A DNA stretch of 64,000 nt from Acidimicrobiia bacterium. Lineage in GTDB: Bacteria > Actinomycetota > Acidimicrobiia > IMCC26256 > JAMXLJ01. Positions 1 through 64,000 of the stretch are shown here, piece after piece. The DNA lies in NCBI GenBank assembly GCA_035651955.1, contig DASRES010000069.1:124001-188000 (forward strand). The letters are read 5' to 3'. Below the pieces are notes generated by a model. That model ran no database searches, was not told the DNA's origin, and saw only the letters and a program-made list of their open reading frames with translations. The translations under genes and the position numbers were made by a program. Position 1 is the stretch's first letter. The number at the start of each line of letters is the position of its first letter.

Positions 1-1
1 A

Positions 2-301
2 TGACTGGGCTGGCGCGTCGCGTCGTTGGCGCGACACGGGGTCACCGAGGAGATGTATGCGCACGTCGCGGACGCGCACGAGCGTGACGACTACACGGCT
101 CGTGAGAAGCTCGCCATCGAGTACGCCGAGCGGTTCGCGCTCGACCACCTCGACCTCGACGACGAGTTCTTCGTGACGCTCCGCGAGCACTTCAGCGACG
201 CCGAGATCCTCGACCTCACGATCGTCATCGGCGACTACCTCGCGTTCGGCCGCCTCACGCAGGTCCTGAAGCTCGACCAGTCGTGCAGCCTTGACGGCTG
301 A
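2..301 (+). CDS. CMD/AhpD-like selenoprotein, 5' end outside window
   Basis: This is the C-terminal two-thirds of a carboxymuconolactone decarboxylase (CMD, AhpD-like) family protein. Seen: an open frame runs from base 5 to the stop at 299-301, and the codon before it, TGA at 2-4, aligns with the selenocysteine codon of the paralogue at 23915-23436. The residues after it (LGWRVASLARHGV, then YTAREKLAIEYAERFALDHL) match that protein closely. Known: CMD/AhpD proteins use a CxxC pair for thiol redox or proton relay on an all-helical fold. Inferred: TGA is read as selenocysteine at the second Cys position. TTG at 26 is the first conventional start but would discard the active site. The stop overlaps the next SDR gene by 11 bases, suggesting a co-transcribed unit. 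The upstream codons lie outside the window, so the first Cys cannot be seen. Confidence 0.8.
5..39 (+). promoter_or_regulatory. candidate bacterial SECIS hairpin of CMD gene 1
   Basis: An eight-pair stem (bases 17-24 with 28-35, one G-U) closes the loop GTT at 25-27. Beyond a C-A mismatch, two more pairs follow (14-15 with 37-38). The loop G is base 21 after the TGA at 2-4. This is the same geometry as the hairpin of the second CMD gene, although three base pairs differ by compensatory changes on both sides. Bacterial SECIS elements lie just downstream of UGA and bind SelB through a G-containing apical loop. Confidence 0.75.
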
Positions 302-974
302 CGGTCGGGAGCTCGCGGGGCTCGCCGCGCTCGTCACCGGCGTCGACCGCCCCATCGGGGACGGGCTCGCCCGCGCGCTCGCCGACGCGGGCGCGACCGT
401 CGCGGTGCGCGGTAGCCATCTCGACCCCGTCGACAACGTCTTCGCCACGGCGCGCGACGAGCTGGGCGCGGACGTCGACGTCGTCGTCCACGCCGCGCTG
501 CCGCCCGGCGCCGCGGAACTGCTCGCGTTCGAAGAGGTGACCGACGAGCGTTGGGAAACCGTCTGGGAGCGCGGGATGCGCACGACCCTGGCGCTGCTGC
601 AGGGTGCGTTCCCCGCGATGCGCGAACGTGGTCGCGGCCGGTTCGTGTTCGTGTCGCCGACACTGTCGATGTCGGGCGCGCCGGGCTTGGTCCCGCTCAC
701 CGCGTACGTCGAGGGCCAGCGACTGCTCGCGAAGTCGGCGGCACGCCAGTGGGGTCCGTACGGCATCACCGTGAACTGCGTCGCGCCCGCGCCCGAGCTC
801 GCGGTGGCGGGAACTGCCGCGGGCGCGGTGTCGCTCGCGGCCCCCGCCCTCGGCGGCCCCGGCGACGCGCGTGACGACCTGGGGCCGGTGGTCACGTTCC
901 TCGCGTCGGACGCCGCGCACTTCGTGACGGGCGTGACCGTCTGTGCCGACGGCGGTGTGTGGATGGCGCCGTGA
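291..974 (+). CDS. SDR-fold protein with degraded active site
   Basis: A 227-residue short-chain dehydrogenase/reductase homologue with TTG start, overlapping the CMD stop by 11 bases. The fold signature is present: a strand ending in TG near residue 17, a VVVHAAL strand near 68, an SPTLS segment near 122, and a C-terminal FLASDAAHFVTG stretch typical of the family. Two key features are lost. The TGxxxGxG nucleotide loop reads TGVDRPIG, with Pro for one Gly, and the catalytic YxxxK reads Y139-VEG-Q143, with Gln for Lys. It is therefore probably not a normal NAD(P)H oxidoreductase. It may be a structural partner of the intact SDR that starts 4 bases before its end, or a decaying copy. The function is not assigned. 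Confidence 0.7.
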   Translation: MTADGRELAGLAALVTGVDRPIGDGLARALADAGATVAVRGSHLDPVDNVFATARDELGADVDVVVHAALPPGAAELLAFEEVTDERWETVWERGMRTTLALLQGAFPAMRERGRGRFVFVSPTLSMSGAPGLVPLTAYVEGQRLLAKSAARQWGPYGITVNCVAPAPELAVAGTAAGAVSLAAPALGGPGDARDDLGPVVTFLASDAAHFVTGVTVCADGGVWMAP

Positions 975-1732
975 CGCTCGACGGTCGCGTCGCGATCGTG
1001 ACGGGCGCCGGGCAAGGGGTCGGTCGGGGCATCGCGCTCGCGCTCGCGGCCCGTGGCGCGCGCGTCGTGATCGCGGCACGGCGCGCGGAGACCGGCGATC
1101 CCGTCGCGCGGGAGATCTCGGAGCGCGGAGGCGAGGCCGAGTGCATCGTGACGGACGTGACACGCCGCGACGACGTCGAGCGGTGCGTCGACGCGACCGT
1201 CCGGCGGTTCGGCGCGCTGCACGTCATGGTCCACAACGCGTACGCCGGTGGCATCGCGCACCGCTTGGAGGACGTCGGCGCCGAGCTCTGGGAGCAGAGC
1301 TCGAGGACCGCCGTCTGGGGCTCGTTCTACTGCGCGCAGCTCGCGTTCCCGCACCTGCGGGATGCGGGCGCGCGCGGCCGGTTGGTCCTCGTCACCTCCC
1401 CGGCGGGCGTCGAGGGGAGCGCGAACATCCCGCTGTACGCGCCGGTGAAGGCCGCGCAACGTGCGATGTCGAAGAGCCTGGCGCGCGAGTGGGGTCGGTA
1501 CGGGATCACGGTGAACTGCATCGCACCGGTCGCGGAGACGCCCGCGCTCGCGCGCGCGTTCGAGCTCACCCCGGAGCTGAAGGGCCGGCTCGAGGCGCGC
1601 ACGCCACTCGGCCGCGTCGGCGACGCCGAGCGCGACGTCGGCGGTGTCGTCGCGTTCCTCGCGTCGGACGACGCCGGCTACGTCACCGCGCAGACGATCG
1701 TCTGCGACGGCGGCAGCTTCACCGGGTTGTGA
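971..1732 (+). CDS. short-chain dehydrogenase/reductase
   Basis: A classical SDR of 253 residues from GTG at 971, chosen because GTGA overlaps the previous stop by 4 bases; an in-frame GTG at 959 would add four residues. The N-terminal motif VTGAGQGVGRG binds the dinucleotide, Ser lies in VTSPAG, and the catalytic Tyr and Lys are about 146 and 150 in YAPVK. The C-terminus ends in the family's CDGG segment. It should interconvert a hydroxyl and a ketone with NAD(P)H in the cytoplasm; the substrate is unknown. It is the third gene of a unit with a CMD selenoprotein and a degenerate SDR, so the pair may act as a hetero-oligomer (inference). Confidence 0.85.
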   Translation: MTLDGRVAIVTGAGQGVGRGIALALAARGARVVIAARRAETGDPVAREISERGGEAECIVTDVTRRDDVERCVDATVRRFGALHVMVHNAYAGGIAHRLEDVGAELWEQSSRTAVWGSFYCAQLAFPHLRDAGARGRLVLVTSPAGVEGSANIPLYAPVKAAQRAMSKSLAREWGRYGITVNCIAPVAETPALARAFELTPELKGRLEARTPLGRVGDAERDVGGVVAFLASDDAGYVTAQTIVCDGGSFTGL

Positions 1733-1733
1733 C

Positions 1734-1765
1734 GACGACCGTGCGCCGGAAGGCGCCCGGTCGTC
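1734..1765. terminator. bidirectional hairpin terminator candidate
   Basis: An inverted repeat, GACGACCG plus GCGCC against GGCGC plus CGGTCGTC with one mismatch, closes a GGAA tetraloop. It lies between the convergent SDR (stop 1732) and acyl-CoA ligase (stop 1787). No T-run follows, as is usual in GC-rich actinobacteria. Confidence 0.55.
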
Positions 1766-1786
1766 ATGTCTTCGCAGCCGCTCGCC

Positions 1787-3232
1787 TTAGCCCGCGAGCT
1801 CGTCGCGGACCTGGCGGCGCAGCACCTTGCCCGTCGCGGTCGTCGGGAGCTCGTCGGTCACGACGATCACCTGCGGGGCCTTGAGCGAGCCGAGCGTCTC
1901 GCGGGCCCAGACGACGATCGCGTCGACGTCGTCGTCGGCGTCGGGGCGAAGCGTCACCATCGCGCCGATCCGCTCGCCCCACTCGACGTCGGGGAGCCCG
2001 ACGGCGGCGGCACCCGTGACCGCGGGATGGCGCAGCAGCGCGTCCTCGATCTCGGCCGGCGAGATGTTCTCCCCGCCTCGGATGATGACGTCGTCGGCGC
2101 GGCCCGACACGAAGAGGTAGCCGTCGTCGTCGAACCATCCGACGTCGCCGGTGTGCAGCCAGCCGTCGGCGTCGAGCTGCGACGGCTGGTCGACGTACCC
2201 GCCGCCGACCTGCGCGCCGCGCACGAGGACCTCACCACGCTCACCGACCGCGAGCGCGTTGCCATCCGGATCCGCCACGACGACCTCGATCCCGGGCACG
2301 GGCCGGCCGACGGACTCGAGCCGCCGTCTCGCGCGCTCGTCGGCTCCGAACGCGTTGCGGTGGTCGTCCGGGCCGAGCACAGCGATCGTCGAGCTCGTCT
2401 CGGTGAGTCCGTACGCGTTCACGAACCCGGTGTCGGGAAGCAGTGCGAGGGCGCGCTCCAGGACCGGCGCGGGCATGCGCGCACCGCCGTAGGCGAGGTG
2501 ACGCAAGGTGGGCACGCGCGCGTCCGGATCGGCGTCCATCGCGGAGACGATGCGGGCGAGCATCGTCGGCACGACGAACGCGTGCGTGACGCGCTCCTCG
2601 CGTGCCGTCCGCAGCCACGCCTCGGCGGAGAAGTTCGGCAGGGGGACGATGCGACGACCTGCGTACGTCGAGCTCAGCACGGCGGCAACGCCCGCGACGT
2701 GGAAGGGCGGCACGGCGAGCAGGACCGCCTCGTCCTCGTCGGCGGACGCGAACTCGACCGTGTTGAAGATGTACGACAGCAGGTTCTCGTGGTGGAGCAC
2801 CGCGGCCTTCGGCGCCGCGGACGTGCCGCTCGTGAACAGCAGGATCGCGGGGCGCTCCGGCGCTTCAGGGAACGAAGCGGCCGCGTCGCCGTCGCCGTCG
2901 TCGGTGGTCCACTCCTTGGCGACGGTCTCGTCGACGACGACGGCGGGCCGGACACGCTCGACGAGCTGCGTCAGCGCGTGATCCGGGAGCCGGTAGTTCA
3001 GCGGCGCGTAGCTCGCGCCCGCCCACGCGGCGCCGAACAACGCGACCGGCACGATCGGCCCGGTGCGATCGGTCAGCGCGACCGTCGACGCGCTCGCGGC
3101 CGTCAGACGGGCAGGGACGCGCGCCGCGAGGCGGCGCAGCGCGTCGAACGACACGCCGTCGCCACGCGACCCGATCGCGATCCGGTCGCCGAGACCGTCG
3201 GCTGCCATGTCGAGCACCATCGCCAGGTTCAC
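1787..3232 (-). CDS. acyl-CoA synthetase (AMP-forming)
   Basis: A 481-residue class I adenylate-forming ligase that activates a carboxylate with ATP and CoA. Motifs in order: the P-loop LLFTSGTSAAPKA, the hinge-proximal YGLTETSS, GWLHTGDVGWFDD, RADDVIIRGGENISPAEIE, and the C-terminal PTTATGKVLRR with the catalytic Lys. GTG at 3232 is chosen because GTGA overlaps the stop of the upstream crotonase by 4 bases; the longer frame upstream is arginine-rich shadow sequence. It is slightly short for the family, and the N-terminal domain is compact. It does not resemble FadD3 or FadD19 closely, so the acid substrate is not inferred. It is translationally coupled to the crotonase and probably to the mini zinc-ribbon genes. 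Confidence 0.88.
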   Translation of the reverse strand: MNLAMVLDMAADGLGDRIAIGSRGDGVSFDALRRLAARVPARLTAASASTVALTDRTGPIVPVALFGAAWAGASYAPLNYRLPDHALTQLVERVRPAVVVDETVAKEWTTDDGDGDAAASFPEAPERPAILLFTSGTSAAPKAAVLHHENLLSYIFNTVEFASADEDEAVLLAVPPFHVAGVAAVLSSTYAGRRIVPLPNFSAEAWLRTAREERVTHAFVVPTMLARIVSAMDADPDARVPTLRHLAYGGARMPAPVLERALALLPDTGFVNAYGLTETSSTIAVLGPDDHRNAFGADERARRRLESVGRPVPGIEVVVADPDGNALAVGERGEVLVRGAQVGGGYVDQPSQLDADGWLHTGDVGWFDDDGYLFVSGRADDVIIRGGENISPAEIEDALLRHPAVTGAAAVGLPDVEWGERIGAMVTLRPDADDDVDAIVVWARETLGSLKAPQVIVVTDELPTTATGKVLRRQVRDELAG

Positions 3233-4263
3233 GCACGCTCCATTCCGTTCGCGAGCGCGTACACGCGCTCGACCAGCATGTCGCGCGGGACCACCTCGTC
3301 CACCAGTCCCCATTCCAGCGCGCGTGACGCGTCGACCGTCTCGCCCGTGAGCAACAGCTCCAGGACGCGGGCGCTGCCGATGCGCCTTCGGAGCGACACA
3401 GTCCCCCCCGCGCCCGGCACGAGGCCCAGACCGAGCTCCGGGAGGCCGATCCGCGTGTCGTCTGCTGCGACGACGCGTGACGCGAACGCCGGCAGCTCGA
3501 TCCCGGCGCCGGTGCATGCGCCGTGCAGCGCGACGACGAGCCGGTCGCGCAACGCGTCGACGACACGCGCGACGCAGCGCGTCAGCCGGACGACGTGCGC
3601 AGTTGCGGGATCCGGCGCGGTCCCGAACTCGCCGAGGTCCCCGCCGGAGCAGAACGACGGCCCGTCGGCGCGCCACACGACCGCGCCGTCACCCGCTGCG
3701 AGCGTCGTGAACGCTTCGTGGAGCGCGTCGCGCATCGCGAGGTCGAACGCGTTGTGACGCGACGGGCGGGCCAGCACGACGCCGGTGACCCCGTCGCGTT
3801 CCTCGAGCCGGACGCGCGGGGTGTCGGCGTCGCCGGCGGGTGTGATGCAACGAGTGGCGAGCCACGCCCGGTGCTCGGGGCCCGACTGCAACATCGAGTA
3901 CGCGGCCGATTCCGCGACGAGCCCGGGCCACGTCTCCGTGGGCGCCGTGCGCAGCAGCACCGCCGCCGACACCGCCGCCACCGGGGCGCGCGCGAAGCCC
4001 GCCGACCATGCGAGGACATCCCGGTCGTCGTCGGTCACCAGGTCGACGGCGTCGACGGGCACCTCCCGCGCGTCGGTGAGCGCGATCGTCAGCGCGGGAA
4101 GCTCGCGGAGGGCATGCCGCGTCCGTTCGTCGGCGTCGCGCAGGCCGTCGCCCTCGATGCACACCAGCGAGGGCTGTGCACCGAGCTCGTCGCGCAGCGA
4201 CCGGACGGTCCAGCGGCCGGCGTCGCCGCCGAGCAGGCGGGCGTCGAGCCGGAGCGTCGCCAT
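3229..4263 (-). CDS. tandem crotonase: degenerate half plus enoyl-CoA hydratase domain
   Basis: A 344-residue protein from ATG at 4263. Residues from about 120 to the end form an enoyl-CoA hydratase/isomerase domain: RPSRHNAFDLAM, SFCSGGDLGEF for the first oxyanion strand, GACTGAGIELPAFASRVVA, and LPELGLGLVPGAGGT. The first 115 or so residues have no clear motif. Their pattern (a short strand-rich start, an RAPVAAVSAAVLLRTAP stretch, and a final Tyr- and His-containing helix) suggests a worn crotonase-like half, but this is only an impression. The usual second catalytic Glu region reads LPELGLGLVPG. It lies between the desulforedoxin-like mini genes (13-base gap) and the ligase (4-base overlap), probably one operon for a CoA thioester pathway. 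Confidence 0.78.
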   Translation of the reverse strand: MATLRLDARLLGGDAGRWTVRSLRDELGAQPSLVCIEGDGLRDADERTRHALRELPALTIALTDAREVPVDAVDLVTDDDRDVLAWSAGFARAPVAAVSAAVLLRTAPTETWPGLVAESAAYSMLQSGPEHRAWLATRCITPAGDADTPRVRLEERDGVTGVVLARPSRHNAFDLAMRDALHEAFTTLAAGDGAVVWRADGPSFCSGGDLGEFGTAPDPATAHVVRLTRCVARVVDALRDRLVVALHGACTGAGIELPAFASRVVAADDTRIGLPELGLGLVPGAGGTVSLRRRIGSARVLELLLTGETVDASRALEWGLVDEVVPRDMLVERVYALANGMERA

Positions 4264-4276
4264 CGCGCTCCGTCGG

Positions 4277-4420
4277 TCAGTCGGACGACGGCAGCGGCTT
4301 CGCCTGGAGGATCTCCATCGGCTTGCCGTGGCACTCGAGCGTGCCGTCGCCGGCCTTCGTGACCAGCGCCGTGGCCTCGCACTCGGTGCAGGTGTACCGC
4401 TTGCCGAGGCTATTGGGCAC
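4277..4420 (-). CDS. desulforedoxin-like mini zinc/iron-ribbon protein, CH variant
   Basis: A 47-residue protein from GTG at 4420. The CxxC knuckle is YTCTECEA, followed by DGTLECHGKPMEIL. Desulforedoxin and the N-terminal domain of desulfoferrodoxin bind a metal with CxxC and CC. Here the second pair is Cys-His, so the site would be Cys3His or three-coordinate. The start overlaps the end of its sister gene by 11 bases, and both resemble each other, suggesting tandem duplication. It may be a small redox or metal-binding partner of the nearby acyl-CoA enzymes; the role is unknown. Confidence 0.7.
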   Translation of the reverse strand: MPNSLGKRYTCTECEATALVTKAGDGTLECHGKPMEILQAKPLPSSD

Positions 4421-4553
4421 CGGCGTTCTCCTGCTCCCTCGAGCCCATCTCCTGGCCGCAGCACGACAGCGGGCCGGTGGGCGCCTTGACGACGATGATC
4501 TCGGTGCCGCACTTCGCGCAGCGAAGGCGCGTGCCGACGGAAGGTGCGCTCAT
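4410..4553 (-). CDS. desulforedoxin-like mini metal-ribbon protein
   Basis: A 47-residue protein from ATG at 4553. It has the full desulforedoxin pattern: LRCAKCGTEIIVV with CxxC, then PLSCCGQEM with the vicinal Cys pair. This would bind one Fe or Zn with four Cys, as in desulforedoxin and the desulfoferrodoxin N-terminal domain. It is first in a minus-strand run with its CH sister, the tandem crotonase and the acyl-CoA ligase. The start sits 31 bases from the divergent enoyl-CoA hydratase GTG. It could also be a structural zinc ribbon; no partner is identifiable from the sequence alone. Confidence 0.72.
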   Translation of the reverse strand: MSAPSVGTRLRCAKCGTEIIVVKAPTGPLSCCGQEMGSREQENAGAQ

Positions 4554-4570
4554 GCGGCCCAGGCTATCCG

Positions 4571-4576
4571 TACGAT
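4571..4576 (+). promoter_or_regulatory. leaderless -10 box of enoyl-CoA hydratase
   Basis: TACGAT lies 8 bases before GTG at 4585. The same TACGRT-n8-GTG arrangement precedes the genes starting at 22580, 54921 and 62630, which supports those starts and leaderless transcription. Confidence 0.6.
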
Positions 4577-4584
4577 CGACGGCC

Positions 4585-5409
4585 GTGACCGAGACGTTCC
4601 GCGACATCCGCTTCGAGGTCCACGACGGCGTCGCGGTCGTCACGCTCGACCGGCCCGATCGGCTGAACGCGTTCACGGGACGGATGGGCGACGAGCTCGG
4701 GCGCGCCTACGCACGCTGCGACCGCGACGACGACGTGCGCGCCGTGGTCGTGACGGGTGCCGGCCGCGCGTTCTGCGCGGGCGCGGACTTCGAGCGCGGT
4801 GCGGACACCTTCGGGGCGCCGGCGGACCGCGCCGAGCGGCCGTTCACCGCCTCGCCGATCAGCCCGCCCGCGTGGGAGGTGCGCAAGCCCGTCATCGCCG
4901 CGATCAACGGGCACGCGATCGGCATCGGGCTCACGATCCCGATGCAGTGCGACATCCGGTTCGTCGCGCAGGACGCGCGGCTCGCGTTCGTCCACGTCCG
5001 CCGGGGCGTGATCCCCGACGCGCACTCGCACTGGACGGTGCCGCGGGCGGTGGGGTTCGCGACAGCGGCCGAGCTCCTGCTGACGGGCCGCGAGGTCCGC
5101 GGCTCGGAGGCGGTCGCGTTGGGTCTCGCGAGCCGCGCCTTGCCCGCGGAGGACGTGCTCCCGGCGGCCGTTGAGCTCGGGCGCGACATCGCGGTCAACA
5201 CGTCGCCGCTCTCGGTCGCGTTGAGCAAGCGGCTGCTCTGGCAGAGCCCGACGCCCGACCGTGACGGGGTCGAGCGACTCGAGACGGAGCTGCACCGCGT
5301 CGTCATGGGGCGCGACGACGCGCGCGAAGGTGTCGTCGCGTTCATGGAGCACCGGGCGCCGCGCTGGCGGTCGAGCCCGACGGCGGACTGGCCGGACGGC
5401 GTCTTCTAG
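4585..5409 (+). CDS. enoyl-CoA hydratase/isomerase
   Basis: A 274-residue crotonase with VVTLDRPDRLNAF at the N-terminus, the first oxyanion strand AGRAFCAGADF, the second at INGHAIGIGLTIPMQCDIRF, and a typical C-terminal trimerisation helix region. It would hydrate or isomerise an enoyl-CoA in beta-oxidation. GTG 4585 follows a TACGAT box by 8 bases, so the longer upstream frame is rejected. The usual Glu pair is not obvious: the second position falls in VRRGVIPDAHSHW, where Asp or His replaces the common PELG. This may mark a hydrolase or isomerase rather than a hydratase. The stop codon interlocks with the stop of the convergent amidohydrolase in the shared bases CTAG. Confidence 0.85.
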   Translation: MTETFRDIRFEVHDGVAVVTLDRPDRLNAFTGRMGDELGRAYARCDRDDDVRAVVVTGAGRAFCAGADFERGADTFGAPADRAERPFTASPISPPAWEVRKPVIAAINGHAIGIGLTIPMQCDIRFVAQDARLAFVHVRRGVIPDAHSHWTVPRAVGFATAAELLLTGREVRGSEAVALGLASRALPAEDVLPAAVELGRDIAVNTSPLSVALSKRLLWQSPTPDRDGVERLETELHRVVMGRDDAREGVVAFMEHRAPRWRSSPTADWPDGVF

Positions 5410-6278
5410 GTCAGCGCGAACACCCGCAGCGCGTTCTCGCGGAGGAACCTCGGCCACACGTGGTGGCGGAACGGCACGTCCTCGAGCTGCGTGAAGATCG
5501 TCTCGAGCGAGAGTCCCATCGGGAAGTAGCCCGCGTAGATCACCTTGTCCGCGCCGCGGGTGTTCGCGAACTCGACGATGTCGCGCGGGTAGTGCTTCGG
5601 CGCGAACGCGCTCGTCGAGTAGTAGAGGTTCGGCCACTTCAGGAGGAGCTTCACCGCCAGCGCGGTCCACGGCTCGCAGCCGTGACGCGTGACGAGTGTC
5701 AGCTCCGGGAACCGGTAGCAGATCTCGTCGATGCGCATGACGTCCTGGGGCGCGGCGGGGACGCGCGGACCGGGCACGCCGAGGCACATGCACATCGGTA
5801 TGCCGAGGTCGATGCAAGCCGCGTACAGCGGGTACCAACGGGCGTCGTCCGCGGGGACCTGCGGGAAGGTCCCCGCGGGGAACGCGCTCGCGGCCTTCAC
5901 GCCCAGCTCCTCGACGGCGCGCCGCAGCGCGCGGACGCCGTCCATCCCCGCGTTCGGGTCGACCTCGAAGCTCGCGAAGAATCGGTCGGGGTGGTTGCGC
6001 AGCGCACCGAGCGCGCGCTCGTTGCCGAAGCTCGCGGTGATCATGGCCCGCTCGACGCCGAAGCGGTCCATCTCCGTGAGAACCGCGGCGACGGTGTCGT
6101 CGGCGAAGCGCGCCGCGGGAAGGTTCTTGAACATGTACTCCGCGGGGAACCGGAAGCTCGACAGCGACTCCTCGTCGCGCAGGAGTGGACGGAGGTGTCC
6201 GAGCCACGTCATGTCACCCGGTTCGGGCGGGATCCCGACCATCGTGTCGACGACCGCGATCCCACTCGGCATCGTCAC
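5406..6278 (-). CDS. amidohydrolase family 2 (TIM-barrel) protein
   Basis: A 290-residue amidohydrolase-2 family protein with a VVDTMVG start, where most relatives have D-x-H, so the first metal ligand pair may be incomplete. Further on come VTRHGCEPWTALAVKLLLKWPNLYYSTSAF near residue 210 and ADKVIYAGYFPMGLSLE near 250, the family's usual GxDxP-type strand. Relatives decarboxylate or hydrolyse small acids, or act in hydroxybenzoate-like and steroid-associated pathways. GTG 6278 gives a GTGA overlap with the kinase gene; ATG 6272 is an alternative. It is the third gene after the racemase and kinase-like genes on the minus strand, so it is probably part of the same operon. Confidence 0.8.
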   Translation of the reverse strand: MTMPSGIAVVDTMVGIPPEPGDMTWLGHLRPLLRDEESLSSFRFPAEYMFKNLPAARFADDTVAAVLTEMDRFGVERAMITASFGNERALGALRNHPDRFFASFEVDPNAGMDGVRALRRAVEELGVKAASAFPAGTFPQVPADDARWYPLYAACIDLGIPMCMCLGVPGPRVPAAPQDVMRIDEICYRFPELTLVTRHGCEPWTALAVKLLLKWPNLYYSTSAFAPKHYPRDIVEFANTRGADKVIYAGYFPMGLSLETIFTQLEDVPFRHHVWPRFLRENALRVFALT

Positions 6279-7390
6279 GTCGCGAACCCGATGTCGAGCG
6301 GCGGTGGCGGCGGAAGGCCGAGGTCCTTGGCGAGCATCTGCGCCGGGATGCTGCTCACCGCCATCGTCGAGTCCGGTGGGATGAGCTCGAACTCCACGAG
6401 CATCTGCCCGATGCGCATCATGATCACCGCGAAGCGCAGGCCCGCGAAGCGCTCGTACCACTCGAGGTGCTCCGCTCGCCGCCCGAGCGCGTCCTCCCAG
6501 GTCGCGACGAGCTCGGAACGGGGCGGGAACCCTTCGAGCGGCGGGATCCCGATGCCTTCCGTGAAGTGGCGTTCGCAGAACAACCACCAGGCGAGATCCA
6601 TGACGGGATCGGCGAGGGTCGCCATCTCCCAGTCGAGCACCGCGGCGAGGCGGAGGTCGCGGTCGAACATCTGGTTGCTCACGCGCGCGTCGCCCCAGCA
6701 CAGCGCGACCGGACCGCCGGACGGCGGCTTGTTCGCGCGCAGCCACTCGAGCCCGGCCTTCGCCACCGGGAACCGGTCCGGCTCCCCGCGCGCGGCCCAC
6801 GCGAAGGACTCTTCGTAGTAGCGGAGCTGTTGGTCGACACCGGTCGGCCCGTACTGCGGCTTGTCGAGGAACTCGAGGCCGAGCGCGCGCCAGTCGAGAC
6901 GGTGGATGCGAACCAGCGCGTCGAACCCGGCGCGGATCGCCCGGCCGCGCTGCTCCGGTGTGGCGTCGAACAGGACACCGGTGACGGTGTACGGCGGATT
7001 GTCGGTCGCGGCGGTCCCGTCGACCTTGCTCATGAGGAAGAACGGCGCGCCGAGCACCGCCTCGTCGTCCTCGTACCAGTGCACGCGGGGGACGGGGACG
7101 TCGGTGCGCTCGCCGAGCGTCTTCAGCACGCGGTACTGCTGCTCGAAGTCGGACTCGAGGAACACGCGGTAGCTCGTCGGCTTCACGCGTACGACGAAAC
7201 CTTCCGTGCGCGCCGCGCCGTCGCGGCCGGTCCAGGACGCGTCGAAGAGCAGCGTCTCGTTCGAGAAGCCCGTCATCGCGGGCGCGCTGATGGGACCGAC
7301 ATCGACGCTCGGCACGTCCAGCTTGCGGGCGAGCCACTCGCCGATGACGGTCCGTGCCTTCTCGAGGTCCCGTTGCTCGGGGATCGGCAT
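6275..7390 (-). CDS. phosphotransferase family protein (APH/ACAD10-like)
   Basis: A 371-residue aminoglycoside-phosphotransferase fold protein. N-lobe: TGFSNETLLFDASW and FVVRVKP with the ATP-binding Lys. C-lobe: the catalytic loop CWGDARVSNQMFD (Trp in place of the His of HGDxxxxN, common in this subfamily) and the metal site VLDWEMATLADPVMDLAWW. Relatives sit beside acyl-CoA dehydrogenases in actinobacteria and resemble the kinase part of ACAD10/11, which phosphorylates 4-hydroxyacyl-CoA. It lies between the racemase gene (24-base gap) and the amidohydrolase (4-base overlap). A role in hydroxyacyl-CoA handling during side-chain degradation is plausible but inferred. Confidence 0.85.
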   Translation of the reverse strand: MPIPEQRDLEKARTVIGEWLARKLDVPSVDVGPISAPAMTGFSNETLLFDASWTGRDGAARTEGFVVRVKPTSYRVFLESDFEQQYRVLKTLGERTDVPVPRVHWYEDDEAVLGAPFFLMSKVDGTAATDNPPYTVTGVLFDATPEQRGRAIRAGFDALVRIHRLDWRALGLEFLDKPQYGPTGVDQQLRYYEESFAWAARGEPDRFPVAKAGLEWLRANKPPSGGPVALCWGDARVSNQMFDRDLRLAAVLDWEMATLADPVMDLAWWLFCERHFTEGIGIPPLEGFPPRSELVATWEDALGRRAEHLEWYERFAGLRFAVIMMRIGQMLVEFELIPPDSTMAVSSIPAQMLAKDLGLPPPPPLDIGFAT

Positions 7391-7414
7391 CGCGTCGCCT
7401 CCCGGCTCGCTCGG

Positions 7415-8569
7415 TTACAGCAGGACGTCCGCGTCGTGCAGCGCCCGGACCTGGTCGGGGTCGAGCCCCCACGACACGAGCGTCTCGTCGGTCCGCTCCC
7501 CGGCGTGCTCGGGCGGCGCTGGCACCCCGGCGGGCGTCCGTGAGAAGCGGGGCCCGGGGGCGGGCTGCGGCACGTCGCGCAGACACAGGAACGTCGCGCG
7601 CGCCTCGTTGTGCGCGAACCCCGGCGCCTCGACCGGGTCCAGCACCGGCGCGAAGCACGCGTCGACGTCCTGGAGCAGCGCGCACCACTCGTCGCGCGTC
7701 CTCGTGCGGAACAGCTCCGTGAACCGCTCACGCTGGACGGGCCAGCGCGATCGGTCCCACTGCTCCTTCATGTCTGCGTCGTCGGCGAGGCCCAGGCGGT
7801 CGAGCAGCGTCGCATAGAACTGCGGCTCGATCGCGCCGATCGCGACGAACCTGTCGTCGGCGGTCGCGTACGTGTCGTAGAACGGCGCGCCGGTGTCGAG
7901 GAAGTTCGTGCCGCGCGGCCCCCAGAACCCCGAGGCGCGGCCGGCGTAGAACGGTGTGAGCATCAACGCCGCGCCGTCGACCATCGCCGCGTCGACGACC
8001 TGGCCCTGGCCCGAGCCGCCCGGCCGGTCCCGCTCCCACAGCGCGCACGCGATCCCGTAGGCGAGCAGCATCCCACCGCCCGCGAAGTCGGCGAGCACGT
8101 TGATCGGCGGGGTCGGCTTGTCATCGGCGCGGCCGAGCGGCTCGAGCGCCCCCGCGACCGCGAGGTAGTCGATGTCGTGACCGGCGCGCGCCGCGAGTGG
8201 GCCGTCCTGCCCGTAGCCCGTCAGCCGCCCGTAGACGAGACGGTCGTTCCGTGCGCGGCAGGCGTCGGGACCGATGCCGAGTCGCTCGGCGACGCCGGGC
8301 CGGAACACCTCGAAGCACGCGTCCGCGCGTGCGACGAGAGCGAGGAACGCGCCGACGCCCTCGGGTCGCTTGAGGTCGAGCGCGATCGAGCGCTTGCCGC
8401 GGTTCATCGCGCTCGTCGCGGGCTTCGACCGGTCGGTGGCGCGCGCCTCGTCGAGGCGCTCGACGCGCAGGACCTCGGCGCCCATGTCGGCGAGGAGCAT
8501 CCCGCAGAACGGCCCGGGGCCGAGGCCGACGATCTCGACGATGCGGACGCCCGAGAGCGGTCCGGGCAC
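7415..8569 (-). CDS. mcr: alpha-methylacyl-CoA racemase (CaiB/BaiF family III)
   Basis: A 384-residue family III CoA-transferase-fold enzyme that closely follows the mycobacterial MCR pattern. It starts GPLSGVRIVEIVGLGPGPFCGM, then has the FRPGVAERLGIGPD segment, the AGHDIDYLAVAGAL motif with the catalytic His/Asp region, GQGQVVDAAMVDGAALM, and FYDTYATADDRFVAIGAIEPQFY. Known MCR epimerises the methyl-branched C-25 centre so that only the S-isomer enters beta-oxidation. GTG 8569 has a strong AGGGGG ribosome site. It is divergent from the FadA5-type thiolase across a KstR-like palindrome, which fits cholesterol-type side-chain degradation. Confidence 0.9.
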   Translation of the reverse strand: MPGPLSGVRIVEIVGLGPGPFCGMLLADMGAEVLRVERLDEARATDRSKPATSAMNRGKRSIALDLKRPEGVGAFLALVARADACFEVFRPGVAERLGIGPDACRARNDRLVYGRLTGYGQDGPLAARAGHDIDYLAVAGALEPLGRADDKPTPPINVLADFAGGGMLLAYGIACALWERDRPGGSGQGQVVDAAMVDGAALMLTPFYAGRASGFWGPRGTNFLDTGAPFYDTYATADDRFVAIGAIEPQFYATLLDRLGLADDADMKEQWDRSRWPVQRERFTELFRTRTRDEWCALLQDVDACFAPVLDPVEAPGFAHNEARATFLCLRDVPQPAPGPRFSRTPAGVPAPPEHAGERTDETLVSWGLDPDQVRALHDADVLL

Positions 8570-8618
8570 GCGTTCCCCCTGCTCGACGAAGCGTGAAGCG
8601 GCGCGAAGTGGCGCGAAG

Positions 8619-8632
8619 TAGAACGGATTCTA
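8619..8632. promoter_or_regulatory. KstR-like operator between mcr and fadA5
   Basis: TAGAACGGATTCTA matches the mycobacterial KstR consensus TnnAACnnGTTnnA at all but one fixed base, and its arms TAGAA/TTCTA are perfect. It overlaps a TACGGT -10 box (8631-8636) for the thiolase and lies 50 bases upstream of the racemase start. This placement is suited to repression of both divergent units. The identity of the repressor is inferred from the motif only. Confidence 0.6.
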
Positions 8633-8638
8633 CGGTGA

Positions 8639-9868
<1,230 letters not shown>

Positions 9869-9893
9869 CCGTCACACGGCGAGCGGCCCGAGC

Positions 9894-10841
9894 TCAGGGC
9901 GTCGAGAACGCGTCGCGCAGCGCGGACGCGGCGACGTCCATCGCTGCGTCGGCCTCGTCGAACATCGCGGGCATGCCGAGGAAGCCGTGGATCATGCCGT
10001 CGAAGCGACGCACGGTCACGGGGACGCCTGCGTCGCGCAATCGCGCGCCGTACTCCTCGCCCTCGTCGCGCAGCGGGTCGAACTCCGCGGTGACGATCGT
10101 CGCCGGCGGGAGCCCGTGCAGGTCGTCCGCGCATGCGGGCGCAGCGAGCGCGTCCTTCTCGTTGCCGTCGCGGCCGAGGTACTGGGCCCAGAACCAGCGC
10201 AGGCTCGGCTCGTCGAGCACGTAACCCTCGCCGTTCTCGCGGTGCGACGCGCTCGCGCACGACGGGTCGAGCGCCGGATACACGAGCACCTGCGCGCGGA
10301 GCGCCGGCCCACCGCTCTCACGCGCCCGCAGCGCGACCGCAGCGGCGAGGTTGCCGCCCGCGCTGTCGCCCATGACCGCGACGCGGTCGGGATCACCGCC
10401 GAGCCCCGCCGCGTGCTCCGCGACCCACGCGACCGCCGCGTACGCGTCGTCGAGGGGGACCGGATACGGGTGCTCCGGTGCGAGCCGGTACTCCACGCTG
10501 ACGACGAGCGCGCCCGCGGCGCGCGCGAGCCGCCGGCAGATCAGGTCGTGCGTGCGGATGCTCATCGAGACCCAACCGCCGCCGTGGAGGTACACCACGA
10601 CGGGAAGCGGGTCGCCGACGCCGACGGGTTCAGGGGCGTAGACACGTACGGGGATGTCGCCGTGCGGGCCGGGTATCGCCTGGTCCGCGACGGCCTCCAC
10701 GTCGACGGGCTCGCCCGCGCCGATCGACGCGAACGTCATCTCGCCGGCGCGGAGGTCGGTGATCTCGACCTCCCACACCTTCGGCGCGTCGACCGACGCC
10801 ATCTGGTCGACCATCTGCTTCGCGGCTGGGTGCAACGGCAT
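9894..10841 (-). CDS. alpha/beta hydrolase, HSL family esterase
   Basis: A 315-residue hormone-sensitive-lipase-like esterase. Motifs: the oxyanion HGGGW, YRLAPEHPYPVPLDDAYAAVAW, the nucleophile elbow GDSAGGN, the acid in EFDPLRDEG, and the His in MIHGFLGMP. It hydrolyses short- to medium-chain esters. ATG 10841 is preferred over 10865 because it follows a TACCGT -10 box by 7 bases and gives the MPLHPAAKQ start that matches the second esterase at 57502. It is convergent with fadA5 and divergent from a secreted protein gene. It may release an ester or lactone during steroid breakdown, but this is not shown. Confidence 0.88.
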   Translation of the reverse strand: MPLHPAAKQMVDQMASVDAPKVWEVEITDLRAGEMTFASIGAGEPVDVEAVADQAIPGPHGDIPVRVYAPEPVGVGDPLPVVVYLHGGGWVSMSIRTHDLICRRLARAAGALVVSVEYRLAPEHPYPVPLDDAYAAVAWVAEHAAGLGGDPDRVAVMGDSAGGNLAAAVALRARESGGPALRAQVLVYPALDPSCASASHRENGEGYVLDEPSLRWFWAQYLGRDGNEKDALAAPACADDLHGLPPATIVTAEFDPLRDEGEEYGARLRDAGVPVTVRRFDGMIHGFLGMPAMFDEADAAMDVAASALRDAFSTP

Positions 10842-10974
10842 GCGCGGAACGGTAACGCGCGTCATGTCCCCGTGATCTCAGGCGATGTTCATGGCGCTCC
10901 CAGGCCGCGTCCAGGTTCGTGTCGGATCGTGACCGTGCCCGGATGGACCGGGCTGCACGAACGGAGGAGAGCCC

Positions 10975-11439
10975 ATGACGTTCGATCGTCATCGTCTGAG
11001 AACGTGGGTCCTCACCGGCGCGGCCGCGATCGGCATCGCGGTCGGTGCGGCGGGGATCGCGAACGCCGCGACCACCGGGTCGTCGTCGTCCGGGAGCAAC
11101 GCGAACGCGCCGGCTGCGACGGCGCCCGACCCGGCGACCGTCGCGCACGGTCCGGGTGAGACGTTGCTGACGGGTACGACGGCCGACAAGGTGCGCGCGG
11201 CTGCGACGGCCGCGGAGCCGGGAGCGACGATCATCCGCGTCGAGACCGACTCCGCCGGTTCGCCGTACGAGGCGCACATGCGCAAGGCCGACGGCACCGA
11301 GATCACGTTGAAGATCGACTCGAGCTTCAAGGTGACGGCGACCGAGAACGGCTTCGGCGCCGGTCCCGCCGGTGCGCAGAACGGCGGTCCCGCCGGTGGC
11401 CAGGGCGGTCCGTCGGCCGGGTACGGCCCCGCGGCGTAA
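10975..11439 (+). CDS. secreted PepSY-like protein
   Basis: A 154-residue exported protein. A basic start (RHRLR) leads into a 20-residue hydrophobic segment ending GIANAAT, a good Sec signal peptide cut near residue 32. A Ser/Ala-rich linker follows. Then comes a domain of about 60 residues (DKVRAAATAAEPGATIIRVETDSAGSPYEAHM, then DGTEITLKIDSSFKV) that looks like a PepSY fold, a small domain often inhibiting peptidases or binding at the cell envelope. The C-terminal tail is Gly/Pro/Ala-rich and flexible. GGAGGA lies 6 bases before ATG. The function is unknown; it has its own transcription unit ending in a strong hairpin. Confidence 0.8.
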   Translation: MTFDRHRLRTWVLTGAAAIGIAVGAAGIANAATTGSSSSGSNANAPAATAPDPATVAHGPGETLLTGTTADKVRAAATAAEPGATIIRVETDSAGSPYEAHMRKADGTEITLKIDSSFKVTATENGFGAGPAGAQNGGPAGGQGGPSAGYGPAA

Positions 11440-11447
11440 CCGTGCGA

Positions 11448-11481
11448 CGAGGGGTCCGGTGACCGCGGGCCGGACCCCTCG
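11448..11481. terminator. bidirectional hairpin terminator
   Basis: Perfect 12-base arms CGAGGGGTCCGG and CCGGACCCCTCG surround a 10-base loop between the convergent secreted-protein and LLM genes. This is the cleanest terminator-like hairpin in the window. Confidence 0.75.
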
Positions 11482-11487
11482 CGCGCT

Positions 11488-12630
11488 TCACGACCGCTTC
11501 GCGCGGAAGTGGGGGATGACCTTCTCGCCCCACTGGCGGATGGTCTCCATGCACGCCGCGTGCGGGACGGTCCCCATCTGCACGAGGCACATGATCTCGT
11601 CGGCGCCTGCTTCCTGCAGCTGCTCGACGTACGCGATCGCGCGGGCGGCCGTGCCGTACGCATGATCGATGTTGAACGTCGCCGTCGTGTTCGGGCTCAC
11701 CGGGATGTTGGCCTCGTGCAGCTTCGCGACGATCTCCTCCCGTTCGCGCGTGATCGCGGCGACGTTGTCCTCGTCCTCGGTGTCTTCCGCGGGCGCGGGA
11801 CCGCCGCCGTACCAGTGCGCGATCGCCTCCGCGAAGAACCGCTGACCGCGCGCACCGACGCGCAGCGCCTCGTCGCCGTCGTCGAGGACGATCGTCGGGC
11901 AGAGGGCCGAGAAGTGGTCGTTGACGACCGTCGACACGAACCGCTCGCCGGTACGCGTCGCGATCGCGTCGCGGTAGATCTTGTGCAGACCCGCGACCTC
12001 CTCGACGCCGGCGAACCCGAGGACGAGCGCGCCGATGCCGTACTCGGCCGCAAGCGCGACGGTGTCGCGCTTCGTGCACGCGAGGAACAGCGGCGGATGC
12101 GGGCGTTGCAGCGGTCGCGGCAGCACGTAGTGGGGACCCCGGTTCGCGATCGGTTCAACGGTCAGCAGCTTGCCGTGCCACTCGAACGTGTCCTGTTGCC
12201 ACATGTGGCCGATCATCCGCAGCGCTTCCTCAACCTCCTCGTACGTGCGCTCCGGATCGACGCCGCACAGCGACATCTCCTGCAACGTCGCGCCGCGTCC
12301 TGCGCCGAGGTCGAGGCGTCCCCCGGAGAGGGTGTCGAGCATCGCGGCCCGCTCACCGACGCGGACGGGATGGTTGTAGTTGAACGGCATGCAGACCACG
12401 CCGTGACCGATCCGGATGCGTGACGTGCGCGCCGCGACCCAGGTCAGGAAGATCTCGGGCGCGCTCATGTGCGCGTACCAGCGCAACGCGTGGTGCTCGA
12501 CGGCCCAGACCCGGTCGAAGCCCATCGACTCGGCGAACACGGCCTGCTCGACGCAGCTCTGCAGCACCTCGCGCTCGCGCTCGGCGGTCGGGTGCGCCAT
12601 CTGGGCCTCGAAGATCATCGAGAACTGCAC
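11488..12630 (-). CDS. LLM class flavin-dependent oxidoreductase
   Basis: A 380-residue luciferase-like (TIM-barrel) F420- or FMN-dependent oxidoreductase. Recognisable: the FDRVWAVEHHALRWYAHMSAPE region, RIRIGHGVVCMPFNYNHPVRVGERAAMLDTLSGGRLDLGAGRG, and a C-terminal DEIMCLVQMGTVPHAACMETIRQWGEKVIPHF segment. It is close in design to the LLM proteins at 45326 and, less so, 22580 and 52802. GTG 12630 has a GGAGG site 8 bases upstream. Upstream lies an unusually AT-rich tract with a GATA/TATC inverted repeat, and next to it a GntR regulator that may control it. The substrate is unknown. Confidence 0.87.
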   Translation of the reverse strand: MQFSMIFEAQMAHPTAEREREVLQSCVEQAVFAESMGFDRVWAVEHHALRWYAHMSAPEIFLTWVAARTSRIRIGHGVVCMPFNYNHPVRVGERAAMLDTLSGGRLDLGAGRGATLQEMSLCGVDPERTYEEVEEALRMIGHMWQQDTFEWHGKLLTVEPIANRGPHYVLPRPLQRPHPPLFLACTKRDTVALAAEYGIGALVLGFAGVEEVAGLHKIYRDAIATRTGERFVSTVVNDHFSALCPTIVLDDGDEALRVGARGQRFFAEAIAHWYGGGPAPAEDTEDEDNVAAITREREEIVAKLHEANIPVSPNTTATFNIDHAYGTAARAIAYVEQLQEAGADEIMCLVQMGTVPHAACMETIRQWGEKVIPHFRAKRS

Positions 12631-12667
12631 GTCGGGGACCTCCGGAGGCGAGGCGGGCGGCTATTCC

Positions 12668-12682
12668 GATATTTGTTGTATC
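12668..12682. promoter_or_regulatory. candidate GntR operator
   Basis: GATATTTGTTGTATC is an inverted GATA-n7-TATC in a short AT-rich island that stands out from the GC-rich surroundings. It lies just upstream of the LLM gene (start 12630) and just downstream of the gene for a FadR-type GntR regulator. Operator function is inferred from position and composition. Confidence 0.4.
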
Positions 12683-12712
12683 TGAATCCGCCGGCCGGGG
12701 CAACCCGGCTGG

Positions 12713-13465
12713 TCACGCCCAGTCGATGACCTGGTCGAGCACCTCGGGCAGGAGCTCGTCGAGACGGTGCAGGGCGACGTCGAGCGACGCGCGGGTGAGC
12801 GCCTCGGCGCGCGCGCCGTCGCCGGCCGCGATCGCGTCGACGATCGCGCGGTGCGCGGCCCACACGTCGCGCCGTTGCGCCCGCGGGGTGAGCGGGACGC
12901 GGAGGCGTTCCTCGTAGAGCTCGAGCAACCCGTTCCCCAGGAGGTCGACGACGCGGTTCCCCGATGCGCCACCGATCGCGGCGTGGAACCGTGTCGCGAG
13001 GCGCGTGTAGGCGACGTCGTCGTCGACGTCGGCCTCCTCCTCGGCCGCGAGCACGTCGCGCAGGCGCGCGAGACCGGCTTCGTTGCGACGGACCGCGGCC
13101 AGACGCGCGGCCATTGGCTCGAGCTCGAGACGCGCCTCGATGAGCTCCCGGTACGTCGTCCCCGACAGGCGGAAGAACAGGCTCGCCATCTCCCCGAACG
13201 CGGACGCCGTGACCGTCCCGACGACGGGACCGCCGCCCGGTCCGGGCTTCATGCGCAGGAGGCCGTGCACCTCGAGCACCCGCAGGGCCTCACGCAGCGC
13301 GGGCCGTCCGACGCGGTAGCGCTCGAGCATCGCCTGCTCGCTCGGGAGCATCTCGCCCGGCGTGAGATGCTGCTCGACGATGTCGCGCACGATCTCGCGG
13401 GCGACGAGCTCGGACGTCTTACGGCTGCGGTGTCTGAACCGATCGTCGCCGGGGACGGTATTCAC
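12713..13465 (-). CDS. GntR/FadR family transcriptional regulator
   Basis: A 250-residue regulator. Residues about 12-75 form the GntR winged helix (TSELVAREIVRDIVEQHLTPGEMLPSEQAMLERYRVGRPALREALRVLEVHGLL). The rest is an all-helical FCD ligand domain, with R-x-LE (EARLELEPMAARLAA), the D-x-x-x-x-F-H motif (YTRLATRFHAAI) and a final H-x-x-I (AAHRAIVDAIAAGD) for metal or acid binding. GTG 13465 lies 6 bases after TACCCT, a leaderless promoter. It is divergent from an SDR gene only 28 bases away and precedes the LLM gene, so either may be its target. FCD ligands are often carboxylic acids or acyl-CoA. Confidence 0.87.
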   Translation of the reverse strand: MNTVPGDDRFRHRSRKTSELVAREIVRDIVEQHLTPGEMLPSEQAMLERYRVGRPALREALRVLEVHGLLRMKPGPGGGPVVGTVTASAFGEMASLFFRLSGTTYRELIEARLELEPMAARLAAVRRNEAGLARLRDVLAAEEEADVDDDVAYTRLATRFHAAIGGASGNRVVDLLGNGLLELYEERLRVPLTPRAQRRDVWAAHRAIVDAIAAGDGARAEALTRASLDVALHRLDELLPEVLDQVIDWA

Positions 13466-13493
13466 GCGCAAAGGGTAAATGGAGGACGTCGCA

Positions 13494-14240
13494 GTGGGTC
13501 GGTTGGACGGCAAGGTCGCGGTCGTGACGGGTGCGGCACGCGGGCAGGGCGCCGCCGAGGCGCGGCTGTTCGCAGCCGAGGGCGCGTTCGTCGTCCTGTG
13601 CGACGTCCGCTTCGACGACGCGCGCCACGTCGCCGGCGAGATCGGCGATCGGGCGCATGCACTGTCGCTCGACGTCGCCGACGAGACCAGCTGGGTCGCC
13701 GCCGTCGAGCAGGCCGTCGACCGCTTCGAGCGCATCGACGTGCTCGTCAACAACGCGGCGATCTACCGCTCGGGGACGCCGCTCGTATCCACGACGCTCG
13801 AGGACTACCGGTCGCTGATCGAGGTGAACCAGATCGGCGTGTTCCTCGGGATGCGCGCGGTCGCGCCCGTGATGACGCAGCACCATGCCGGGTCGATCGT
13901 GAACGTCTCGTCGCTCGCAGGGATGAACGGCCAACCCGGCGCGGTCGGCTACGTCGCGTCGAAGTTCGCGGTGCGCGGGATGACGAAGGTCGCCGCGTTG
14001 GAGCTCGGCCCCCTCGGGATCCGCGTGAACTCCATCCATCCCGGCGTGATCGACACCCCGATGATCGAGGGCGCGGTCGAGCGCTTCCCGACCCGGCGGC
14101 TCCCCGCGCAACGCGTGGGTCAGCCCGAGGACGTCGCGTCGCTCGCGCTCTTCCTCGCGTCCGACGAGTCGAGCTTCTGCACGGGCGCCGAGTTCGTCGT
14201 CGACGGCGGCCACAGCGCCGGCATCGGCTTGCCACTTTGA
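13494..14240 (+). CDS. SDR, 3-alpha/20-beta-hydroxysteroid dehydrogenase-like
   Basis: A 248-residue classical [33 protein letters not shown] for the cofactor loop, LVNNAAIY, VSSLAG with the catalytic Ser, [16 protein letters not shown] with Tyr and Lys, and VNSIHPGVIDTPM. It resembles the paralogue at 20043 and the hydroxysteroid dehydrogenase group that oxidises 3-alpha or 20-beta hydroxyls. GTG 13494 is chosen because GGAGG lies 8 bases before it and the start then matches the MGRLDGK of the paralogue; ATG 13479 would place the ribosome site inside the gene. It is divergent from the GntR gene and is followed at once by a 75-base dispersed repeat. Confidence 0.88.
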   Translation: MGRLDGKVAVVTGAARGQGAAEARLFAAEGAFVVLCDVRFDDARHVAGEIGDRAHALSLDVADETSWVAAVEQAVDRFERIDVLVNNAAIYRSGTPLVSTTLEDYRSLIEVNQIGVFLGMRAVAPVMTQHHAGSIVNVSSLAGMNGQPGAVGYVASKFAVRGMTKVAALELGPLGIRVNSIHPGVIDTPMIEGAVERFPTRRLPAQRVGQPEDVASLALFLASDESSFCTGAEFVVDGGHSAGIGLPL

Positions 14241-14315
14241 TGGTCGCGCTCGCTCGGCGCCGGGATGCCCGCTGCCGCCCTTCGGGACGCTCGCCGCTGC
14301 TGCGCCAACAGCTCG
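14241..14315 (+). repeat. 75-base dispersed 3'-flank repeat, copy A
   Basis: This sequence starts directly after the SDR stop codon and matches 70 of 75 bases of the reverse complement of 51775-51849. A shortened copy sits at 60346-60389. It contains GC-rich inverted repeats and could encode a short Arg-rich peptide, but the shared feature is its position at gene 3' ends. Confidence 0.75.
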
Positions 14316-14338
14316 GGGCGTTCGGGGGATGGCGCTTC

Positions 14339-15973
14339 CTAACGCGCGGATGCGCTCGCGGCGGCCGAGCTCGCGATGTCCTTCGCCCACCGGTAGTCGG
14401 GCTTCCCGCTGGGCGAGCGCTCGATCTTCTCGACGAGGTGCAGCTCGCGCGGGACCTTGTAGCCGGCGATCCTGGTCCGGCAGTGCGTCTGGACGTCCTC
14501 GAGCGTCGGCGTCGTCCCCGGCCTCGGCTCGACGACCGCGCAGACGCGCGAGCCCCACCGCTCGTCCGGCACGCCGACGACGACGACGTCGTATACGTCG
14601 GGGTGGGACTTCACCGCACCCTCGACCTCCTCGGGGAAGATCTTCTCCCCGCCCGAGTTGATGGACACCGACCCGCGACCGAGCAACGTGATCGTCCCGT
14701 CCGCCTCGATCGTCGCGAAGTCACCCGGGATCGAGTAGCGCGTCCCGTCGGGTGCGGTCACGAACGTCGCCGCGCTCTTCTCGGGATCCTTGTAGTACTC
14801 GATCGGGATGTTGCCCTTGCGCGCGAGCTTGCCGACCTTCCCGGAGCCAGGCTCGATCGGGTTCAGGTCGTCGTCGAGCACGACGGTGTCGCGGATCGCG
14901 GTGACGGTCGGGCCGCCCTTCATCGCGGTCTTGCCCGCCTGGATCATCGTGTAGCCGTTCGAGCCGCTCTCCGACGCGCCGATCGCCTCCGTGACGATGA
15001 GGTTCGGGAAGCGGCGCATGAAGTCCTCCTTCACGGAGGGCGAGAAGAGCGCCGCGGTGCTGCTCAGCGCGATCCACGAGGAGAGGTCGTACGTGTCGGG
15101 GCCGACCTCGTCGAGCGCCTCGAGCATCGGGCGTGCCATCGCGTCACCGGTGATCATGATCGCGGTGACGCGCTCCTGCTCGACGAGCTCGAAGACGCGC
15201 TTCGGGTCGAACTTCGCCATGAGCACGACGCGGTTGCCGACGACGCCACCACCCATGACGCTCCACTGGGACGCGCCGTGCATGAGCGGCGCGATCGGCA
15301 TCATCGTCATCTGCATCGGGTTGGCGAGGCCCTTCTCGACCATTGCCTCGGGCCGGTCGATCCGCGTGTTCGTCACCGGGTCGATGCCGCCGCCGAGCGC
15401 GAAGAACACGTCCTCCTGCCGCCACACGACGCCCTTCGGCATTCCCGTCGTGCCGCCCGTGTAGAGGATGTAGCGGTCGTCGGGACTGCGCGGGCCGAAG
15501 TCCCGCTCGGGTGAGGCGGCCGCCAATGCCTCCTCGTAGTCCACGGAGTCGAGCCCCTCGAGCGGCACGTCGGTCCCGTCCTCGATCACGATCGAGTGAC
15601 GGAGCTGCGGCAGGGTGTCGCGCACGGCCGCGATGCGCGGTGCGAACTCGCGCGCGTGCACGAGCGCGACGAGGTCCGCGTTGTCGAAGATGTAGCGCAG
15701 CTCGTCCTCGACGTAGCGGTAGTTGATGTTGATCCAGACCGCGCGGATCTTGAAGACCGCCCAGAGCGTCTCCACCCACTCGACGCAGTTGTACGCGTAG
15801 ATGCCGACGTGGTCGCCGGGCTCCACGCCCTGGGCGAGCAGGTGGTGCGCCAGCCGGTTGGCGCGCTCCTCCATCTCGGCGTAGGTGCGTCGCTTGCCCT
15901 CCGCGACGACGTACTCGCGGTCGCCGAAGTGGTCGACGGCGTGCTCGAACAGGTCGGCGAGGTTGTACTCCAT
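14339..15973 (-). CDS. fadD19: FadD19-like steroid side-chain acyl-CoA synthetase
   Basis: A 544-residue AMP-forming ligase that follows mycobacterial FadD19 through its whole length. FadD19 activates C24/C27 steroid side-chain acids, including branched ones. Seen: NRLAHHLLAQGV, NINYRYVEDELRYIFDNAD, the ATP loop ILYTGGTTGMPKGVVWR, PLMHGASQWSV, IMITGDAMARPMLEAL, SSTAALFSPSVKEDF, LLGRGSVSINSGGEKIFPEEVE, and the catalytic Lys in RSPSGKPDYRWAK. ATG 15973 lies 8 bases after TAACCT on the minus strand, and that -10 box overlaps a KstR-like palindrome. It is divergent from an Ltp/DUF35 aldolase pair, as expected for branched side-chain removal. Confidence 0.92.
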   Translation of the reverse strand: MEYNLADLFEHAVDHFGDREYVVAEGKRRTYAEMEERANRLAHHLLAQGVEPGDHVGIYAYNCVEWVETLWAVFKIRAVWININYRYVEDELRYIFDNADLVALVHAREFAPRIAAVRDTLPQLRHSIVIEDGTDVPLEGLDSVDYEEALAAASPERDFGPRSPDDRYILYTGGTTGMPKGVVWRQEDVFFALGGGIDPVTNTRIDRPEAMVEKGLANPMQMTMMPIAPLMHGASQWSVMGGGVVGNRVVLMAKFDPKRVFELVEQERVTAIMITGDAMARPMLEALDEVGPDTYDLSSWIALSSTAALFSPSVKEDFMRRFPNLIVTEAIGASESGSNGYTMIQAGKTAMKGGPTVTAIRDTVVLDDDLNPIEPGSGKVGKLARKGNIPIEYYKDPEKSAATFVTAPDGTRYSIPGDFATIEADGTITLLGRGSVSINSGGEKIFPEEVEGAVKSHPDVYDVVVVGVPDERWGSRVCAVVEPRPGTTPTLEDVQTHCRTRIAGYKVPRELHLVEKIERSPSGKPDYRWAKDIASSAAASASAR

Positions 15974-15985
15974 GGCGTCCGAGGT

Positions 15986-15999
15986 TAGAACACGTTCTG
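15986..15999. promoter_or_regulatory. KstR-like operator between fadD19 and ltp
   Basis: TAGAACACGTTCTG matches TnnAACnnGTTnnA at all but the last base, with perfect AGAAC/GTTCT arms. It overlaps the minus-strand -10 box TAACCT (15987-15982) of fadD19 and lies 70 bases upstream of the Ltp start. In mycobacteria this motif is bound by KstR, which is released by a steroid CoA thioester. Confidence 0.68.
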
Positions 16000-16069
16000 T
16001 TCTGCCAACACGGCGCTCACGCGTGTGACGCGTTTGTCAGGTACGCGGAGGGTCTGTTTCACTTCGGCG

Positions 16070-17242
16070 ATGGACCGTACTCCGGTGATCGTCGGCATCG
16101 GCCTGTCCGACTACCCCCGCGCGCCGCATCTCGACGGCGTGCAGCACCACTGCCTCGCGATGCAGCGCGCGCTCGACGACTGCGGCGTGCCGAAGTCCGA
16201 GATCGACGGCTACATCAACGCCGGCGGCGGTGGCGGGATGATGATCGACGACCCCGTCACGATGGCCGAGTACCTCCGCATCGACCACCGCTACATCGAC
16301 GGCACCATGACGGGTGGCTCGAGCTTCGAGTTCCACGTGCAGCACGGCGCGGCGGCGATCCGCGAGGGCCTGTGCGACACGATCCTCGTCACGTACGGCT
16401 CCGACCAGCTCTCGCGCATGGGTCGCACGCTCGGCACCGGCGGCTTCGCGCGCGGCAGGCAGCGCATCGGCGGCCCGATCCAGTACGAGGCGCCGTATGG
16501 CAACTCGCTCGTCGGCGCATACGCGATGGCGGCGCGCCGCCACATGCACGAGTACGGGACGACGTCCGAGCAGCTCGCCGAGATCGCGGTCGGCGTGCGC
16601 GAGTACGCGACGCACAACCCGAACGCGATGTACCGCGATCCGATCACGGTCGACGACGTCGTGAGCTCCCGCATGATCGCGGAGCCGCTGCACAAGCTCG
16701 ACTGCTGCGCGATCACCGACGGCGGCGGCGCGTTCGTGATGACGACGGCGGAGCGCGCGCGTGACCTGCGCCAGCCGCCCGTCTACGTGCTCGGCGCCGC
16801 GGGCGCGCAGACGCACTGGAACATCTCGCAGATGCCCGACTACACGACGACCGCCGCGGCGACGTGCGGGCCGATCGCGTTCGAACGCGCCGGGTTGACC
16901 CCCGACGACGTCGACATGGCGATGTTCTACGACAGCTTCACCATCACGGTCCTGCTCCTCCTCGAGGACCTCGGGTTTTGCAAGAAGGGCGAGGGCGGGT
17001 CGTTCGCGGCGGAGGGCAACCTCAAGCGCGGCGGCCGGCTCCCGCTGAACACCGACGGCGGCGGTCTGTCGTCGTGCCATCCGGGGATGCGCGGCATCTT
17101 CCTCATCGTCGAGGCGGTACGTCAGCTGCGCGGCCAGGCCGGCGAGGTGCAGGTCCCCGACTGCAACGTCGCGATCGCGTGTGGGTCCGGCGGGTGGTTG
17201 AGCGCGATCGGCGCCGCGATCCTGGGCAAGGAGCATCCATGA
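16070..17242 (+). CDS. Ltp-type thiolase-fold lipid-transfer protein/aldolase
   Basis: A 390-residue non-decarboxylating thiolase-superfamily protein of the lipid-transfer group. It keeps the fold signature (TPVIVGIGLSDYPR, AAIREGLCDTILVTYGSD, CCAITDGGGAFVMTTAERA, FYDSFTITVLLLLEDLGFC, GLSSCHPGMRGIFLIVEAV) but lacks the usual thiolase nucleophile. The corresponding region reads TGGSSFEFHVQHGAAAI. Known Ltp proteins pair with a DUF35 protein and perform retro-aldol removal of propionyl-CoA or other side-chain ends. The next gene is a DUF35 protein with an ATGA overlap. ATG 16070 is chosen since the family starts just before TPVIVG. It shares the KstR-like operator with fadD19. Confidence 0.88.
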   Translation: MDRTPVIVGIGLSDYPRAPHLDGVQHHCLAMQRALDDCGVPKSEIDGYINAGGGGGMMIDDPVTMAEYLRIDHRYIDGTMTGGSSFEFHVQHGAAAIREGLCDTILVTYGSDQLSRMGRTLGTGGFARGRQRIGGPIQYEAPYGNSLVGAYAMAARRHMHEYGTTSEQLAEIAVGVREYATHNPNAMYRDPITVDDVVSSRMIAEPLHKLDCCAITDGGGAFVMTTAERARDLRQPPVYVLGAAGAQTHWNISQMPDYTTTAAATCGPIAFERAGLTPDDVDMAMFYDSFTITVLLLLEDLGFCKKGEGGSFAAEGNLKRGGRLPLNTDGGGLSSCHPGMRGIFLIVEAVRQLRGQAGEVQVPDCNVAIACGSGGWLSAIGAAILGKEHP

Positions 17243-17682
17243 CCAGCTCGACGAACGCGGAAGTCGTGCGCGGCCAGGAGTGGGAGCGGCCGACGCCCGC
17301 GAAGGATGGGGTGTCCTCGCACTACTGGGAGGCGGCGGCGCAGGGCGACCTGCTCATCCAGCGATGCCCGTCGTGCGGCAACCGTCAGTGGTACCCGCGC
17401 GCGGTGTGCACCGAATGTGGCGCGGATCCCGAGTGGGAGGCGGCGTCTGGACGCGGCACCGTGCACACGTACACCGTCATCCACCAGAACTACGCGACGC
17501 CGTTCCGTGACGAGCTGCCGTACGTCGTCGCGATCGTCGAGCTCGAGGAAGGCCCGATGATGATGGGCAACGTCACCGGCGTCGCGCCGGGGGACGTGCG
17601 CATCGGGATGCCGGTCGAGGTCTACATGGTCGAAGCCGAGGAAGGCCTCGCCGTCCCCTTCTGGCGCCCCGCGCGCTCGTGA
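17239..17682 (+). CDS. DUF35 OB-fold/zinc-ribbon partner of Ltp
   Basis: A 147-residue protein with a helical N-terminus (SSHYWEAAAQGDLLIQ), a rubredoxin-like zinc knuckle (CPSCGNRQWYPRAVCTECG, two CxxC) and an OB-fold (GRGTVHTYTVIHQ, then LPYVVAIVELEEGPMMMGNVTG). DUF35 proteins form complexes with Ltp aldolases and hydratase-like subunits and channel acyl-CoA substrates. It overlaps the Ltp gene by 4 bases (ATGA), so the two subunits are probably made together. It ends one base before a long palindrome that may end transcription. Confidence 0.88.
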   Translation: MTSSTNAEVVRGQEWERPTPAKDGVSSHYWEAAAQGDLLIQRCPSCGNRQWYPRAVCTECGADPEWEAASGRGTVHTYTVIHQNYATPFRDELPYVVAIVELEEGPMMMGNVTGVAPGDVRIGMPVEVYMVEAEEGLAVPFWRPARS

Positions 17683-17727
17683 AGATGCGGCACTGACGTA
17701 CGGATTGCGTACGTCAGTGCCGCATCT
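17683..17727. repeat. long palindrome, copy 1, at 3' end of DUF559 gene
   Basis: The arms are 20 bases, perfectly paired, around the loop GATTG. The left arm begins AGATGCGGCACTGACGTACG. The minus-strand DUF559 gene takes its last four codons and stop from it. A second copy at 18674-18714 differs at one paired position (G-C swapped to C-G), so the hairpin is maintained. It also lies at the end of the plus-strand DUF35 gene and could terminate both. Confidence 0.85.
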
Positions 17728-18637
17728 CCATGCCGAGCGACCGGCGGAGCGCCACGGTGACGTGCTCGGGGCGGCGCGTGACGTCGTGCCAGGTGAACCG
17801 CAGGACGCGCCAGCCGTCGAGCACGACGCGGTTCTGTCGGACGCGATCACGCAGTTGCGCGGCGCGGCCGTCGTGGAATGCGACACCGTCGAGCTCCACG
17901 GCGACCCGTTGCGCGGGCCAGGCGAAGTCGATCCGGTACCCGGCGCCTTGGTACTGCCTGACTGGGTCGGGAACGCCCGCCTTTCGCACGAGCTGCGCGA
18001 ATCGAGCTTCGAGCGCGCTCTCCGTCGGAACCGTCCTCGGGCCGCGTCGCGCGAGGACGCGTTTGATCACGTCGACTCCTGCTCGGCGGCACTCGAGGAG
18101 CTTGATGAGGTCGTCGTCCTCGACCAGACCGGCACGCCGAGCCGACTCGTATGCGCGCTCCACGATCGCCTCCGGGACGACCGCACCGAGCTGCACGAGC
18201 GTCATCCCGACCGACGTGACCGGGATGTCGCGCCGGACGTCCACCTCGTTCGCCGCGTAGGGCCGCGTCTCGTGGACGATCGCGTTCCTGAACCGCCGCC
18301 GTGCACGAGGGACGGTCACCTCGACGGGTCGACCCCGTACGCCGTCCAATCCCCACAACAGCGCGGCCGCGCGGTGAGACACGACCGCGTCGTCGCCGGC
18401 ATCGAGCAGCGCGACCGTCAGGTCCTGCTCCCAGGAGCGCGGGTATCCCGGCAGCCGGTACACGGCGGGCGCGACCCGTTCCCACCGTCCGGCACGGGAC
18501 CGTCGTCGAACGAGCGCCTGGGCGGATCCGATCGAGAGTCGGAGCCCGGCGGCGGACTCGAGCACCTGACCGTACGAGAACACGCCGTACTGCCTACCCG
18601 CGAGGCGTGCGATCGCGGAGTCCACGTCCCTCCGCAT
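17714..18637 (-). CDS. AbiEi-like antitoxin-domain plus DUF559 nuclease-fold protein
   Basis: A 307-residue protein common in actinobacteria. Residues 1-70 look like the AbiEi-type winged-helix start (RQYGVFSYGQVLESAAG, then GRWERVAPAVYRLPGYP). The middle is the adjoining AbiEi C-terminal-like part (AVVSHRAAALLWGLDGV). The last 100 residues are a DUF559/Vsr-like PD-(D/E)xK fold: RIDFAWPAQRVAVELDGVAFH supplies the D and E-x-D acids, followed by RDRVRQNRVVLDGWRVLRFTWHDV. The biochemical role is unknown; defence or mobile-element functions have been proposed for such folds. It is bracketed by two copies of a 41-45-base palindrome, and no toxin partner lies beside it. Confidence 0.8.
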   Translation of the reverse strand: MRRDVDSAIARLAGRQYGVFSYGQVLESAAGLRLSIGSAQALVRRRSRAGRWERVAPAVYRLPGYPRSWEQDLTVALLDAGDDAVVSHRAAALLWGLDGVRGRPVEVTVPRARRRFRNAIVHETRPYAANEVDVRRDIPVTSVGMTLVQLGAVVPEAIVERAYESARRAGLVEDDDLIKLLECRRAGVDVIKRVLARRGPRTVPTESALEARFAQLVRKAGVPDPVRQYQGAGYRIDFAWPAQRVAVELDGVAFHDGRAAQLRDRVRQNRVVLDGWRVLRFTWHDVTRRPEHVTVALRRSLGMEMRH

Positions 18638-18673
18638 GCGGAGATCTCACCACCGGGGTACGACAGCAACGAC

Positions 18674-18714
18674 ATGCGGCACTCACGTACGGATTGCGTA
18701 CGTGAGTGCCGCAT
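18674..18714. repeat. long palindrome, copy 2, upstream of DUF559 gene
   Basis: Arms of 18 bases (ATGCGGCACTCACGTACG and its complement) pair perfectly around GATTG. It matches copy 1 except for one compensated base pair. It lies between the DUF559 start (18637) and the end of the thioesterase gene (18725), both on the minus strand. Confidence 0.85.
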
Positions 18715-18724
18715 CTTTGGGGTT

Positions 18725-19375
18725 CTACCGCGGGCGGGAGCCGTCGGCGGGGGTGATCATGACGATCTCGGCCTCGCACAGCAGGACGTCGTCGTGGAAC
18801 GACTCCGCCGTGCAGAAGATCTTGCGGCCCTCCACACGTTCGACGCGGGCTTCGTAACGGATCGTCTCGAGCAGCGGGGTCGGGCGGCGCATACGGATCG
18901 TCAGCGTCCCGGTGTACCCGGCGATCCCGGACGCCGTCTGCGCGAAGCCGAGGAGCTCGTCGAATGCCGCGGCGACGAACCCGCCGTGCAGGCACCGCAC
19001 CGGTCCCTCGTACGCCATCGAGTACCACGCCTCGCCGTGCGTCACGCCCCGCTCGTCCATCCACATCTGCAGCGGTGGTGCAAGCGGGTTCGACCGGCCG
19101 CTGATGCCACTGCGCTCCAGCAGCGCGCTGTCGGGCGCGGGCAGGTCGGCGAGACCGTGGAAGCGCGGCAGCGCCTCGAGCCGGTCGGCCAGCGCGCGCG
19201 CCTGCTCGATCAGCGCGACGAGCTCGCCGTCGTCGATGCTGTGCACGTCGAGGAGCGCGACGTGGTCGATGACGCGCTTCGTCTCGCGCACGAGCGCGTG
19301 CTTGCGCGCGCGTGGCGTGTCCTCGGACGGATCGTCGGTGATGTAGACGGACCGGGGATCGGGCGGCAGCGTCAT
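18725..19375 (-). CDS. hot-dog fold thioesterase (PaaI-like)
   Basis: A 216-residue protein. The first 95 residues are helical and specific to it. The rest is a hot-dog domain: EAWYSMAYEGPVRCLHGGFVAAAFDELLGFAQ carries the HGG-x7-D/E catalytic segment, followed by strands TGTLTIRMRRPTPLLETIRYEARVERVEGRKIFC. It would hydrolyse acyl-CoA thioesters. ATG 19375 is the only good start. The next gene upstream on the same strand, an EthD protein, ends 22 bases away, so the two are probably co-transcribed. The physiological acyl group is unknown. Confidence 0.83.
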   Translation of the reverse strand: MTLPPDPRSVYITDDPSEDTPRARKHALVRETKRVIDHVALLDVHSIDDGELVALIEQARALADRLEALPRFHGLADLPAPDSALLERSGISGRSNPLAPPLQMWMDERGVTHGEAWYSMAYEGPVRCLHGGFVAAAFDELLGFAQTASGIAGYTGTLTIRMRRPTPLLETIRYEARVERVEGRKIFCTAESFHDDVLLCEAEIVMITPADGSRPR

Positions 19376-19397
19376 GTGCCGGCGGATCGTACGCCGC

Positions 19398-20006
19398 TCA
19401 ACTGCGCACGATCCGCTCGACGGCGAGCATGCGCCAGCCCGCGGGCGCGTCGAGGAAGCGACGCACGTCCGCTCGGATGATCTCCTTGCCCTCGTCGGAG
19501 TCGTACATCCGGTGCTGCAGGTCGGCGTAGGTGCGGAAGTGCAGCTCCGCGACGCCGTCGAGCTCCGGCGTCCGGTCGGTCAACGGCTCGACGACGACGT
19601 TCTGCACGTACCGCCAGATGCCCGGATGGTGCACGCGCGCCAGCGGTGCGTGCTGCTCGCTCCAATGCCGCGCGAACTCGTCGTGGTCGATCGCAGGCAC
19701 CCGTCGCACGAACGACACCCGCTTCACACCGGGCGACGAAGTGCCGTCGGGCCAGTCGCGCTCGTAGTCCCACTGCACACGCTCGTCGACCGCGTACGCC
19801 GCGAGCGCGTCGCGGACGACCGGGAGCGCGCCGGCTGCGTCCGTCGAGTCCTCCGTCCACACCATCGCGATCGCGGCAACTTCGTCCGGCTGCTCGGCGG
19901 GCGCGTCGGGATACGGCGTGTGGAGCGACGCGCGGTGTACGCCGGGAGCCGACGCCCACGTGGTGTCGTCGGGAGGCGCCTGCAGGGCCGCGACGATCTT
20001 GCGCAT
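19398..20006 (-). CDS. EthD-domain protein
   Basis: A 202-residue protein whose C-terminal half is an EthD-type ferredoxin-like alpha/beta barrel. It has VKRVSFVRRVPAIDHDEFARHWSEQHAPLARVHHPGIWRYVQNVV with the conserved HW..HAPL, then AELHFRTYADLQHRMYDSDEGKEIIRADVRRFLD. The N-terminal half may be a second, diverged copy. EthD proteins act as small dimeric barrels beside oxidative enzymes or as cyclase-like proteins. ATG 20006 is used; GTG 20012 is close by. It is divergent from the SDR at 20043 with only 36 bases between. Confidence 0.78.
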   Translation of the reverse strand: MRKIVAALQAPPDDTTWASAPGVHRASLHTPYPDAPAEQPDEVAAIAMVWTEDSTDAAGALPVVRDALAAYAVDERVQWDYERDWPDGTSSPGVKRVSFVRRVPAIDHDEFARHWSEQHAPLARVHHPGIWRYVQNVVVEPLTDRTPELDGVAELHFRTYADLQHRMYDSDEGKEIIRADVRRFLDAPAGWRMLAVERIVRS

Positions 20007-20042
20007 GATGGGCACGTTACGTGCTCGACGGAAAGGGTGACG

Positions 20043-20804
20043 ATGGGACGGCTCGACGGCAAGGTCGCGTTGATCACGGGCGCGGCACGCGGGCAGGGCG
20101 AGGCCGAGGCGCGACTGTTCGCGCGCGAAGGAGCGCGTGTCGTCCTCGCAGACGTCCTCGACGACGACGGCGCGCGTGTCGCGCGTGACATCGGCGACGA
20201 CGCCCGCTACGAGCACCTCGACGTCGGGGACGAGACGGAGTGGACGACGGTCGTCGACGCGACGACGCGGGCGTTCGGTTCGCTCGACGTCCTCGTGAAC
20301 AACGCCGGGATCCTGCGCCATCACGTCATCGAGGACCATCCACTCGACGAGTACCTCGACGTCATCCGGGTCAACCAGGTCGGGTGCTTCCTCGGCATGC
20401 GCGCTGCGGTCCCCGCCATGCGAGCTTCGGGCGGCGGGTCGATCGTGAACACCGCGTCCGTCGCGGGACTCGTCGGGAACGCCGGCCTCGTCGCGTACAC
20501 GGCGTCGAAGTTCGCGGTGCGCGGGATGACGAAGGTGGCCGCCGTCGAGCTCGGTCGCTACGGCATCCGGGTCAACTCGATCCACCCCGGCGGCGTCGAC
20601 ACCGCGATGGTCCGGACGGGCGTGTTCGGCGACCGCGACCCGAGCACCGCGTACAGCTACCTGCCGCTCGGCCGCATCGGCACCGTCGACGAGGTCGCCG
20701 CGATGGCGCTGTTCCTCGCGTCGGACGAGTCGAGCTTCTCGACGGGCTCGGAGTTCGTGCTCGACGGTGGCTCGACCGCGGGCGCGCCCGGCCGGCGCGG
20801 GTGA
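20043..20804 (+). CDS. SDR, hydroxysteroid dehydrogenase-like
   Basis: A 253-residue classical SDR paralogous to the one at 13494: [82 protein letters not shown], and a final [14 protein letters not shown]. The group includes 3-alpha/20-beta-hydroxysteroid and related cyclic-alcohol dehydrogenases using NAD. A purine-rich GAAAGGG lies 5 bases before ATG. It ends in an inverted repeat with the convergent nitroreductase. Confidence 0.88.
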
Positions 20805-20899
20805 GCGAGCGCGCTCAGTCCGCGTTGTCGCCGCTCTTGGTGCCTTCGGCGCCGGGCCGCTGGGCCACGCTCCCGCTCGCCTACCGGCTCGCTCGCTCA
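20802..20899. terminator. inverted repeat between convergent SDR and nitroreductase
   Basis: TGAGCGAGC at 20802-20810 and its complement GCTCGCTCA at 20891-20899 flank a 80-base GC-rich stretch with further short complementary runs. The right arm lies inside the 3' end of the nitroreductase gene. It may fold as a transcription end for both; no other feature is visible here. Confidence 0.35.
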
Positions 20900-21555
20900 G
20901 CCGGCCACAACGGCTCGCGCACCTCGAAGCCGACGTCGGTGCCCCACCGGTTCCGGAACGACACCTCGTGAACCGGGCGTCGCGGCGCGACACCCCACCG
21001 GCCGGTCGGGTACCCGAACGACACGCAGCACGCCATCACCCAGCCCTCGTCGGCCGGTACGCCGAGGATCTCCAGCGTCTCGTCCCGGTGGAACACGCCG
21101 AGGATCGACGTGAGCGACGTGCCGATCCCCTCCGCGCGCGCCGCGAGCTGCGCGCTCCAGATCGCGGGGAAGATCGAGCCACCGGTCGGATCGAGGCGCA
21201 CGAACCCGAACAGGAACAAGGGCGTCTCCGCGAAGTGGTCGGCGAGGTGTTGCGCCGACCGCACGACGCGCAGGGTCTGCGCCGACTCGGGGTCGTCGGG
21301 GTTCGCGCGCGCGTCCGCGATCCGCTGCGCGTAGATCGTCTTCCAGAGCTGGTCGATGCTGTCGTGGTACAGCGGCGCGAGCTTCGCCTTCACGCCGGGG
21401 TCGTCGACCAGGAGGAACCGCCAGTCCTGGGTGTTGCCGCCGCTCGGCGCGCGGATCGCCGCGTCGAGGATGCGCGCCTGGACGTCGAGCGGGATCGGAT
21501 CCGGCTTCACACGACGCATCGCGCGGGTCGTGTACAGCGCCTCGTGCAGCTCCAT
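20881..21555 (-). CDS. nitroreductase family protein
   Basis: A 224-residue FMN-dependent nitroreductase-fold protein. [42 protein letters not shown] gives the phosphate-binding Arg cluster and the SGGNTQ site. Further on come [21 protein letters not shown] and a C-terminal [17 protein letters not shown] before the final RRPVHEV. It reduces a nitro, quinone or enone group with NAD(P)H; in steroid degraders, relatives may act on ring ketones (inference). ATG 21555 is used, with GTG 21564 as alternative. It follows the zinc-alcohol-dehydrogenase gene by 13 bases on the same strand, so the two form an operon. Confidence 0.85.
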
Positions 21556-21568
21556 GTGATTCACGTCC

Positions 21569-22507
21569 TCAGCTGTTCGGTTCGAGCACGACCTTGATCG
21601 CCCCGGACGCGCGGTCCGCCGCGACACGGAACGCCTCGCGCGCGTCCTCGAGCGGGAAGCGGTGGGTGATGATCGTCGGCGCGATCGACGGCTCGCGCGC
21701 GAGCAGCGCGGCCGCGGCCTCGACGTCCCGGCCGCCGGCGTGGTCGCCGTACGTGTACGACCACACGAACCGCAGCTCCTTCATCAGGGCCGGGATGCCG
21801 GGGACGGGCACGAGCCCCCAGTGCGTGCACAGCTCGACGACGGTCGCGCCCGGCCGGCAGAGGCGCGCGACGGACGCGAGCGCGTTCTCGGTCCCGGCCG
21901 CGTCGACCACGACGTCGTACTCGCCCTCGGCCGGCGTCGCATCCAGCGCCTCGCCGGCCTGCCGCTGCCGTTCGTGCCGCGCGACGAGCCCGACCTCGCA
22001 GCCCGTCGCGCGCGCGGCCGCGGCAGCGAGGAGACCGATGCTGCCCGCGCCGACGACCGCGACGCGCGTGCCACCGTCGACGTCCGCGAGCCGGAGGCCG
22101 TGCACGGCCACCGCGAGCGGCTCGACGAGGCACGCGTCGCCCGTCGACACACCAGCCGGTAGCGCGACGACCCCACGAGGTGACACCTCGAGCCACTCGG
22201 CCATGCCACCGTCACGCGCCACGCCGAGCGCTCTGGAGCTTCCCGTCCGGCAGAGGTGCCCGCGTCCCGCGTGGCACTGGTCGCACGCACCGCACGGCGC
22301 GCTCGGATCGACCGCGACCGCGGTGCCGTCCGGCAACGTCCCCGCGTTCTCGTGCCCGAGCGTGACCGGCATCGGACCGAGCCGCGTGAGCGCGAGGTCC
22401 GAGCCGCAGATGCCCGCGGCATCGACGCGCACGCGCACGCCACCTCCGGACGGCTCGTCGACGTCGACGACCGTGATCCCGTGCTCGGTGTTGCGGACGG
22501 CCCGCAT
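21569..22507 (-). CDS. zinc-dependent alcohol dehydrogenase-like (MDR) protein
   Basis: A 312-residue medium-chain dehydrogenase. Catalytic zinc site: GICGSDLALT, LGHENAG, and a later Glu in LVEPLAVAVHG. Structural zinc: CGACDQCHAGRGHLC. Rossmann loop: VAVVGAGSIGLLAAAAARATG. It is short for the family because the segment after the GHE motif and the C-terminus are compact. It should oxidise an alcohol with NAD(P). It is followed by the nitroreductase and is divergent from an LLM gene; the 72-base gap between them carries the leaderless box of the LLM gene. Confidence 0.85.
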   Translation of the reverse strand: MRAVRNTEHGITVVDVDEPSGGGVRVRVDAAGICGSDLALTRLGPMPVTLGHENAGTLPDGTAVAVDPSAPCGACDQCHAGRGHLCRTGSSRALGVARDGGMAEWLEVSPRGVVALPAGVSTGDACLVEPLAVAVHGLRLADVDGGTRVAVVGAGSIGLLAAAAARATGCEVGLVARHERQRQAGEALDATPAEGEYDVVVDAAGTENALASVARLCRPGATVVELCTHWGLVPVPGIPALMKELRFVWSYTYGDHAGGRDVEAAAALLAREPSIAPTIITHRFPLEDAREAFRVAADRASGAIKVVLEPNS

Positions 22508-22565
22508 CCGCCGGAGCTTACGGCCGGAGCTTACGCGGGCGGCGCGTCGCGTCGGCGGGTCGCAC

Positions 22566-22571
22566 TACGGT
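22566..22571 (+). promoter_or_regulatory. leaderless -10 box of LLM gene
   Basis: TACGGT lies 8 bases before GTG 22580, in the same arrangement as other leaderless genes in this window. Confidence 0.55.
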
Positions 22572-22579
22572 CGCCCGTC

Positions 22580-23419
22580 GTGCGCCACGGGATCACCATG
22601 TTCATGACCGACCTGTCGATGGGGCCCGTCGAGCTCGCGCGCGCGTGCGAGGAGCGGGGCTTCTCGTCGCTGTACATCCCCGAGCACACCCACATCCCGA
22701 CGAGTCGGCGCACACCGCCGCCGACGGGCGACGCCGAGCTGCGCGAGGAGTACAAGCGGACGCTCGACCCGTTCGTCGCGCTCGCCGCCGCCGCGACGGT
22801 GACGACGCGTCTGGTCCTCGGCACGGGCATCGCCGTCATCGCGCAGCACGAGCCGATCGTGACGGCGAAGGCGGTCGCCACGCTCGACCGGCTCTCGGGC
22901 GGCCGCTTCGTGCTCGGCGTCGGGTTCGGCTGGAACCGTGAGGAGATGGAGGACCACGGCATCGACGTGTCGCGTCGCCGCGCCCGTGTCCGCGAGCACG
23001 TGCTCGCGATGCAGCGCCTGTGGCGTGACGACGTCGCGTCGTTCGACGGCGAGTTCGTGCGCTTCGAGCCGAGCTGGTCGTGGCCGAAGCCCGTCCAACG
23101 GCCCGGTCCACCGGTGCTCGTCGGTGGGGCGCCCGGTGCCAAGCTCTTCGCGCACGTCGCCGAGTACGGCGACGGCTGGATCCCCATCGGCGGTTCCGGC
23201 ATCCGCGCCGCGCTTCCCGACCTCCACCGCGCCGCCGAGCGCGCGGGGCGCGATCCGGCGACGTTGCGCGTCGTGCCGTTCGGCGTGCTCCCGGATCCCG
23301 GGAAGCTCGAGTACTACGCGTCGCTGGGGATCGACGAGGTCGTCCTGCGCGTCCCGTCGGCCGGCGCGGACACGGTGCTGCGCGTGCTCGACGACCACGC
23401 CGCGCTCGTGACGCGCTGA
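22580..23419 (+). CDS. LLM class F420-dependent oxidoreductase
   Basis: A 279-residue luciferase-like oxidoreductase of the subgroup with the TMFMTDLSMGPVELARACEERGFSSLYIPEHTHIP start and RLVLGTGIAVIAQHEPIVTAKAVATLDRLSGGRFVLGVGFGWNREEMEDHG, then GPPVLVGGAPGAKLFAHVAEYGDGW. Actinobacterial members mostly use F420. GTG 22580 is chosen from the upstream TACGGT box; the longer frame upstream is a shadow of the divergent dehydrogenase gene. It is convergent with the CMD selenoprotein gene, with only 16 bases between the stops. The substrate is unknown. Confidence 0.87.
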   Translation: MRHGITMFMTDLSMGPVELARACEERGFSSLYIPEHTHIPTSRRTPPPTGDAELREEYKRTLDPFVALAAAATVTTRLVLGTGIAVIAQHEPIVTAKAVATLDRLSGGRFVLGVGFGWNREEMEDHGIDVSRRRARVREHVLAMQRLWRDDVASFDGEFVRFEPSWSWPKPVQRPGPPVLVGGAPGAKLFAHVAEYGDGWIPIGGSGIRAALPDLHRAAERAGRDPATLRVVPFGVLPDPGKLEYYASLGIDEVVLRVPSAGADTVLRVLDDHAALVTR

Positions 23420-23435
23420 CGAGTCCCTCGGAGCG

Positions 23436-23915
23436 TCAGGCCCGCCGGCTCGGATCGTCGATCTGGAGAACCTGCAGCAGACGGCCCAGCGCGAGGAACG
23501 TCGCGATGCAGATCGTCAGGTCGAGGACCTCGTCGTCGGCGAAGGCGGATCGCAGCCGCGCGAAGAAGGCGTCGTCGATCGCGAGGTGGTCGAGCACGAA
23601 CCGCTCGGCGTACTCGATCGCGAGCTTCTCCCGCTCGGTGTACGCGTCGTGATCGTGGTACTCGGCGACGTGGTCGTACAGGGCCTCGTCGACGCCTTGC
23701 TGCACCAACGATGCAGCACGGAAGTTGAGTCAGATCGGGCAGTCGTTGAGCTGCGCGACGCGCATCCGGGCCGCTTCGCGCTCACGCGCCGGGAGCCTGC
23801 TCTTCTTGTACGCAGCGTCGACGAGCTGGCCGATCGCGCTGCCCATCTCGGGCCGCAGCGACCACACCATCGCGGCGTCGCCACCATCACCGTGCGGGAT
23901 GTCGATGCGCGCCAT
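23436..23915 (-). CDS. CMD/AhpD-like selenoprotein with in-frame UGA
   Basis: A 159-residue CMD (AhpD-like) family protein from ATG 23915, read through TGA at 23732-23730 as selenocysteine 62. The sequence around it, RVAQLNDCPI-U-LNFRAASL, is the family's redox motif with the second Cys of CxxC replaced. Before it lies a normal CMD N-terminus (PEMGSAIGQLVDAAYKKSRLPAREREAARM); after it the normal helices (YTEREKLAIEYAERFVLDHL, LDLTICIATFLALGRLLQV). Both halves are in one frame with no other stop. TACGCT 6 bases before ATG gives a leaderless promoter. A strong hairpin follows the UGA. Such proteins act as thiol peroxidase-like or disulfide reductases; a selenolate would speed this. A stop-truncated pseudogene is the alternative, made unlikely by the matching case at base 2. 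Confidence 0.88.
23695..23732 (-). promoter_or_regulatory. UGA plus candidate bacterial SECIS hairpin of CMD gene 2
   Basis: The minus strand reads TGA at 23732-23730. A nine-pair stem (23718-23710 with 23706-23698, one G-U) then closes the loop GTT (23709-23707), whose G is base 21 after TGA. Past one G-A mismatch, two more C-G pairs form. Compared with CMD gene 1, pairs 14-30, 15-29 and 18-26 (counted after TGA) changed on both sides, while the loop and spacing are identical. Confidence 0.82.
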
Positions 23916-23940
23916 CCCGAGAGCGTACGGCGCCGCGCGC

Positions 23941-24555
23941 TCAGACGTGGTCGCGGACCAGGTCACGCAGCTGCTCGGCCGCGTCGAGCACGTCGCCGAC
24001 GGGCGCGACCTCGGCCAGCAGCGTCTCGAGCCGACCCGCGGAGTCGACGATCCGCTGCCACGTCCCGGCATCGAAACCCCAGGGGGCAGCGTAGGAACGG
24101 ACGGCCTCCGCCGCAGTGACGAGGTCGCGCGCGACGTTCTCGTTGTCGGGTCGGTGCGCGAGGCGGTCCGCGACGTCGTGCAGACGCGACAGCGCCTCCA
24201 TCGCGGCCTCGTCGTCGCCGTCCCCGTCCTCGGCGTCGGCCGGTTCGAGCGCGAGGTCGTCGTCGGCGATCGAACCCGCCTCCTCCAGCGCGTCGTCGAC
24301 CCGCGCTTCCTCCGCGGCAGGGACGACGAGCAGCGGGCCCGCCTCCCACCGGTACGCGATCCCCGCGTCGCGGAGCGCGTCGGTCAGCGCGGCGCGCCGG
24401 ATCGGGTCCAGGTTCGCGAGGTCGTACTCGAGCTCCTCGGCGTGGAGTGGGATGTCGCGCGGCCACGGGAACGCGGTCGACTCCGTGTGGCACGCGCTGC
24501 AGCGCTCCCACGTGGTGAGGTCCGTCCCGCAGACCGGGCAGATTCCCGTCTTCAC
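23941..24555 (-). CDS. zinc-ribbon protein of unknown function
   Basis: A 204-residue protein from GTG 24555 (GTGA overlap with the dehydrogenase gene upstream). Residues 5-24 form a zinc ribbon with two knuckles (CPVCGTDLTTWERCSACHTES). A short alpha/beta segment follows (PLHAEELEYDLANLDPIRRAALTDALRDAGIAYRWEAGPLLVVPAAEEARVDDALEEA), which looks like a DUF2007-type signal-transduction fold. After that come an acidic linker and a helical C-terminus with regular heptads. The stop is 25 bases before the CMD selenoprotein start on the same strand, so the two may be linked. I do not recognise a function. Confidence 0.72.
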   Translation of the reverse strand: MKTGICPVCGTDLTTWERCSACHTESTAFPWPRDIPLHAEELEYDLANLDPIRRAALTDALRDAGIAYRWEAGPLLVVPAAEEARVDDALEEAGSIADDDLALEPADAEDGDGDDEAAMEALSRLHDVADRLAHRPDNENVARDLVTAAEAVRSYAAPWGFDAGTWQRIVDSAGRLETLLAEVAPVGDVLDAAEQLRDLVRDHV

Positions 24556-25514
24556 GGCGCGGCCTCGATGACGCGGATCGGCGACCCGGCGAGGAACGCA
24601 GCGATGTCCTCGACCGCGTCGCCGTAGAAGATCCTGTACGTGTCGTCGGTGACGTAGCCGAGGTGCGGGGTCAGGACGACGTTCACCATCGTGCGGAGCG
24701 GATGATCCGGCGGGAGCGGCTCCTCGTCGAACACGTCGAGCGCCGCGGTCGCGATCGTGCCGTCGCGCAGCGCGTCGATCAGTGCACGCTCGTCCACGAT
24801 CGGGCCGCGCGACGTGTTCACGAGCAACGCGCTCGGTCGCATCATCGCGAGCTCGCGCGCGCCGACCAGACCACGGGTCCGGTCGCTCAGCACGAGATGG
24901 ATCGAGAGCACGTCGGCGCGCGCGAACAGCTCGTCCTTGTCGACGCGCGTGACGCCACGGACCTGGGCGCAACGCTCGTCCGTGAGGTTCTGGCTCCAGG
25001 CGATGACATCCATCCCGAACGCGTCGCCGACGCGCGCGACGAGCGCGCCCAGACGGCCGAGTCCGAGCACCGCGAGCGTCCTGCCGCGCACGCTCGACCC
25101 GACGGTCCGTTGCCACGCGCCCGCCCGGATAGCAGCGTCCTCCGTCGGGATGTGGCGGAGGGCCGCGAGGATCAGGCCCCAGGTGAGCTCGGCCGTCGGC
25201 GCGATCGTGCCGCCCGTGCCGCACACCAGGACGCCGCGCGTGGCCGCCGCGCGGACGTCGATCGCCGCGTTGAACGGTCCCGTCGTGACGAGCAGCCGCA
25301 GACCGGGCAGGCGCTCGAGCAGGTCGCGACCGAACGCGGTCCGCTCGCGCATCGCGACGACGACGTCGAACGGTGCGAGCCGCGCGGCAAGGTCGTCGAC
25401 GTCGGCGACGTGGTCGTGGAAGAACTCGACGTCCGTTCCCCGCGGGAGTGACGACCAGTCGGCCATGACGGCGGCCGCGCGTTGGTAGTCGTCGAGCACC
25501 GCGACCCGGGCCAC
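24552..25514 (-). CDS. D-2-hydroxyacid dehydrogenase
   Basis: A 320-residue NAD-dependent dehydrogenase of the D-2-hydroxyacid family. Rossmann loop: LAVLGLGRLGALVARVGDAFGMDVIAW. Catalytic Arg in VNTSRGPIVDE, Glu in LDVFDEEPLPPDHPL, and His in VVLTPHLGYVTDD. It reduces 2-oxoacids, as in phosphoglycerate or hydroxypyruvate dehydrogenases. GTG 25514 is chosen because TACGTT lies 6 bases upstream, giving a leaderless start. It overlaps the zinc-ribbon gene by 4 bases, so these two and perhaps the CMD selenoprotein gene are transcribed together. Confidence 0.87.
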   Translation of the reverse strand: MARVAVLDDYQRAAAVMADWSSLPRGTDVEFFHDHVADVDDLAARLAPFDVVVAMRERTAFGRDLLERLPGLRLLVTTGPFNAAIDVRAAATRGVLVCGTGGTIAPTAELTWGLILAALRHIPTEDAAIRAGAWQRTVGSSVRGRTLAVLGLGRLGALVARVGDAFGMDVIAWSQNLTDERCAQVRGVTRVDKDELFARADVLSIHLVLSDRTRGLVGARELAMMRPSALLVNTSRGPIVDERALIDALRDGTIATAALDVFDEEPLPPDHPLRTMVNVVLTPHLGYVTDDTYRIFYGDAVEDIAAFLAGSPIRVIEAAP

Positions 25515-25636
25515 GGACCGAACGTAGCCGCGAGCCGTCGGCACGTCCGGCGCCGCCTCGGGAGCGGCGAAAGCGCGGTGCTAACTTCCGCGGCTCCGGC
25601 ACCCACAACGACGTACGAGCGAGCGAGGGCTTCAGC

Positions 25637-26542
25637 GTGGCCGAATTCCTGAAGGGCAAGTCGATCGCGGTCACGGGCGCGGGACGGGGCATCGGCCGCG
25701 CAGTTGCGCTGCTGTGCGCGGCGGAGGGCGCCAACGTCGTCGTCGCCGACTACGGCGTCGGCATGGCCGGCGAGGACCCGACCAGCGAGGTCGCCGACGC
25801 CGTCGTCAAGGAGATCACCGACGCCGGTGGCAGCGCGGTCGCGGTCGCCGACAGCGTCACGCGGATGGAGGGCGGCGAGCGGATCGTGCAGACCGCCGTC
25901 GACAACTGGGGCAGCATCGACGGCGTCGTCTGCGTCGCGGGCATCCTGCGCGAGCGGATGCTCTTCAACATGAGCGAGGACGAGTTCGACCCGGTCGTCG
26001 AGACGCACCTGAAGGGCACCTTCACGGTCTTCCGCGCCGCGGCCGCGCGCATGAAGCAGCAGCAGTCCGGCACGCTCATCGGGTTCACGTCCGGCGCGTA
26101 CGCAGGCAGCGTGGCGCAGGCGAACTACAGCGCGGCGAAGGGCGGCATCGTGTCGCTCGTGCGCAGCGCGGCCGTCGGCATGTACCGCTACAACGTCACG
26201 GCCAACTGCATCGCGCCGATCGCGCGCACGCGCATGTCCGCGAACGTGCCGATGGAGCTCGCGGAGAACGGCGAGCCCGAGGACGTCGCGCCCATCGTCG
26301 CGTACCTCCTGTCCGACTCCGCTCGGCACATCACCGGCCAGGTGTACACGGCGGTCGGCGGGAAGATCGCGGTGTGGAACCAGCCCCGTGAGCTGCGCGC
26401 CATGTACAAGGACGGCCGCTGGACCCCCGAGGAGATCGCGGCACGCCTCGACTCGACGGTCGGTCAGGAGCGCATGGCGATGATCGACCGGCTCGAGGCG
26501 ATGCGGCAGGCGGCGGCGTCGGGCGAGAAGCCCAACGCCTGA
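25637..26542 (+). CDS. SDR of the steroid ring C/D cluster
   Basis: A 301-residue SDR with SIAVTGAGRGIGRAVALLCAAEGANVVVADYG, VCVAGILRERML, FTSGAYAG with Ser, NYSAAKGGIVSLVRSAAVGMYRYNVTANCIAPIARTRM, and a long C-terminal extension (QVYTAVGGKIAVWNQPRELRAMYKDGRWTPEEI) seen in hydroxyacyl-CoA dehydrogenases of the multifunctional-enzyme type. It is probably a 3-hydroxyacyl-CoA or indanone-alcohol dehydrogenase in HIP breakdown (inference from the next genes, FadE30 and IpdF). GTG 25637 has AGGG 7 bases upstream. The 122 bases before it hold its promoter; no clear operator is seen there. Confidence 0.87.
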   Translation: MAEFLKGKSIAVTGAGRGIGRAVALLCAAEGANVVVADYGVGMAGEDPTSEVADAVVKEITDAGGSAVAVADSVTRMEGGERIVQTAVDNWGSIDGVVCVAGILRERMLFNMSEDEFDPVVETHLKGTFTVFRAAAARMKQQQSGTLIGFTSGAYAGSVAQANYSAAKGGIVSLVRSAAVGMYRYNVTANCIAPIARTRMSANVPMELAENGEPEDVAPIVAYLLSDSARHITGQVYTAVGGKIAVWNQPRELRAMYKDGRWTPEEIAARLDSTVGQERMAMIDRLEAMRQAAASGEKPNA

Positions 26543-26553
26543 CGTTCCGTCAT
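26539..26553. promoter_or_regulatory. weak CTGACG-type palindrome before fadE30
   Basis: CTGACGTTCCGTCAT matches the window's CTGACGnnnCRTCAG operator in 14 of 15 bases, but it consists of the SDR stop codon and the fadE30 start region inside an operon. It is listed because of its fit; chance is a real possibility. Confidence 0.3.
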
Positions 26554-27751
26554 GGCGGGCACGCTGGACGACGAGGCGTTCCGCGCCGAGATCCGCAACT
26601 GGTTGGAGGCCAACCTCGTCGGCGAGTTCGCCGAGCTGCGCGGCGCGGGCGGTCCCGGCGCCGAGCACGAGCGCTTCGAGGGCCGCCTCGCGTGGGAGCG
26701 CCATCTCGCCGCGAACGGGTGGAACTGCGTCGGCTTCCCGAAGGAGCACGGTGGTCGCGGGCTGAGCCTGGCGCAGCAGGTCATCTACCACGAGGAGTAC
26801 GCGCGCTCGCGTGCCCCGGCGCGCGTCGGCATCGTCGGTGAGGGGCTGCTCGGTCCGACGCTCATCGCGTTCGGGACGGCCGAGCAGCAGCGTCGGTTCC
26901 TGCCCGGGATCGTGAACGCGACCGAGCTGTGGTGCCAGGGGTACTCCGAGCCGAACGCCGGTTCCGATCTCGCGAACGTGCAGACGCGGGCCGAGCGCGA
27001 CGGCGACGAGTGGGTCGTGTCCGGGCAGAAGGTGTGGACCTCGCTCGCGCAGTGGGCCGACTGGTGCTTCGTCGTCTGCCGGACCGATCGCGAGCTGCCG
27101 CGTCATCGCGGCCTGTCGTACCTGCTCGTGCCGATGCGCCAGCCCGGGATCGAGATCCGGCCCATCGTCCAGATCACCGGGACGTCCGAGTTCAACGAGG
27201 TCTTCTTCGACGGCGCGCGTACCGCCGCGGAGAACGTCGTCGGCGAGGTGAACGGTGGCTGGCGCGTCGCGATGGGAACGCTCGCGTTCGAGCGCGGCGT
27301 GTCGACGCTGGGACAGCAGCTCAACTTCAAGAGCGAGCTCGACCGCATCATCGCGAGCGCGCGGGCGAACGGGCGCGCGCGCGATCCCGTCGTCCGGCAG
27401 GCGCTGGCACGCTCGTGGAGCGAGCTCGAGATCATGCGGCTGAACGCGCTCCGCACGCTCGCGCGCATGGAGGACAACGCGCTCAGCCGCGAGGGGATGA
27501 TCACGAAGCTGTACTGGGCGAGCGTGCACCGCCGTCTCGGTGAGCTCGCGGTCGACGTCCTCGGTGCCGACGGGATGGTCGCGGGCGCGGCGGGCGTGAC
27601 CGGCGAGCGCTACCCGATCAGCGACGCGCAACGGCTGTTCCTGTGGACGCGCGCCGACACGATCTACGGCGGGTCGAACCAGATCCAGCGCAACCAGATC
27701 GGCGAGCGCGCGCTCGGCCTACCGCCCGAACCGAAGGTGGTGAAGACGTGA
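26552..27751 (+). CDS. fadE30: acyl-CoA dehydrogenase FadE30
   Basis: A 399-residue FAD enzyme that follows mycobacterial FadE30, which dehydrogenates the 5-hydroxy-HIP-CoA propionyl side chain. Seen: GWNCVGFPKEHGGRGLSLAQQV, LWCQGYSEPNAGSDLANVQTRAERDGDEWVVSGQKVWTSLAQWADWCFVV (FAD and substrate binding), PIVQITGTSEFNEVFFDGART, AFERGVSTLGQQLNFKSEL, and DTIYGGSNQIQRNQIGERALGLP for the C-terminal FAD contact. It starts 10 bases after the SDR and overlaps IpdF by GTGA. In M. tuberculosis fadE30 and ipdF are also neighbours. Confidence 0.9.
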   Translation: MAGTLDDEAFRAEIRNWLEANLVGEFAELRGAGGPGAEHERFEGRLAWERHLAANGWNCVGFPKEHGGRGLSLAQQVIYHEEYARSRAPARVGIVGEGLLGPTLIAFGTAEQQRRFLPGIVNATELWCQGYSEPNAGSDLANVQTRAERDGDEWVVSGQKVWTSLAQWADWCFVVCRTDRELPRHRGLSYLLVPMRQPGIEIRPIVQITGTSEFNEVFFDGARTAAENVVGEVNGGWRVAMGTLAFERGVSTLGQQLNFKSELDRIIASARANGRARDPVVRQALARSWSELEIMRLNALRTLARMEDNALSREGMITKLYWASVHRRLGELAVDVLGADGMVAGAAGVTGERYPISDAQRLFLWTRADTIYGGSNQIQRNQIGERALGLPPEPKVVKT

Positions 27752-28533
27752 CAGTCCCGAGTGTCCCGCCGTACCCCGAAGGTCACCACCTCCTCGACGG
27801 GAAGGTCGTGCTGATCACCGCGGCGGCCGGGACCGGCATCGGCTTCGCGACCGCGAAGCGCTGCGTCGAGGAGGGCGCGACGGTCGTCGTCAGCGACAAG
27901 CACGAGCGGCGGCTCGAGGAGGCGGCCGAGCAGCTCGGGCACATCATGGGCATCCGCCCGCTCGCGCTGCCGTGCGACGTGACCGACGAGAGCTCCGTCC
28001 AGGCGATGTTCGCGGCGACAGTCGCCGCGCACGGGCGCATCGATGTCCTCGTCAACAACGCGGGGCTCGGAGGCACCGAGAACATCGTCGACATGACCGA
28101 CGAGCAGTGGAGCGCGGTGCTCGACGTGACGCTCAACGGCACGTTCCGTTGCACGCGCGCCGCGCTGCGCCTCATGCAGTCGGCGCGCTCGGGCGTCATC
28201 GTGAACAACGCGTCGGTGCTCGGCTGGCGGGCGCAGGTCGGCCAGGCGCACTACGCGGCGGCCAAGGCCGGCGTCATGGCGCTCACGAGGACCGCGGCCG
28301 TGGAGTCGGCACCGTACGGCGTGCGCGTCAACGCGGTGTCGCCGAGCCTGGCGATGCACCCGTTCCTGTCGAAGGTCATCAGCGAGGAGACACTCGGCGA
28401 GCTCGAGCGCCAAGAGATGTTCGGGCGCTCGGCCGAGCCGTGGGAGGTCGGCAACGTGATCGTCTTCCTCGCCAGCGAGTACTCGTCGTACATGACGGGC
28501 GAGATCGTCTCCGTCAGCAGCCAGCACCCGTGA
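27748..28533 (+). CDS. ipdF: IpdF, 5-hydroxy-HIP-CoA dehydrogenase (SDR)
   Basis: A 261-residue SDR of the IpdF group, which oxidises the 5-hydroxyl of the steroid-derived HIP-CoA. The start YPEGHHLLDGKVVLITAAAGTGIGFATAKRCVEEGATVVVSDKHERRLEE has the rare AAAGTGIG loop of this family. Further motifs: LVNNAGLGG, IVNNASVLGWRAQVGQAHYAAAKAGVMALTRTAAVE with Ser, Tyr and Lys, and the C-terminal FGRSAEPWEVGNVIVFLASEYSSYMTGEIVSVSSQHP. GTG 27748 overlaps the FadE30 stop by 4 bases. A palindromic repeat lies just after the stop. Confidence 0.9.
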   Translation: MTVPSVPPYPEGHHLLDGKVVLITAAAGTGIGFATAKRCVEEGATVVVSDKHERRLEEAAEQLGHIMGIRPLALPCDVTDESSVQAMFAATVAAHGRIDVLVNNAGLGGTENIVDMTDEQWSAVLDVTLNGTFRCTRAALRLMQSARSGVIVNNASVLGWRAQVGQAHYAAAKAGVMALTRTAAVESAPYGVRVNAVSPSLAMHPFLSKVISEETLGELERQEMFGRSAEPWEVGNVIVFLASEYSSYMTGEIVSVSSQHP

Positions 28534-28552
28534 CCGCGCACCCGATCGTTCT

Positions 28553-28591
28553 GTGAAGCGTCAGCCACACAATGTGTGTCTGACGGTTCAC
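28553..28591. repeat. 39-base palindrome, copy 1 (terminator position)
   Basis: GTGAAGCGTCA and TGACGGTTCAC (one mismatch) surround complementary CCACACA/TGTGTG. It lies between the convergent ipdF and minus-strand SDR genes, a terminator position. A close copy occurs at 57569-57607, where it lies between divergent genes. Confidence 0.7.
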
Positions 28592-28605
28592 GGAATGCTG
28601 GGTCG

Positions 28606-29388
28606 TCACGCGTTGCTGGCGTCCATGTAGGCGGGCTTCTCGCCGCCGCCGTGGACGACGAGGTTCTCGCCGGTGACGTAGCGGGCGAGCGGCGACGCGA
28701 GGAACAGGCACACGTCGGCGATGTCGTCGGGGTCCGCCATCCGGCCGACCGGGATCGTCCGGCCGACCGCGGCGATGCCCTCCTCGTCGCCGTAGAAGAG
28801 GTGGGCCTGCTCGGTGCGGATGAGCCCCGCGGTCAGGCAGTTGACGCGCACCTTCGGGGCCCACTCGACCGCGAGCGTTTGCGTCAGGTTGACGAGCCCG
28901 GCCTTCGCAGCGCCGTACGCGGCGCTGTTCGGCGACGGGCGGATGCCGCTCACGCTGCCGATGTTGACGATGCATCCGCCGCTCTCCTGCGCCTGCATCA
29001 CCGCGTTGACGCGCTGCGCGAAGACGAGCGGCGCGATGAGGTTCAGCGTGATGATCGACGTCGTGAACTTCGGCGACGCGGTCGACGAGTCGGCGGGCGG
29101 CGCACCGCCCGCGTTGTTGACGAGCACGTCGATGCGACCGTGCTGCTCCATCGTGAAGGCGACCACGCCGTCGACCTGATCGGGGTCGCGCACGTCTGCC
29201 GCGACGAACGACGCGGGACGGCCGCCGCCCACCGGTAGCTGCTCGGGCTCGTGCCTGCAGCACACGACGACGTGCGCGCCCGCCTCCAGGAACCGGCGTG
29301 AGATCCCCGCACCGACGCCCCGACACCCGCCGGTGACGATCACGACCTTCCCGGTGAAGTCGAGCGGATCGGGACGCGCGGTCGGCAT
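28606..29388 (-). CDS. SDR family protein, ring C/D cluster
   Basis: A 260-residue SDR: FTGKVVIVTGGCRGVGAGISRRFLEAGAHVVVCCRHE, LVNNAGGAPPADSSTASPKF, NIGSVSGIRPSPNSAAYGAAKAGLVNLTQTLAVEWAPKVRVNCLTAGLIRTE, and FLASPLARYVTGENLVVHGGGE. Actinobacterial HIP gene clusters carry two SDRs near echA20 (Rv3548c/Rv3549c in M. tuberculosis), and this is most like one of them. That relation is from memory of family features. It is divergent from echA20 with 60 bases between, which hold the CTGACG-type operator. Confidence 0.85.
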   Translation of the reverse strand: MPTARPDPLDFTGKVVIVTGGCRGVGAGISRRFLEAGAHVVVCCRHEPEQLPVGGGRPASFVAADVRDPDQVDGVVAFTMEQHGRIDVLVNNAGGAPPADSSTASPKFTTSIITLNLIAPLVFAQRVNAVMQAQESGGCIVNIGSVSGIRPSPNSAAYGAAKAGLVNLTQTLAVEWAPKVRVNCLTAGLIRTEQAHLFYGDEEGIAAVGRTIPVGRMADPDDIADVCLFLASPLARYVTGENLVVHGGGEKPAYMDASNA

Positions 29389-29419
29389 GGCGCGTCGTTC
29401 TAGCACCGGCCCGGCGGAT

Positions 29420-29434
29420 CTGACGGTGCGTCGG
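29420..29434. promoter_or_regulatory. CTGACG-type operator upstream of echA20 operon
   Basis: CTGACGGTGCGTCGG is followed at once by the -10 box TAGCCT (29436-29441), 7 bases before the echA20 ATG. It is one of five copies of CTGACGnnnCRTCAG placed at promoters in the window, in the region between divergent SDR and echA20 genes. Confidence 0.6.
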
Positions 29435-29448
29435 ATAGCCTCACGACG

Positions 29449-30219
29449 ATGATCCGCTCGGAGGTGCGCGACCACGTCGGCGAGGTCGTGATCGCCAACC
29501 CACCGGTCAACGCGCTGCCGGTCGCGGGATGGTTCGAGCTCGCCGACACCATCCGCACGCTCGGTCACGACCCGTCGGTCCACGCGCTGATCGTCGCCGC
29601 GGACCCGTCCATCAAGGGCTTCCAGGCCGGCGTCGACATCAAGGAGCTGGCCGCCGACCCGACGCACGAGTCGCTCATCGGTGTGAACCGCGGCTGCTGG
29701 GAGACGTTCGCCGCCGTGTACGACTGCGAGGTCCCGGTGATCGCGGCGGTGCACGGCTTCTGCCTCGGCGGCGGCATCGGCATCGCGGGCAACGCGGACA
29801 TCGTCGTCGCGTCCGACGACGCGACGTTCGGGCTGCCCGAGGTGGACCGGGGCGCGCTCGGCGCGGCGACGCATCTCAGCCGGCTCGTCCCCCAGCACAA
29901 GATGCGCGCGCTGTTCTTCACCGGGTCGATGGTCACCGCGCAGGAGCTCCTCGCGTTCGGCACGGTCGAGCGGGTCGTGCCGCGCGAACAGCTGATGGAC
30001 GCGGCGAGGGAGGTCGCCGGCGTGATCGCGAAGAAGAGCCCGCTCGTCATCCGGCGCGCCAAGGAGTCGCTCAACGCGATCGACCCCGTCGACGTCAAGC
30101 GCAGCTACCGCTTCGAGCAGGGCTTCACGTTCGAGCTCAACCTGTGGGGAGACTCCGACGAGCTGCGCCAGGCGTTCGTCGACAAGCGCGACGCCGACGT
30201 CGGACGGGACCGGACGTGA
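29449..30219 (+). CDS. echA20: EchA20, ring-D opening hydrolase (crotonase fold)
   Basis: A 256-residue crotonase that follows mycobacterial EchA20. EchA20 is known to hydrolyse ring D of the indene-carboxyl-CoA intermediate in steroid ring C/D degradation. Seen: NPPVNALPVAGWFELAD, KGFQAGVDIKEL (first oxyanion strand), VIAAVHGFCLGGGIGIAGNADIVVASDDATFGLPEVDRGALGAATHLSRLVPQHKMRALFF, and a C-terminal YRFEQGFTFELNLWGDSDELRQAF that is distinctive for this group. ATG follows TAGCCT by 7 bases (leaderless). It heads a run of about 12 plus-strand genes and overlaps the DUF35 gene by GTGA. Confidence 0.92.
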   Translation: MIRSEVRDHVGEVVIANPPVNALPVAGWFELADTIRTLGHDPSVHALIVAADPSIKGFQAGVDIKELAADPTHESLIGVNRGCWETFAAVYDCEVPVIAAVHGFCLGGGIGIAGNADIVVASDDATFGLPEVDRGALGAATHLSRLVPQHKMRALFFTGSMVTAQELLAFGTVERVVPREQLMDAAREVAGVIAKKSPLVIRRAKESLNAIDPVDVKRSYRFEQGFTFELNLWGDSDELRQAFVDKRDADVGRDRT

Positions 30220-30650
30220 GCCCGAAGCCGCAGGTTCCCGAGGTCGAGGGCTGGTTCGGGGAGGACGCGCTGGGCCCGCACCTGATCGGGACGCGCTGCC
30301 GCGCGTGCGGCTCGTACTTCTTTCCGAAGGAGACGTTCGCATGCCGCAACCCGCGCTGCGGGAGCAGCGACCTCGACGACGTGCCACTCAGCCGGCGCGG
30401 GAAGGTGTGGTCGTTCACGACGAACGAGTACGCGCCGCCGCCGCCGTATCCCGCCCGTGAGCCGTTCGAGCCGTACACGGTCGTCGCGGTCGAGCTGCCC
30501 GAGGAGCGGATGATCGTCCTCGGCCACCTCGCGCGTGGTGCGCGGCCGAGCGAGCTGCACGTGGGCGACCAGGTCGAGGTCGTCGTCGAGCCGTTCTACG
30601 ACACCGACGACGCGACGCACACGGTCTGGAAGTGGAGGCCGGTGACGTGA
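30216..30650 (+). CDS. DUF35 OB-fold/zinc-ribbon protein
   Basis: A 144-residue DUF35 protein: zinc knuckle CRACGSYFFPKETFACRNPRCG (CxxC, then a C-x4-C pair with an extra residue, slightly unlike the usual CxxC) and an OB-fold with GKVWSFTTNEYAPPPPYP and PYTVVAVELPEERMIVLGHL. It overlaps echA20 by 4 bases and the Ltp gene by 4 bases. As with the pair at 16070-17682, it should form a complex with the Ltp protein for CoA-substrate aldol or thiolysis chemistry (known for the family; the substrate here is inferred). Confidence 0.85.
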   Translation: MSPKPQVPEVEGWFGEDALGPHLIGTRCRACGSYFFPKETFACRNPRCGSSDLDDVPLSRRGKVWSFTTNEYAPPPPYPAREPFEPYTVVAVELPEERMIVLGHLARGARPSELHVGDQVEVVVEPFYDTDDATHTVWKWRPVT

Positions 30651-31849
30651 GTGCGAGCAGCGAGCGTGAGGTCGTCGTCCTCGGTGCGGGCATGCACCCG
30701 TGGGGCAAGTGGGGACGTCGCTTCGTCGAGTACGGCGTCGTCGCGGCGCGTGCCGCGCTCGCCGACGCGCAGGTCGCCCTCGACGACGTGCAGTTCCTCG
30801 CCGGCGCCGACACGATGCGCAACGGCTACCCGGGCTACGTCGCGGGTTCGACCTTTGCGCAGGCGCTCGGCTGGACCGGTGTTCCTGTCTCGAGCGCGTA
30901 CGGAGCGTGCGCGTCGGGCGCGATGGCATTGCAGGCGGCGCGTGCGCAGATCCTGGCCGGGTTCTGCGACGTCGCGCTCGTCGTGGGTGCCGACACCGCA
31001 CCCCAGGGCTTCTTCGGTCCCGCGCCGGGCGAGCGCTGGCAGGACCCCGATTGGCTCCGGTTCCGCGTCCTCGGCGCGACGAACCCGACGTACTTCGGGT
31101 TGTACGCGCGCCGCCGCATGGACGTGCACGGCGCGACGCTCGACGACTTCGCGCGTGTGAAGATCAAGAACAGCCGCCACGGGCTCCACAACCCGAACGC
31201 GAGGTACCGCAAGGAGTTCACCGCCGAGGACATCGCGAAGTCGCCCGTCGTCGCCGATCCCTTGCGCCTCGTCGACATCTGCGCGACCAGCGACGGCGCC
31301 GCGGCGGTCGTGCTCGCGAGCACCGAGTACGCCCGGGCGCGCGGTCTCGACGCGCCCGTTCGCGTCTCCGGGATCTCGACGATCACGCCGCGGTACCCGA
31401 ACACGTATCTCGACATGCCCGACATCGGCACGGACTCCGCGGCGGCGGTCGCGCCGCCCGAGCGGTCGTACCGCGACTCGATCGCGGTGAGCGCGTACGA
31501 GCAGGCGGGCGTCGGCCCCGAGGACCTGAGCTTCGCCGAGGTGTACGACCTGTCGACCGCTCTCGAGCTCGACTGGTACGAGAACATCGGGCTCTGCGAG
31601 ACGGGCGAGGCCGAGAAGCTGCTCCGCAGCGGCGACACCGAGCTCGGTGGCCGCATTCCCGTCAACCCGAGCGGCGGGCTCGCATGCTTCGGCGAGGCGA
31701 TCCCCGCGCAGGCGATCGCGCAGCTGTGCGAGCTGACGTGGCAGCTGCGCGGGACGGCGGGCGAGCGTCAGGTGGACGGCGCCCGCGTCGGCCTCGCGAT
31801 CAACCAAGGCCTCTTCGGCCACGGCAGCTGCATCATCGCGACGCGTTGA
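30647..31849 (+). CDS. Ltp-type thiolase-fold protein
   Basis: A 400-residue thiolase-superfamily lipid-transfer protein. GTG 30647 overlaps the DUF35 stop (GTGA). It keeps a Cys in the nucleophile region (VSSAYGACASGAMALQAARAQILAG), unlike the Ltp at 16070, so it may be a true thiolase. Other motifs: FYARR-like NPTYFGLYARRRMDVHG, ICATSDGAAAVVLAS, FAEVYDLSTALELDWYENIGLCETGEAEKLL, and NPSGGLACFGEAIPAQAIAQLCELTWQLRG with the catalytic His position changed (AxxG). Its place between echA20/DUF35 and ipdA suggests action on a ring C/D CoA intermediate. Confidence 0.86.
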   Translation: MSASSEREVVVLGAGMHPWGKWGRRFVEYGVVAARAALADAQVALDDVQFLAGADTMRNGYPGYVAGSTFAQALGWTGVPVSSAYGACASGAMALQAARAQILAGFCDVALVVGADTAPQGFFGPAPGERWQDPDWLRFRVLGATNPTYFGLYARRRMDVHGATLDDFARVKIKNSRHGLHNPNARYRKEFTAEDIAKSPVVADPLRLVDICATSDGAAAVVLASTEYARARGLDAPVRVSGISTITPRYPNTYLDMPDIGTDSAAAVAPPERSYRDSIAVSAYEQAGVGPEDLSFAEVYDLSTALELDWYENIGLCETGEAEKLLRSGDTELGGRIPVNPSGGLACFGEAIPAQAIAQLCELTWQLRGTAGERQVDGARVGLAINQGLFGHGSCIIATR

Positions 31850-31851
31850 GC

Positions 31852-32703
31852 ATGACCGACAAGCGGATGACCGAGGCCGACGTCGTCGGCGAGCTGCGCG
31901 ACGGGATGACGATCGGCATCGGCGGTTGGGGGTCGCGCCGCAAGCCCATGTCGATCGTGCGCGAGATCCTGCGCTCGGACCTACGCGACCTGACGATCGT
32001 CTCGTACGGCGGTCCCGACGTCGGGATGCTGTGCACGACGGGCCAGGCGCGCAAGGTCGTCTACGGGTTCGTGTCGCTCGACTCGATCCCGCTGGAGCCG
32101 CACTTCCGTCGTGCCCGTGAGGAAGGGACCATCGCCGCTATGGAGCTCGACGAGGGCATGTTGCAGTGGGGGCTGCGCGCCGCTGCGATGCGCGTGTCGT
32201 TCCTCCCCTGCCGCGCCGGCATCGGGTCCGCGATCATGGAGGTCAACCCCGAGCTGAGGACCGTCGAGTCGCCCTACGAGGACGGCGACGTGTACGTGGC
32301 GATGCCGGCTCTGTCGCTCGACGTCGCGATCATCCACGCCAACCGTGCCGACGCGCGAGGGAACGGTCAGTACCTCGGGCCCGACTGGTACTTCGACGAT
32401 CTGTTCTGCATGGCGGCGAAGCGCCGGTTCATGAGCTGCGAGCGCGTCGTCGACACCGACGACTTCCTGAAGGAGGGGTCGGAGCAGACGTTGAAGATCA
32501 ACCGCATGATGACCGACGGCGTGATCGAGGCGCCGTACGGCGCGCACTTCACGCACTGCATCCCGGACTACGAGCGCGACGAAGCCGTGCAGCGCGAGTA
32601 CGCCGCCACCGCGAAGGATCCCGACGCGTGGGCCGCCTTCCGGGCGAAGTACGTCGACATCCCCGAAGCCGACTACCGCCGTGTGATCGGAGTCGCGGAG
32701 TGA
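31852..32703 (+). CDS. ipdA: IpdA, ring-C opening hydrolase alpha subunit
   Basis: A 283-residue class I CoA-transferase-fold subunit. IpdAB is known to hydrolyse the last steroid ring (COCHEA-CoA) rather than transfer CoA. Seen: MTIGIGGWGSRRKPMSIVREILRSDLRDLTIVSYGGPDVGMLC, VVYGFVSLDSIPLEPHFRRAREEGTI, ELDEGMLQWGLRAAAMRVSFLPCRAGIGSAIM with the Glu that matters in this group, YFDDLFCMAAKRRFMSCERVV, and GAHFTHCIPDYERDE. Its ATG is 2 bases after the Ltp stop, and it overlaps ipdB by GTGA. Confidence 0.93.
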   Translation: MTDKRMTEADVVGELRDGMTIGIGGWGSRRKPMSIVREILRSDLRDLTIVSYGGPDVGMLCTTGQARKVVYGFVSLDSIPLEPHFRRAREEGTIAAMELDEGMLQWGLRAAAMRVSFLPCRAGIGSAIMEVNPELRTVESPYEDGDVYVAMPALSLDVAIIHANRADARGNGQYLGPDWYFDDLFCMAAKRRFMSCERVVDTDDFLKEGSEQTLKINRMMTDGVIEAPYGAHFTHCIPDYERDEAVQREYAATAKDPDAWAAFRAKYVDIPEADYRRVIGVAE

Positions 32704-33479
32704 GCGGCGGGTCGACTGCGCCGACGATCGCCGAGGTGTGCGTGGTCGCGTGTGCCGACGTCTGGCGGGGTGACGGCGAGATCCTCGCGAGCCCGATCGG
32801 CACCGTGCCGATGATCGCGGTACGGCTCGCTGCGTCGACGTTCGAGCCCGACCTGGTCTACACGGACGGCGACGCGCTGCTCCTCGCGGAGCCCCTGCCC
32901 GTCGGCCCCACCGCCGCCGACGCGCCGAAGCACGTCGAGGGGTGGATGCCGTTCCGCAACGTGTTCGACGTCGTCTGGTCCGGGAAGCGGCACGTGATGA
33001 TGGGCGCGACGCAGGTCGACCGCTACGGCAACCAGAACATCGCGTGCATCGGCCCGTGGCAGAAGCCGAAGGCGCAGCTCCTCGGTGTGCGTGGCGCGCC
33101 CGGGAACACGGTGAACCACCCGACGAGCTACTGGGTCCCGAACCACACGACGCGCGTGTTCGTCGAGAGCGTCGACTGCGTGTCGGGCGTCGGCTACGAC
33201 CGGGCCGCCGCGGCGGGACCGACCGCGAGCGAGTTCCACGAGATCCGCCGCGTCGTGTCGAACAAGGGCGTGTTCGACTTCGAGACGCCCGATCACTCGA
33301 TGCGGTTGCGGTCGGTGCACCCGGGCGTGCCCGTCGACGACCTCGTCCAGAGCACGGGGTTCGAGCTGGTGATCCCCGACGACGTCCCCGAGACGCGTCT
33401 CCCGACCGACGAGGAGCTCCACCTCATCCGCGACGTCCTCGACCCCGACAACCTCCGCGACACCGAGGTGAAGGCGTGA
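32700..33479 (+). CDS. ipdB: IpdB, ring-C opening hydrolase beta subunit
   Basis: A 259-residue partner of IpdA. GTG 32700 overlaps the ipdA stop by 4 bases. Motifs: VVACADVWRGDGEILASPIGTVPMIAVRLAASTFEPDLVYTDGDALLL, EGWMPFRNVFDVVWSGKRHVMMGATQVDRYGNQNIACIG, VFVESVDCVSGVGYDR, and VVSNKGVFDFETPDHSMRLRSVHPGVPVDDLVQSTGFEL, the usual C-terminal signature of CoA-transferase beta chains. The canonical catalytic Glu of CoA transferases is not at its normal place, in line with the hydrolytic role known for IpdAB. Confidence 0.93.
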   Translation: MSGGSTAPTIAEVCVVACADVWRGDGEILASPIGTVPMIAVRLAASTFEPDLVYTDGDALLLAEPLPVGPTAADAPKHVEGWMPFRNVFDVVWSGKRHVMMGATQVDRYGNQNIACIGPWQKPKAQLLGVRGAPGNTVNHPTSYWVPNHTTRVFVESVDCVSGVGYDRAAAAGPTASEFHEIRRVVSNKGVFDFETPDHSMRLRSVHPGVPVDDLVQSTGFELVIPDDVPETRLPTDEELHLIRDVLDPDNLRDTEVKA

Positions 33480-33485
33480 CCCCGA

Positions 33486-33509
33486 GACGTTCATGCGTCG
33501 CTGAACGTC
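33486..33509. promoter_or_regulatory. inverted repeat between ipdB and ipdC
   Basis: Perfect 8-base arms GACGTTCA and TGAACGTC surround an 8-base loop in the 67-base gap before ipdC, the only sizeable gap in this operon. It may tune transcription or mRNA stability within the operon, or be an operator for a promoter at ipdC (a TACGAC lies near 33514). Confidence 0.4.
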
Positions 33510-33546
33510 GCTCTACGACGACGAACGACGCACGAACGCTGGTGCC

Positions 33547-34608
33547 ATGACGCACCCGACGCTGCGCACCCGCATCTGCGAGCTGTTCGGGATCGAGCAC
33601 CCGATCGTGCAGACGGGCATGGGCTGGGTCGCGGGGCCGCGCCTGGCGGCGGCGACGTCGAACGCAGGCGGCCTCGGCATCCTCGCGTCGGGGACGATGG
33701 ACTTCGCACAGCTGCGCGACGCCATCACCGAGACGAAGCAGCGCACCTCGAAGCCGTTCGGCGTCAACCTGCGGGCGGACGCGCCCGACGCGCGGGAGCG
33801 CATCGACCTCCTGATCCGCGAGCAGGTGAAGGTCGCGTCGTTCGCGCTCGCGCCGAAGCAGGACCTCATCGCGCGCCTCAAGGACGCCGGTGTCGTCGTC
33901 GTCCCGTCGATCGGCGCGAAGCGTCACGCCGAGAAGGTCGCGCAGTGGGGCGTCGACGCGGTCGTCGTCCAGGGTGGTGAGGGCGGCGGTCACACCGGTC
34001 CCGTTCCGACGACGTTGCTCCTGCCGCAGGTCGTCGACACGGTCGACATCCCCGTCATCGCGGCGGGCGGGTTCTTCGACGGGCGCGGTCTCGTCGCCGC
34101 ACTCGCCTACGGCGCGAGCGGCATCGCGATGGGGACGCGCTTCCTGCTGACGCGCGACAGCACCGTCCCCGACGACGTGAAGCAGATCTACCTCGGCAAG
34201 GCGGTCACGGACACGGTGGTCACGACGCAGGTCGATGGTGTCCCGCACCGGGTCCTCCGCAGCGAGCTCGTCGAGCGACTCGAGCACACCGGACCGGTGA
34301 CGAGCCTGCCCCGCGCGATCCGGAACGCGCTCGAGTTCAAGAAGCTGTCCGGCACGCCGTGGCGCGACATCGTGCAGGAAGGGCTCGCGATGAAGCGCGC
34401 CCAGGAGCTCTCCTGGAGCCAGGTCGTCATGGCGGCCAACACGCCGATGCTCCTGAAGGCCGCGATGGTCGACGGGCGGCCCGATCTCGGCGTGATGTCG
34501 AGCGGTCAGGTCGTCGGTGTCATCGACGACCTGCCGACGGTCGCGCAGCTCGTGCAGCGCATCGTCGACGAGGCCGAGTCGACGCTGAAGCGTCTCGGCG
34601 CGTCCTGA
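33547..34608 (+). CDS. ipdC: IpdC, flavin-dependent reductase of HIP degradation
   Basis: A 353-residue nitronate-monooxygenase-like TIM-barrel flavoprotein that follows mycobacterial IpdC (Rv3553). IpdC is needed in steroid ring C/D breakdown, where it introduces the double bond in the indanone CoA ester. Seen: IEHPIVQTGMGWVAGPRLAAATSNAGGLGILASGTM, PFGVNLRADAPDARERIDLLIREQVKVASFALAPKQDLI, VVVQGGEGGGHTGPVPTTLLLPQVVD with the conserved His, VIAAGGFFDGRGLVAALAYGASGIAMGTRFLLT for FMN phosphate binding, and ELSWSQVVMAANTPMLLKAAMVDG. Confidence 0.92.
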   Translation: MTHPTLRTRICELFGIEHPIVQTGMGWVAGPRLAAATSNAGGLGILASGTMDFAQLRDAITETKQRTSKPFGVNLRADAPDARERIDLLIREQVKVASFALAPKQDLIARLKDAGVVVVPSIGAKRHAEKVAQWGVDAVVVQGGEGGGHTGPVPTTLLLPQVVDTVDIPVIAAGGFFDGRGLVAALAYGASGIAMGTRFLLTRDSTVPDDVKQIYLGKAVTDTVVTTQVDGVPHRVLRSELVERLEHTGPVTSLPRAIRNALEFKKLSGTPWRDIVQEGLAMKRAQELSWSQVVMAANTPMLLKAAMVDGRPDLGVMSSGQVVGVIDDLPTVAQLVQRIVDEAESTLKRLGAS

Positions 34609-34614
34609 GCGCGC

Positions 34615-35778
34615 ATGGCTCCGCCGGTCGACGTCCACGGCACCGTCGATCCCCGGTTCGACGCGGTCCGCACCGCGTTCGCGCGGAACTTCGAGCGACA
34701 CGGCGACGTCGGCGCCGCGTGCTGCGTCTGGGTGGGGGGCCGGCCCGTCGTCGACGTCTGCGGCGGGGTCGCGGACACCACCGACGGACGACCGTGGGAG
34801 CACGACACGCCGTGCGTCGTGTTCTCGACGACGAAGGGTGTCACCGCGATCGCGGTCAACCTGCTCGTGCAGCGGGGCGTCCTCGACCTCGACGCGTCCG
34901 TCGCGACGTACTGGCCGGAGTTCGCGGCCAACGGGAAGGGTGGGATCCCGCTGCGGTGGCTGCTGTCGCACCGCGCCGGGCTCGCGCACGTCACCGCGGA
35001 TCTGACGCTCGACGACGTGCTCGCGTGGGACCCGGTCGTCGACGCGATCGCCGCGCAAGAACCCGTCTGGGAGCCGGGGACGGCACACGGCTACCACGTG
35101 CGTTCGTACGGTTGGCTGCTGGGCGAGGTCGTCCGGCGCGTGACGGGCATGTCGATCGGCGCGTTCGTCGCGCGCGAGCTCGCGGCGCCGCTGCACCTCG
35201 ATCTCTGGATCGGTCTTCCGGAGACCGTCGAGGCGCGCATCGCGCGTCTCCTGCCGCCGCTGGAGCTCCAGGACGAGCACGCGCGCGAGCTGTTCGAGGC
35301 GTTCATGAAGGACGATCCGCTGCGGGCCGGTGCGATGGGCGGCCCGTCGAATCTGTTCCGCTACGACGACATGTGGAACACACGCGCGTTGCACGCGGCC
35401 GAGATGCCGTCGTCGAACGGCGTCGCGACCGCACCCGCGCTCGCCAAGCTGTACGCGGCGTGCATCGGTGACGTCGGCGGCGTCCGGATCCTCGACGGCG
35501 ACACGGTCGCGCGCGCGTCGCGGGTGGAGTCGGACGGCGAGGACGTGATCCTCGGCATCCCGACCCGGTTCGGGCTGGGGTTCTCGCTCCCGCCGATGCT
35601 GTCGCCCGCGGCTGGTCCCGGCGCGTTCGGGCATCCGGGCGCGGGAGGATCGCTCGCGTTCGCGGATCCCGACAACGAGCTCGCGTTCGCGTACGTCATG
35701 AACCAGATGCAGCTCGGTCTGACCGGTGACCGACGCACGGAGACGCTCGTCGCCGCCGTCTACGACGCGCTCGCCTGA
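34615..35778 (+). CDS. class C beta-lactamase-fold serine hydrolase (EstB-like)
   Basis: A 387-residue serine hydrolase. The SxxK motif is STTK (FSTTKGVTAIAVNLLVQRGVLDLDASV), the Tyr-containing second motif is GYHVRSYGW, and the C-terminal HPGAGGSLAFADPDN replaces the KTG triad, as in esterases of this fold. No signal peptide is seen, so it is cytoplasmic. It lies 6 bases after ipdC and overlaps the next gene by 1 base. It probably hydrolyses an ester or lactone formed in the pathway or from the growth substrate; this is inferred from context. Confidence 0.86.
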   Translation: MAPPVDVHGTVDPRFDAVRTAFARNFERHGDVGAACCVWVGGRPVVDVCGGVADTTDGRPWEHDTPCVVFSTTKGVTAIAVNLLVQRGVLDLDASVATYWPEFAANGKGGIPLRWLLSHRAGLAHVTADLTLDDVLAWDPVVDAIAAQEPVWEPGTAHGYHVRSYGWLLGEVVRRVTGMSIGAFVARELAAPLHLDLWIGLPETVEARIARLLPPLELQDEHARELFEAFMKDDPLRAGAMGGPSNLFRYDDMWNTRALHAAEMPSSNGVATAPALAKLYAACIGDVGGVRILDGDTVARASRVESDGEDVILGIPTRFGLGFSLPPMLSPAAGPGAFGHPGAGGSLAFADPDNELAFAYVMNQMQLGLTGDRRTETLVAAVYDALA

Positions 35779-36188
35779 TGGACCTGACGCTCGAGCGCGC
35801 GCGGCAGCTGTTCGACCGGCGCCGTGACGCGTGGCTCGCGCAGGACGTCGACGCGTACCTGGACCTCTTCGCGCCGGACCTCGAGATCACGATGCCGGGC
35901 CGGGCCGAGCCCGTGCGCGGAATCGAGCCGTACGCCGAGATCGTCCGCCGGTCGTTCGCATGGGCGGTACCCGAGGCGTTCACGTTCCACGAGCTCGCCG
36001 TCGCCGGCGACGCCGTCCTCGCCGAGTGGACGATCTCCGTCCGCCGTCGCGACGACGGCGCCCGCTTCGAGTGGCACGGCATGAGCATCGCCCGCATCGA
36101 CGGCGATGGCCGGATCGCGCGGTGGCGTGAATACTGGGATCCCCGCGAGGTTCGCGAGCCGGTGGAGGTTCCCCATGTCGGAACGTGA
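35778..36188 (+). CDS. SnoaL-like (NTF2 fold) protein 1
   Basis: A 136-residue NTF2-fold protein: helix LERARQLFDRRRDAWLAQDVDAYLDLFAPDLEITMPGRAE, then strands FTFHELAVAGDAVLAEWTISVRRRDDGARFEWHGMSIARIDGDGRIARWREYWD. The family includes polyketide cyclases and ketosteroid isomerase-like proteins; the typical isomerase Asp pair is not clear here. ATG overlaps the upstream stop (TGATG). It is followed by a second NTF2 protein with a 14-base overlap, so a heterodimer is likely. Confidence 0.82.
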   Translation: MDLTLERARQLFDRRRDAWLAQDVDAYLDLFAPDLEITMPGRAEPVRGIEPYAEIVRRSFAWAVPEAFTFHELAVAGDAVLAEWTISVRRRDDGARFEWHGMSIARIDGDGRIARWREYWDPREVREPVEVPHVGT

Positions 36189-36522
36189 TCTGCTGCAGCT
36201 CACCGAGGCGTTCGGGAAGGCGTGGAACGACCACGATCTCGACGCCGCCCTTGCACTGGTCACCGACGACTGCGTGTTCGAGAGCACCGGCCCGTCACCG
36301 GACGGCGTCCGTCACGAAGGACGTGATGCGGTGAGGAGCGCGTGGAAGGCGATCTTCGACGACGTGCGCGCGCGCTTCGACACCGAGGACTGCTTCGTGG
36401 CGGGCGACCGCATCGTGCAGACCTGGCGATACGACTGGGGCGACGGCCACGTTCGCGGTGTGGACGTGATGCGCGCGCGTGACGGGCGCATCTCCGAGAA
36501 GCTCTCGTACGTCAAGGGCTGA
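36175..36522 (+). CDS. SnoaL-like (NTF2 fold) protein 2
   Basis: A 115-residue NTF2-fold protein: LTEAFGKAWNDHDLDAALALVTDDCVFESTGPSPDGVRHEGRDAVRSAWKAIFDDV, then RFDTEDCFVAGDRIVQTWRYDWGDGHVRGVDVMRARDGRISEKLSYVKG. ATG 36175 has GGAGG 7 bases upstream, so it is a true gene start within the end of the previous gene. It pairs with NTF2 protein 1 in the ring C/D operon. A role as isomerase or hydratase partner is possible but not shown. Confidence 0.82.
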   Translation: MSERDLLQLTEAFGKAWNDHDLDAALALVTDDCVFESTGPSPDGVRHEGRDAVRSAWKAIFDDVRARFDTEDCFVAGDRIVQTWRYDWGDGHVRGVDVMRARDGRISEKLSYVKG

Positions 36523-36528
36523 CGCGTC

Positions 36529-37311
36529 GTGCGCGTCGCGGCGATCCAGCACGACATCGTGTGGGAGGACCGCGACGCGAACTACGGACGGCTCGCGCCG
36601 ATGATCGCCGCGGCCGCATCGGCCGGCGCGCGACTGGTCGCGCTGACGGAGATGTTCGCGACGGGCTTCTCGATGGACGCGTCGCGCATCGCGGAGCCGC
36701 GCGACGGGCCGAGCTCTCGGTTCCTCCGCGAGCAGGCGCGCGTGAACGACGTCTACGTGTGCGGTTCGATCGCCGAATGTGTACCGGGCGTCGACCGCCC
36801 GTACAACACGTTCGTGCTCGCGGGCCCGGACGGCGTGGTGCTCCGCTACGACAAGATCCACCCGTTCACGTACTCGGGGGAGCACGAGCACTACTCGGCG
36901 GGCTCCGCGCGCGTCACGGTCGCGGTCGAGGGCGTCGCGCTCAGCCCGTTCGTCTGCTACGACCTCCGGTTCGCCGACGAGCTGTGGGACCTCGCGGCGC
37001 GCACCGATCTCTACGTCGTGGTCGCGAACTGGCCCGAGAGCCGCCGGCTGCACTGGCAGGTGCTGCTGCGTGCACGCGCGATCGAGAACCAGGCGTACGT
37101 CCTCGGCGTGAACCGGGTCGGGACCGGCGGGCGGCTCACCTACGCGGGTGACTCGTGTGTGATCGACCCGCTCGGCGAGGTGCTGGCGTTCGCGGCCGGC
37201 GGTGAGACGCTCGTCCTCGCGGACGTCGATCCCGAGATCGTCCGCGCGACACGCGAGCGGTTCCCGTTCCTCGCCGACCGCCGGACCGGCGAAGACCGTC
37301 CCGTAAGCTGA
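36529..37311 (+). CDS. carbon-nitrogen hydrolase (omega-amidase-like)
   Basis: A 260-residue nitrilase-superfamily enzyme. The catalytic triad is visible: Glu in LVALTEMFATGFSMD, Lys in LRYDKIHPFTYSGEHEHY, and Cys in LSPFVCYDLRFADELW. The final strands include RAIENQAYVLGVNRVGTGG. Omega-amidases hydrolyse 2-oxo-acid amides; other members cut N-carbamoyl or amide bonds. It starts with GTG 6 bases after the NTF2 gene, in the same operon. Its link to steroid breakdown is unclear; it may be a passenger. Confidence 0.87.
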   Translation: MRVAAIQHDIVWEDRDANYGRLAPMIAAAASAGARLVALTEMFATGFSMDASRIAEPRDGPSSRFLREQARVNDVYVCGSIAECVPGVDRPYNTFVLAGPDGVVLRYDKIHPFTYSGEHEHYSAGSARVTVAVEGVALSPFVCYDLRFADELWDLAARTDLYVVVANWPESRRLHWQVLLRARAIENQAYVLGVNRVGTGGRLTYAGDSCVIDPLGEVLAFAAGGETLVLADVDPEIVRATRERFPFLADRRTGEDRPVS

Positions 37312-37336
37312 GATCCCCCAGCTCGGAGGTTCCGTC

Positions 37337-38488
37337 ATGGCCGAGGCCTACATCGTCGACGCGGTCCGCACGCCGGTCGGGCGGCGCGGCGGCGGGCTGT
37401 CGCAGGTCCATCCGGCCGACCTCGGTGCGCACCCGATCACCGCGCTGGTCGACCGCACGGGCATCGATCCGGCCGCGGTCGAGGACGTCATCTTCGGCAA
37501 CGTCGACTCGATCGGCCCCCAGGCCGGCTGCATCGCGCGTACGTGCTGGCTCACGGCCGGGATGCCGGAAGCCGTGCCTGGCACGACGATCGACCGGCAG
37601 TGCGGATCGTCGCAGCAGGCCGTGCACTTCGCCGCGCAGGCCGTCATGAGCGGGACGAACGATCTCGTCGTCGCGGGCGGCGTGCAGAACATGAGCGCGA
37701 TCCCGATCACCGCCGCGATGCTGGCCGGCCAGCAGTACGGGTTCCCGGATCCGTTCACCACGTCGAAGGGCTGGCTGAAGCGCTACGGCGACCAGGAGAT
37801 CTCGCAGTTCCGCGGCGCGGAGATGATCGCGGAGCGGTGGGACATCTCACGCGAGGACATGGAGCGCTTCGCGCTGGAGAGTCACCAACGCGCGATCCGC
37901 GCGATCGACGAGGGTCGCTTCGACCGTGAGATCGTCCCGCTCGAGGGTGTCGCGGCCGACGAGGGACCGCGGCGCGACACGTCATTGGAGAAGATGGCCA
38001 AGCTCCCGACGCTCGTCGACGGCGGCCGCCTGACCGCGGCGGTGTCGAGCCAGATCTCCGACGCCGGCGTCGCCATGCTCGTCGCGTCGGAGCGGGCGGT
38101 GAAGACGCACGGCTTGACGCCCCGGGCGCGCGTCCACCACATCAGCGTGCGTGGCGACGACCCCGTCATCATGCTCACCGGCCCGATCCCGGCCACGCGC
38201 TACGCGCTCGACAGGACCGGGCTGACGCCCGACGACATCGACCTCGTCGAGATCAACGAGGCGTTCGCGTCCGTCGTGCTCGCGTGGCAGAAGGAGACGG
38301 GGTTCGACCTCGCCAAGGTCAACGTCAACGGTGGCGCAATCGCGCTCGGTCACCCGTTGGGCGCGACCGGCGCACGCCTGATGACGACGCTCCTCAACGA
38401 GCTCGAGCGCACCGGCGGGCGTTACGGCCTGCAGACGATGTGCGAGGGCGGTGGCATGGCGAACGTCACGATCATCGAGCGCCTCTGA
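37337..38488 (+). CDS. fadA6: FadA6, HIP-pathway thiolase
   Basis: A 383-residue thiolase that follows mycobacterial FadA6, the thiolase of late ring C/D degradation. Seen: [58 protein letters not shown] with the nucleophilic Cys, [84 protein letters not shown] and LQTMCEGGGMANVTIIERL. GGAGG lies 9 bases before ATG. Confidence 0.92.
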   Translation: MAEAYIVDAVRTPVGRRGGGLSQVHPADLGAHPITALVDRTGIDPAAVEDVIFGNVDSIGPQAGCIARTCWLTAGMPEAVPGTTIDRQCGSSQQAVHFAAQAVMSGTNDLVVAGGVQNMSAIPITAAMLAGQQYGFPDPFTTSKGWLKRYGDQEISQFRGAEMIAERWDISREDMERFALESHQRAIRAIDEGRFDREIVPLEGVAADEGPRRDTSLEKMAKLPTLVDGGRLTAAVSSQISDAGVAMLVASERAVKTHGLTPRARVHHISVRGDDPVIMLTGPIPATRYALDRTGLTPDDIDLVEINEAFASVVLAWQKETGFDLAKVNVNGGAIALGHPLGATGARLMTTLLNELERTGGRYGLQTMCEGGGMANVTIIERL

Positions 38489-38974
38489 ATGCTCGTCATC
38501 GGTGTGGCCGGCCTCGCGGTCGCCGTCGTCGCGCTCGTCACCGCGTCCGTGGCCGTACGGTCACGCCGACGGCTCGCGGCCCGGGTCGAGGCCGTCGCAC
38601 GCCAGCAGGCCCAGCTCGGCACGCATCTCGCTCGCCTGAACGACCGGCTGCTCGATCTCGAGGAAGGACGCCGCAGCGAGAGCGGCGCGGAGCGTGAACG
38701 CGCGCGTGTCCGTGTCGAGCTCGCGCGTACCGCTTCGGGGACGCACGAGGTCGCGCTCGTGAACGAAGGCCCGGCGATCGCGCACGACGTCATGGTCGAG
38801 CACGCGAACGGGGACCCGCTCGCATGGGAGCCGCTCCCGGTGCGCAGCCTCCTTGCCGGCGCGCGATTCGGGTTCGCGGTCGACGGGCACCTCGACGGGC
38901 CGCTCGACTGCGTCCTGCGCTGGCACGACGGCGGCGGCGCGCACCGCGTCCCGGTCCGCCTCGCCGCGACGTGA
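38489..38974 (+). CDS. membrane-anchored small protein, unknown function
   Basis: A 161-residue protein with ATG directly after the fadA6 stop. One N-terminal transmembrane segment (LVIGVAGLAVAVVALVTASVAV) is followed by a basic stop-transfer patch. A coiled-coil-like stretch of about 45 residues (VEAVARQQAQLGTHLARLNDRLLDLEEGRR) comes next, then a small beta-rich domain (VELARTASGTHEVALVNEGPAIAHDVMVEHANG) of Ig-like type. It is probably anchored in the cytoplasmic membrane. The function is unknown; it is the last gene of the echA20 operon. Confidence 0.75.
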   Translation: MLVIGVAGLAVAVVALVTASVAVRSRRRLAARVEAVARQQAQLGTHLARLNDRLLDLEEGRRSESGAERERARVRVELARTASGTHEVALVNEGPAIAHDVMVEHANGDPLAWEPLPVRSLLAGARFGFAVDGHLDGPLDCVLRWHDGGGAHRVPVRLAAT

Positions 38975-39001
38975 CGTCGCCGCGCGCGCGTCTCGGGGTC
39001 T

Positions 39002-39016
39002 CTGACGGTCGATCAG
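39002..39016. promoter_or_regulatory. CTGACG-type operator upstream of FadE pair
   Basis: CTGACGGTCGATCAG is followed after one base by the -10 box TAGGGT (39018-39023), 9 bases before ATG 39033. The geometry matches the echA20 promoter. Confidence 0.65.
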
Positions 39017-39032
39017 ATAGGGTCGGCGGGTC

Positions 39033-40190
39033 ATGTCGGGGACGCCGTTCGACCTGGACGACACGGACGCCGAGGCCGCCTTCCGCGCCGAGGCGCGCGC
39101 CTGGCTCGAGGTCAACAAGCCGCACGCTCCGTTGCCCTCGGGCAACACCGCCGAGGGGTTCGTGGTCAACCGCGACTGGGAGCGGCGACTGTTCGACGGC
39201 GGCTGGGCCGTCGTGTCGTGGCCGCGCGAGTACGGCGGACGCGACGCAACCCTCTTCGAGTGGCTGATCTTCGAGGAGGAGTACTACCGGGCCGGTCTGC
39301 CGCAACGCGTCGCGCAGAACGGCATCTTCCTGCTCGCGCCGACGGTGTTCGAGTTCGGCACGAAGGAGCAGCGCGACCGGATCCTGCCGCGCATGGCGGC
39401 CGTCGAGGACGTGTGGGCTCAGGGATGGTCGGAGCCGAACGCGGGGAGCGACCTCGCGGGCATCGCCAGCCGTGCGGTGCGCGACGAGGCGGCACACGGG
39501 TGGCGGTTGAGCGGTCAGAAGACCTGGACGTCGCGCGGCGCCTTCTGCACGCACCTGTTCGGACTGTTCCGCAGCGATCCCGAAGCGGAACGCCACCGCG
39601 GGCTCACGTACTTCCTCGTACCGCTCGACGCACCGGGCGTCACCGTCCGGCCCGTCGACGTGCTCGACGGTGACGCCGCGTTCGCGGAGGTGTTCCTCGA
39701 CGACGTCTTCGTCCCCGACGACGACGTGCTGGGGGAGGTGCACAAGGGCTGGAACGTCGCGATGGCGACGACGGGCTCGGAGCGCGGGCTGAGCCTGCGC
39801 AGTCCCGGGCGGTTCAGCGCCGAGGCTCGCCGCCTGGTCTCGCTGTACCGGGAGCTCGGCGACCACGGTGACGCGACGCTGCGCGACGCGGTGATCGGGG
39901 CGTGGATGGACGCCGAGGCGTACCGGCTCAACACGCTGCAGACCGTCACGCGGCTCGCCGACGGCGGTGCGATCGGTCCCGAGTCGAGCCTCAACAAGGT
40001 CTTCTGGTCGGAGATGGACATCGACCTGCACGAGACCGCGCTGCGACTCCTGGAGCGCGACGGCGAGCGCGCGGACACCGCGTGGATGAAGGGGTTCCTG
40101 TTCTCCCTCGCCGGGCCGATCTACGCGGGCACGAACGAGATCCAGCGCAACGTCATCGCCGAGCGCGTCCTCGGCCTCCCGCGGAAGTAG
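39033..40190 (+). CDS. acyl-CoA dehydrogenase, large subunit (FadE31-like)
   Basis: A 385-residue acyl-CoA dehydrogenase: GGWAVVSWPREYGGRDATLFEWLIFEEEYYRAGLPQR, VWAQGWSEPNAGSDLAGIASRAVRDEAAHGWRLSGQKTWTSRGAFCTHLFGLFR, FLDDVFVPDDDVLGEVHKGWNVAMATTGSERG, and AGPIYAGTNEIQRNVIAERVLGLPRK. It is followed 4 bases later by a shorter partner, as in the alpha2beta2 steroid dehydrogenases of mycobacteria (FadE31 with FadE32 or FadE33, of the HIP regulon). The promoter carries the CTGACG-type operator seen at echA20, which supports the ring C/D role. Confidence 0.88.
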   Translation: MSGTPFDLDDTDAEAAFRAEARAWLEVNKPHAPLPSGNTAEGFVVNRDWERRLFDGGWAVVSWPREYGGRDATLFEWLIFEEEYYRAGLPQRVAQNGIFLLAPTVFEFGTKEQRDRILPRMAAVEDVWAQGWSEPNAGSDLAGIASRAVRDEAAHGWRLSGQKTWTSRGAFCTHLFGLFRSDPEAERHRGLTYFLVPLDAPGVTVRPVDVLDGDAAFAEVFLDDVFVPDDDVLGEVHKGWNVAMATTGSERGLSLRSPGRFSAEARRLVSLYRELGDHGDATLRDAVIGAWMDAEAYRLNTLQTVTRLADGGAIGPESSLNKVFWSEMDIDLHETALRLLERDGERADTAWMKGFLFSLAGPIYAGTNEIQRNVIAERVLGLPRK

Positions 40191-40194
40191 CGCG

Positions 40195-41187
40195 ATGCGC
40201 TTCGCGTTCACCGAGGACCAGCTCGCGTTCCGCGACACCGTGCGCGACTTCCTCACCGCCGAGTGCCCGCCGTCCTTCGTGCGGTCGCAGGCGACGGCAC
40301 GCGACGACGGATGGCGCGCGCTGTGGTCCAAGCTCGCGGAGATGGGCGTCGTCGGCCTCACCGCGGCCGAGTCGTCCGGCGGCCTCGGGCTCGGGCCGCT
40401 CGACCTCGTGCTGATCCTGGAGGAGACCGGCCGTGCCGCGATGCCGGGACCGGTCGTCGAGACGACCTCCGTCGCGCTCCCGGTGCTGCAGGGTGGCTCG
40501 CTCGTCGAACGGGCGGCGGCGGGCGACGCGGTCATCGCGGTGGCGCTCGACGGCGGGCACGATGTCGCATTCGGCGCCGACGCCGACGCGCTGCTCGTCC
40601 GCGACGGTGACCGCTTGGGCCTCGTCGACGCTCGTTCCCTCCGTGCTGTCGACGTCGAGTCGGTCGACGGGCTGCGCCGCCTGGCCGACGTCGAGTGGGA
40701 CACCGACGCCGTCACGGAGATCGGGGGCGCGGACGCGCTTGCGGCGGTCCGCGATCGTGGTGCGAGCGCCGCGGCCGCGCAGCTGTGCGGGGTCGCCGCG
40801 CGGCTGCTCGACTTCGCGGTCGAGTACGCCAAGGAGCGGCACCAGTTCGGCGTGCCGATCGGCTCGTTCCAGGCCGTCAAGCACCACTGCGCGAACGCCG
40901 CGCTGAAGCTCGAGTACGCCCGGCCGGTCGTCTACCGCGCCGCGTACTCGTTGCACCACGGCGACCGGGACCGGTCGGTCCACGCGTCGATGGCGAAGGC
41001 GTACGCGTCGGACGCCGCTCGCCTCGCGTCGCGCGTCGCGCTCCAGGTGCACGGCGCGATCGGCTACACGGCCGAGCACGACCTCCAGCTGTGGATGAAG
41101 CGGGCGTGGTCGTTGAGCGTCGCGTGGGGTGACGCCGCTGCACACCGGGCGATGGTCGCGGACGCGGTGCTCGGTGCACGCTCCTGA
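40195..41187 (+). CDS. acyl-CoA dehydrogenase, small subunit (FadE32/33-like)
   Basis: A 330-residue partner subunit: FAFTEDQLAFRDTVRDFLTAECPPSFVRSQ, MGVVGLTAAESSGGLGLGPLDLVLILEETGRAAMPGPVVETTSVALPVL, AAAAQLCGVAARLLDFAVEYAKERHQFGVPIGSFQAVKHHCANAALKLEYARPVVYRAAYSL, and LQVHGAIGYTAEHDLQLWMKRAW. It lacks the full FAD/substrate loop of the larger subunit, as expected for the half that supplies the catalytic base and one FAD contact in a heterotetramer. Its ATG lies 4 bases after the large-subunit stop. Confidence 0.88.
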   Translation: MRFAFTEDQLAFRDTVRDFLTAECPPSFVRSQATARDDGWRALWSKLAEMGVVGLTAAESSGGLGLGPLDLVLILEETGRAAMPGPVVETTSVALPVLQGGSLVERAAAGDAVIAVALDGGHDVAFGADADALLVRDGDRLGLVDARSLRAVDVESVDGLRRLADVEWDTDAVTEIGGADALAAVRDRGASAAAAQLCGVAARLLDFAVEYAKERHQFGVPIGSFQAVKHHCANAALKLEYARPVVYRAAYSLHHGDRDRSVHASMAKAYASDAARLASRVALQVHGAIGYTAEHDLQLWMKRAWSLSVAWGDAAAHRAMVADAVLGARS

Positions 41188-41199
41188 GCCCGAGCCGCG

Positions 41200-41640
41200 T
41201 CAGGTGTGCACCCAGACGGGCATGCCGACGTACGCGTTCGCGTACACCGCGTCCATCGTGCCGACCGGGACGCGCACGCATCCGTGACTGGCCGGGTAGC
41301 TCGGGACGGAGCCGAACCCGTGCACCCCGTAGTTCCCGTGGAACCACAGCGGTGAGTAGACGCTCCCGTTGTCCGTGTGCACCCACCCCGACTGCTTCGA
41401 GTAGACGGTGAAGCGACCGAGCACGGTCGGCGTGCTCGGCTTGCCCGTCGACACGTGCGTCCCGACGACGAGCCTGCCGTTGCGCCACACCGTCATCGTC
41501 TGGGTCGACACGTTGACGTCGATGAGGTCGCCGTTGCCGTTGGCCGCCGACGGGTTCGGTCCACACGCGCCGAGCACGAGCAGCGCGAGGGCCGCGACCA
41601 GCGCGACCGCGACGCGCCGCACCACCTTCTCCTGCCGCAT
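41200..41640 (-). CDS. L,D-transpeptidase (YkuD domain) lipoprotein
   Basis: A 146-residue exported enzyme that cross-links peptidoglycan (3-3 links) or attaches proteins. The signal peptide ends in the lipobox LVLGAC, with the lipid-anchored Cys near residue 26. The YkuD domain follows immediately: VNVSTQTMTVWRNGRLV, GRFTVYSKQSG, and the catalytic HGFGSVPSYPASHGCVRVP with the HG-x-SHGCxR Cys. It lacks the Ig-like and other domains of larger mycobacterial Ldts. It is convergent with the FadE pair and has no link to it. Confidence 0.9.
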   Translation of the reverse strand: MRQEKVVRRVAVALVAALALLVLGACGPNPSAANGNGDLIDVNVSTQTMTVWRNGRLVVGTHVSTGKPSTPTVLGRFTVYSKQSGWVHTDNGSVYSPLWFHGNYGVHGFGSVPSYPASHGCVRVPVGTMDAVYANAYVGMPVWVHT

Positions 41641-41683
41641 GCCCGCCCATCGGCCTCTCGACCGACGACGTGAGGGTTTCGCG

Positions 41684-42490
41684 TCAGGGCGTCCAGCCGC
41701 CGTCGGGACGGCGGGTCCAGCCCGACGCCGCCTTCGTCCCGCCGTCGACGTGGATCGTCGTGCCGGTCACGAACCGGGACAGGTTCGACGCGAGGAACAC
41801 CACGACACCTGCGCAGTCGTCCGGCTCGCCCAGGCCGAGTGGGACCTTCGCGCCATACGACTCGGGGGACGCGTCGCCGTGCGCGGCCTCACCCAGCGAC
41901 CGGTCGCCCGGCGTCGGGATCGCGTCGGGTGCGACCGTGTTGACCCGGATACCCTGCGGTGACAGCTCCAACGCGAGCGTCTGGGTCAGGGACTCGACCG
42001 CCGCCTTCATCGCCGCGTAGATGCCGAACCCGGGCGCGGCGCGGAACGCCTCGATCGACGTGACGTTCACGATCGACCCGCCGGCGGGCATCAGCGGGAC
42101 GCACGGCCGCACGAAGTTCGTCACCGACGTGAAGTTCTCGTCGACCAGCGCGCGCTGGCCCTTCGCGCTCACGTCCATCACGGGTGCATGGAACCCGCCG
42201 CCGGCGTTGTTCACGAGGACGTCGACGTGCCCGAAGCGCGCACCAACGTCGCGCACGAACGCCTCGCTCGCGTCGACGTCGCGCACGTCGAGGACGGCCT
42301 CGATGGCCTCACGACCGAGCGCGCGCACGTCCTTCGCGGTGGCCGCGAGCCCGTCGGCCTGACGGTCGCAGACCGCGACGTCGGCGCCGAAGCGCGCCAG
42401 CGCGAGCGCGGTGGCCTCGCCGATCCCCTGCGCGGCGCCCGTGACGAGGGCGACCTTGCCGTCGAGCGAGACGGCCGACGGGTCGATCAC
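41684..42490 (-). CDS. short-chain dehydrogenase/reductase
   Basis: A 268-residue [107 protein letters not shown], and FLASNLSRFVTGTTIHVDGG. GTG 42490. It follows the amidohydrolase gene by 10 bases on the minus strand, so it is probably controlled by the CTGACG-type operator at 43771. The substrate is likely the alcohol or ketone linked to the amidohydrolase step (inference). Confidence 0.86.
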   Translation of the reverse strand: MIDPSAVSLDGKVALVTGAAQGIGEATALALARFGADVAVCDRQADGLAATAKDVRALGREAIEAVLDVRDVDASEAFVRDVGARFGHVDVLVNNAGGGFHAPVMDVSAKGQRALVDENFTSVTNFVRPCVPLMPAGGSIVNVTSIEAFRAAPGFGIYAAMKAAVESLTQTLALELSPQGIRVNTVAPDAIPTPGDRSLGEAAHGDASPESYGAKVPLGLGEPDDCAGVVVFLASNLSRFVTGTTIHVDGGTKAASGWTRRPDGGWTP

Positions 42491-42500
42491 GCGACGCCCG

Positions 42501-43715
42501 TCACCGCGCGTCGAGCGACAGCATCCGGATCGCGTTGCCGCGCATGATCTTGTAGACCGTCGCGTCGTCGAGGCCGGCCATCAGCTCCTTGGCGACCTGC
42601 TTCGTGTCCGGCCACGTCGAGTCGGTGTGCGGGTAGTCGGTCTCGAACGTGATGTTGTCGACGCCGACACGCTCGATCGACTCGACGCCGTGACGATCTC
42701 GGAAGAAGCAGCCGAACACCTGCCGGTAGTAGTAGGTCGACGGCGGCTCGGGGACGATGTCGCGCACGCCGCCCCACGCGCGGTGCTCGCGCCACACGTC
42801 GTCGGCGCGCTCGAGCACGTACGGCAGCCACCCGATCTGGCCTTCCGAGTACGCGAGCTTCAGCTGGGGGAACCGCACGAGCACGCCGGAGAACAGGAAG
42901 TCGGACAGTGACGCCATCGCGTTGTTGAAGCTCAGCGTCGCGGCCACCGCGGGCGGCGCGTCGCCGGACGTGGCCGGCATCCTCGACGACGAGCCGATGT
43001 GCATGCACACGACCGTCGCCGTGTCCTGGCACGCCTGGAAGAACGGGTCCCAGTAGCCGGAATGGATGCTGGGCAGGCCGAGGTGGGGAGGGATCTCGCT
43101 GAAGCAGACCGCGTGCGCGCCGCGAGCCGCGTTGCGTCGCACCTCGTCGGCCGCGAGCTGCGCGTCCCACAGCGGGACCAGGCAGAGCGGGATCAGGCGG
43201 CCGGCGCTGTCGCCGCACCACTCCTCGACCATCCAGTCGTTGTACGCGACGACGCACGCGTGCGCGAGCTCGCGGTCCTTCGCCTCGAGGAACGTCTGCC
43301 CGCAGAAGCGCGGGAACGTCGGGAATGAGAGTGACGCGTCGACCCAGTTCATCTCCATGTCGTCGATCCGCGCCTTGGGGTCGTAGCAGCCCGGCCGCAT
43401 CTCGTCGTAGGTGATGGGCGACATCGTCATGTCGTCGCGGTCGAAGCCGACCGCGGCGACGTGACGCTTGTTGATGTAGACCAGTTCCTCGTAGACCCAG
43501 CAGTCGGCCTTGGGTCCATCGGGGTCGAACGTCTGGCGGTACGTGCCGCCGCCGATGTGCTCCATCGACCCGATGCCGCGCCGCTCGACCTTCGGCCCCC
43601 GGTCCCGGAGCCGCGCGGGAAGCCACGTCTCCCACAGGTGGGCCGGCTCGACGACGTGGTCGTCGACGCTGATGATGCGGGGCAGCTCCCCGCTGCGCGT
43701 CTCGGTGGCGGTCAT
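42501..43715 (-). CDS. amidohydrolase family 2 protein A
   Basis: A 404-residue metal-dependent TIM-barrel hydrolase. The start ISVDDHVVEPAHLWETWLPARL carries the D-x-H metal ligands, followed by WVDASLSFPTFPRFCGQTFLEAKDRELAHACVVAYNDWMVEEWCG, VVCMHIGSSSRMPATS with the metal His, LKLAYSEGQIGWLPYVLERADDVW, and ITFETDYPHTDSTWPDTK with the catalytic Asp. GGAGG lies 7 bases before ATG 43715. It is paralogous to the gene at 53670, and both have the same operator. Relatives are amidohydrolases and decarboxylases for ring-cleavage acids. Confidence 0.88.
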   Translation of the reverse strand: MTATETRSGELPRIISVDDHVVEPAHLWETWLPARLRDRGPKVERRGIGSMEHIGGGTYRQTFDPDGPKADCWVYEELVYINKRHVAAVGFDRDDMTMSPITYDEMRPGCYDPKARIDDMEMNWVDASLSFPTFPRFCGQTFLEAKDRELAHACVVAYNDWMVEEWCGDSAGRLIPLCLVPLWDAQLAADEVRRNAARGAHAVCFSEIPPHLGLPSIHSGYWDPFFQACQDTATVVCMHIGSSSRMPATSGDAPPAVAATLSFNNAMASLSDFLFSGVLVRFPQLKLAYSEGQIGWLPYVLERADDVWREHRAWGGVRDIVPEPPSTYYYRQVFGCFFRDRHGVESIERVGVDNITFETDYPHTDSTWPDTKQVAKELMAGLDDATVYKIMRGNAIRMLSLDAR

Positions 43716-43770
43716 CGCGAAGCCTCCGCAGCAGGGCACCCGGGCGGACGCGTCGGGGCACGAGCCGGAT

Positions 43771-43785
43771 CTGACGTTGCGTCAG
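43771..43785. promoter_or_regulatory. CTGACG-type operator, perfect palindrome
   Basis: CTGACGTTGCGTCAG has perfect CTGACG/CGTCAG arms. On the minus strand it lies just downstream of TATCGT (43793-43788), a -10 box for amidohydrolase A. This is the best-conserved copy. Confidence 0.65.
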
Positions 43786-43813
43786 CAACGATACACGGGC
43801 CTCTCCGGCGAGG

Positions 43814-43836
43814 CCCGGGGGCTCTCGGTCCCCGGG
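43814..43836 (-). terminator. gdhA hairpin terminator
   Basis: CCCGGGG and CCCCGGG close a 9-base loop just downstream of the gdhA stop (43847-43845) on the minus strand. Confidence 0.6.
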
Positions 43837-43844
43837 ACCGCGGG

Positions 43845-45272
<1,428 letters not shown>

Positions 45273-45325
45273 TCAGTCGTTCGCCATGTCGAACAACGCC
45301 GGTCGTCCGAGCTCGGAGGGGTGCC

Positions 45326-46465
45326 GTGAAGCTCGACCTGCTCTACGAGATCGACGTGCCCAAGCCGTGGGCCGGTCCCCATCCCTACGGGCAGCGGGAG
45401 GCGGAGCAGCGGGCCTACCGCGAGGCGTTCGAGCAGATCCGCCTGGCCGACACGCTCGGCTTCCACACCACCTGGCACGTCGAGCACCACTTCCGCGAGG
45501 GCCGGTCGCACTCGCCCGCGCCCGAGGTGATCATCGGCGCCCTCTCCCAGTGCACCGAGAACCTGCGCCTCGGCTTCGGCGTGACCCTCATGCCCCACGC
45601 CTTCACCCCGCCGATGCGCGTCGCCGAGAAGGTCGCGACTGCCGACATCCTCAGCGGGGGACGCGTCGAGTGGGGGACCGGCCGGTCGACGCCCATGGAG
45701 CAGATCGCGTTCGGGGTGCCGCGCGAAGAGAGCCGCGCGCAGTGGCAGGAGGCGATCGAGGCCGTCGTGCGCATGTGGGAGGAGGAGTACTTCGAGTTCC
45801 ACGGCACGTACCTCGACTTCCCCCGCCGCATGGTGACGCCCAAGCCCGTGCAGGACCCGCACCCGCCGTGCTGGATGGCGGCGACCAGCGAGGGCAGCTC
45901 CGCCGTCGCGGGTGAGCTCGGCCTCGGGCTGCTCTCGTTCGCGATCCTCCAGCCGATCCAGAAGATGGGACAGCACATCGCGCAGTACCGCGCGGCGGCC
46001 GCGAACCCGACGCCGCTGACCCGCGTCGTGAACGATCGCGTCGCGGCGTACACGCTCGTGCACTGCGCCGAGTCCCTCGCCGAGTGCGAGCGCAACGGAA
46101 TCTGGGACTCGGTGTGGTGGTGGTACAAGAACCTCGCCGAGTTCACGCTCGAGTGGGAGCTCCCGAACCTGTCGCAGGAGGAGCGCGACGCGACGTTCCC
46201 GTTGCTCAAGCGCCAGATCGAGGGGAACTTCGACGTCCGCGAGTTCCACGAGGCCGACATGATCATCGTCGGTGATCCCGACCAGTGCCTGGAGAAGATG
46301 CTGCGCTACGAGGAGCTCGGCGTCGACCAGCTGATCTGCTACGTGCAGTTCGGGCACCTGTCGCACGAGTCGATCATGCGGACGATCGAGCTGCTCGGCA
46401 CCGAGATCGTCCCGAAGCTCGCGGCGCGCGACGTCGACATGTCGGTCTCGGTCACCACGAGCTGA
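45326..46465 (+). CDS. LLM class flavin-dependent oxidoreductase
   Basis: A 379-residue luciferase-like protein close in plan to the one at 11488: KLDLLYEIDVPKPWAGPHPYGQREAEQRAYREAFEQIRLADTLGFHTTWHVEHHFREGRSHSPAPEVIIG, LRLGFGVTLMPHAFTPPMRVAEKVATADILSGGRVEWGTGRSTPMEQIAFG, and DQLICYVQFGHLSHESIMRTIELLGTEIVPKL. The subgroup is flavin-dependent, often FMN with a separate reductase. GTG 45326 follows a GGAGG site. The next gene, an SGNH hydrolase, starts 8 bases after the stop. The substrate is unknown. Confidence 0.88.
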   Translation: MKLDLLYEIDVPKPWAGPHPYGQREAEQRAYREAFEQIRLADTLGFHTTWHVEHHFREGRSHSPAPEVIIGALSQCTENLRLGFGVTLMPHAFTPPMRVAEKVATADILSGGRVEWGTGRSTPMEQIAFGVPREESRAQWQEAIEAVVRMWEEEYFEFHGTYLDFPRRMVTPKPVQDPHPPCWMAATSEGSSAVAGELGLGLLSFAILQPIQKMGQHIAQYRAAAANPTPLTRVVNDRVAAYTLVHCAESLAECERNGIWDSVWWWYKNLAEFTLEWELPNLSQEERDATFPLLKRQIEGNFDVREFHEADMIIVGDPDQCLEKMLRYEELGVDQLICYVQFGHLSHESIMRTIELLGTEIVPKLAARDVDMSVSVTTS

Positions 46466-46473
46466 CCGTCCGC

Positions 46474-47487
46474 ATGTTGCGCCCCGAGCAGCCGGATCCG
46501 TTCGTCCGCGGCTGCGCGTTCCAGGACACCGACGACGTGTGGTACCCGCGCGCGGACCCGTTGGACGCGGCGCGGCTGCCCGTCGACACGTGGACGAGCG
46601 CGCAGCTGCCCGTCACCGTGCGGCTGGAGATGATCGGCGACGCCGAGGCCGTCGAGGTCGCGTACACGACGGAGACGGACGACCTCGGCTACCGCGGTCC
46701 CGGCGCGGGCACGACGTTCGCGCTGTGGCGGGGTGGCGTCTGCGTCGACGAGCAGCCCGCGGTGCTCGGCGAGGGTCGGGTGCGACTCGCGATGGGCGAG
46801 CACTCGCCCGACACGCCGGCGACCGTCTACCTCCCGGAGGGCATGAAGCCGCGGATCATGTCGGTCGGAGCGGTGGGCGGCTCGATCGACCGCGCACCAC
46901 GCGGGCCGCGGTGGCTCGCGTACGGCGACTCCATCGCGGAGGGCTGGGTCGCGTCCGGGCCGGCGCGGGCGTGGCCGGCGATCGTGGGCCGTGAGCGCGG
47001 CATCGACGTCGTGAACCTCGGCTACGCGGGCGCGGCACGCGGCGAGATGGCGACCGCCGAGCAGATCTCGCGCATCCCGGCCGAGGTCATCTCGATCGGT
47101 CACGGCACGAACTGCTGGACGCGCACCCCGCACAGCGACGCGCAGATGCTCGCGAACACGGAGGCGTTCCTCGACGTCGTCCGGCAAGGCCATCCCGACA
47201 CGCCGATCGTCGTCATGACGCCGGTGCTCCGCCCGGACGCCGAGCGCGTGCCGAACCGGTTCGGTACCGATCTGCGCGACATCCGTGCAGCGATCACGGC
47301 GGTCGTGCGTGAGCGCATCGACGAGTACGAGGACGACCGGGTGTGGCTCGTCGACGGGCTCCCGCTGCTGCGTCCCGAGCACCTTCGCGACGGCATCCAC
47401 CCGGGCGACGAGGGCCACGAGATCCTCGCTCGCGTGTTCGGCGACGCGGTCGTCGAGGCGCTCGGCCCGGGCTACGCGGTCACGTAG
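46474..47487 (+). CDS. SGNH/GDSL hydrolase with N-terminal beta-sandwich
   Basis: A 337-residue hydrolase. Residues 1-135 form a carbohydrate-esterase-like N-terminal beta-sandwich. The SGNH domain follows: block I LAYGDSIAEGWVASG with Ser, block II VVNLGYAGAARGEM, block III ISIGHGTNCWTRT with Asn, and block V RDGIHPGDEGHEIL with the Asp and His of the triad. No signal peptide is visible. It is located between an LLM gene (8-base gap) and an IclR regulator (1-base overlap), so it is probably part of one unit. The substrate is unknown, possibly an ester. Confidence 0.85.
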   Translation: MLRPEQPDPFVRGCAFQDTDDVWYPRADPLDAARLPVDTWTSAQLPVTVRLEMIGDAEAVEVAYTTETDDLGYRGPGAGTTFALWRGGVCVDEQPAVLGEGRVRLAMGEHSPDTPATVYLPEGMKPRIMSVGAVGGSIDRAPRGPRWLAYGDSIAEGWVASGPARAWPAIVGRERGIDVVNLGYAGAARGEMATAEQISRIPAEVISIGHGTNCWTRTPHSDAQMLANTEAFLDVVRQGHPDTPIVVMTPVLRPDAERVPNRFGTDLRDIRAAITAVVRERIDEYEDDRVWLVDGLPLLRPEHLRDGIHPGDEGHEILARVFGDAVVEALGPGYAVT

Positions 47488-48368
47488 TGGGCCGGATGGC
47501 ACCGTCCGCGGCGCGGACCGTCGCGCTGCTCGACTTCCTCGCGTCGCACCCGACGGAGCGCTTCGGCGTGTCCGAGCTCGCGCGCCGTCTCGACGCGAGC
47601 AAGGCGACGCTGCACGCGCTCGTCGCCACCTTGACGGACGCCGGATACCTGCTGCGCCACCCCGTCGACAAGACGTACTCGCTCGGCCCGGCGCTCGTCG
47701 CGGTCGGGAACGCGGCCGCGTCGCGCCAGATCGACGTCGTCGACCACGCGCGCGGCGAGATGCGCCGACTCGCGGACGAGCTCGACGTGCTGTGCGTCGC
47801 GAGCGCGGCGATCGGTGACGAGATCGTGATCCTCGGGCGCGAGGGGGATCTCGGCCCGCTCGCACCCGACGTGCGCGTCGGTCACCGGCTCCCGCTCGTC
47901 CCGCCGCTCGGCACCGTGTTCATGGCGTGGTCGTCCGACGCCGAGATCGAGGCGTGGTTGCAGCGGACCGGTCCGAGCGCGCCCGCGGATCGCATCGCCC
48001 GGTTCCGCAGCGCGGTCGCAGCGGTGCGCGACCGCGGGTACTCGCTCGCGCTGGAGGCCGACGCGCGCATCCAGATCGGCCGCGCGCTCGGTGCCCGCGA
48101 TCCGGGCGCGGACGCCTCCCGCCTCGCCCGTCTCGTCGAGGAGCTCGGTCACGAGGAGTACGTGCTGGCCGAGCTCGAGCACGCGTCGTCGTACCGGCTC
48201 AGCATGATCGCGGCACCGGTGTTCGGCGCGGACGGCTCCGTCGTGCTCGCGCTGACGTTGTTCGGCTTCCGCGCGTCGCTGGACCCGGTCGAGATCCGCG
48301 TGCTCGCCGACCGGCTCGTCGAGGCGACCCGCATCGTGACGAAGTCCGTGCACGGTCGGCCAAACTGA
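47487..48368 (+). CDS. IclR family transcriptional regulator
   Basis: A 293-residue regulator. An N-terminal winged helix (RTVALLDFLASHPTERFGVSELARRLDASKATLHALVATLTDAGYLLRHPVDKTYSLGPALVAVG) is followed by the GAF-like effector domain (LADELDVLCVASAAIGDEIVILGREG, GHRLPLVPPLGTVFMAWSSDAEIEAWL, and a C-terminal SYRLSMIAAPVFGADGSVVLALTLFGF). GTG 47487 overlaps the SGNH stop by one base; ATG 47496 is an alternative. It may regulate the LLM/SGNH unit it belongs to or the following SDR genes. The ligand is unknown. Confidence 0.87.
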   Translation: MGRMAPSAARTVALLDFLASHPTERFGVSELARRLDASKATLHALVATLTDAGYLLRHPVDKTYSLGPALVAVGNAAASRQIDVVDHARGEMRRLADELDVLCVASAAIGDEIVILGREGDLGPLAPDVRVGHRLPLVPPLGTVFMAWSSDAEIEAWLQRTGPSAPADRIARFRSAVAAVRDRGYSLALEADARIQIGRALGARDPGADASRLARLVEELGHEEYVLAELEHASSYRLSMIAAPVFGADGSVVLALTLFGFRASLDPVEIRVLADRLVEATRIVTKSVHGRPN

Positions 48369-48434
48369 CCGTCGCGAGGTGCGGGCCACGTGAAGTGCGG
48401 GCCGCGTGAGGAGGAGACGCGTGAGGAGGACGAC

Positions 48435-49235
48435 GTGAAGGATCCGCGTGAGGCGTTCGACCTGAGCGGTCGTGTCGCGATCGTCACCGGCGCCGGGAGC
48501 GGCATCGGGCGCGCCAGCGCACGAATGCTCGCCGCCGTCGGCGCGACCGTCGTGTGCGCCGACGTCGCGGGCAACGCCGCGAAGGACACCGCGACGTCGA
48601 TCACGACGGAAGGCGGCAACGCGACGTCGGCCGAGGTCGACGTCGCGCAGAGCGAGCAGGTCGACGCGCTCGTCGACGGCACGGTGCGCGAGCACGGGCG
48701 GCTCGACGTCATGTGCAACATCGCCGGCATCATGCACAACAGCCTCGTCGTCGACACCGACAACGCCGATCTCGACCGCGTTCTCGCCGTCAACCTGAAG
48801 GGCGTGTTCTACGGATGCCGCGCGGCGGCGCGCGTCATGACCGCGCGGGGCATTGGGAGCATCGTGAACATGGCGTCCGGCGCGATCGACACGCCGGCGC
48901 CGACGATCGTCTGCTACGCGATGGCGAAGGCCGGTGTCGCGCAGCTGACGAAGACCCTGGCGACGGAGGTGGGCCCGCAAGGGGTGCGCGTGAACGCCGT
49001 CGCGCCGGGGTGGATCGTCACGGGCATGACCGGGCGGCACTTCACGAACCCGGACGGCACGATCGACCAGGACCGCTTCGACGCGGTGTCCGCGCCGATG
49101 CGCAACGCCGCACCGCTGGGGCGCGTCGGCGAGCCCGACGACATCGCGTACGCGGTGCTGTACCTCGCGTCCGACGCCGCGAGCTTCGTGACCGGCCAGA
49201 TCGTCCGCCCGAACGGCGGGCTCTCGATCCCGTAG
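48435..49235 (+). CDS. short-chain dehydrogenase/reductase
   Basis: A 266-residue SDR: DLSGRVAIVTGAGSGIGRASARMLAAVGATVVCADVAGN, MCNIAGIMHN, VNMASGAIDTPAPTIVCYAMAKAGVAQLTKTLATEVGPQGVRVNAVAPGWIVTGM, and YLASDAASFVTGQIVRPNGG. The usual NNAG is CNIAG. GTG 48435 has GGAGGA 4 bases upstream; the segment before it consists of tandem GTGAGGAGGA-like repeats. It is in an operon with the small protein at 49243 and the fused acyl-CoA dehydrogenase. Confidence 0.87.
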   Translation: MKDPREAFDLSGRVAIVTGAGSGIGRASARMLAAVGATVVCADVAGNAAKDTATSITTEGGNATSAEVDVAQSEQVDALVDGTVREHGRLDVMCNIAGIMHNSLVVDTDNADLDRVLAVNLKGVFYGCRAAARVMTARGIGSIVNMASGAIDTPAPTIVCYAMAKAGVAQLTKTLATEVGPQGVRVNAVAPGWIVTGMTGRHFTNPDGTIDQDRFDAVSAPMRNAAPLGRVGEPDDIAYAVLYLASDAASFVTGQIVRPNGGLSIP

Positions 49236-49242
49236 GCCGGCG

Positions 49243-49575
49243 ATGTTCGTCAAGGTGCTCGTGGACGCGTCACCGCCGCAGGTGACGCTCGAGGAACCCG
49301 CCGATTGCACGCGCTTCCACGTCGCCGCGGTCGCGGGTGCGGACGACACGGCTCGGCTCGACCGCGCGCTGCGCGACGCGTCCGTGGGCCGGGTCGACGG
49401 CGACGACGACGCGCGTGTCGACGTCGATGCCGTGCGGCGCATGGCGGACGGCCGTGTCGGCCCGGGCTGGGACGGCGACTTCGACAGGATGCGCGCGTAC
49501 GCGCGCGACAAGGGCTGGCTCGACGACGCCGGCGCCACGATCGCCGCGCACGTCGAGTGGGTGTCGAACGGCTGA
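49243..49575 (+). CDS. conserved small protein, unknown function
   Basis: A 110-residue protein with a compact alpha/beta pattern: FVKVLVDASPPQVTLEEPADCTRFHVAAVAGADDTARLDRALRDASVGRV, then DGDDDARVDVDAVRRMADGRVGPGWDGDFDRMRAYARDKGWLDDAGATIAAHVEW. No signal peptide or membrane segment. It starts 7 bases after the SDR stop and ends 1 base before the fused acyl-CoA dehydrogenase start, and its base usage is like its neighbours, so it is a real operon gene. I do not recognise the family. Confidence 0.72.
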   Translation: MFVKVLVDASPPQVTLEEPADCTRFHVAAVAGADDTARLDRALRDASVGRVDGDDDARVDVDAVRRMADGRVGPGWDGDFDRMRAYARDKGWLDDAGATIAAHVEWVSNG

Positions 49576-49576
49576 C

Positions 49577-51751
49577 GTGAACCTCGACCTGTCGGACGAC
49601 CAGCGCGAGCTCCGGGCCACCGTCGCGTCATTGTTCGCGAAGGAGTCGTCGCCGGAGCGCGTCCGGGCCGCCGAGCCACTCGGGTTCGACGACGCGCTGT
49701 GGCAGCACGTCCGCGCGATCGGCGTGCCGAGCATGGCGACGACCGCGGGCGGCGCGACACTCGTCGACCTCGGGGTCGTGTGCTCCGAAGCCGGCCGCGC
49801 GCTCGCGTCGGCCCCGGTCGTCGAGTCGTTGGTCGGCGTCCGGCTGCTCGACCGTCTCGGCGCGTGCCCGGACGACGTCGCGAGCGGCGAGACGATCGTG
49901 ACCGTCGCCCCCATCCCGGCCCGCGACGGCCGGTTCGCGCTCGTCCCCGCGGGCGCGGTCGCGGGCGTCGTCGTCGGGCTCGGCGGCGACGAGCTCGTGG
50001 CCGCGCGCGACGACGCGCCCGGGGCGTCACCCGCGAACCTCGGCTCGTCACCCCTCGCCGACCGCACGAGGACGGGGGATGTCACCGTCGTCGCGCGCGG
50101 TGACGCCGCGCGCGCCGCGTACGCCGCGGCACTCGACGACTGGAGGGTCCTGCTCGCGAACGGGCTCGTGGGAGCCGGGCGCGCCGCGCTGCGGCTCGGC
50201 GTGGAGTACGCGTCGACGCGCGTGCAGTTCGGCGCGCCGATCGGCTCGTTCCAGGCCGTCCAGCAGCAGCTGGCCGACGTCGCGACCGCGCTCGACGGTG
50301 CCGAGCTCCTCGCGCTCGAAGCAGCATGGGCGTGCGACGCCGATCCCGCTCGCTTCCCGCTCCTGGCCGCCATGGCCTTCTCGTTCGCGGCGCAGACCGC
50401 GCACGACGCGGCCGGCGCGAGCCTCCACTTCCACGGCGGCTACGGGTTCATGCTCGAGTACGACGTGCAGCTGTACTTCCGTCGCGTCACCGCGTGGGCG
50501 CTCGCACTGGGCGGTGTCCAGGCGGCGACGCGACGCGTCGGTGACGTGCTCGCGATGAATGCGCCGACCGTCGCGAGCGTGGAGCCGTCGGCAACGGGCG
50601 GTCTCGACTTCCGGCTCGGCGAGCGTGCCGAGGCGTTCCGCGCCGAGGTCCGCGCCTTCTTCGCCGAGCACCTCACGGACGACGTCGTCGCGCGCGTGCA
50701 CGAGACGGGCACGGTGCACGACTGGGGGCTGCACCGTGCGCTGGCGGAACGCGGATGGCTGGCTGCCTCCTGGCCGCGCGAGCTGGGCGGGCAGGAGCGC
50801 GACCCGTTCGAGATGGTCGCGTTCGACGAGGAGGTCGCCCGGGCGGGCGCGCCGATGGACGGCTGGGGGACGACCGAGCTCGTCGCACGCACGTTGTCGA
50901 TCGTCGGCAGCGACGAGCAGAAGCAACGGATCATCGCGCCGGCGCTGCGCGGCGAGATCCTCGTGTGCCTCGGCTACTCGGAGCCCGATGCCGGCTCGGA
51001 CGTCGCGTCCGTGGTCACGCGTGCCGTCCGTGACGGTGACGAGTGGGTCGTGAACGGCCAGAAGATGTTCACGACGATGGCTCACGAGTCCGACTACGTC
51101 TTCCTGCTGACGCGGACCAATCCCGACGTGCCGAAGCATCGTGGGCTCACGATGTTCCTGGTGCCGCTCGACGCGGCGGGCGTCGAGATCGCGCCCGTGC
51201 GGACGCTCGGCGGCGAACGGACGAACATCACGTTCTACAACGACGTGCGCGTTCCCGACTCCGCACGCGTCGGCGAGGTCGACGGCGGCTGGGACGTCAT
51301 GACCGTCGCCCTCGCGTTCGAGCGGAACCCGACCGCGAACGGCGAGGAGGGTCGCCTCCTCCGGCGGATGCTCCGCTGGGCGCGTGAAACCGGCGCGTTC
51401 AACGACGTGACCATGCGGGACGTCCTCGCGCGCGTCGCGACCGAGACCGAGGTCGGTCGCCTGCTCGCGTACCGGATGGCGTGGGTGTCCGCGCGCGGCG
51501 AGCTCCCGATCGTCGAAGGCTCCGAGGCGAAGCTGTTCGGGAGCGAGTCGTTCCGGCGCGCGAGCGCCGACCTGCTCGCGCTGCTCGGCCCCTCGGGCGT
51601 GCTGCAGCGCGGCGAGGCCGGCGCGCCCGTCGACGGGTGGGCCGAGCACGCGTTCCGGCACGCGGTGGTGACGACGATCTACGCGGGGTCGAGCGAGATC
51701 CAGCGCTCGATCATCGCCGAGCGCGGCCTCGGCCTCCCTCGTTCGCGGTGA
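49577..51751 (+). CDS. fused double acyl-CoA dehydrogenase (FadE34/ChsE3-like)
   Basis: A 724-residue protein made of two acyl-CoA dehydrogenase units. Residues 1-345 are the degenerate unit (NLDLSDDQRELRATVASLFAKESS, LGVEYASTRVQFGAPIGSFQAVQQQLADVATALDGAELLALEAAWA, FHGGYGFMLEYDVQLYFRRV). Residues 360-724 are the catalytic-type unit (RGWLAASWPRELGGQERDPFEMVAFDEEVARAG, CLGYSEPDAGSDVASVVTRAVRDGDEWVVNGQKMFTTMAHESDYVFLLTRTNPDVPKHRGL, TIYAGSSEIQRSIIAERGLGLPRS). This is the plan of mycobacterial FadE34 (ChsE3), which dehydrogenates steroid C24-CoA side chains. GTG 49577 begins at the usual family start. It is followed by a 75-base repeat. Confidence 0.87.
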   Translation: MNLDLSDDQRELRATVASLFAKESSPERVRAAEPLGFDDALWQHVRAIGVPSMATTAGGATLVDLGVVCSEAGRALASAPVVESLVGVRLLDRLGACPDDVASGETIVTVAPIPARDGRFALVPAGAVAGVVVGLGGDELVAARDDAPGASPANLGSSPLADRTRTGDVTVVARGDAARAAYAAALDDWRVLLANGLVGAGRAALRLGVEYASTRVQFGAPIGSFQAVQQQLADVATALDGAELLALEAAWACDADPARFPLLAAMAFSFAAQTAHDAAGASLHFHGGYGFMLEYDVQLYFRRVTAWALALGGVQAATRRVGDVLAMNAPTVASVEPSATGGLDFRLGERAEAFRAEVRAFFAEHLTDDVVARVHETGTVHDWGLHRALAERGWLAASWPRELGGQERDPFEMVAFDEEVARAGAPMDGWGTTELVARTLSIVGSDEQKQRIIAPALRGEILVCLGYSEPDAGSDVASVVTRAVRDGDEWVVNGQKMFTTMAHESDYVFLLTRTNPDVPKHRGLTMFLVPLDAAGVEIAPVRTLGGERTNITFYNDVRVPDSARVGEVDGGWDVMTVALAFERNPTANGEEGRLLRRMLRWARETGAFNDVTMRDVLARVATETEVGRLLAYRMAWVSARGELPIVEGSEAKLFGSESFRRASADLLALLGPSGVLQRGEAGAPVDGWAEHAFRHAVVTTIYAGSSEIQRSIIAERGLGLPRSR

Positions 51752-51774
51752 GTGACTGCCAACCGCCGACGTGA

Positions 51775-51849
51775 CGAGCTGTTGGCGCAGGAGCGGCGAG
51801 CGTCCCGAAGGGCGGCGGCGGGTATCCCGCCGCCGAGCGAGTGCGACCA
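51775..51849 (-). repeat. 75-base dispersed 3'-flank repeat, copy B
   Basis: The minus strand matches copy A (14241-14315) at 70 of 75 positions. It begins 11 bases after the LLM stop on its own strand. Its centre forms a strong hairpin (GGCGGCGGG, TAT, CCCGCCGCC on the plus strand). It fills the gap between the convergent fused dehydrogenase and LLM genes. Confidence 0.75.
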
Positions 51850-51860
51850 GACGGCATCCG

Positions 51861-52802
51861 CTACTCGGAGAGTAGCGGTGCGACCTCGGTGCCGAAGGCG
51901 TCCATCTGGTCCAGCAGCTCGTCGAGGGAGCGGTTGCGGAACCGGACCTGGACGTGATCGACGCCCATGGCCCCGAACTCGCGGAGGCTGTCGGCGATCG
52001 CGGCCGGCTTGCCGTGCAAGGTGTGCGCGCCGACGTCCCAGGTCGGCTCGCCGACGTAGAGGATCTCGGTGATCGCGCCGATGTCGATCGCGTCCTCGCG
52101 GCCCGCACGCGCGCGCTCGTCGCGCAGGTACGCGATCGCTGCCGGCATGTCCGCACGCGGCGTGCCCTGCGGGAGCCAACCGTCGCCACGCCGCGCGGCG
52201 CGCCGCAACGCGGGCTTCGACGAGCCGCCGACCCAGATCGGGATCCGCGCGCGCGGCCGCGGTGCCATCCCGGCGTCGTGGACGTGGAAGCTCTCCGTGT
52301 CGACGGACGGGTACTCGTCGTCGAACGCGGCGCGGATGACGTCGATCGCCTCGTCGGTGATGCGACCGCGCGCCTTGAAGTCGACGCCGAGCAGGTCGAA
52401 CTCGCCTTCGACGTGACCGGTCCCGACGCCGAAGATCACGCGCCCGCCGGTCAGCTCGTCGAGCGTCATGAACGACTTCGCGGTCACGAGCGGATGCCGG
52501 TACGCGGCGACGAAGACGTGCGACAGCAGGTGCACACGCTCGGTGACGGCGCCGAGGTACCCGAGCGTCGCGACGGTGTCGTACCACGTCGTGCCCATGC
52601 GCTCGTCGAACGGCTTCGGGATCGCGACGTGGTCGCACACCGCGATGTAGAAGAAGCCCGTCTCCTCCGCCTTGCGTGCGATGGCGACGAGCGCGTCGCG
52701 GCCGGCGTCCGCCTCCCACGGCTCCGCGTACATGCGGCTCTGCGACTGCACCTGCAGCTGCATGCCGTAGGCGAGCTGCCCGGCGGGGACGATCGACGTC
52801 AT
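51861..52802 (-). CDS. LLM class F420-dependent oxidoreductase
   Basis: A 313-residue luciferase-like oxidoreductase: LVAIARKAEETGFFYIAVCDHVAIPKPFDERMGTTWYDTVATLGYLGAVTERVHLLSHVFVAAYRHPLVTAKSFMTLDELTGGRVIFGVGTGHVEGEFDLLGVDFKARG, then RARIPIWVGGSSKPALRRAARRGDGWLPQG. The subgroup is mostly F420-dependent in actinobacteria. ATG 52802 lies 13 bases after the SDR stop on the same strand, so the two form an operon. The substrate is unknown. Confidence 0.87.
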   Translation of the reverse strand: MTSIVPAGQLAYGMQLQVQSQSRMYAEPWEADAGRDALVAIARKAEETGFFYIAVCDHVAIPKPFDERMGTTWYDTVATLGYLGAVTERVHLLSHVFVAAYRHPLVTAKSFMTLDELTGGRVIFGVGTGHVEGEFDLLGVDFKARGRITDEAIDVIRAAFDDEYPSVDTESFHVHDAGMAPRPRARIPIWVGGSSKPALRRAARRGDGWLPQGTPRADMPAAIAYLRDERARAGREDAIDIGAITEILYVGEPTWDVGAHTLHGKPAAIADSLREFGAMGVDHVQVRFRNRSLDELLDQMDAFGTEVAPLLSE

Positions 52803-52815
52803 CGGAGCGCTCCTC

Positions 52816-53574
52816 CTACTGGGCGACCGCGCCGGCGTCCACGGGCAGCGCGACCCCGTTCACGAACGACGCCGCGTCGCTGCACAGCCAGACGGCCGCC
52901 TCGGCCATCTCCTCGGGCGTGGCCATGCGACCGAGCGGCGACGCGGCCGTCATCATCCGCTCGACGTTCGCGTCCCCGCCGATGTAGCCCTCGATCATCG
53001 GGGTGCGGGTCGTGCCCGGGCAGATCGCGTTGACGCGCACGCCCTGCCGGACGAGCTCGAGCGCGGCGGACTTCGTGAGCCCGATCACGCCGTGCTTGCT
53101 CGCGACGTACGCGGGGAGCGCCGCGAAGCCGACGAGCCCCGCGCCGGACGACGTGTTGACGATCGCGCCGCCTCCGATCTCGAGCATGCGCGGGATCTCG
53201 TGCTTCATGCACAGCCAGACGCCGGTGAGGTTCAGCGCGATCGTCCGGTTCCACTGCTCCTCGGTGCAGTCGACGACACCCGCCGCCGTCCCGCTCATGC
53301 CCGCGTTGTTGTGCGCGAAATCCAAGCGCCCGAACGAGTCGATCGCGGTCGCGACCATCGCGGCGACGCTGTCCGCGCTCGTGACGTCGGTGTGCACGAA
53401 GCGCGCGTCGGTGCCGGCGTCCTTCACGAGCGCGACGGTCTCCTGCGCGGCGTCGTCGTTGACGTCCGCGACGACCACGCGTGCACCGCGTCGCGCGAAC
53501 GCGACCGCCGACGCCCGCCCGATGCCGGTCGCGGCACCCGTCACGATCGCGACGCGGCCGTCCATGTCGTCCAC
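52816..53574 (-). CDS. short-chain dehydrogenase/reductase
   Basis: A 252-residue SDR: MDGRVAIVTGAATGIGRASAVAFARRGARVVVADVNDDA, HNNAGMSGTAAG, NTSSGAGLVGFAALPAYVASKHGVIGLTKSAALELVRQGVRVNAICPGTTRTPM, and WLCSDAASFVNGVALPVDAGA. All catalytic residues (Asn, Ser, Tyr, Lys) are present. GTG 53574 or ATG 53565 may be the start. It is divergent from amidohydrolase B; the 95 bases between hold the CTGACG-type operator, so both may be controlled by it. Confidence 0.87.
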   Translation of the reverse strand: MDDMDGRVAIVTGAATGIGRASAVAFARRGARVVVADVNDDAAQETVALVKDAGTDARFVHTDVTSADSVAAMVATAIDSFGRLDFAHNNAGMSGTAAGVVDCTEEQWNRTIALNLTGVWLCMKHEIPRMLEIGGGAIVNTSSGAGLVGFAALPAYVASKHGVIGLTKSAALELVRQGVRVNAICPGTTRTPMIEGYIGGDANVERMMTAASPLGRMATPEEMAEAAVWLCSDAASFVNGVALPVDAGAVAQ

Positions 53575-53632
53575 GCGAGTCCCCTCCCACGGCGAGAGTC
53601 TCGGGACCGTATCGCGCCTGACGGAGCCGCCG

Positions 53633-53647
53633 CTGACGGTCCATCAG
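53633..53647. promoter_or_regulatory. CTGACG-type operator upstream of amidohydrolase B
   Basis: CTGACGGTCCATCAG lies 9 bases before the -10 box TAGCCT (53657-53662), which is 7 bases before ATG 53670. A half site, CTGACGGA, occurs 15 bases upstream. Confidence 0.65.
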
Positions 53648-53669
53648 AAACAGGACTAGCCTCTGCTCC

Positions 53670-54878
53670 ATGCGCGAGTTCCCGAAGATCATCTCCGTCG
53701 ACGACCACGTCGTGGAGCCGCCCAACGTCTGGCAGGACCGGCTGCCGGCGAAGTACCGCGACGTCGGTCCGCGCGTGCTGCGCGCGCCGGTCAAGGAGAT
53801 GACGTTCGTCGGCGGGAAGCTGACCGTCGTCCCGGGCGAGCCCAGTGACGCGGGCGAGCCCGTCGACTGGTGGTTCTACGAGGACCTCCGGCGTCCGCTC
53901 ATGCGTCTCGACGCCGCCGTGGGTCATGACCGCGACGACATCACCGTCGAGGGGACCACGTACGAGTGGATGCGGCCGGGCTCGTACCAGGTGAAGCCGC
54001 GCCTCGAGGACATGGACACGAACTGGATCGAGGCGTCGCTGTGCTTCCCGACGTTCCCGCGCTTCTGCGGCCAGACCTTCCTCGAGGCCAAGGACAAGGA
54101 CCTCGCGAAGCTCTGCGTCGAGGCCTACAACGACTGGATGGTCGACGAGTGGTGCGGCGAATCGGGCGGTCGCCTGATCCCGCTCGTGATCATCCCGCTC
54201 TGGGACGCCCAGCTCGCCGCCGACGAGGTGCGTCGCAACGCGGCGCGAGGCGTGCACGCGGTGTGCTTCAGCGAGATCCCGCCGTTCCTCGGCCTGCCGT
54301 CGGTCCACCAGCCCGACAACTACTGGGATCCGTTCTTCGCGGCGTGCGCGGAGACGGCCACCGTGATCTGCATGCACATCGGGTCGTCGTCGAAGATGCC
54401 GTCGACGTCCGCGGACGCGCCACCGGCGGTCGGCTCGACGCTCACGTTCGCGAACGCGTGCTACTCGCTCGTCGACTGGCTGATGTGCGGTGCCTTCAAC
54501 CGGTTCCCGAACCTGAAGATCGCATACTCCGAGGGCCAGATCGGCTGGATCCCCTACGTGCTCGAGCGCGCCGACGTGGTGTGGCAGGAGAACCGCGCGT
54601 GGGGTGGCGTCGCGGAGAAGGTGCTCGAGCCGCCCAGCCAGCTGTTCCGCGACCACGTGTACGGGTGCTTCTTCGACGACGCGCACGGGCTCCGCTCGAT
54701 CGAGGAGATCGGCGTCGGCAACGTGACGTACGAGAGCGACTACCCGCACTCCGACTCGACGTGGCCGCGCACGCGTGAGATCGCCGAGGCGCAGACGAAG
54801 GGTCTCGACGACGACGTGATCGTGAAGATCATGCGGACCAACGCGATCGAGATGCTGAGCCTCGACATCCCCGAATAA
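53670..54878 (+). CDS. amidohydrolase family 2 protein B
   Basis: A 402-residue paralogue of the protein at 43715-42501. The D-x-H start is ISVDDHVVEPPNVWQDRLPAKY; further motifs are WIEASLCFPTFPRFCGQTFLEAKDKDLAKLCVEAYNDWMVDEWCG, VICMHIGSSSKMPSTS, LKIAYSEGQIGWIPYVLERADVVW and VTYESDYPHSDSTWPRTREI with the catalytic Asp. Metal-dependent C-O or C-C hydrolysis or decarboxylation is expected. It starts 7 bases after TAGCCT (leaderless) with the operator just upstream, like its paralogue and the ring C/D genes. Its presence in the same regulon suggests a step on a ring-cleavage product. Confidence 0.88.
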   Translation: MREFPKIISVDDHVVEPPNVWQDRLPAKYRDVGPRVLRAPVKEMTFVGGKLTVVPGEPSDAGEPVDWWFYEDLRRPLMRLDAAVGHDRDDITVEGTTYEWMRPGSYQVKPRLEDMDTNWIEASLCFPTFPRFCGQTFLEAKDKDLAKLCVEAYNDWMVDEWCGESGGRLIPLVIIPLWDAQLAADEVRRNAARGVHAVCFSEIPPFLGLPSVHQPDNYWDPFFAACAETATVICMHIGSSSKMPSTSADAPPAVGSTLTFANACYSLVDWLMCGAFNRFPNLKIAYSEGQIGWIPYVLERADVVWQENRAWGGVAEKVLEPPSQLFRDHVYGCFFDDAHGLRSIEEIGVGNVTYESDYPHSDSTWPRTREIAEAQTKGLDDDVIVKIMRTNAIEMLSLDIPE

Positions 54879-54906
54879 CTGCCGGCACCACACCGCGGGC
54901 CGACCG

Positions 54907-54912
54907 TACGAT
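54907..54912 (+). promoter_or_regulatory. leaderless -10 box of thioesterase gene
   Basis: TACGAT lies 8 bases before GTG 54921. The 12-base context CGTACGATCG is nearly identical to that at 4570. Confidence 0.55.
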
Positions 54913-54920
54913 CGCCCGCC

Positions 54921-55763
54921 GTGGGAGATCTCGGAGTCGACACGGCGGTCCGCGGGGGTGACGGCGTCTACGAGGCGACGCTGTCGCGCGAATGGGAGAT
55001 CTGGGGTCCCATGGGCGGTTATGTCGTCGCGACCGCGCTGCGCGCGGCGGGCGCGCACACGCGCTTCGACCGCCCGGCCAGCGTCGTCGCGCACTATCTC
55101 GGCGTCGCCGCGTTCGGTCCGGTCACGCTGACGACGACGACGCTGCGCGCTGCGAAGAAGGCCGAGTCGGTTCGGGTCTCCGTCACGCAGGGCGATCGTG
55201 CCGTGGTCGAGGCGCTCGTGTGGGCGGTCGCCGACGACCTGCCCGCGTTGACCCACGACGTCACGCCGATGCCCGGCGACGCCGGCGCGCCCCTCGACCA
55301 CCCCACCGTCGAGGAACGCCTCGCCGCGGCCGGGCGCGACGGCGACGACACGTACCCCTTCTGGCGCAACTTCGAGTCGCGGCCACTCGCGTGGGTCGAC
55401 GACTGGGAGGCGCGCGAGCCCGGAGCGCCGGAGTGGCAGACGTGGCTGCGCTTCCTGCCCGACCCCGACACCGGCGACCCGTGGATCGACGCCGCGCGCC
55501 TCGCGATCCTCCTCGACGTCGGTTCCTGGCCCGCGGTCGTGCGCCGCCACGTCGACCCCGGCGGCCTCTACGCGCCGAGCATCGACCTCGCGTGCCACTT
55601 CCACCGCTTCCGGCCGCGCTCCGCGTACCTGTTCGCGCAGGGAACGTCGCCGAGCGGTGCGGACGGGCTCGTCACGAGCCACCAATCCGTGTGGGCGGAC
55701 GACGGGACGTTCCTCGCGTCCGGGATCAGCCAGCTGCTGTGTCGCCCGGTCAGCTCCGCATGA
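54921..55763 (+). CDS. acyl-CoA thioesterase, double hot-dog (TesB-like)
   Basis: A 280-residue protein with two hot-dog halves. First: YEATLSREWEIWGPMGGYVVATALRAAGAHTRFDRPASVVAHYLGVAAFGPVTLTTTTLRAAKKAESVRVSVTQGDRAVVEALVWAVAD. Second: ARLAILLDVGSWPAVVRRHVDPGGLYAPSIDLACHFHRFRPRSAYLFAQGTSPSGADGLVTSHQSVWADDGTFLASGISQLL. This is the thioesterase-II type, which releases CoA from acyl-CoA. It ends where the convergent maleylpyruvate-isomerase-like gene begins (14-base overlap of the 3' ends). Confidence 0.85.
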   Translation: MGDLGVDTAVRGGDGVYEATLSREWEIWGPMGGYVVATALRAAGAHTRFDRPASVVAHYLGVAAFGPVTLTTTTLRAAKKAESVRVSVTQGDRAVVEALVWAVADDLPALTHDVTPMPGDAGAPLDHPTVEERLAAAGRDGDDTYPFWRNFESRPLAWVDDWEAREPGAPEWQTWLRFLPDPDTGDPWIDAARLAILLDVGSWPAVVRRHVDPGGLYAPSIDLACHFHRFRPRSAYLFAQGTSPSGADGLVTSHQSVWADDGTFLASGISQLLCRPVSSA

Positions 55764-56565
55764 ACGCGCGCATGTAGCCGAGCCGCGCGAGGCGCTCGGG
55801 CGGACCGTCGAGCACGTCGGCGAGCTCGGCGTCGCGTCCCGAGAGCGAGTCGACGACGGGCGCGAGCTCACCGCGCAGCGCATCGTCGCCGGTATCCGCG
55901 GTCGTCGTCGTGCACGTCTCGGTGGCCGCGTCGAGCCGGAAGCCGCCGCCACCCACCCCGTCGAGGACGAACGTCTCGGTCGCCGTCGCCCCCGCCGTGC
56001 CGAGCGGCAGGCCGGCGAGCGTGATGCCGTAGAGCGCGGCGAGCGTGTTCTCGTTCGCGGTCGCGTCCTGCGCGCAGCCGAGCGGCAGCGCGACGTCGCG
56101 CTCGTGCAGCCAGCTGTCCCAGAAGACGTGGAGCGCGAACGTCGTCCAGTGGATCGGCCCGTACGGGCCGGGCAAGGCGCGGTCGGAGTCGGCGAGCGCG
56201 AGGTCGTCGAACGCCGCGAGCTCGGACTCGGTCGACGCGACCAGCGCGTCCGCGGTCTCCGCGGTCGTGAGCCCGGCCGTCTCCTCGAGCCAACGGCCTG
56301 GCGTCGTGCGCGGGTCGAACTCCGTGTCGCCGGTCGGCTCACCGCGCGCGATCCTCGCGATCCGGTCGGTCGGGTCGACGAGGTGCCGGACGACCTCGTG
56401 CACGGTCCAGCTCGCGCACCGGCTCTGCGCGCGCCACTCGTCGTCCGAGAAGCTCCGGCACAAGCGGACGAGGCGCGCCCGTTGCGTCGCGAACGCCTCG
56501 ATCACGGGAGCCGCGCCCGCCGAGACGCCGGCTCGCGTGCACACGCCGAGCGGAGGCTCGCTCAT
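55750..56565 (-). CDS. maleylpyruvate isomerase-like (DinB fold) protein
   Basis: A 271-residue protein of the mycothiol-dependent maleylpyruvate-isomerase/DinB group. The N-terminal four-helix bundle has VIEAFATQRARLVRLCRSFSDDEWRAQSRCASWTVHEVVRHLVDPTDRIARIARGE with the W-x-V-x-x-V-V-x-H metal His. The second and third ligands fall in HWTTFALHVFWDSWLHERDV. The C-terminal part is the SCP2-like small domain. Enzymes of this group use mycothiol as cofactor. It ends 14 bases inside the thioesterase gene. The next gene upstream, an esterase, ends 4 bases before it, so they are co-transcribed. The substrate is unknown. Confidence 0.8.
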   Translation of the reverse strand: MSEPPLGVCTRAGVSAGAAPVIEAFATQRARLVRLCRSFSDDEWRAQSRCASWTVHEVVRHLVDPTDRIARIARGEPTGDTEFDPRTTPGRWLEETAGLTTAETADALVASTESELAAFDDLALADSDRALPGPYGPIHWTTFALHVFWDSWLHERDVALPLGCAQDATANENTLAALYGITLAGLPLGTAGATATETFVLDGVGGGGFRLDAATETCTTTTADTGDDALRGELAPVVDSLSGRDAELADVLDGPPERLARLGYMRAFMRS

Positions 56566-56569
56566 CGCG

Positions 56570-57502
56570 TCACGACCACAGCGCGTCGCGCAGGGCGGCG
56601 TGCGCGTCGGCGGTGGCCTGCTTCGCGCCGTCGAGGAACGCGACCATCGAGAAGAACCCGTGGAACACGCCGTCGTACCTGCGGACGTCGAACGGGACGC
56701 CGGCCTCCGCGAGCTTCCTGCCGTACGCCTCGCCCTCGTCACGCAGCGGGTCGAACTCCGCCGTGATCACCATCCCCGGCGGGAGCCCGCGCGCGTCCTC
56801 GACGCGCAGCGGCGACGCGTATGGGTTCGCGCCGTCGCGCTCGTCGGCCAGGTACTGGCGCCAGTACCACTCCATCGACGCTCGGTGGAGGAAGTAGCCG
56901 TCCGCGTTCTCGCGGTACGAGTCGGTGTCGAACGAGTGGTTGGTCACCGGGTAGACGAGGAGCTGGAACGTGATGGCAGGCCCGCCACGGTCGCGGGCCA
57001 TGAGCGCGACGACGGCGGCGAGGTTGCCACCCGCGCTGTCGCCCGCGACCGCGAGACGCGAGGGCTCGACGCCGAGCTCGTCCGCGTGCGCGGCGACCCA
57101 GCTGGTGACCTCGTACGCGTCCTCCGCCGCGGCCGGGAACTTGTGCTCCGGCGCCAAGCGGTAGTCGACCGACACGACCACGGCGTTGACGCCGTTCGCG
57201 AGCGCGCGACACGTGCCGTCGTGGGTGTCGAGGTCGCAGATGACCCACCCACCGCCGTGGAAGTACACGACGACCGGCAGCGGATCGCCGCCCTCCACGG
57301 GCCGGTAGACGCGCACGGGCACGTCGCCGTCCGGACCGGGGATCGTCCGGTCGTACACGACCGCGACCGCCTCCGGCTCCTCGACCGCCGGCGGCATCTC
57401 CTTCGCCATGGCGCGCGCCTCGGCCGCCTCCATGTTCTCGACGCACGGGAACACCTGCTCCATCGCGTCGATGAGCGTGCGTGCGACCGGATCGAGCGGC
57501 AC
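56570..57502 (-). CDS. alpha/beta hydrolase, HSL family esterase
   Basis: A 310-residue hormone-sensitive-lipase-like esterase, paralogous to the one at 10841. Motifs: FHGGGWVICDLDTHD, YRLAPEHKFPAAAEDAYEVTSWVAAHADELG, GDSAGGNLAAVV, EFDPLRDEGEAYGRKL and YDGVFHGFFSMV with His. GTG 57502 has an AGGAGGT site 4 bases upstream. It is first in a minus-strand unit with the DinB-fold gene and is divergent from the aldehyde dehydrogenase. The 220-base gap between them holds a palindromic repeat and the CTGACG-type operator. Confidence 0.88.
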   Translation of the reverse strand: MPLDPVARTLIDAMEQVFPCVENMEAAEARAMAKEMPPAVEEPEAVAVVYDRTIPGPDGDVPVRVYRPVEGGDPLPVVVYFHGGGWVICDLDTHDGTCRALANGVNAVVVSVDYRLAPEHKFPAAAEDAYEVTSWVAAHADELGVEPSRLAVAGDSAGGNLAAVVALMARDRGGPAITFQLLVYPVTNHSFDTDSYRENADGYFLHRASMEWYWRQYLADERDGANPYASPLRVEDARGLPPGMVITAEFDPLRDEGEAYGRKLAEAGVPFDVRRYDGVFHGFFSMVAFLDGAKQATADAHAALRDALWS

Positions 57503-57568
57503 CGTGACCTCCTTCTCGAGCGGGCGTCAGCGTAGGTCGTGACCGCGACGACGCGCGCGTCCCGTCCC

Positions 57569-57607
57569 GTGAAGCGTCATGCACACGATGTGTGTCTGAC
57601 GCTTCAC
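57569..57607. repeat. 39-base palindrome, copy 2 (divergent promoter region)
   Basis: Perfect 11-base arms GTGAAGCGTCA and TGACGCTTCAC surround complementary GCACAC/GTGTGT with loop GAT. It is a near copy of 28553-28591. Because it lies between divergent genes here, it is not only a terminator. Confidence 0.7.
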
Positions 57608-57652
57608 AGAATGCGGAGCGAGGCCCGCTGACGTCTCGCGGGGACGCCGCGT

Positions 57653-57676
57653 TACAGTGCGCTGACGGCCCATCAG
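57653..57676 (+). promoter_or_regulatory. -10 box and CTGACG-type operator of aldehyde dehydrogenase
   Basis: TACAGT (57653-57658) is followed by CTGACGGCCCATCAG (57662-57676) in the start-site region. The gene has a GGGAGG ribosome site 7 bases before ATG 57723, so transcription is not leaderless here. Confidence 0.6.
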
Positions 57677-57722
57677 ATCCGGCGTCACGAGCGCCGATCT
57701 GCTCGCGCGCGGGAGGCATCCG

Positions 57723-59198
57723 ATGACGTCGACGCTCACCGACAAGCAGTACCGGCTGCTCATCGGAGGCGAGTGGGTCGACGGGTCGGGCGGGACGTAC
57801 GACGTCGTCAACCCCGCGACGGAAGAGGTCGTCGCGCCCGCGCCCGAGGCGACCGCCGCCGACGTCGCCGCCGCGGCCGCGGCCGCGAAGGAGGCGTTCC
57901 CGGCGTGGTCCCACACCGCGCCCGAGGAGCGCGCCCGGCTGCTCCAGGCGCTCGCGGACAAGCTCCGCGAGCGCACCTCCGACCTGCTGCCCCTCGTCAT
58001 CGCGGAGACGGGCGCCACGCTGTCAGTCGGCTCGCAGCTGCAGGTCCCGCAGGCCGCCGCGCGCTTCGAGCGCTACGCACGCGGCGCGATCGAGAACATC
58101 GACGTCGGCTTCCAGCCGTCGGTCATGCCGGCCACCCCGCTCGCGCCGGGCGCGCTCATGAACGCGATGGCCGTCCGTCAGCCCGCGGGCGTCGTCGGCT
58201 GCATCACGTCGTACAATTTCCCGCTCGTCAACATGGCCGGCAAGGTCGCACCCGCGCTCGCGACGGGGAACACGATCGTGATGAAGCCGGCGCCGCAGGA
58301 CCCGCTCGCGATCATCGAGTTCGCGCAGCTGTGCGAGGAGGTCGGCTTCCCGCAGGGCGTCGTCAACGTGGTGACGGGCTCGAAGCCCGAGGTCGGGTCC
58401 GCGCTCGTCGACAGCAAGGACGTCGACATGATCTCGTTCACCGGCAGCACGTCGGTGGGCGTCAGGATCTACGAGGCCGGCGCGAAGACGATGAAGCGCC
58501 TCCTCATGGAGCTCGGCGGCAAGGGCGCGTGCATCGTGTTCGACGACGCCGACCTCGACGCCGCCGTCACTGCGCTCGTCAGCGTGTGGGGCTTTCACTC
58601 CGGCCAGATCTGCACCGCACCGACGCGCGCGGTCGTGCAGCGCGGCGTCTACGACCAGCTCGTCGAGAAGCTCGCCGCCGCCGCGCCGCACCTGACGGTG
58701 GGCGACCCGACGAAGCAGGACACCGTCGTCGGGCCGCTGATCTCCGACGCGCAGCGCGCGCGGGTCGAGCGCTACATCGAGCTCGGCAAGGAGGAGGGCG
58801 GCGAGATCGTCGTGGACGGCACGCGTCCGTCGCACCTCGACCGCGGGTACTACGTCGGCCCGACGCTGATCGCCGGGTGCAGCAACGGCATGACCCCGGT
58901 GCGCGAGGAGATCTTCGGTCCCGTGATCGTGACCGTGCCCTTCGACGACGAGGAGGAGGGCATCGCGATCGCGAACGACAGCGACTTCGGGCTCTACGAC
59001 TACGTGTACTCGAAGGACACGACGCGCGCGTTCCGTGTCGCGAAGGAGCTGCGTTGCGGCCACGTCGGCGTGAACACCGCGCAGCGCCACCACGAGGCGC
59101 CGTTCGGCGGGTTCAAGATGAGCGGCGTCGGGCGCGACGGCGGCGACTTCGGGCTCTACGCCTACACGGAGCTCCAGAGCATCATCTGGCCGTCGTGA
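57723..59198 (+). CDS. aldehyde dehydrogenase
   Basis: A 491-residue NAD(P)-dependent aldehyde dehydrogenase: VNPATEEVVAPAPEATAADV, GVVGCITSYNFPLVNMAGKVAPALATGNTIVMKPAPQDPLAI, ISFTGSTSVGVRIYEAGAKTMKRLLMELGGKGACIVFDDAD with the general-base Glu, FHSGQICTAPTRAVV with the nucleophilic Cys, and FGPVIVTVPFDDEEEGIAIANDSDFGLYDYVYS. It oxidises an aldehyde to an acid. The alcohol dehydrogenase gene follows after 37 bases, so the two could convert an alcohol through its aldehyde to an acid, perhaps the steroid side-chain end (inference). Confidence 0.92.
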   Translation: MTSTLTDKQYRLLIGGEWVDGSGGTYDVVNPATEEVVAPAPEATAADVAAAAAAAKEAFPAWSHTAPEERARLLQALADKLRERTSDLLPLVIAETGATLSVGSQLQVPQAAARFERYARGAIENIDVGFQPSVMPATPLAPGALMNAMAVRQPAGVVGCITSYNFPLVNMAGKVAPALATGNTIVMKPAPQDPLAIIEFAQLCEEVGFPQGVVNVVTGSKPEVGSALVDSKDVDMISFTGSTSVGVRIYEAGAKTMKRLLMELGGKGACIVFDDADLDAAVTALVSVWGFHSGQICTAPTRAVVQRGVYDQLVEKLAAAAPHLTVGDPTKQDTVVGPLISDAQRARVERYIELGKEEGGEIVVDGTRPSHLDRGYYVGPTLIAGCSNGMTPVREEIFGPVIVTVPFDDEEEGIAIANDSDFGLYDYVYSKDTTRAFRVAKELRCGHVGVNTAQRHHEAPFGGFKMSGVGRDGGDFGLYAYTELQSIIWPS

Positions 59199-59235
59199 CG
59201 GCGTCGGTCCCTCGGTACGCGAGAAGGGGAGAGTG

Positions 59236-60345
59236 ATGAAGGGCCTCGTCTACACCGGTCAGCGGGCCGAGCTGCGCGAGGGACTCGACGTGCGCGACCC
59301 GGGCCCGACCGAGGTCAAGGTGCAGATCGTCGCGGCGGGTCTGTGCCACAGCGACCTGAGCGTCATCAACGGCACGATCCCCTGGCCCGCGCCCGCGGTG
59401 CTCGGGCACGAGGGCGCGGGCATCGTCGCGTCGGTCGGTGACGCGGTCACGAACGTGGAGCCCGGCGACCACGTCGTCCTGCACACGCTCGCCTATTGCG
59501 GCACCTGCCGGTACTGCATCACCGGCAAGCCCGCGTACTGCCGACAGAGCATGGGCAACCGGACGCAGCCCTTCACGCTCGACGGCGAGCCCACGTGGAA
59601 CTTCGCCGCTGCGTCGTTCTTCACCGAGTTCACGATCGTCGACGGCCGGCAGTGCGTGAAGATCCCCGACGACGTCCCGCTCGAGTCGGCCGCGCTCGTC
59701 GGGTGCGGCGTGCTGACGGGTGCCGGCGCGGTGTGGAACCGGGCCGACCTCAAGCGCGGCGACACCGCGGTTGTCTTCGGTGTCGGCGGCGTCGGCCTCA
59801 ACGCCATCCAGGCCGCGCGGATCGCCGGCGCGAGCCGGATCATCGCCGTCGACACGCTCCCCGACAAGGAGAAGCTCGCGCGCGACTTCGGCGCGACCGA
59901 CTTCGTGCTCGCGGGGCCGGACGTCGACAGCGTCGAGGCGGTGCACGCGCTGCTCCCGTTCCGCGACGACGAGGTTCGCGGTCCGTTCGGCGCCGGCGGT
60001 GCCGACTGGGTGTTCGACTGCGTCGGCGCTCCCGCGACGATCCGCCAGGGTCTCGACATGCTCGACTGGGGCGGCAACGTCGTCATCGTCGGCGTCCCCG
60101 CACCGACGGCCGAGTTCACCGCACCCGTCACGTACATGACCCACGTCGAGCGCGGCGTCATGGGATGCCGCGCCGGATCGCACCGCCCGCACCACGACGT
60201 CGCGCTCATCATCGACATGTACCGGCGCGGTGTGTTCAAGCTCGACGAGCTCGTCACCGCGCAGTACCCGATCGAGGACTGGGAGCACGCGGTCGAGGAT
60301 CTCGAGGCTGGCAAGCTCGCGCGCGGCGTGCTCACGCTGCGTTGA
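59236..60345 (+). CDS. zinc-dependent alcohol dehydrogenase
   Basis: A 369-residue MDR dehydrogenase. Catalytic zinc: GLCHSDLSVING (Cys), LGHEGAG (His), and a later Cys in LVGCGVLTGAGAVWN. Structural zinc: CGTCRYCITGKPAYC. Cofactor loop: VVFGVGGVGLNAIQAARIAGASRIIAVDTLPDKEKLA. It resembles class III/aryl-alcohol types with the ATHEC-like GCGVLTG segment. ATG 59236 (GTG 59233 adjoins it) lies after GGGGAG. It is coupled to the aldehyde dehydrogenase and is followed at once by a shortened copy of the dispersed repeat. Confidence 0.9.
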   Translation: MKGLVYTGQRAELREGLDVRDPGPTEVKVQIVAAGLCHSDLSVINGTIPWPAPAVLGHEGAGIVASVGDAVTNVEPGDHVVLHTLAYCGTCRYCITGKPAYCRQSMGNRTQPFTLDGEPTWNFAAASFFTEFTIVDGRQCVKIPDDVPLESAALVGCGVLTGAGAVWNRADLKRGDTAVVFGVGGVGLNAIQAARIAGASRIIAVDTLPDKEKLARDFGATDFVLAGPDVDSVEAVHALLPFRDDEVRGPFGAGGADWVFDCVGAPATIRQGLDMLDWGGNVVIVGVPAPTAEFTAPVTYMTHVERGVMGCRAGSHRPHHDVALIIDMYRRGVFKLDELVTAQYPIEDWEHAVEDLEAGKLARGVLTLR

Positions 60346-60389
60346 TGGTCGCGCTCGCAAGCTCGCCGCTCCGGCCGGCCAACAGCTCG
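60346..60389 (+). repeat. dispersed 3'-flank repeat, shortened copy C
   Basis: TGGTCGCGCTCGC and the terminal CCAACAGCTCG match copy A, with the central 31 or so bases (the hairpin part) missing. Like copy A, it starts directly after a TGA stop codon. Confidence 0.65.
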
Positions 60390-60427
60390 TTGCACTGGAA
60401 CTGCCTCTTGCACGGGAGGTCGTGATC

Positions 60428-61354
60428 ATGGCCCTCCCCGACGACGTCAAGGAGCTCGCGGCCGAGGTCCGCAACTGGGGCCGCTGGGGTGCCGACGACG
60501 AGATCGGGACGATCAACCTGATCACCGACGAGGTCGTGCGCGACGCGGCCGCGCTGGTCACGACCGGCAAGCGGTTCGCGCTCGGACTCCCGCTCGACCA
60601 GGCCGGTCCGCAGATCGGCGCGATCCCCGGCCGGACGAACCCGTTGCGGACGATGTTGATGATCAACACGCCGCTGACCGGCGACCCGTCGAACTTCTGC
60701 ACCAGCGACGACACCGTGACCATGGGCATCCAGGCGTGCACGCACTGGGACGGCCTCGGCCACGTCAGCTACGACGGCAACCTCTACAACGGTGTCCCCG
60801 CGAGCGTCATCAACGAGTTCGGTGCGAACCGGCTCGGGATCCACAACATCACCTCGCTGGTGTCGCGAGGCGTGCTCCTCGACGTCGCGCGCGCGAAGGG
60901 CGTCGACCGTCTCAAGGGCGGCTATCCGATCACCGGCGACGATCTCGACGCCGCGGCCGAGCTCGGGAAGGTCGACGTGCGACCCGGTGACATCGTGCTC
61001 GTCCGGACGGGTCAGATGCAGCTCTTCCATGCCGGCGACAAGATGGCGTACGGCACCCCGGCGGCGGGGCCGTCGCTGCAGAGCGTGCGGTGGTTCCGCG
61101 AGCACGACGTCGCGGCCGTCGCGACCGACAACATCACGTTCGAGGTGTTCCCGTGCGAACGTGACGACGCGCTGTTGCCCGTCCACCTCCTGCACCTCGT
61201 CGACATGGGCATGACCCAGGGCCAGAACTGGGACCTCGAGCAGCTCGCGGCCGACTGCGCGGACGACGGGCGGTACGCGTTCCTTCTGGATGCGTCACCG
61301 TTGCCGTTCACCAACGCGGTCGGGTCTCCGGTCCAGCCGGTTGCGATCAAGTAG
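60428..61354 (+). CDS. cyclase family protein (kynurenine formamidase-like fold)
   Basis: A 308-residue metal-dependent cyclase-family protein. The HxGTHxDxP-type motif reads ACTHWDGLGHVSYDGNLYNG (His and Asp ligands); other segments are GIHNITSLVSRGVLLDVARAKGVDRLKGGYPITGDDLDAAAELGKVDVRPGDIVLVRTGQ and ATDNITFEVFPCERDDALLPVHLLHLVDMGMTQGQNWDLEQLAADCADDGRYAFLLDASPLPFTNAVGSPVQPVAIK. Relatives hydrolyse formyl-kynurenine or lactones. ATG 60428 has GGGAGG 8 bases upstream. It is 17 bases before an SDR gene. The substrate is unknown, perhaps a cyclic ketone-derived lactone. Confidence 0.86.
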   Translation: MALPDDVKELAAEVRNWGRWGADDEIGTINLITDEVVRDAAALVTTGKRFALGLPLDQAGPQIGAIPGRTNPLRTMLMINTPLTGDPSNFCTSDDTVTMGIQACTHWDGLGHVSYDGNLYNGVPASVINEFGANRLGIHNITSLVSRGVLLDVARAKGVDRLKGGYPITGDDLDAAAELGKVDVRPGDIVLVRTGQMQLFHAGDKMAYGTPAAGPSLQSVRWFREHDVAAVATDNITFEVFPCERDDALLPVHLLHLVDMGMTQGQNWDLEQLAADCADDGRYAFLLDASPLPFTNAVGSPVQPVAIK

Positions 61355-61370
61355 CCCGGGCCACGAGCGG

Positions 61371-62171
61371 ATGACGCGCAGCGACGACACGGCGATCCCC
61401 GACTACCCGGGGAAGCTGCGGCTCGACGACAGGCGGTTCGTCGTGATCGGCGCGGGACAGGGGATCGGCCGCCAGGCGACGCACGCGCTCGCGTCGGTCG
61501 GCGCGCGCACGTTCTGCGTCGATCTCGACCACGACCTCGCGAACGACATCGCGCAGGAGGTCGACGGCGTCGCGTGGTCGGGTGACGCGACGAAGCGCGA
61601 CGACGCGGAGTCGATGTTCGCGAGCGCGCAGGCCGCGTTCGGCGACATCGACGGCGTCGTCGACATCATCGGCATGGCGCAGTACGCGGACCTCGTCGAC
61701 ATCACCGACGAGCTGTGGAACTGGCACTTCGACATCGTCCTGCGGCACGCGTACCTCGCGATGCAGCTCGGTGGGCGCGCGATGACGCGGAGCGGGGGCG
61801 GAGCGATGGTGTTCGTCGCGTCGGTGTCGGGGATCACGTCCGCCCCGCGTCACGCCGCGTACGGCGCGGCGAAGGCGGGGTTGATTGCGCTCGTCCGCTC
61901 GGGTGCCGTCGAGCTCGGGCCCTCCAACATCCGGGTCAACGCGGTCGCGCCCGGCGTCGTGTGGACGCCGCGCGTCTCGGCCTACCTGGGTGACGAGGGG
62001 CGCGCCCGCAACACCGAGAACGCGCCGCTGCGTCGCGTCGCCCTGCCCGCCGACATCGCGTCGGCGATCCTGTTCCTCGCGTCGGACCTCGCGTCGTACG
62101 TCACCGGGCAGACGCTCGTCGTCGACGGCGGCGTCGGCGCCAAGTTCCCGTACCCGATGGGAGAGCTGTGA
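61371..62171 (+). CDS. short-chain dehydrogenase/reductase
   Basis: A 266-residue SDR with a 20-residue N-terminal extension: RFVVIGAGQGIGRQATHALASVGARTFCVDLDHDL, VVDIIGMAQY (NNAG replaced), FVASVSGITSAPRHAAYGAAKAGLIALVRSGAVELGPSNIRVNAVAPGVVWTPRV, and FLASDLASYVTGQTLVVDGG. Tyr and Lys are present. It overlaps the VOC gene by GTGA and follows the cyclase gene by 16 bases. The replaced NNAG may mean altered stability or substrate. Confidence 0.85.
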   Translation: MTRSDDTAIPDYPGKLRLDDRRFVVIGAGQGIGRQATHALASVGARTFCVDLDHDLANDIAQEVDGVAWSGDATKRDDAESMFASAQAAFGDIDGVVDIIGMAQYADLVDITDELWNWHFDIVLRHAYLAMQLGGRAMTRSGGGAMVFVASVSGITSAPRHAAYGAAKAGLIALVRSGAVELGPSNIRVNAVAPGVVWTPRVSAYLGDEGRARNTENAPLRRVALPADIASAILFLASDLASYVTGQTLVVDGGVGAKFPYPMGEL

Positions 62172-62545
62172 TCGATCACGTGGGGATCCAGTGCGCGGAC
62201 GTCGCCGGGAGCCGCTCGTTCTACGAAGCCCTGCTCGCACGGCTCGGGATGAAGGCGGCGTTCGAGCCGGCGCCGGATGTCGTCGGGTTCTTCGGCCCGC
62301 AGCCCGGGTCGTTCTGGCTCAGCCCGGCGGAGCGCGACGAGACGCGTGAGATCCATGTCGCGTTCCGGGCCCGGACGCGTGCCGAGGTGCGCGCGTTCCA
62401 CGACGCCGCGGTCGCGCTCGGCGCCGAGATCCTGCACGCGCCGCGGGTGTTCCCCGAGTACCACCCGACCTACTACGGCGCGTTCGTGCGCGACCCCGAC
62501 GGTCACAATGTCGAAGCCGTCTGCCACGAAGACACCGACGGGTGA
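62168..62545 (+). CDS. VOC (glyoxalase-fold) protein
   Basis: A 125-residue vicinal-oxygen-chelate protein: MIDHVGIQCADVAGSRSFYEALLARLGMKAAFEPAPDVVGFFG with the first His ligand, then EIHVAFRARTRAEVRAFHDAAVALGAEILHAPRVFPEYHPTYYGAFVRDPDGHNVEAVCHED with the terminal Glu. It has the two beta-alpha-beta-beta-beta modules of one subunit. Relatives are isomerases, dioxygenases or lyases. GTG 62168 overlaps the SDR stop. A hairpin follows before the DsbA-like gene. Confidence 0.85.
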   Translation: MIDHVGIQCADVAGSRSFYEALLARLGMKAAFEPAPDVVGFFGPQPGSFWLSPAERDETREIHVAFRARTRAEVRAFHDAAVALGAEILHAPRVFPEYHPTYYGAFVRDPDGHNVEAVCHEDTDG

Positions 62546-62559
62546 CGGCGTCCCGCAGG

Positions 62560-62608
62560 CGCGTTGGGGCGTTTTCGCGTCCATACGCCGAGAAAGTGAC
62601 CCAACGCG
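62560..62608. promoter_or_regulatory. inverted repeat upstream of DsbA-like selenoprotein gene
   Basis: CGCGTTGGG (62560-62568) and CCCAACGCG (62600-62608) are perfect 9-base arms with a 31-base spacer. The right arm ends 7 bases before the TACGGT -10 box at 62616. It may be a terminator for the VOC gene or an operator. Confidence 0.4.
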
Positions 62609-62615
62609 GCGGGGG

Positions 62616-62621
62616 TACGGT
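62616..62621 (+). promoter_or_regulatory. leaderless -10 box of DsbA-like selenoprotein gene
   Basis: TACGGT lies 8 bases before GTG 62630, the same spacing as at 4571, 22566 and 54907. This supports the upstream start that includes the in-frame TGA. Confidence 0.6.
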
Positions 62622-62629
62622 GCGTCGTC

Positions 62630-63256
62630 GTGACACCCGTCCCCCTCCTCGTCTGGTCGGACTTCCTCTGACCGTGGTGCTACGTCGCGGCGGTCCGCCT
62701 CGAAGAGCTGCAGCAACGTCTCGGTGACGCGATCACGGTCGAGTGGCGGGCCTTCCTGCTGCGCCCGGAGCGCGAGCAGCGCCCGCTCGACCGGTTCCGC
62801 GCGTACACCGAGTCGTGGCGGCGGCCGGCGTCGGTCGAGCCGCGCTGCGAGTTCACGGTCTGGGCGACCGACGCCCCGCCGCCGTCGCACAGCGTCCCGC
62901 CCGCCGTCGCGGCGAAGGTCGCAGGGCTGTTCGGCGACGAGCCGGCCCGCCGCTACCACGAGGCGCTGCTCCACGCCTACTTCGCCGAGAACCGCACGGT
63001 GTCGGACCGTGCCGTGCTCGTCGACGTGGCTGCGTCCGTCGGGCTCGACCCCGACGCCTTCGACGCCGCCCTCACCCAGCACGGCGAGGAGCAGCAGCGC
63101 CGGGTCTTCGCCGAGTACCACGAGGCGATCGAGCTCGGGATCTACGCCGTCCCGGCCGTGGTCGTCGCCGGGCGCTTCCTCGTGAGCGGAGCGGTCGAGG
63201 TCGCCGACTACGAGCGGATGCTCGAGCGGGCCACCGAGCCGGGCGCCAGCATGTAA
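62630..63256 (+). CDS. DsbA/FrnE-like selenoprotein with UPWC active site
   Basis: A 208-residue thioredoxin-fold oxidoreductase of the DsbA/FrnE group, read through TGA at 62669-62671 as selenocysteine 14. The active site is WSDFL-U-PWC-Y, where relatives have CPWC. The frame stays open from GTG 62630 to the stop at 63254-63256, with no other TGA. The helical insert (FRAYTESWRRPASVEP) and the cis-Pro loop (YAVPAVVVAGRFLVSGA, near residue 175) are in place. Conventional calling would keep only 63 or so percent from GTG 62999. A leaderless TACGGT box sits 8 bases before the start. A hairpin follows the UGA. It would act as a dithiol/selenol oxidoreductase in the cytoplasm, since no signal peptide is seen. 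Confidence 0.87.
62669..62705 (+). promoter_or_regulatory. UGA plus candidate bacterial SECIS hairpin of DsbA-like gene
   Basis: After TGA (62669-62671), the stem 62689-62692/62696-62699 closes the loop GTC (62693-62695), whose G is base 22 after TGA. Beyond a C-U mismatch, three more pairs form (62685-62687 with 62701-62703). This matches the CMD hairpins in position, in a GTY loop and in a mismatch within the stem, though the sequence is unrelated. Confidence 0.68.
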
Positions 63257-63307
63257 ACGAGCTCCTTCGCCCTCAACAACCGGCCCGTCCGCCCGATGAG
63301 CCAGCAT

Positions 63308-64000
63308 GGCGATCGAGGGCGCCGGCGCGCCCGAGGACGGCTCGGGACGGATCGCGGGCAGCGTCACCGCGGTGATCCTCCGCTGCGCGGCGCGGGTCGC
63401 GGGCGACGAGGCCGTCCCCCGCCTCATGGCGCTCGCCGGGGACGACCGTGACCCGGCCGAGCTGCGCGAGCAGTCGACGTGGAGCGACTACGCGACGGTC
63501 GTCGCGCTCTTCCGAGCCGGGATCGAGGTCACGGGCGACGCTCGCTTCGCGCGCGTCGTCGGCGAGGAGATGCTGCGGCAGTGGCAGGGCAGCGAGGTCG
63601 TCGCGCTCCTCCGGGCGCTCGGCTCGCCGGCCGAGGTGCTGCGCAACATCGCCGTCACCGCGTCGAAGATCTCCACCGCGACGCGCCTCGAACCCGTCGA
63701 GCTCGGCGACGACCACGCCGTGGTCGAGGCGTGGGCGGTCGCCGGGCTCGAGCGCGACGTCACGTTCTGCGAGTACACCGCCGGGACGCTCTCGCAGGTC
63801 CCCATCGTGTTCGGCATCGATCCGGCCGAGGTCGTCGAGACGCAGTGCCAACGCCGCGGCGCGCCTCGCTGCGTCTACGAGGTCCGCTGGGACCCGTCGA
63901 CGTCGCCCGAGACGAACCCGCAGCGACGCATCGAGCACCTCGAGGCGCAGCTCGCGGTCCTCACCGAGCGGTTCGAGTCGATGCAGGAGGCGACGCGCGA
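63308..64000 (+). CDS. V4R/heme-NO-binding-like sensor protein, 3' end outside window
   Basis: An open frame runs from ATG 63308 (ATG 63296 in frame just before) to the window end with no stop: 231 residues. The start is MAIEGAGAPEDGSGRIAGSVTAVILRCAARVAGDEAVPRLMALAGDD. Then come WSDYATVVALFRAGIEVTGDARFARVVGEEMLRQWQGSEVVALLRALGSPAEVLRNIAVTASKIS and a Cys-rich end, CEYTAGTLSQVPIVFGIDPAEVVETQCQRRGAPRCVYEVRW. This is typical of V4R-type sensor domains that precede GAF, PAS or GGDEF output domains in actinobacteria. A coiled-coil linker (RRIEHLEAQLAVLTERFESMQ) begins at the edge. The output domain and ligand cannot be seen. Confidence 0.75.

Follow-up and report, generated by a model that had tools for sequence, protein, structure and literature searches.

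The gene located close to the end of the DNA stretch analyzed here (64,000 nucleotides, referred to as the window) very probably encodes a cytosolic thiol-disulfide oxidoreductase of the DsbA superfamily, 208 residues in length and nearest to FrnE, in which the UGA triplet that forms codon 14 specifies selenocysteine (Sec; Table 1). Decoding as Sec is the most likely fate of this UGA, and selenium would thus be placed at the catalytic position of the enzyme. This assessment draws on comparative sequence data and structure prediction, namely the position of the UGA, the presence of the genes for the Sec machinery, the conservation of a hairpin, the exchange of Sec for Cys among relatives, purifying selection, and the predicted fold. 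As DsbA-like selenoproteins with a UxxC motif have been catalogued since 2005, the window gene is a new, well-supported lineage of an already known group of selenoproteins.

Table 1. Features of the selenoprotein gene and its surroundings, in window coordinates.
Feature	Coordinates	Strand	Description	Basis
-10-like box TACGGT	62616-62621	+	8 bases upstream of the start codon	sequence
Predicted DsbA/FrnE-like selenoprotein gene	62630-63256	+	GTG start at 62630, UGA at codon 14, TAA stop at 63254-63256	translation, PF01323, FrnE match by sequence and fold
Predicted UGA selenocysteine codon	62669-62671	+	U of the UPWC motif	TGA in 15 genomes, TGC/TGT in 11 homologues
Putative bacterial SECIS hairpin	62684-62704	+		pairing and covariation over 14 UGA forms; synonymous-codon null
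Parts of the putative SECIS hairpin	62684-62691 / 62697-62704 (arms); 62692-62696 (loop)	+	loop GGUCC	
cis-Pro loop	63149-63154	+	Val174-Pro175	conservation among 11 homologues

The reading frame contains a single in-frame TGA, and its read-through product would begin with VTPVPLLVWSDFLUPWCY. The Pfam model DSBA (PF01323) matches residues 8-196 of this product with 89.7 bits and thereby spans the UGA, while Pro175 is invariant and Val174 nearly invariant in the 11 homologues. The initial annotation had described a TGA in place of the first Cys of the family signature within a protein that is otherwise intact, including its cis-Pro loop, and both statements are borne out by the translation, the domain match, and the TGA column of the 15 genomes. 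An AlphaFold2 model, calculated with Cys substituted for Sec, has a mean pLDDT of 93 and a pTM of 0.89; it places a strand at residues 4-10, followed by residue 14 and then by a helix at residues 15-34, and this predicted order is the standard active-site layout of the DsbA fold. Because the protein carries no N-terminal extension ahead of the first strand, a location in the cytosol appears probable.

Our search across the class covered 395 genomes, 17 of which possess a close relative of the window gene; codon 14 is TGA in 14 of them and TGC in three. The TGA forms are spread over several families, and a fifteenth one occurs in a genome from another class of the same phylum (G563, locus L119). 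A TGA shared at this position by 15 genomes is not a matter of chance. In the alignment of the 15 UGA forms with 11 Cys forms, the UGA column coincides with the first Cys of the CxxC motif, and the VWSDFL stretch preceding it is kept in the orthologues, which speaks against the possibility, raised together with the initial annotation, that orthologous proteins begin downstream of the UGA. The comparison with Cys-containing orthologues that had been suggested there revealed TGC at the corresponding codon in the three relatives mentioned above. Eight homologues from the Myxococcota are all Cys forms; they were retrieved with Cys-codon patterns and are therefore uninformative on the existence of Sec forms in that phylum.

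The genome from which the window stems (an assembly of 4.1 Mb, 96% complete) is equipped with the machinery needed for the insertion of Sec, the absence of which had been considered and can now be rejected. It encodes a tRNA-Sec with the anticodon UCA that scores above the family cut-off (67.9 bits), an in-frame SelB (334 bits), SelA (383 bits) whose gene adjoins selB on the same contig, and SelD (401 bits). A second gene with an internal UGA is present in this genome: on contig C84, from position 3843 (L112 / L126), it codes for the alpha subunit of formate dehydrogenase (FdhA) with the motif ARI-U-HSSTVP, which we take to be the classic Sec position of this enzyme. Downstream of the UGA of this gene lies a strong hairpin (GUCCCC-AGUUU-GGGGAC, with the loop AGUUU) at a spacing similar to that found in the DsbA-like gene. 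Among the genomes of the class that carry the TGA form, all 14 possess a tRNA-Sec above the cut-off. Our search of the G563 assembly returned tRNA-Ser only and no tRNA-Sec, despite the UGA form found there, and this reflects either an assembly gap or a real exception.

A putative SECIS hairpin is common to all 14 TGA forms found in the class; it lies downstream of the UGA and occupies nucleotides 16-36, with the U of this codon as nucleotide 1. Its stem comprises up to eight base pairs, six to eight of which are realized, and its loop of five nucleotides follows the pattern xGUxC with an invariant GU. In the alignment, 86.6% of the cells are paired, as compared with 33-48% when the partner is slid, and neither the covariation score nor the number of cells changed on both sides was matched in 500 shuffles. 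RNAalifold recovered the same helix with six pairs. Two compensatory pairs, G-C to C-G and G-C to A-U, join codon positions of different residues. Against a null model in which the amino acids were fixed and the codons were redrawn synonymously (1000 draws), the UGA forms have 6.93 pairs where 4.87 are expected and fold at -8.9 rather than the expected -4.5 kcal/mol, values that no draw reached (0/1000 in both cases). The geometry of the hairpin was picked on the same 14 sequences on which it was scored, with the 11 Cys forms serving as the control, and these lie exactly at the null (3.27 versus 3.27 pairs). Judged by these comparisons, the hairpin is specific to the UGA forms. The copy in the window, with six of the eight pairs and one C-U mismatch, is not the best example of it, and six of the eight pairs are likewise retained in G563. 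When 42 nucleotides of the window strand were folded on their own, another stem was preferred and no significant structure was found (z -0.28); the comparison of orthologues is therefore needed to recognize the element.

Selection on the encoded protein can be followed on both sides of the UGA. In three pairs of close UGA forms, the 10 codons ahead of the UGA contain no nonsynonymous but two to three synonymous differences, and dN/dS is near 0.1 over the 49 codons past it; as judged from these alignments, change is mainly synonymous on either side. The constraint is weaker for the window gene and its sister in G001 than in the other close pairs: the part past the UGA yields a dN/dS of about 0.39 (0.223/0.565), and the first 49 codons yield 0.67, with few synonymous changes, some of which may be held back by the hairpin.

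These data bear directly on the question whether the UGA is a true stop codon, so that the gene would be a pseudogene, carry a sequencing error, or give rise to a product starting downstream. Under translation table 11, the only remnant in this frame is indeed an ORF of 85 residues from 62999, as would be expected if the UGA terminated translation. The next in-frame start codon past the UGA of the window gene lies, however, 110 codons downstream, and the conserved active-site strand and the active site itself are encoded upstream of or at the UGA; a downstream start is consequently rejected. A sequencing error or a decayed gene is equally at odds with a TGA that recurs at one codon in 15 genomes of several families and with the scarcity of nonsynonymous changes on both of its flanks, and we regard termination at this codon as highly improbable. 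Read-through by itself does not reveal which residue is inserted, and Trp, Cys, or another amino acid might be incorporated through a reassigned code or near-cognate suppression. Nothing specific speaks in favor of such a decoding, and the complete Sec machinery with its tRNA-Sec(UCA), the restriction of the hairpin to UGA forms, and the alignment of the UGA with a catalytic Cys make it hardly credible. The reading as a DsbA/FrnE-like selenoprotein, originally proposed from the window alone, is thus strengthened by new evidence from the machinery, the orthologues, and the UGA-specific hairpin.

The transcript of the gene is probably leaderless. A TANNNT box is positioned 6-9 bases upstream of the homology-supported start in 15 of the 17 orthologues; the exceptions are G276 and G001, and in the latter the selenoprotein gene starts directly after the stop codon of a gene for an SDR protein. 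The initial annotation had correctly noted the -10-like box in front of the GTG codon of the window gene and had taken it as support for translation across the UGA, a conclusion that goes too far: the recurrent box supports leaderless transcription and the choice of the start codon, but not read-through as such.

From these observations we infer a scheme that comprises leaderless initiation, Sec insertion, and catalysis in the cytosol. The mRNA would begin at, or nearly at, the GTG codon; with the UGA in the A site of the ribosome, SelB charged with Sec-tRNA(UCA) would bind the hairpin that starts 12 nucleotides downstream, and Sec would be inserted. Located at the N-terminal end of the active-site helix, Sec14 would serve as the selenolate attacking substrate disulfides, and Cys17 would resolve the mixed selenenyl sulfide. 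If this is true, SelB-dependent recoding operates on ribosomes that are barely past a leaderless start, and the gene set described here provides a case for asking if SECIS-directed recoding works so close to such a start.

In 2005, a Sargasso Sea survey reported nine sequences of DsbA-like selenoproteins, assigned to COG2761 (PMC1088965), and forms of PF01323 with a UxxC motif appear in later catalogues as 'DsbA 1' of the GOS data (PMC2398784) and as 'DsbA-like protein form 1' (PMC13188914). A DsbA-like selenoprotein is also listed for Anaeromyxobacter and others in PMC1794560. The excerpts consulted assign such proteins to marine metagenomes, to Deltaproteobacteria, and to a clostridium, namely Desulfotomaculum reducens (PMC1794560). 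Compared by description, Pfam family, and motif, the published proteins, as portrayed in these excerpts, resemble the window protein in their Pfam family, the location of Sec at the first position of CxxC, a downstream hairpin, and the existence of Cys homologues. The window gene has PF01323 across the Sec site, UGA at the first Cys, the Sec machinery in its genome, and a SECIS-like hairpin whose small apical loop contains a G, the last of these being weaker in the window copy. It differs from the forms described in these excerpts in being actinobacterial and apparently leaderless, and in the exchange of Sec and Cys at orthologous loci. The excerpts consulted on DsbA-like selenoproteins describe neither a leaderless start at such a short distance from the UGA nor Sec/Cys pairs that are this closely related.

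The best solved relative is FrnE of Deinococcus radiodurans (5cnw, 5cp1), found at 1.3e-14 by sequence and with a TMq of 0.79 by fold. Both proteins share the core fold, the cis-Pro, and the N-terminal CPWC motif (UPWC in the window protein), but FrnE carries Cys instead of Sec at the first position and is longer (260 versus 208 residues), and its C-terminal extension with an extra Cys (C239) is missing from the window protein, which contains no Cys beyond residue 73. An affiliation with the thioredoxin-like (seleno)lipoprotein family of Rcas_1661 (NF041057) was considered, as this thioredoxin-fold family has selenoprotein members; it was rejected, since the match is partial, best over the C-terminal part, and far below the cut-off (41.5 versus 190 bits), and since NF041057 is a lipoprotein family whereas the window protein starts straight at the first strand. 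A Sec protein of the DsbA superfamily might also act in a role other than that of a general oxidoreductase, as a thiol-dependent transferase, isomerase, or nitroreductase. The kappa-class GST, HCCA isomerase, and Rv2466c, a mycothiol-dependent type of the same superfamily, are candidates for such a role, given that the DsbA core is common to these enzymes and that the structural matches include 3fz5, 2imd, and a kappa-class GST. The intact U-x-x-C pair and the cis-Pro favor redox exchange, however, and FrnE and DsbM, which match most closely, are described as a disulfide oxidoreductase and a reductase; we therefore consider such a function unlikely and retain the assignment as a thiol-disulfide oxidoreductase.

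The three TGC relatives occupy orthologous, partly syntenic loci. The UGA form of G009 and the UGC form of G033 are 61% identical, constitute a well-supported pair, and have flanking genes in common; G054 (UGA) and G027 (UGC) form a second supported pair, and G054 also has neighbors in common with G020 (UGC). The tree requires at least three changes between the two states on well-supported branches, and within the family concerned the exchange probably proceeded from Sec to Cys. A tRNA-Sec above the cut-off was found in G033 (L011) and G027 (L015), but not in G020; the presence of the machinery alone is therefore no predictor of the codon. G027 and G033, both with a Cys form and no hairpin, represent apparent Sec/Cys switches in bacteria in which Sec can still be made. 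We tend to view these genes, on balance and with considerable reservation, as a selenoprotein lineage that extends across several families within a single actinobacterial class; Sec would be decoded around codon 14 of leaderless mRNAs, and Sec and Cys would have been switched repeatedly at one locus, the Cys forms being devoid of the hairpin. This actinobacterial lineage displays both the exchange of Sec and Cys and the accompanying RNA signal with unusual clarity and offers a natural experiment: close relatives carry the same gene with either UGA or UGC, and the hairpin is present only in combination with UGA. Ordinary annotation would miss the product or shorten it to the 85-residue piece left under the standard code, and this redox enzyme would consequently be under-counted in these bacteria.

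The neighboring genes code for an SDR protein, a glyoxalase-like protein, a cyclase, and an alcohol dehydrogenase. Among the neighborhoods listed, none contains a functional partner conserved beyond close relatives, and the neighbors therefore give no hint of the substrate. In the window, the glyoxalase-like gene (62168-62545) lies between the SDR gene and the selenoprotein gene, a position at which it is missing in the sister genome G001. Further downstream, an ORF at 63306-64000 runs past the window edge; its first 231 residues have no Pfam match, and its homologues are large genes located in the vicinity of the Sec/Cys gene of G009, G020, and G033.
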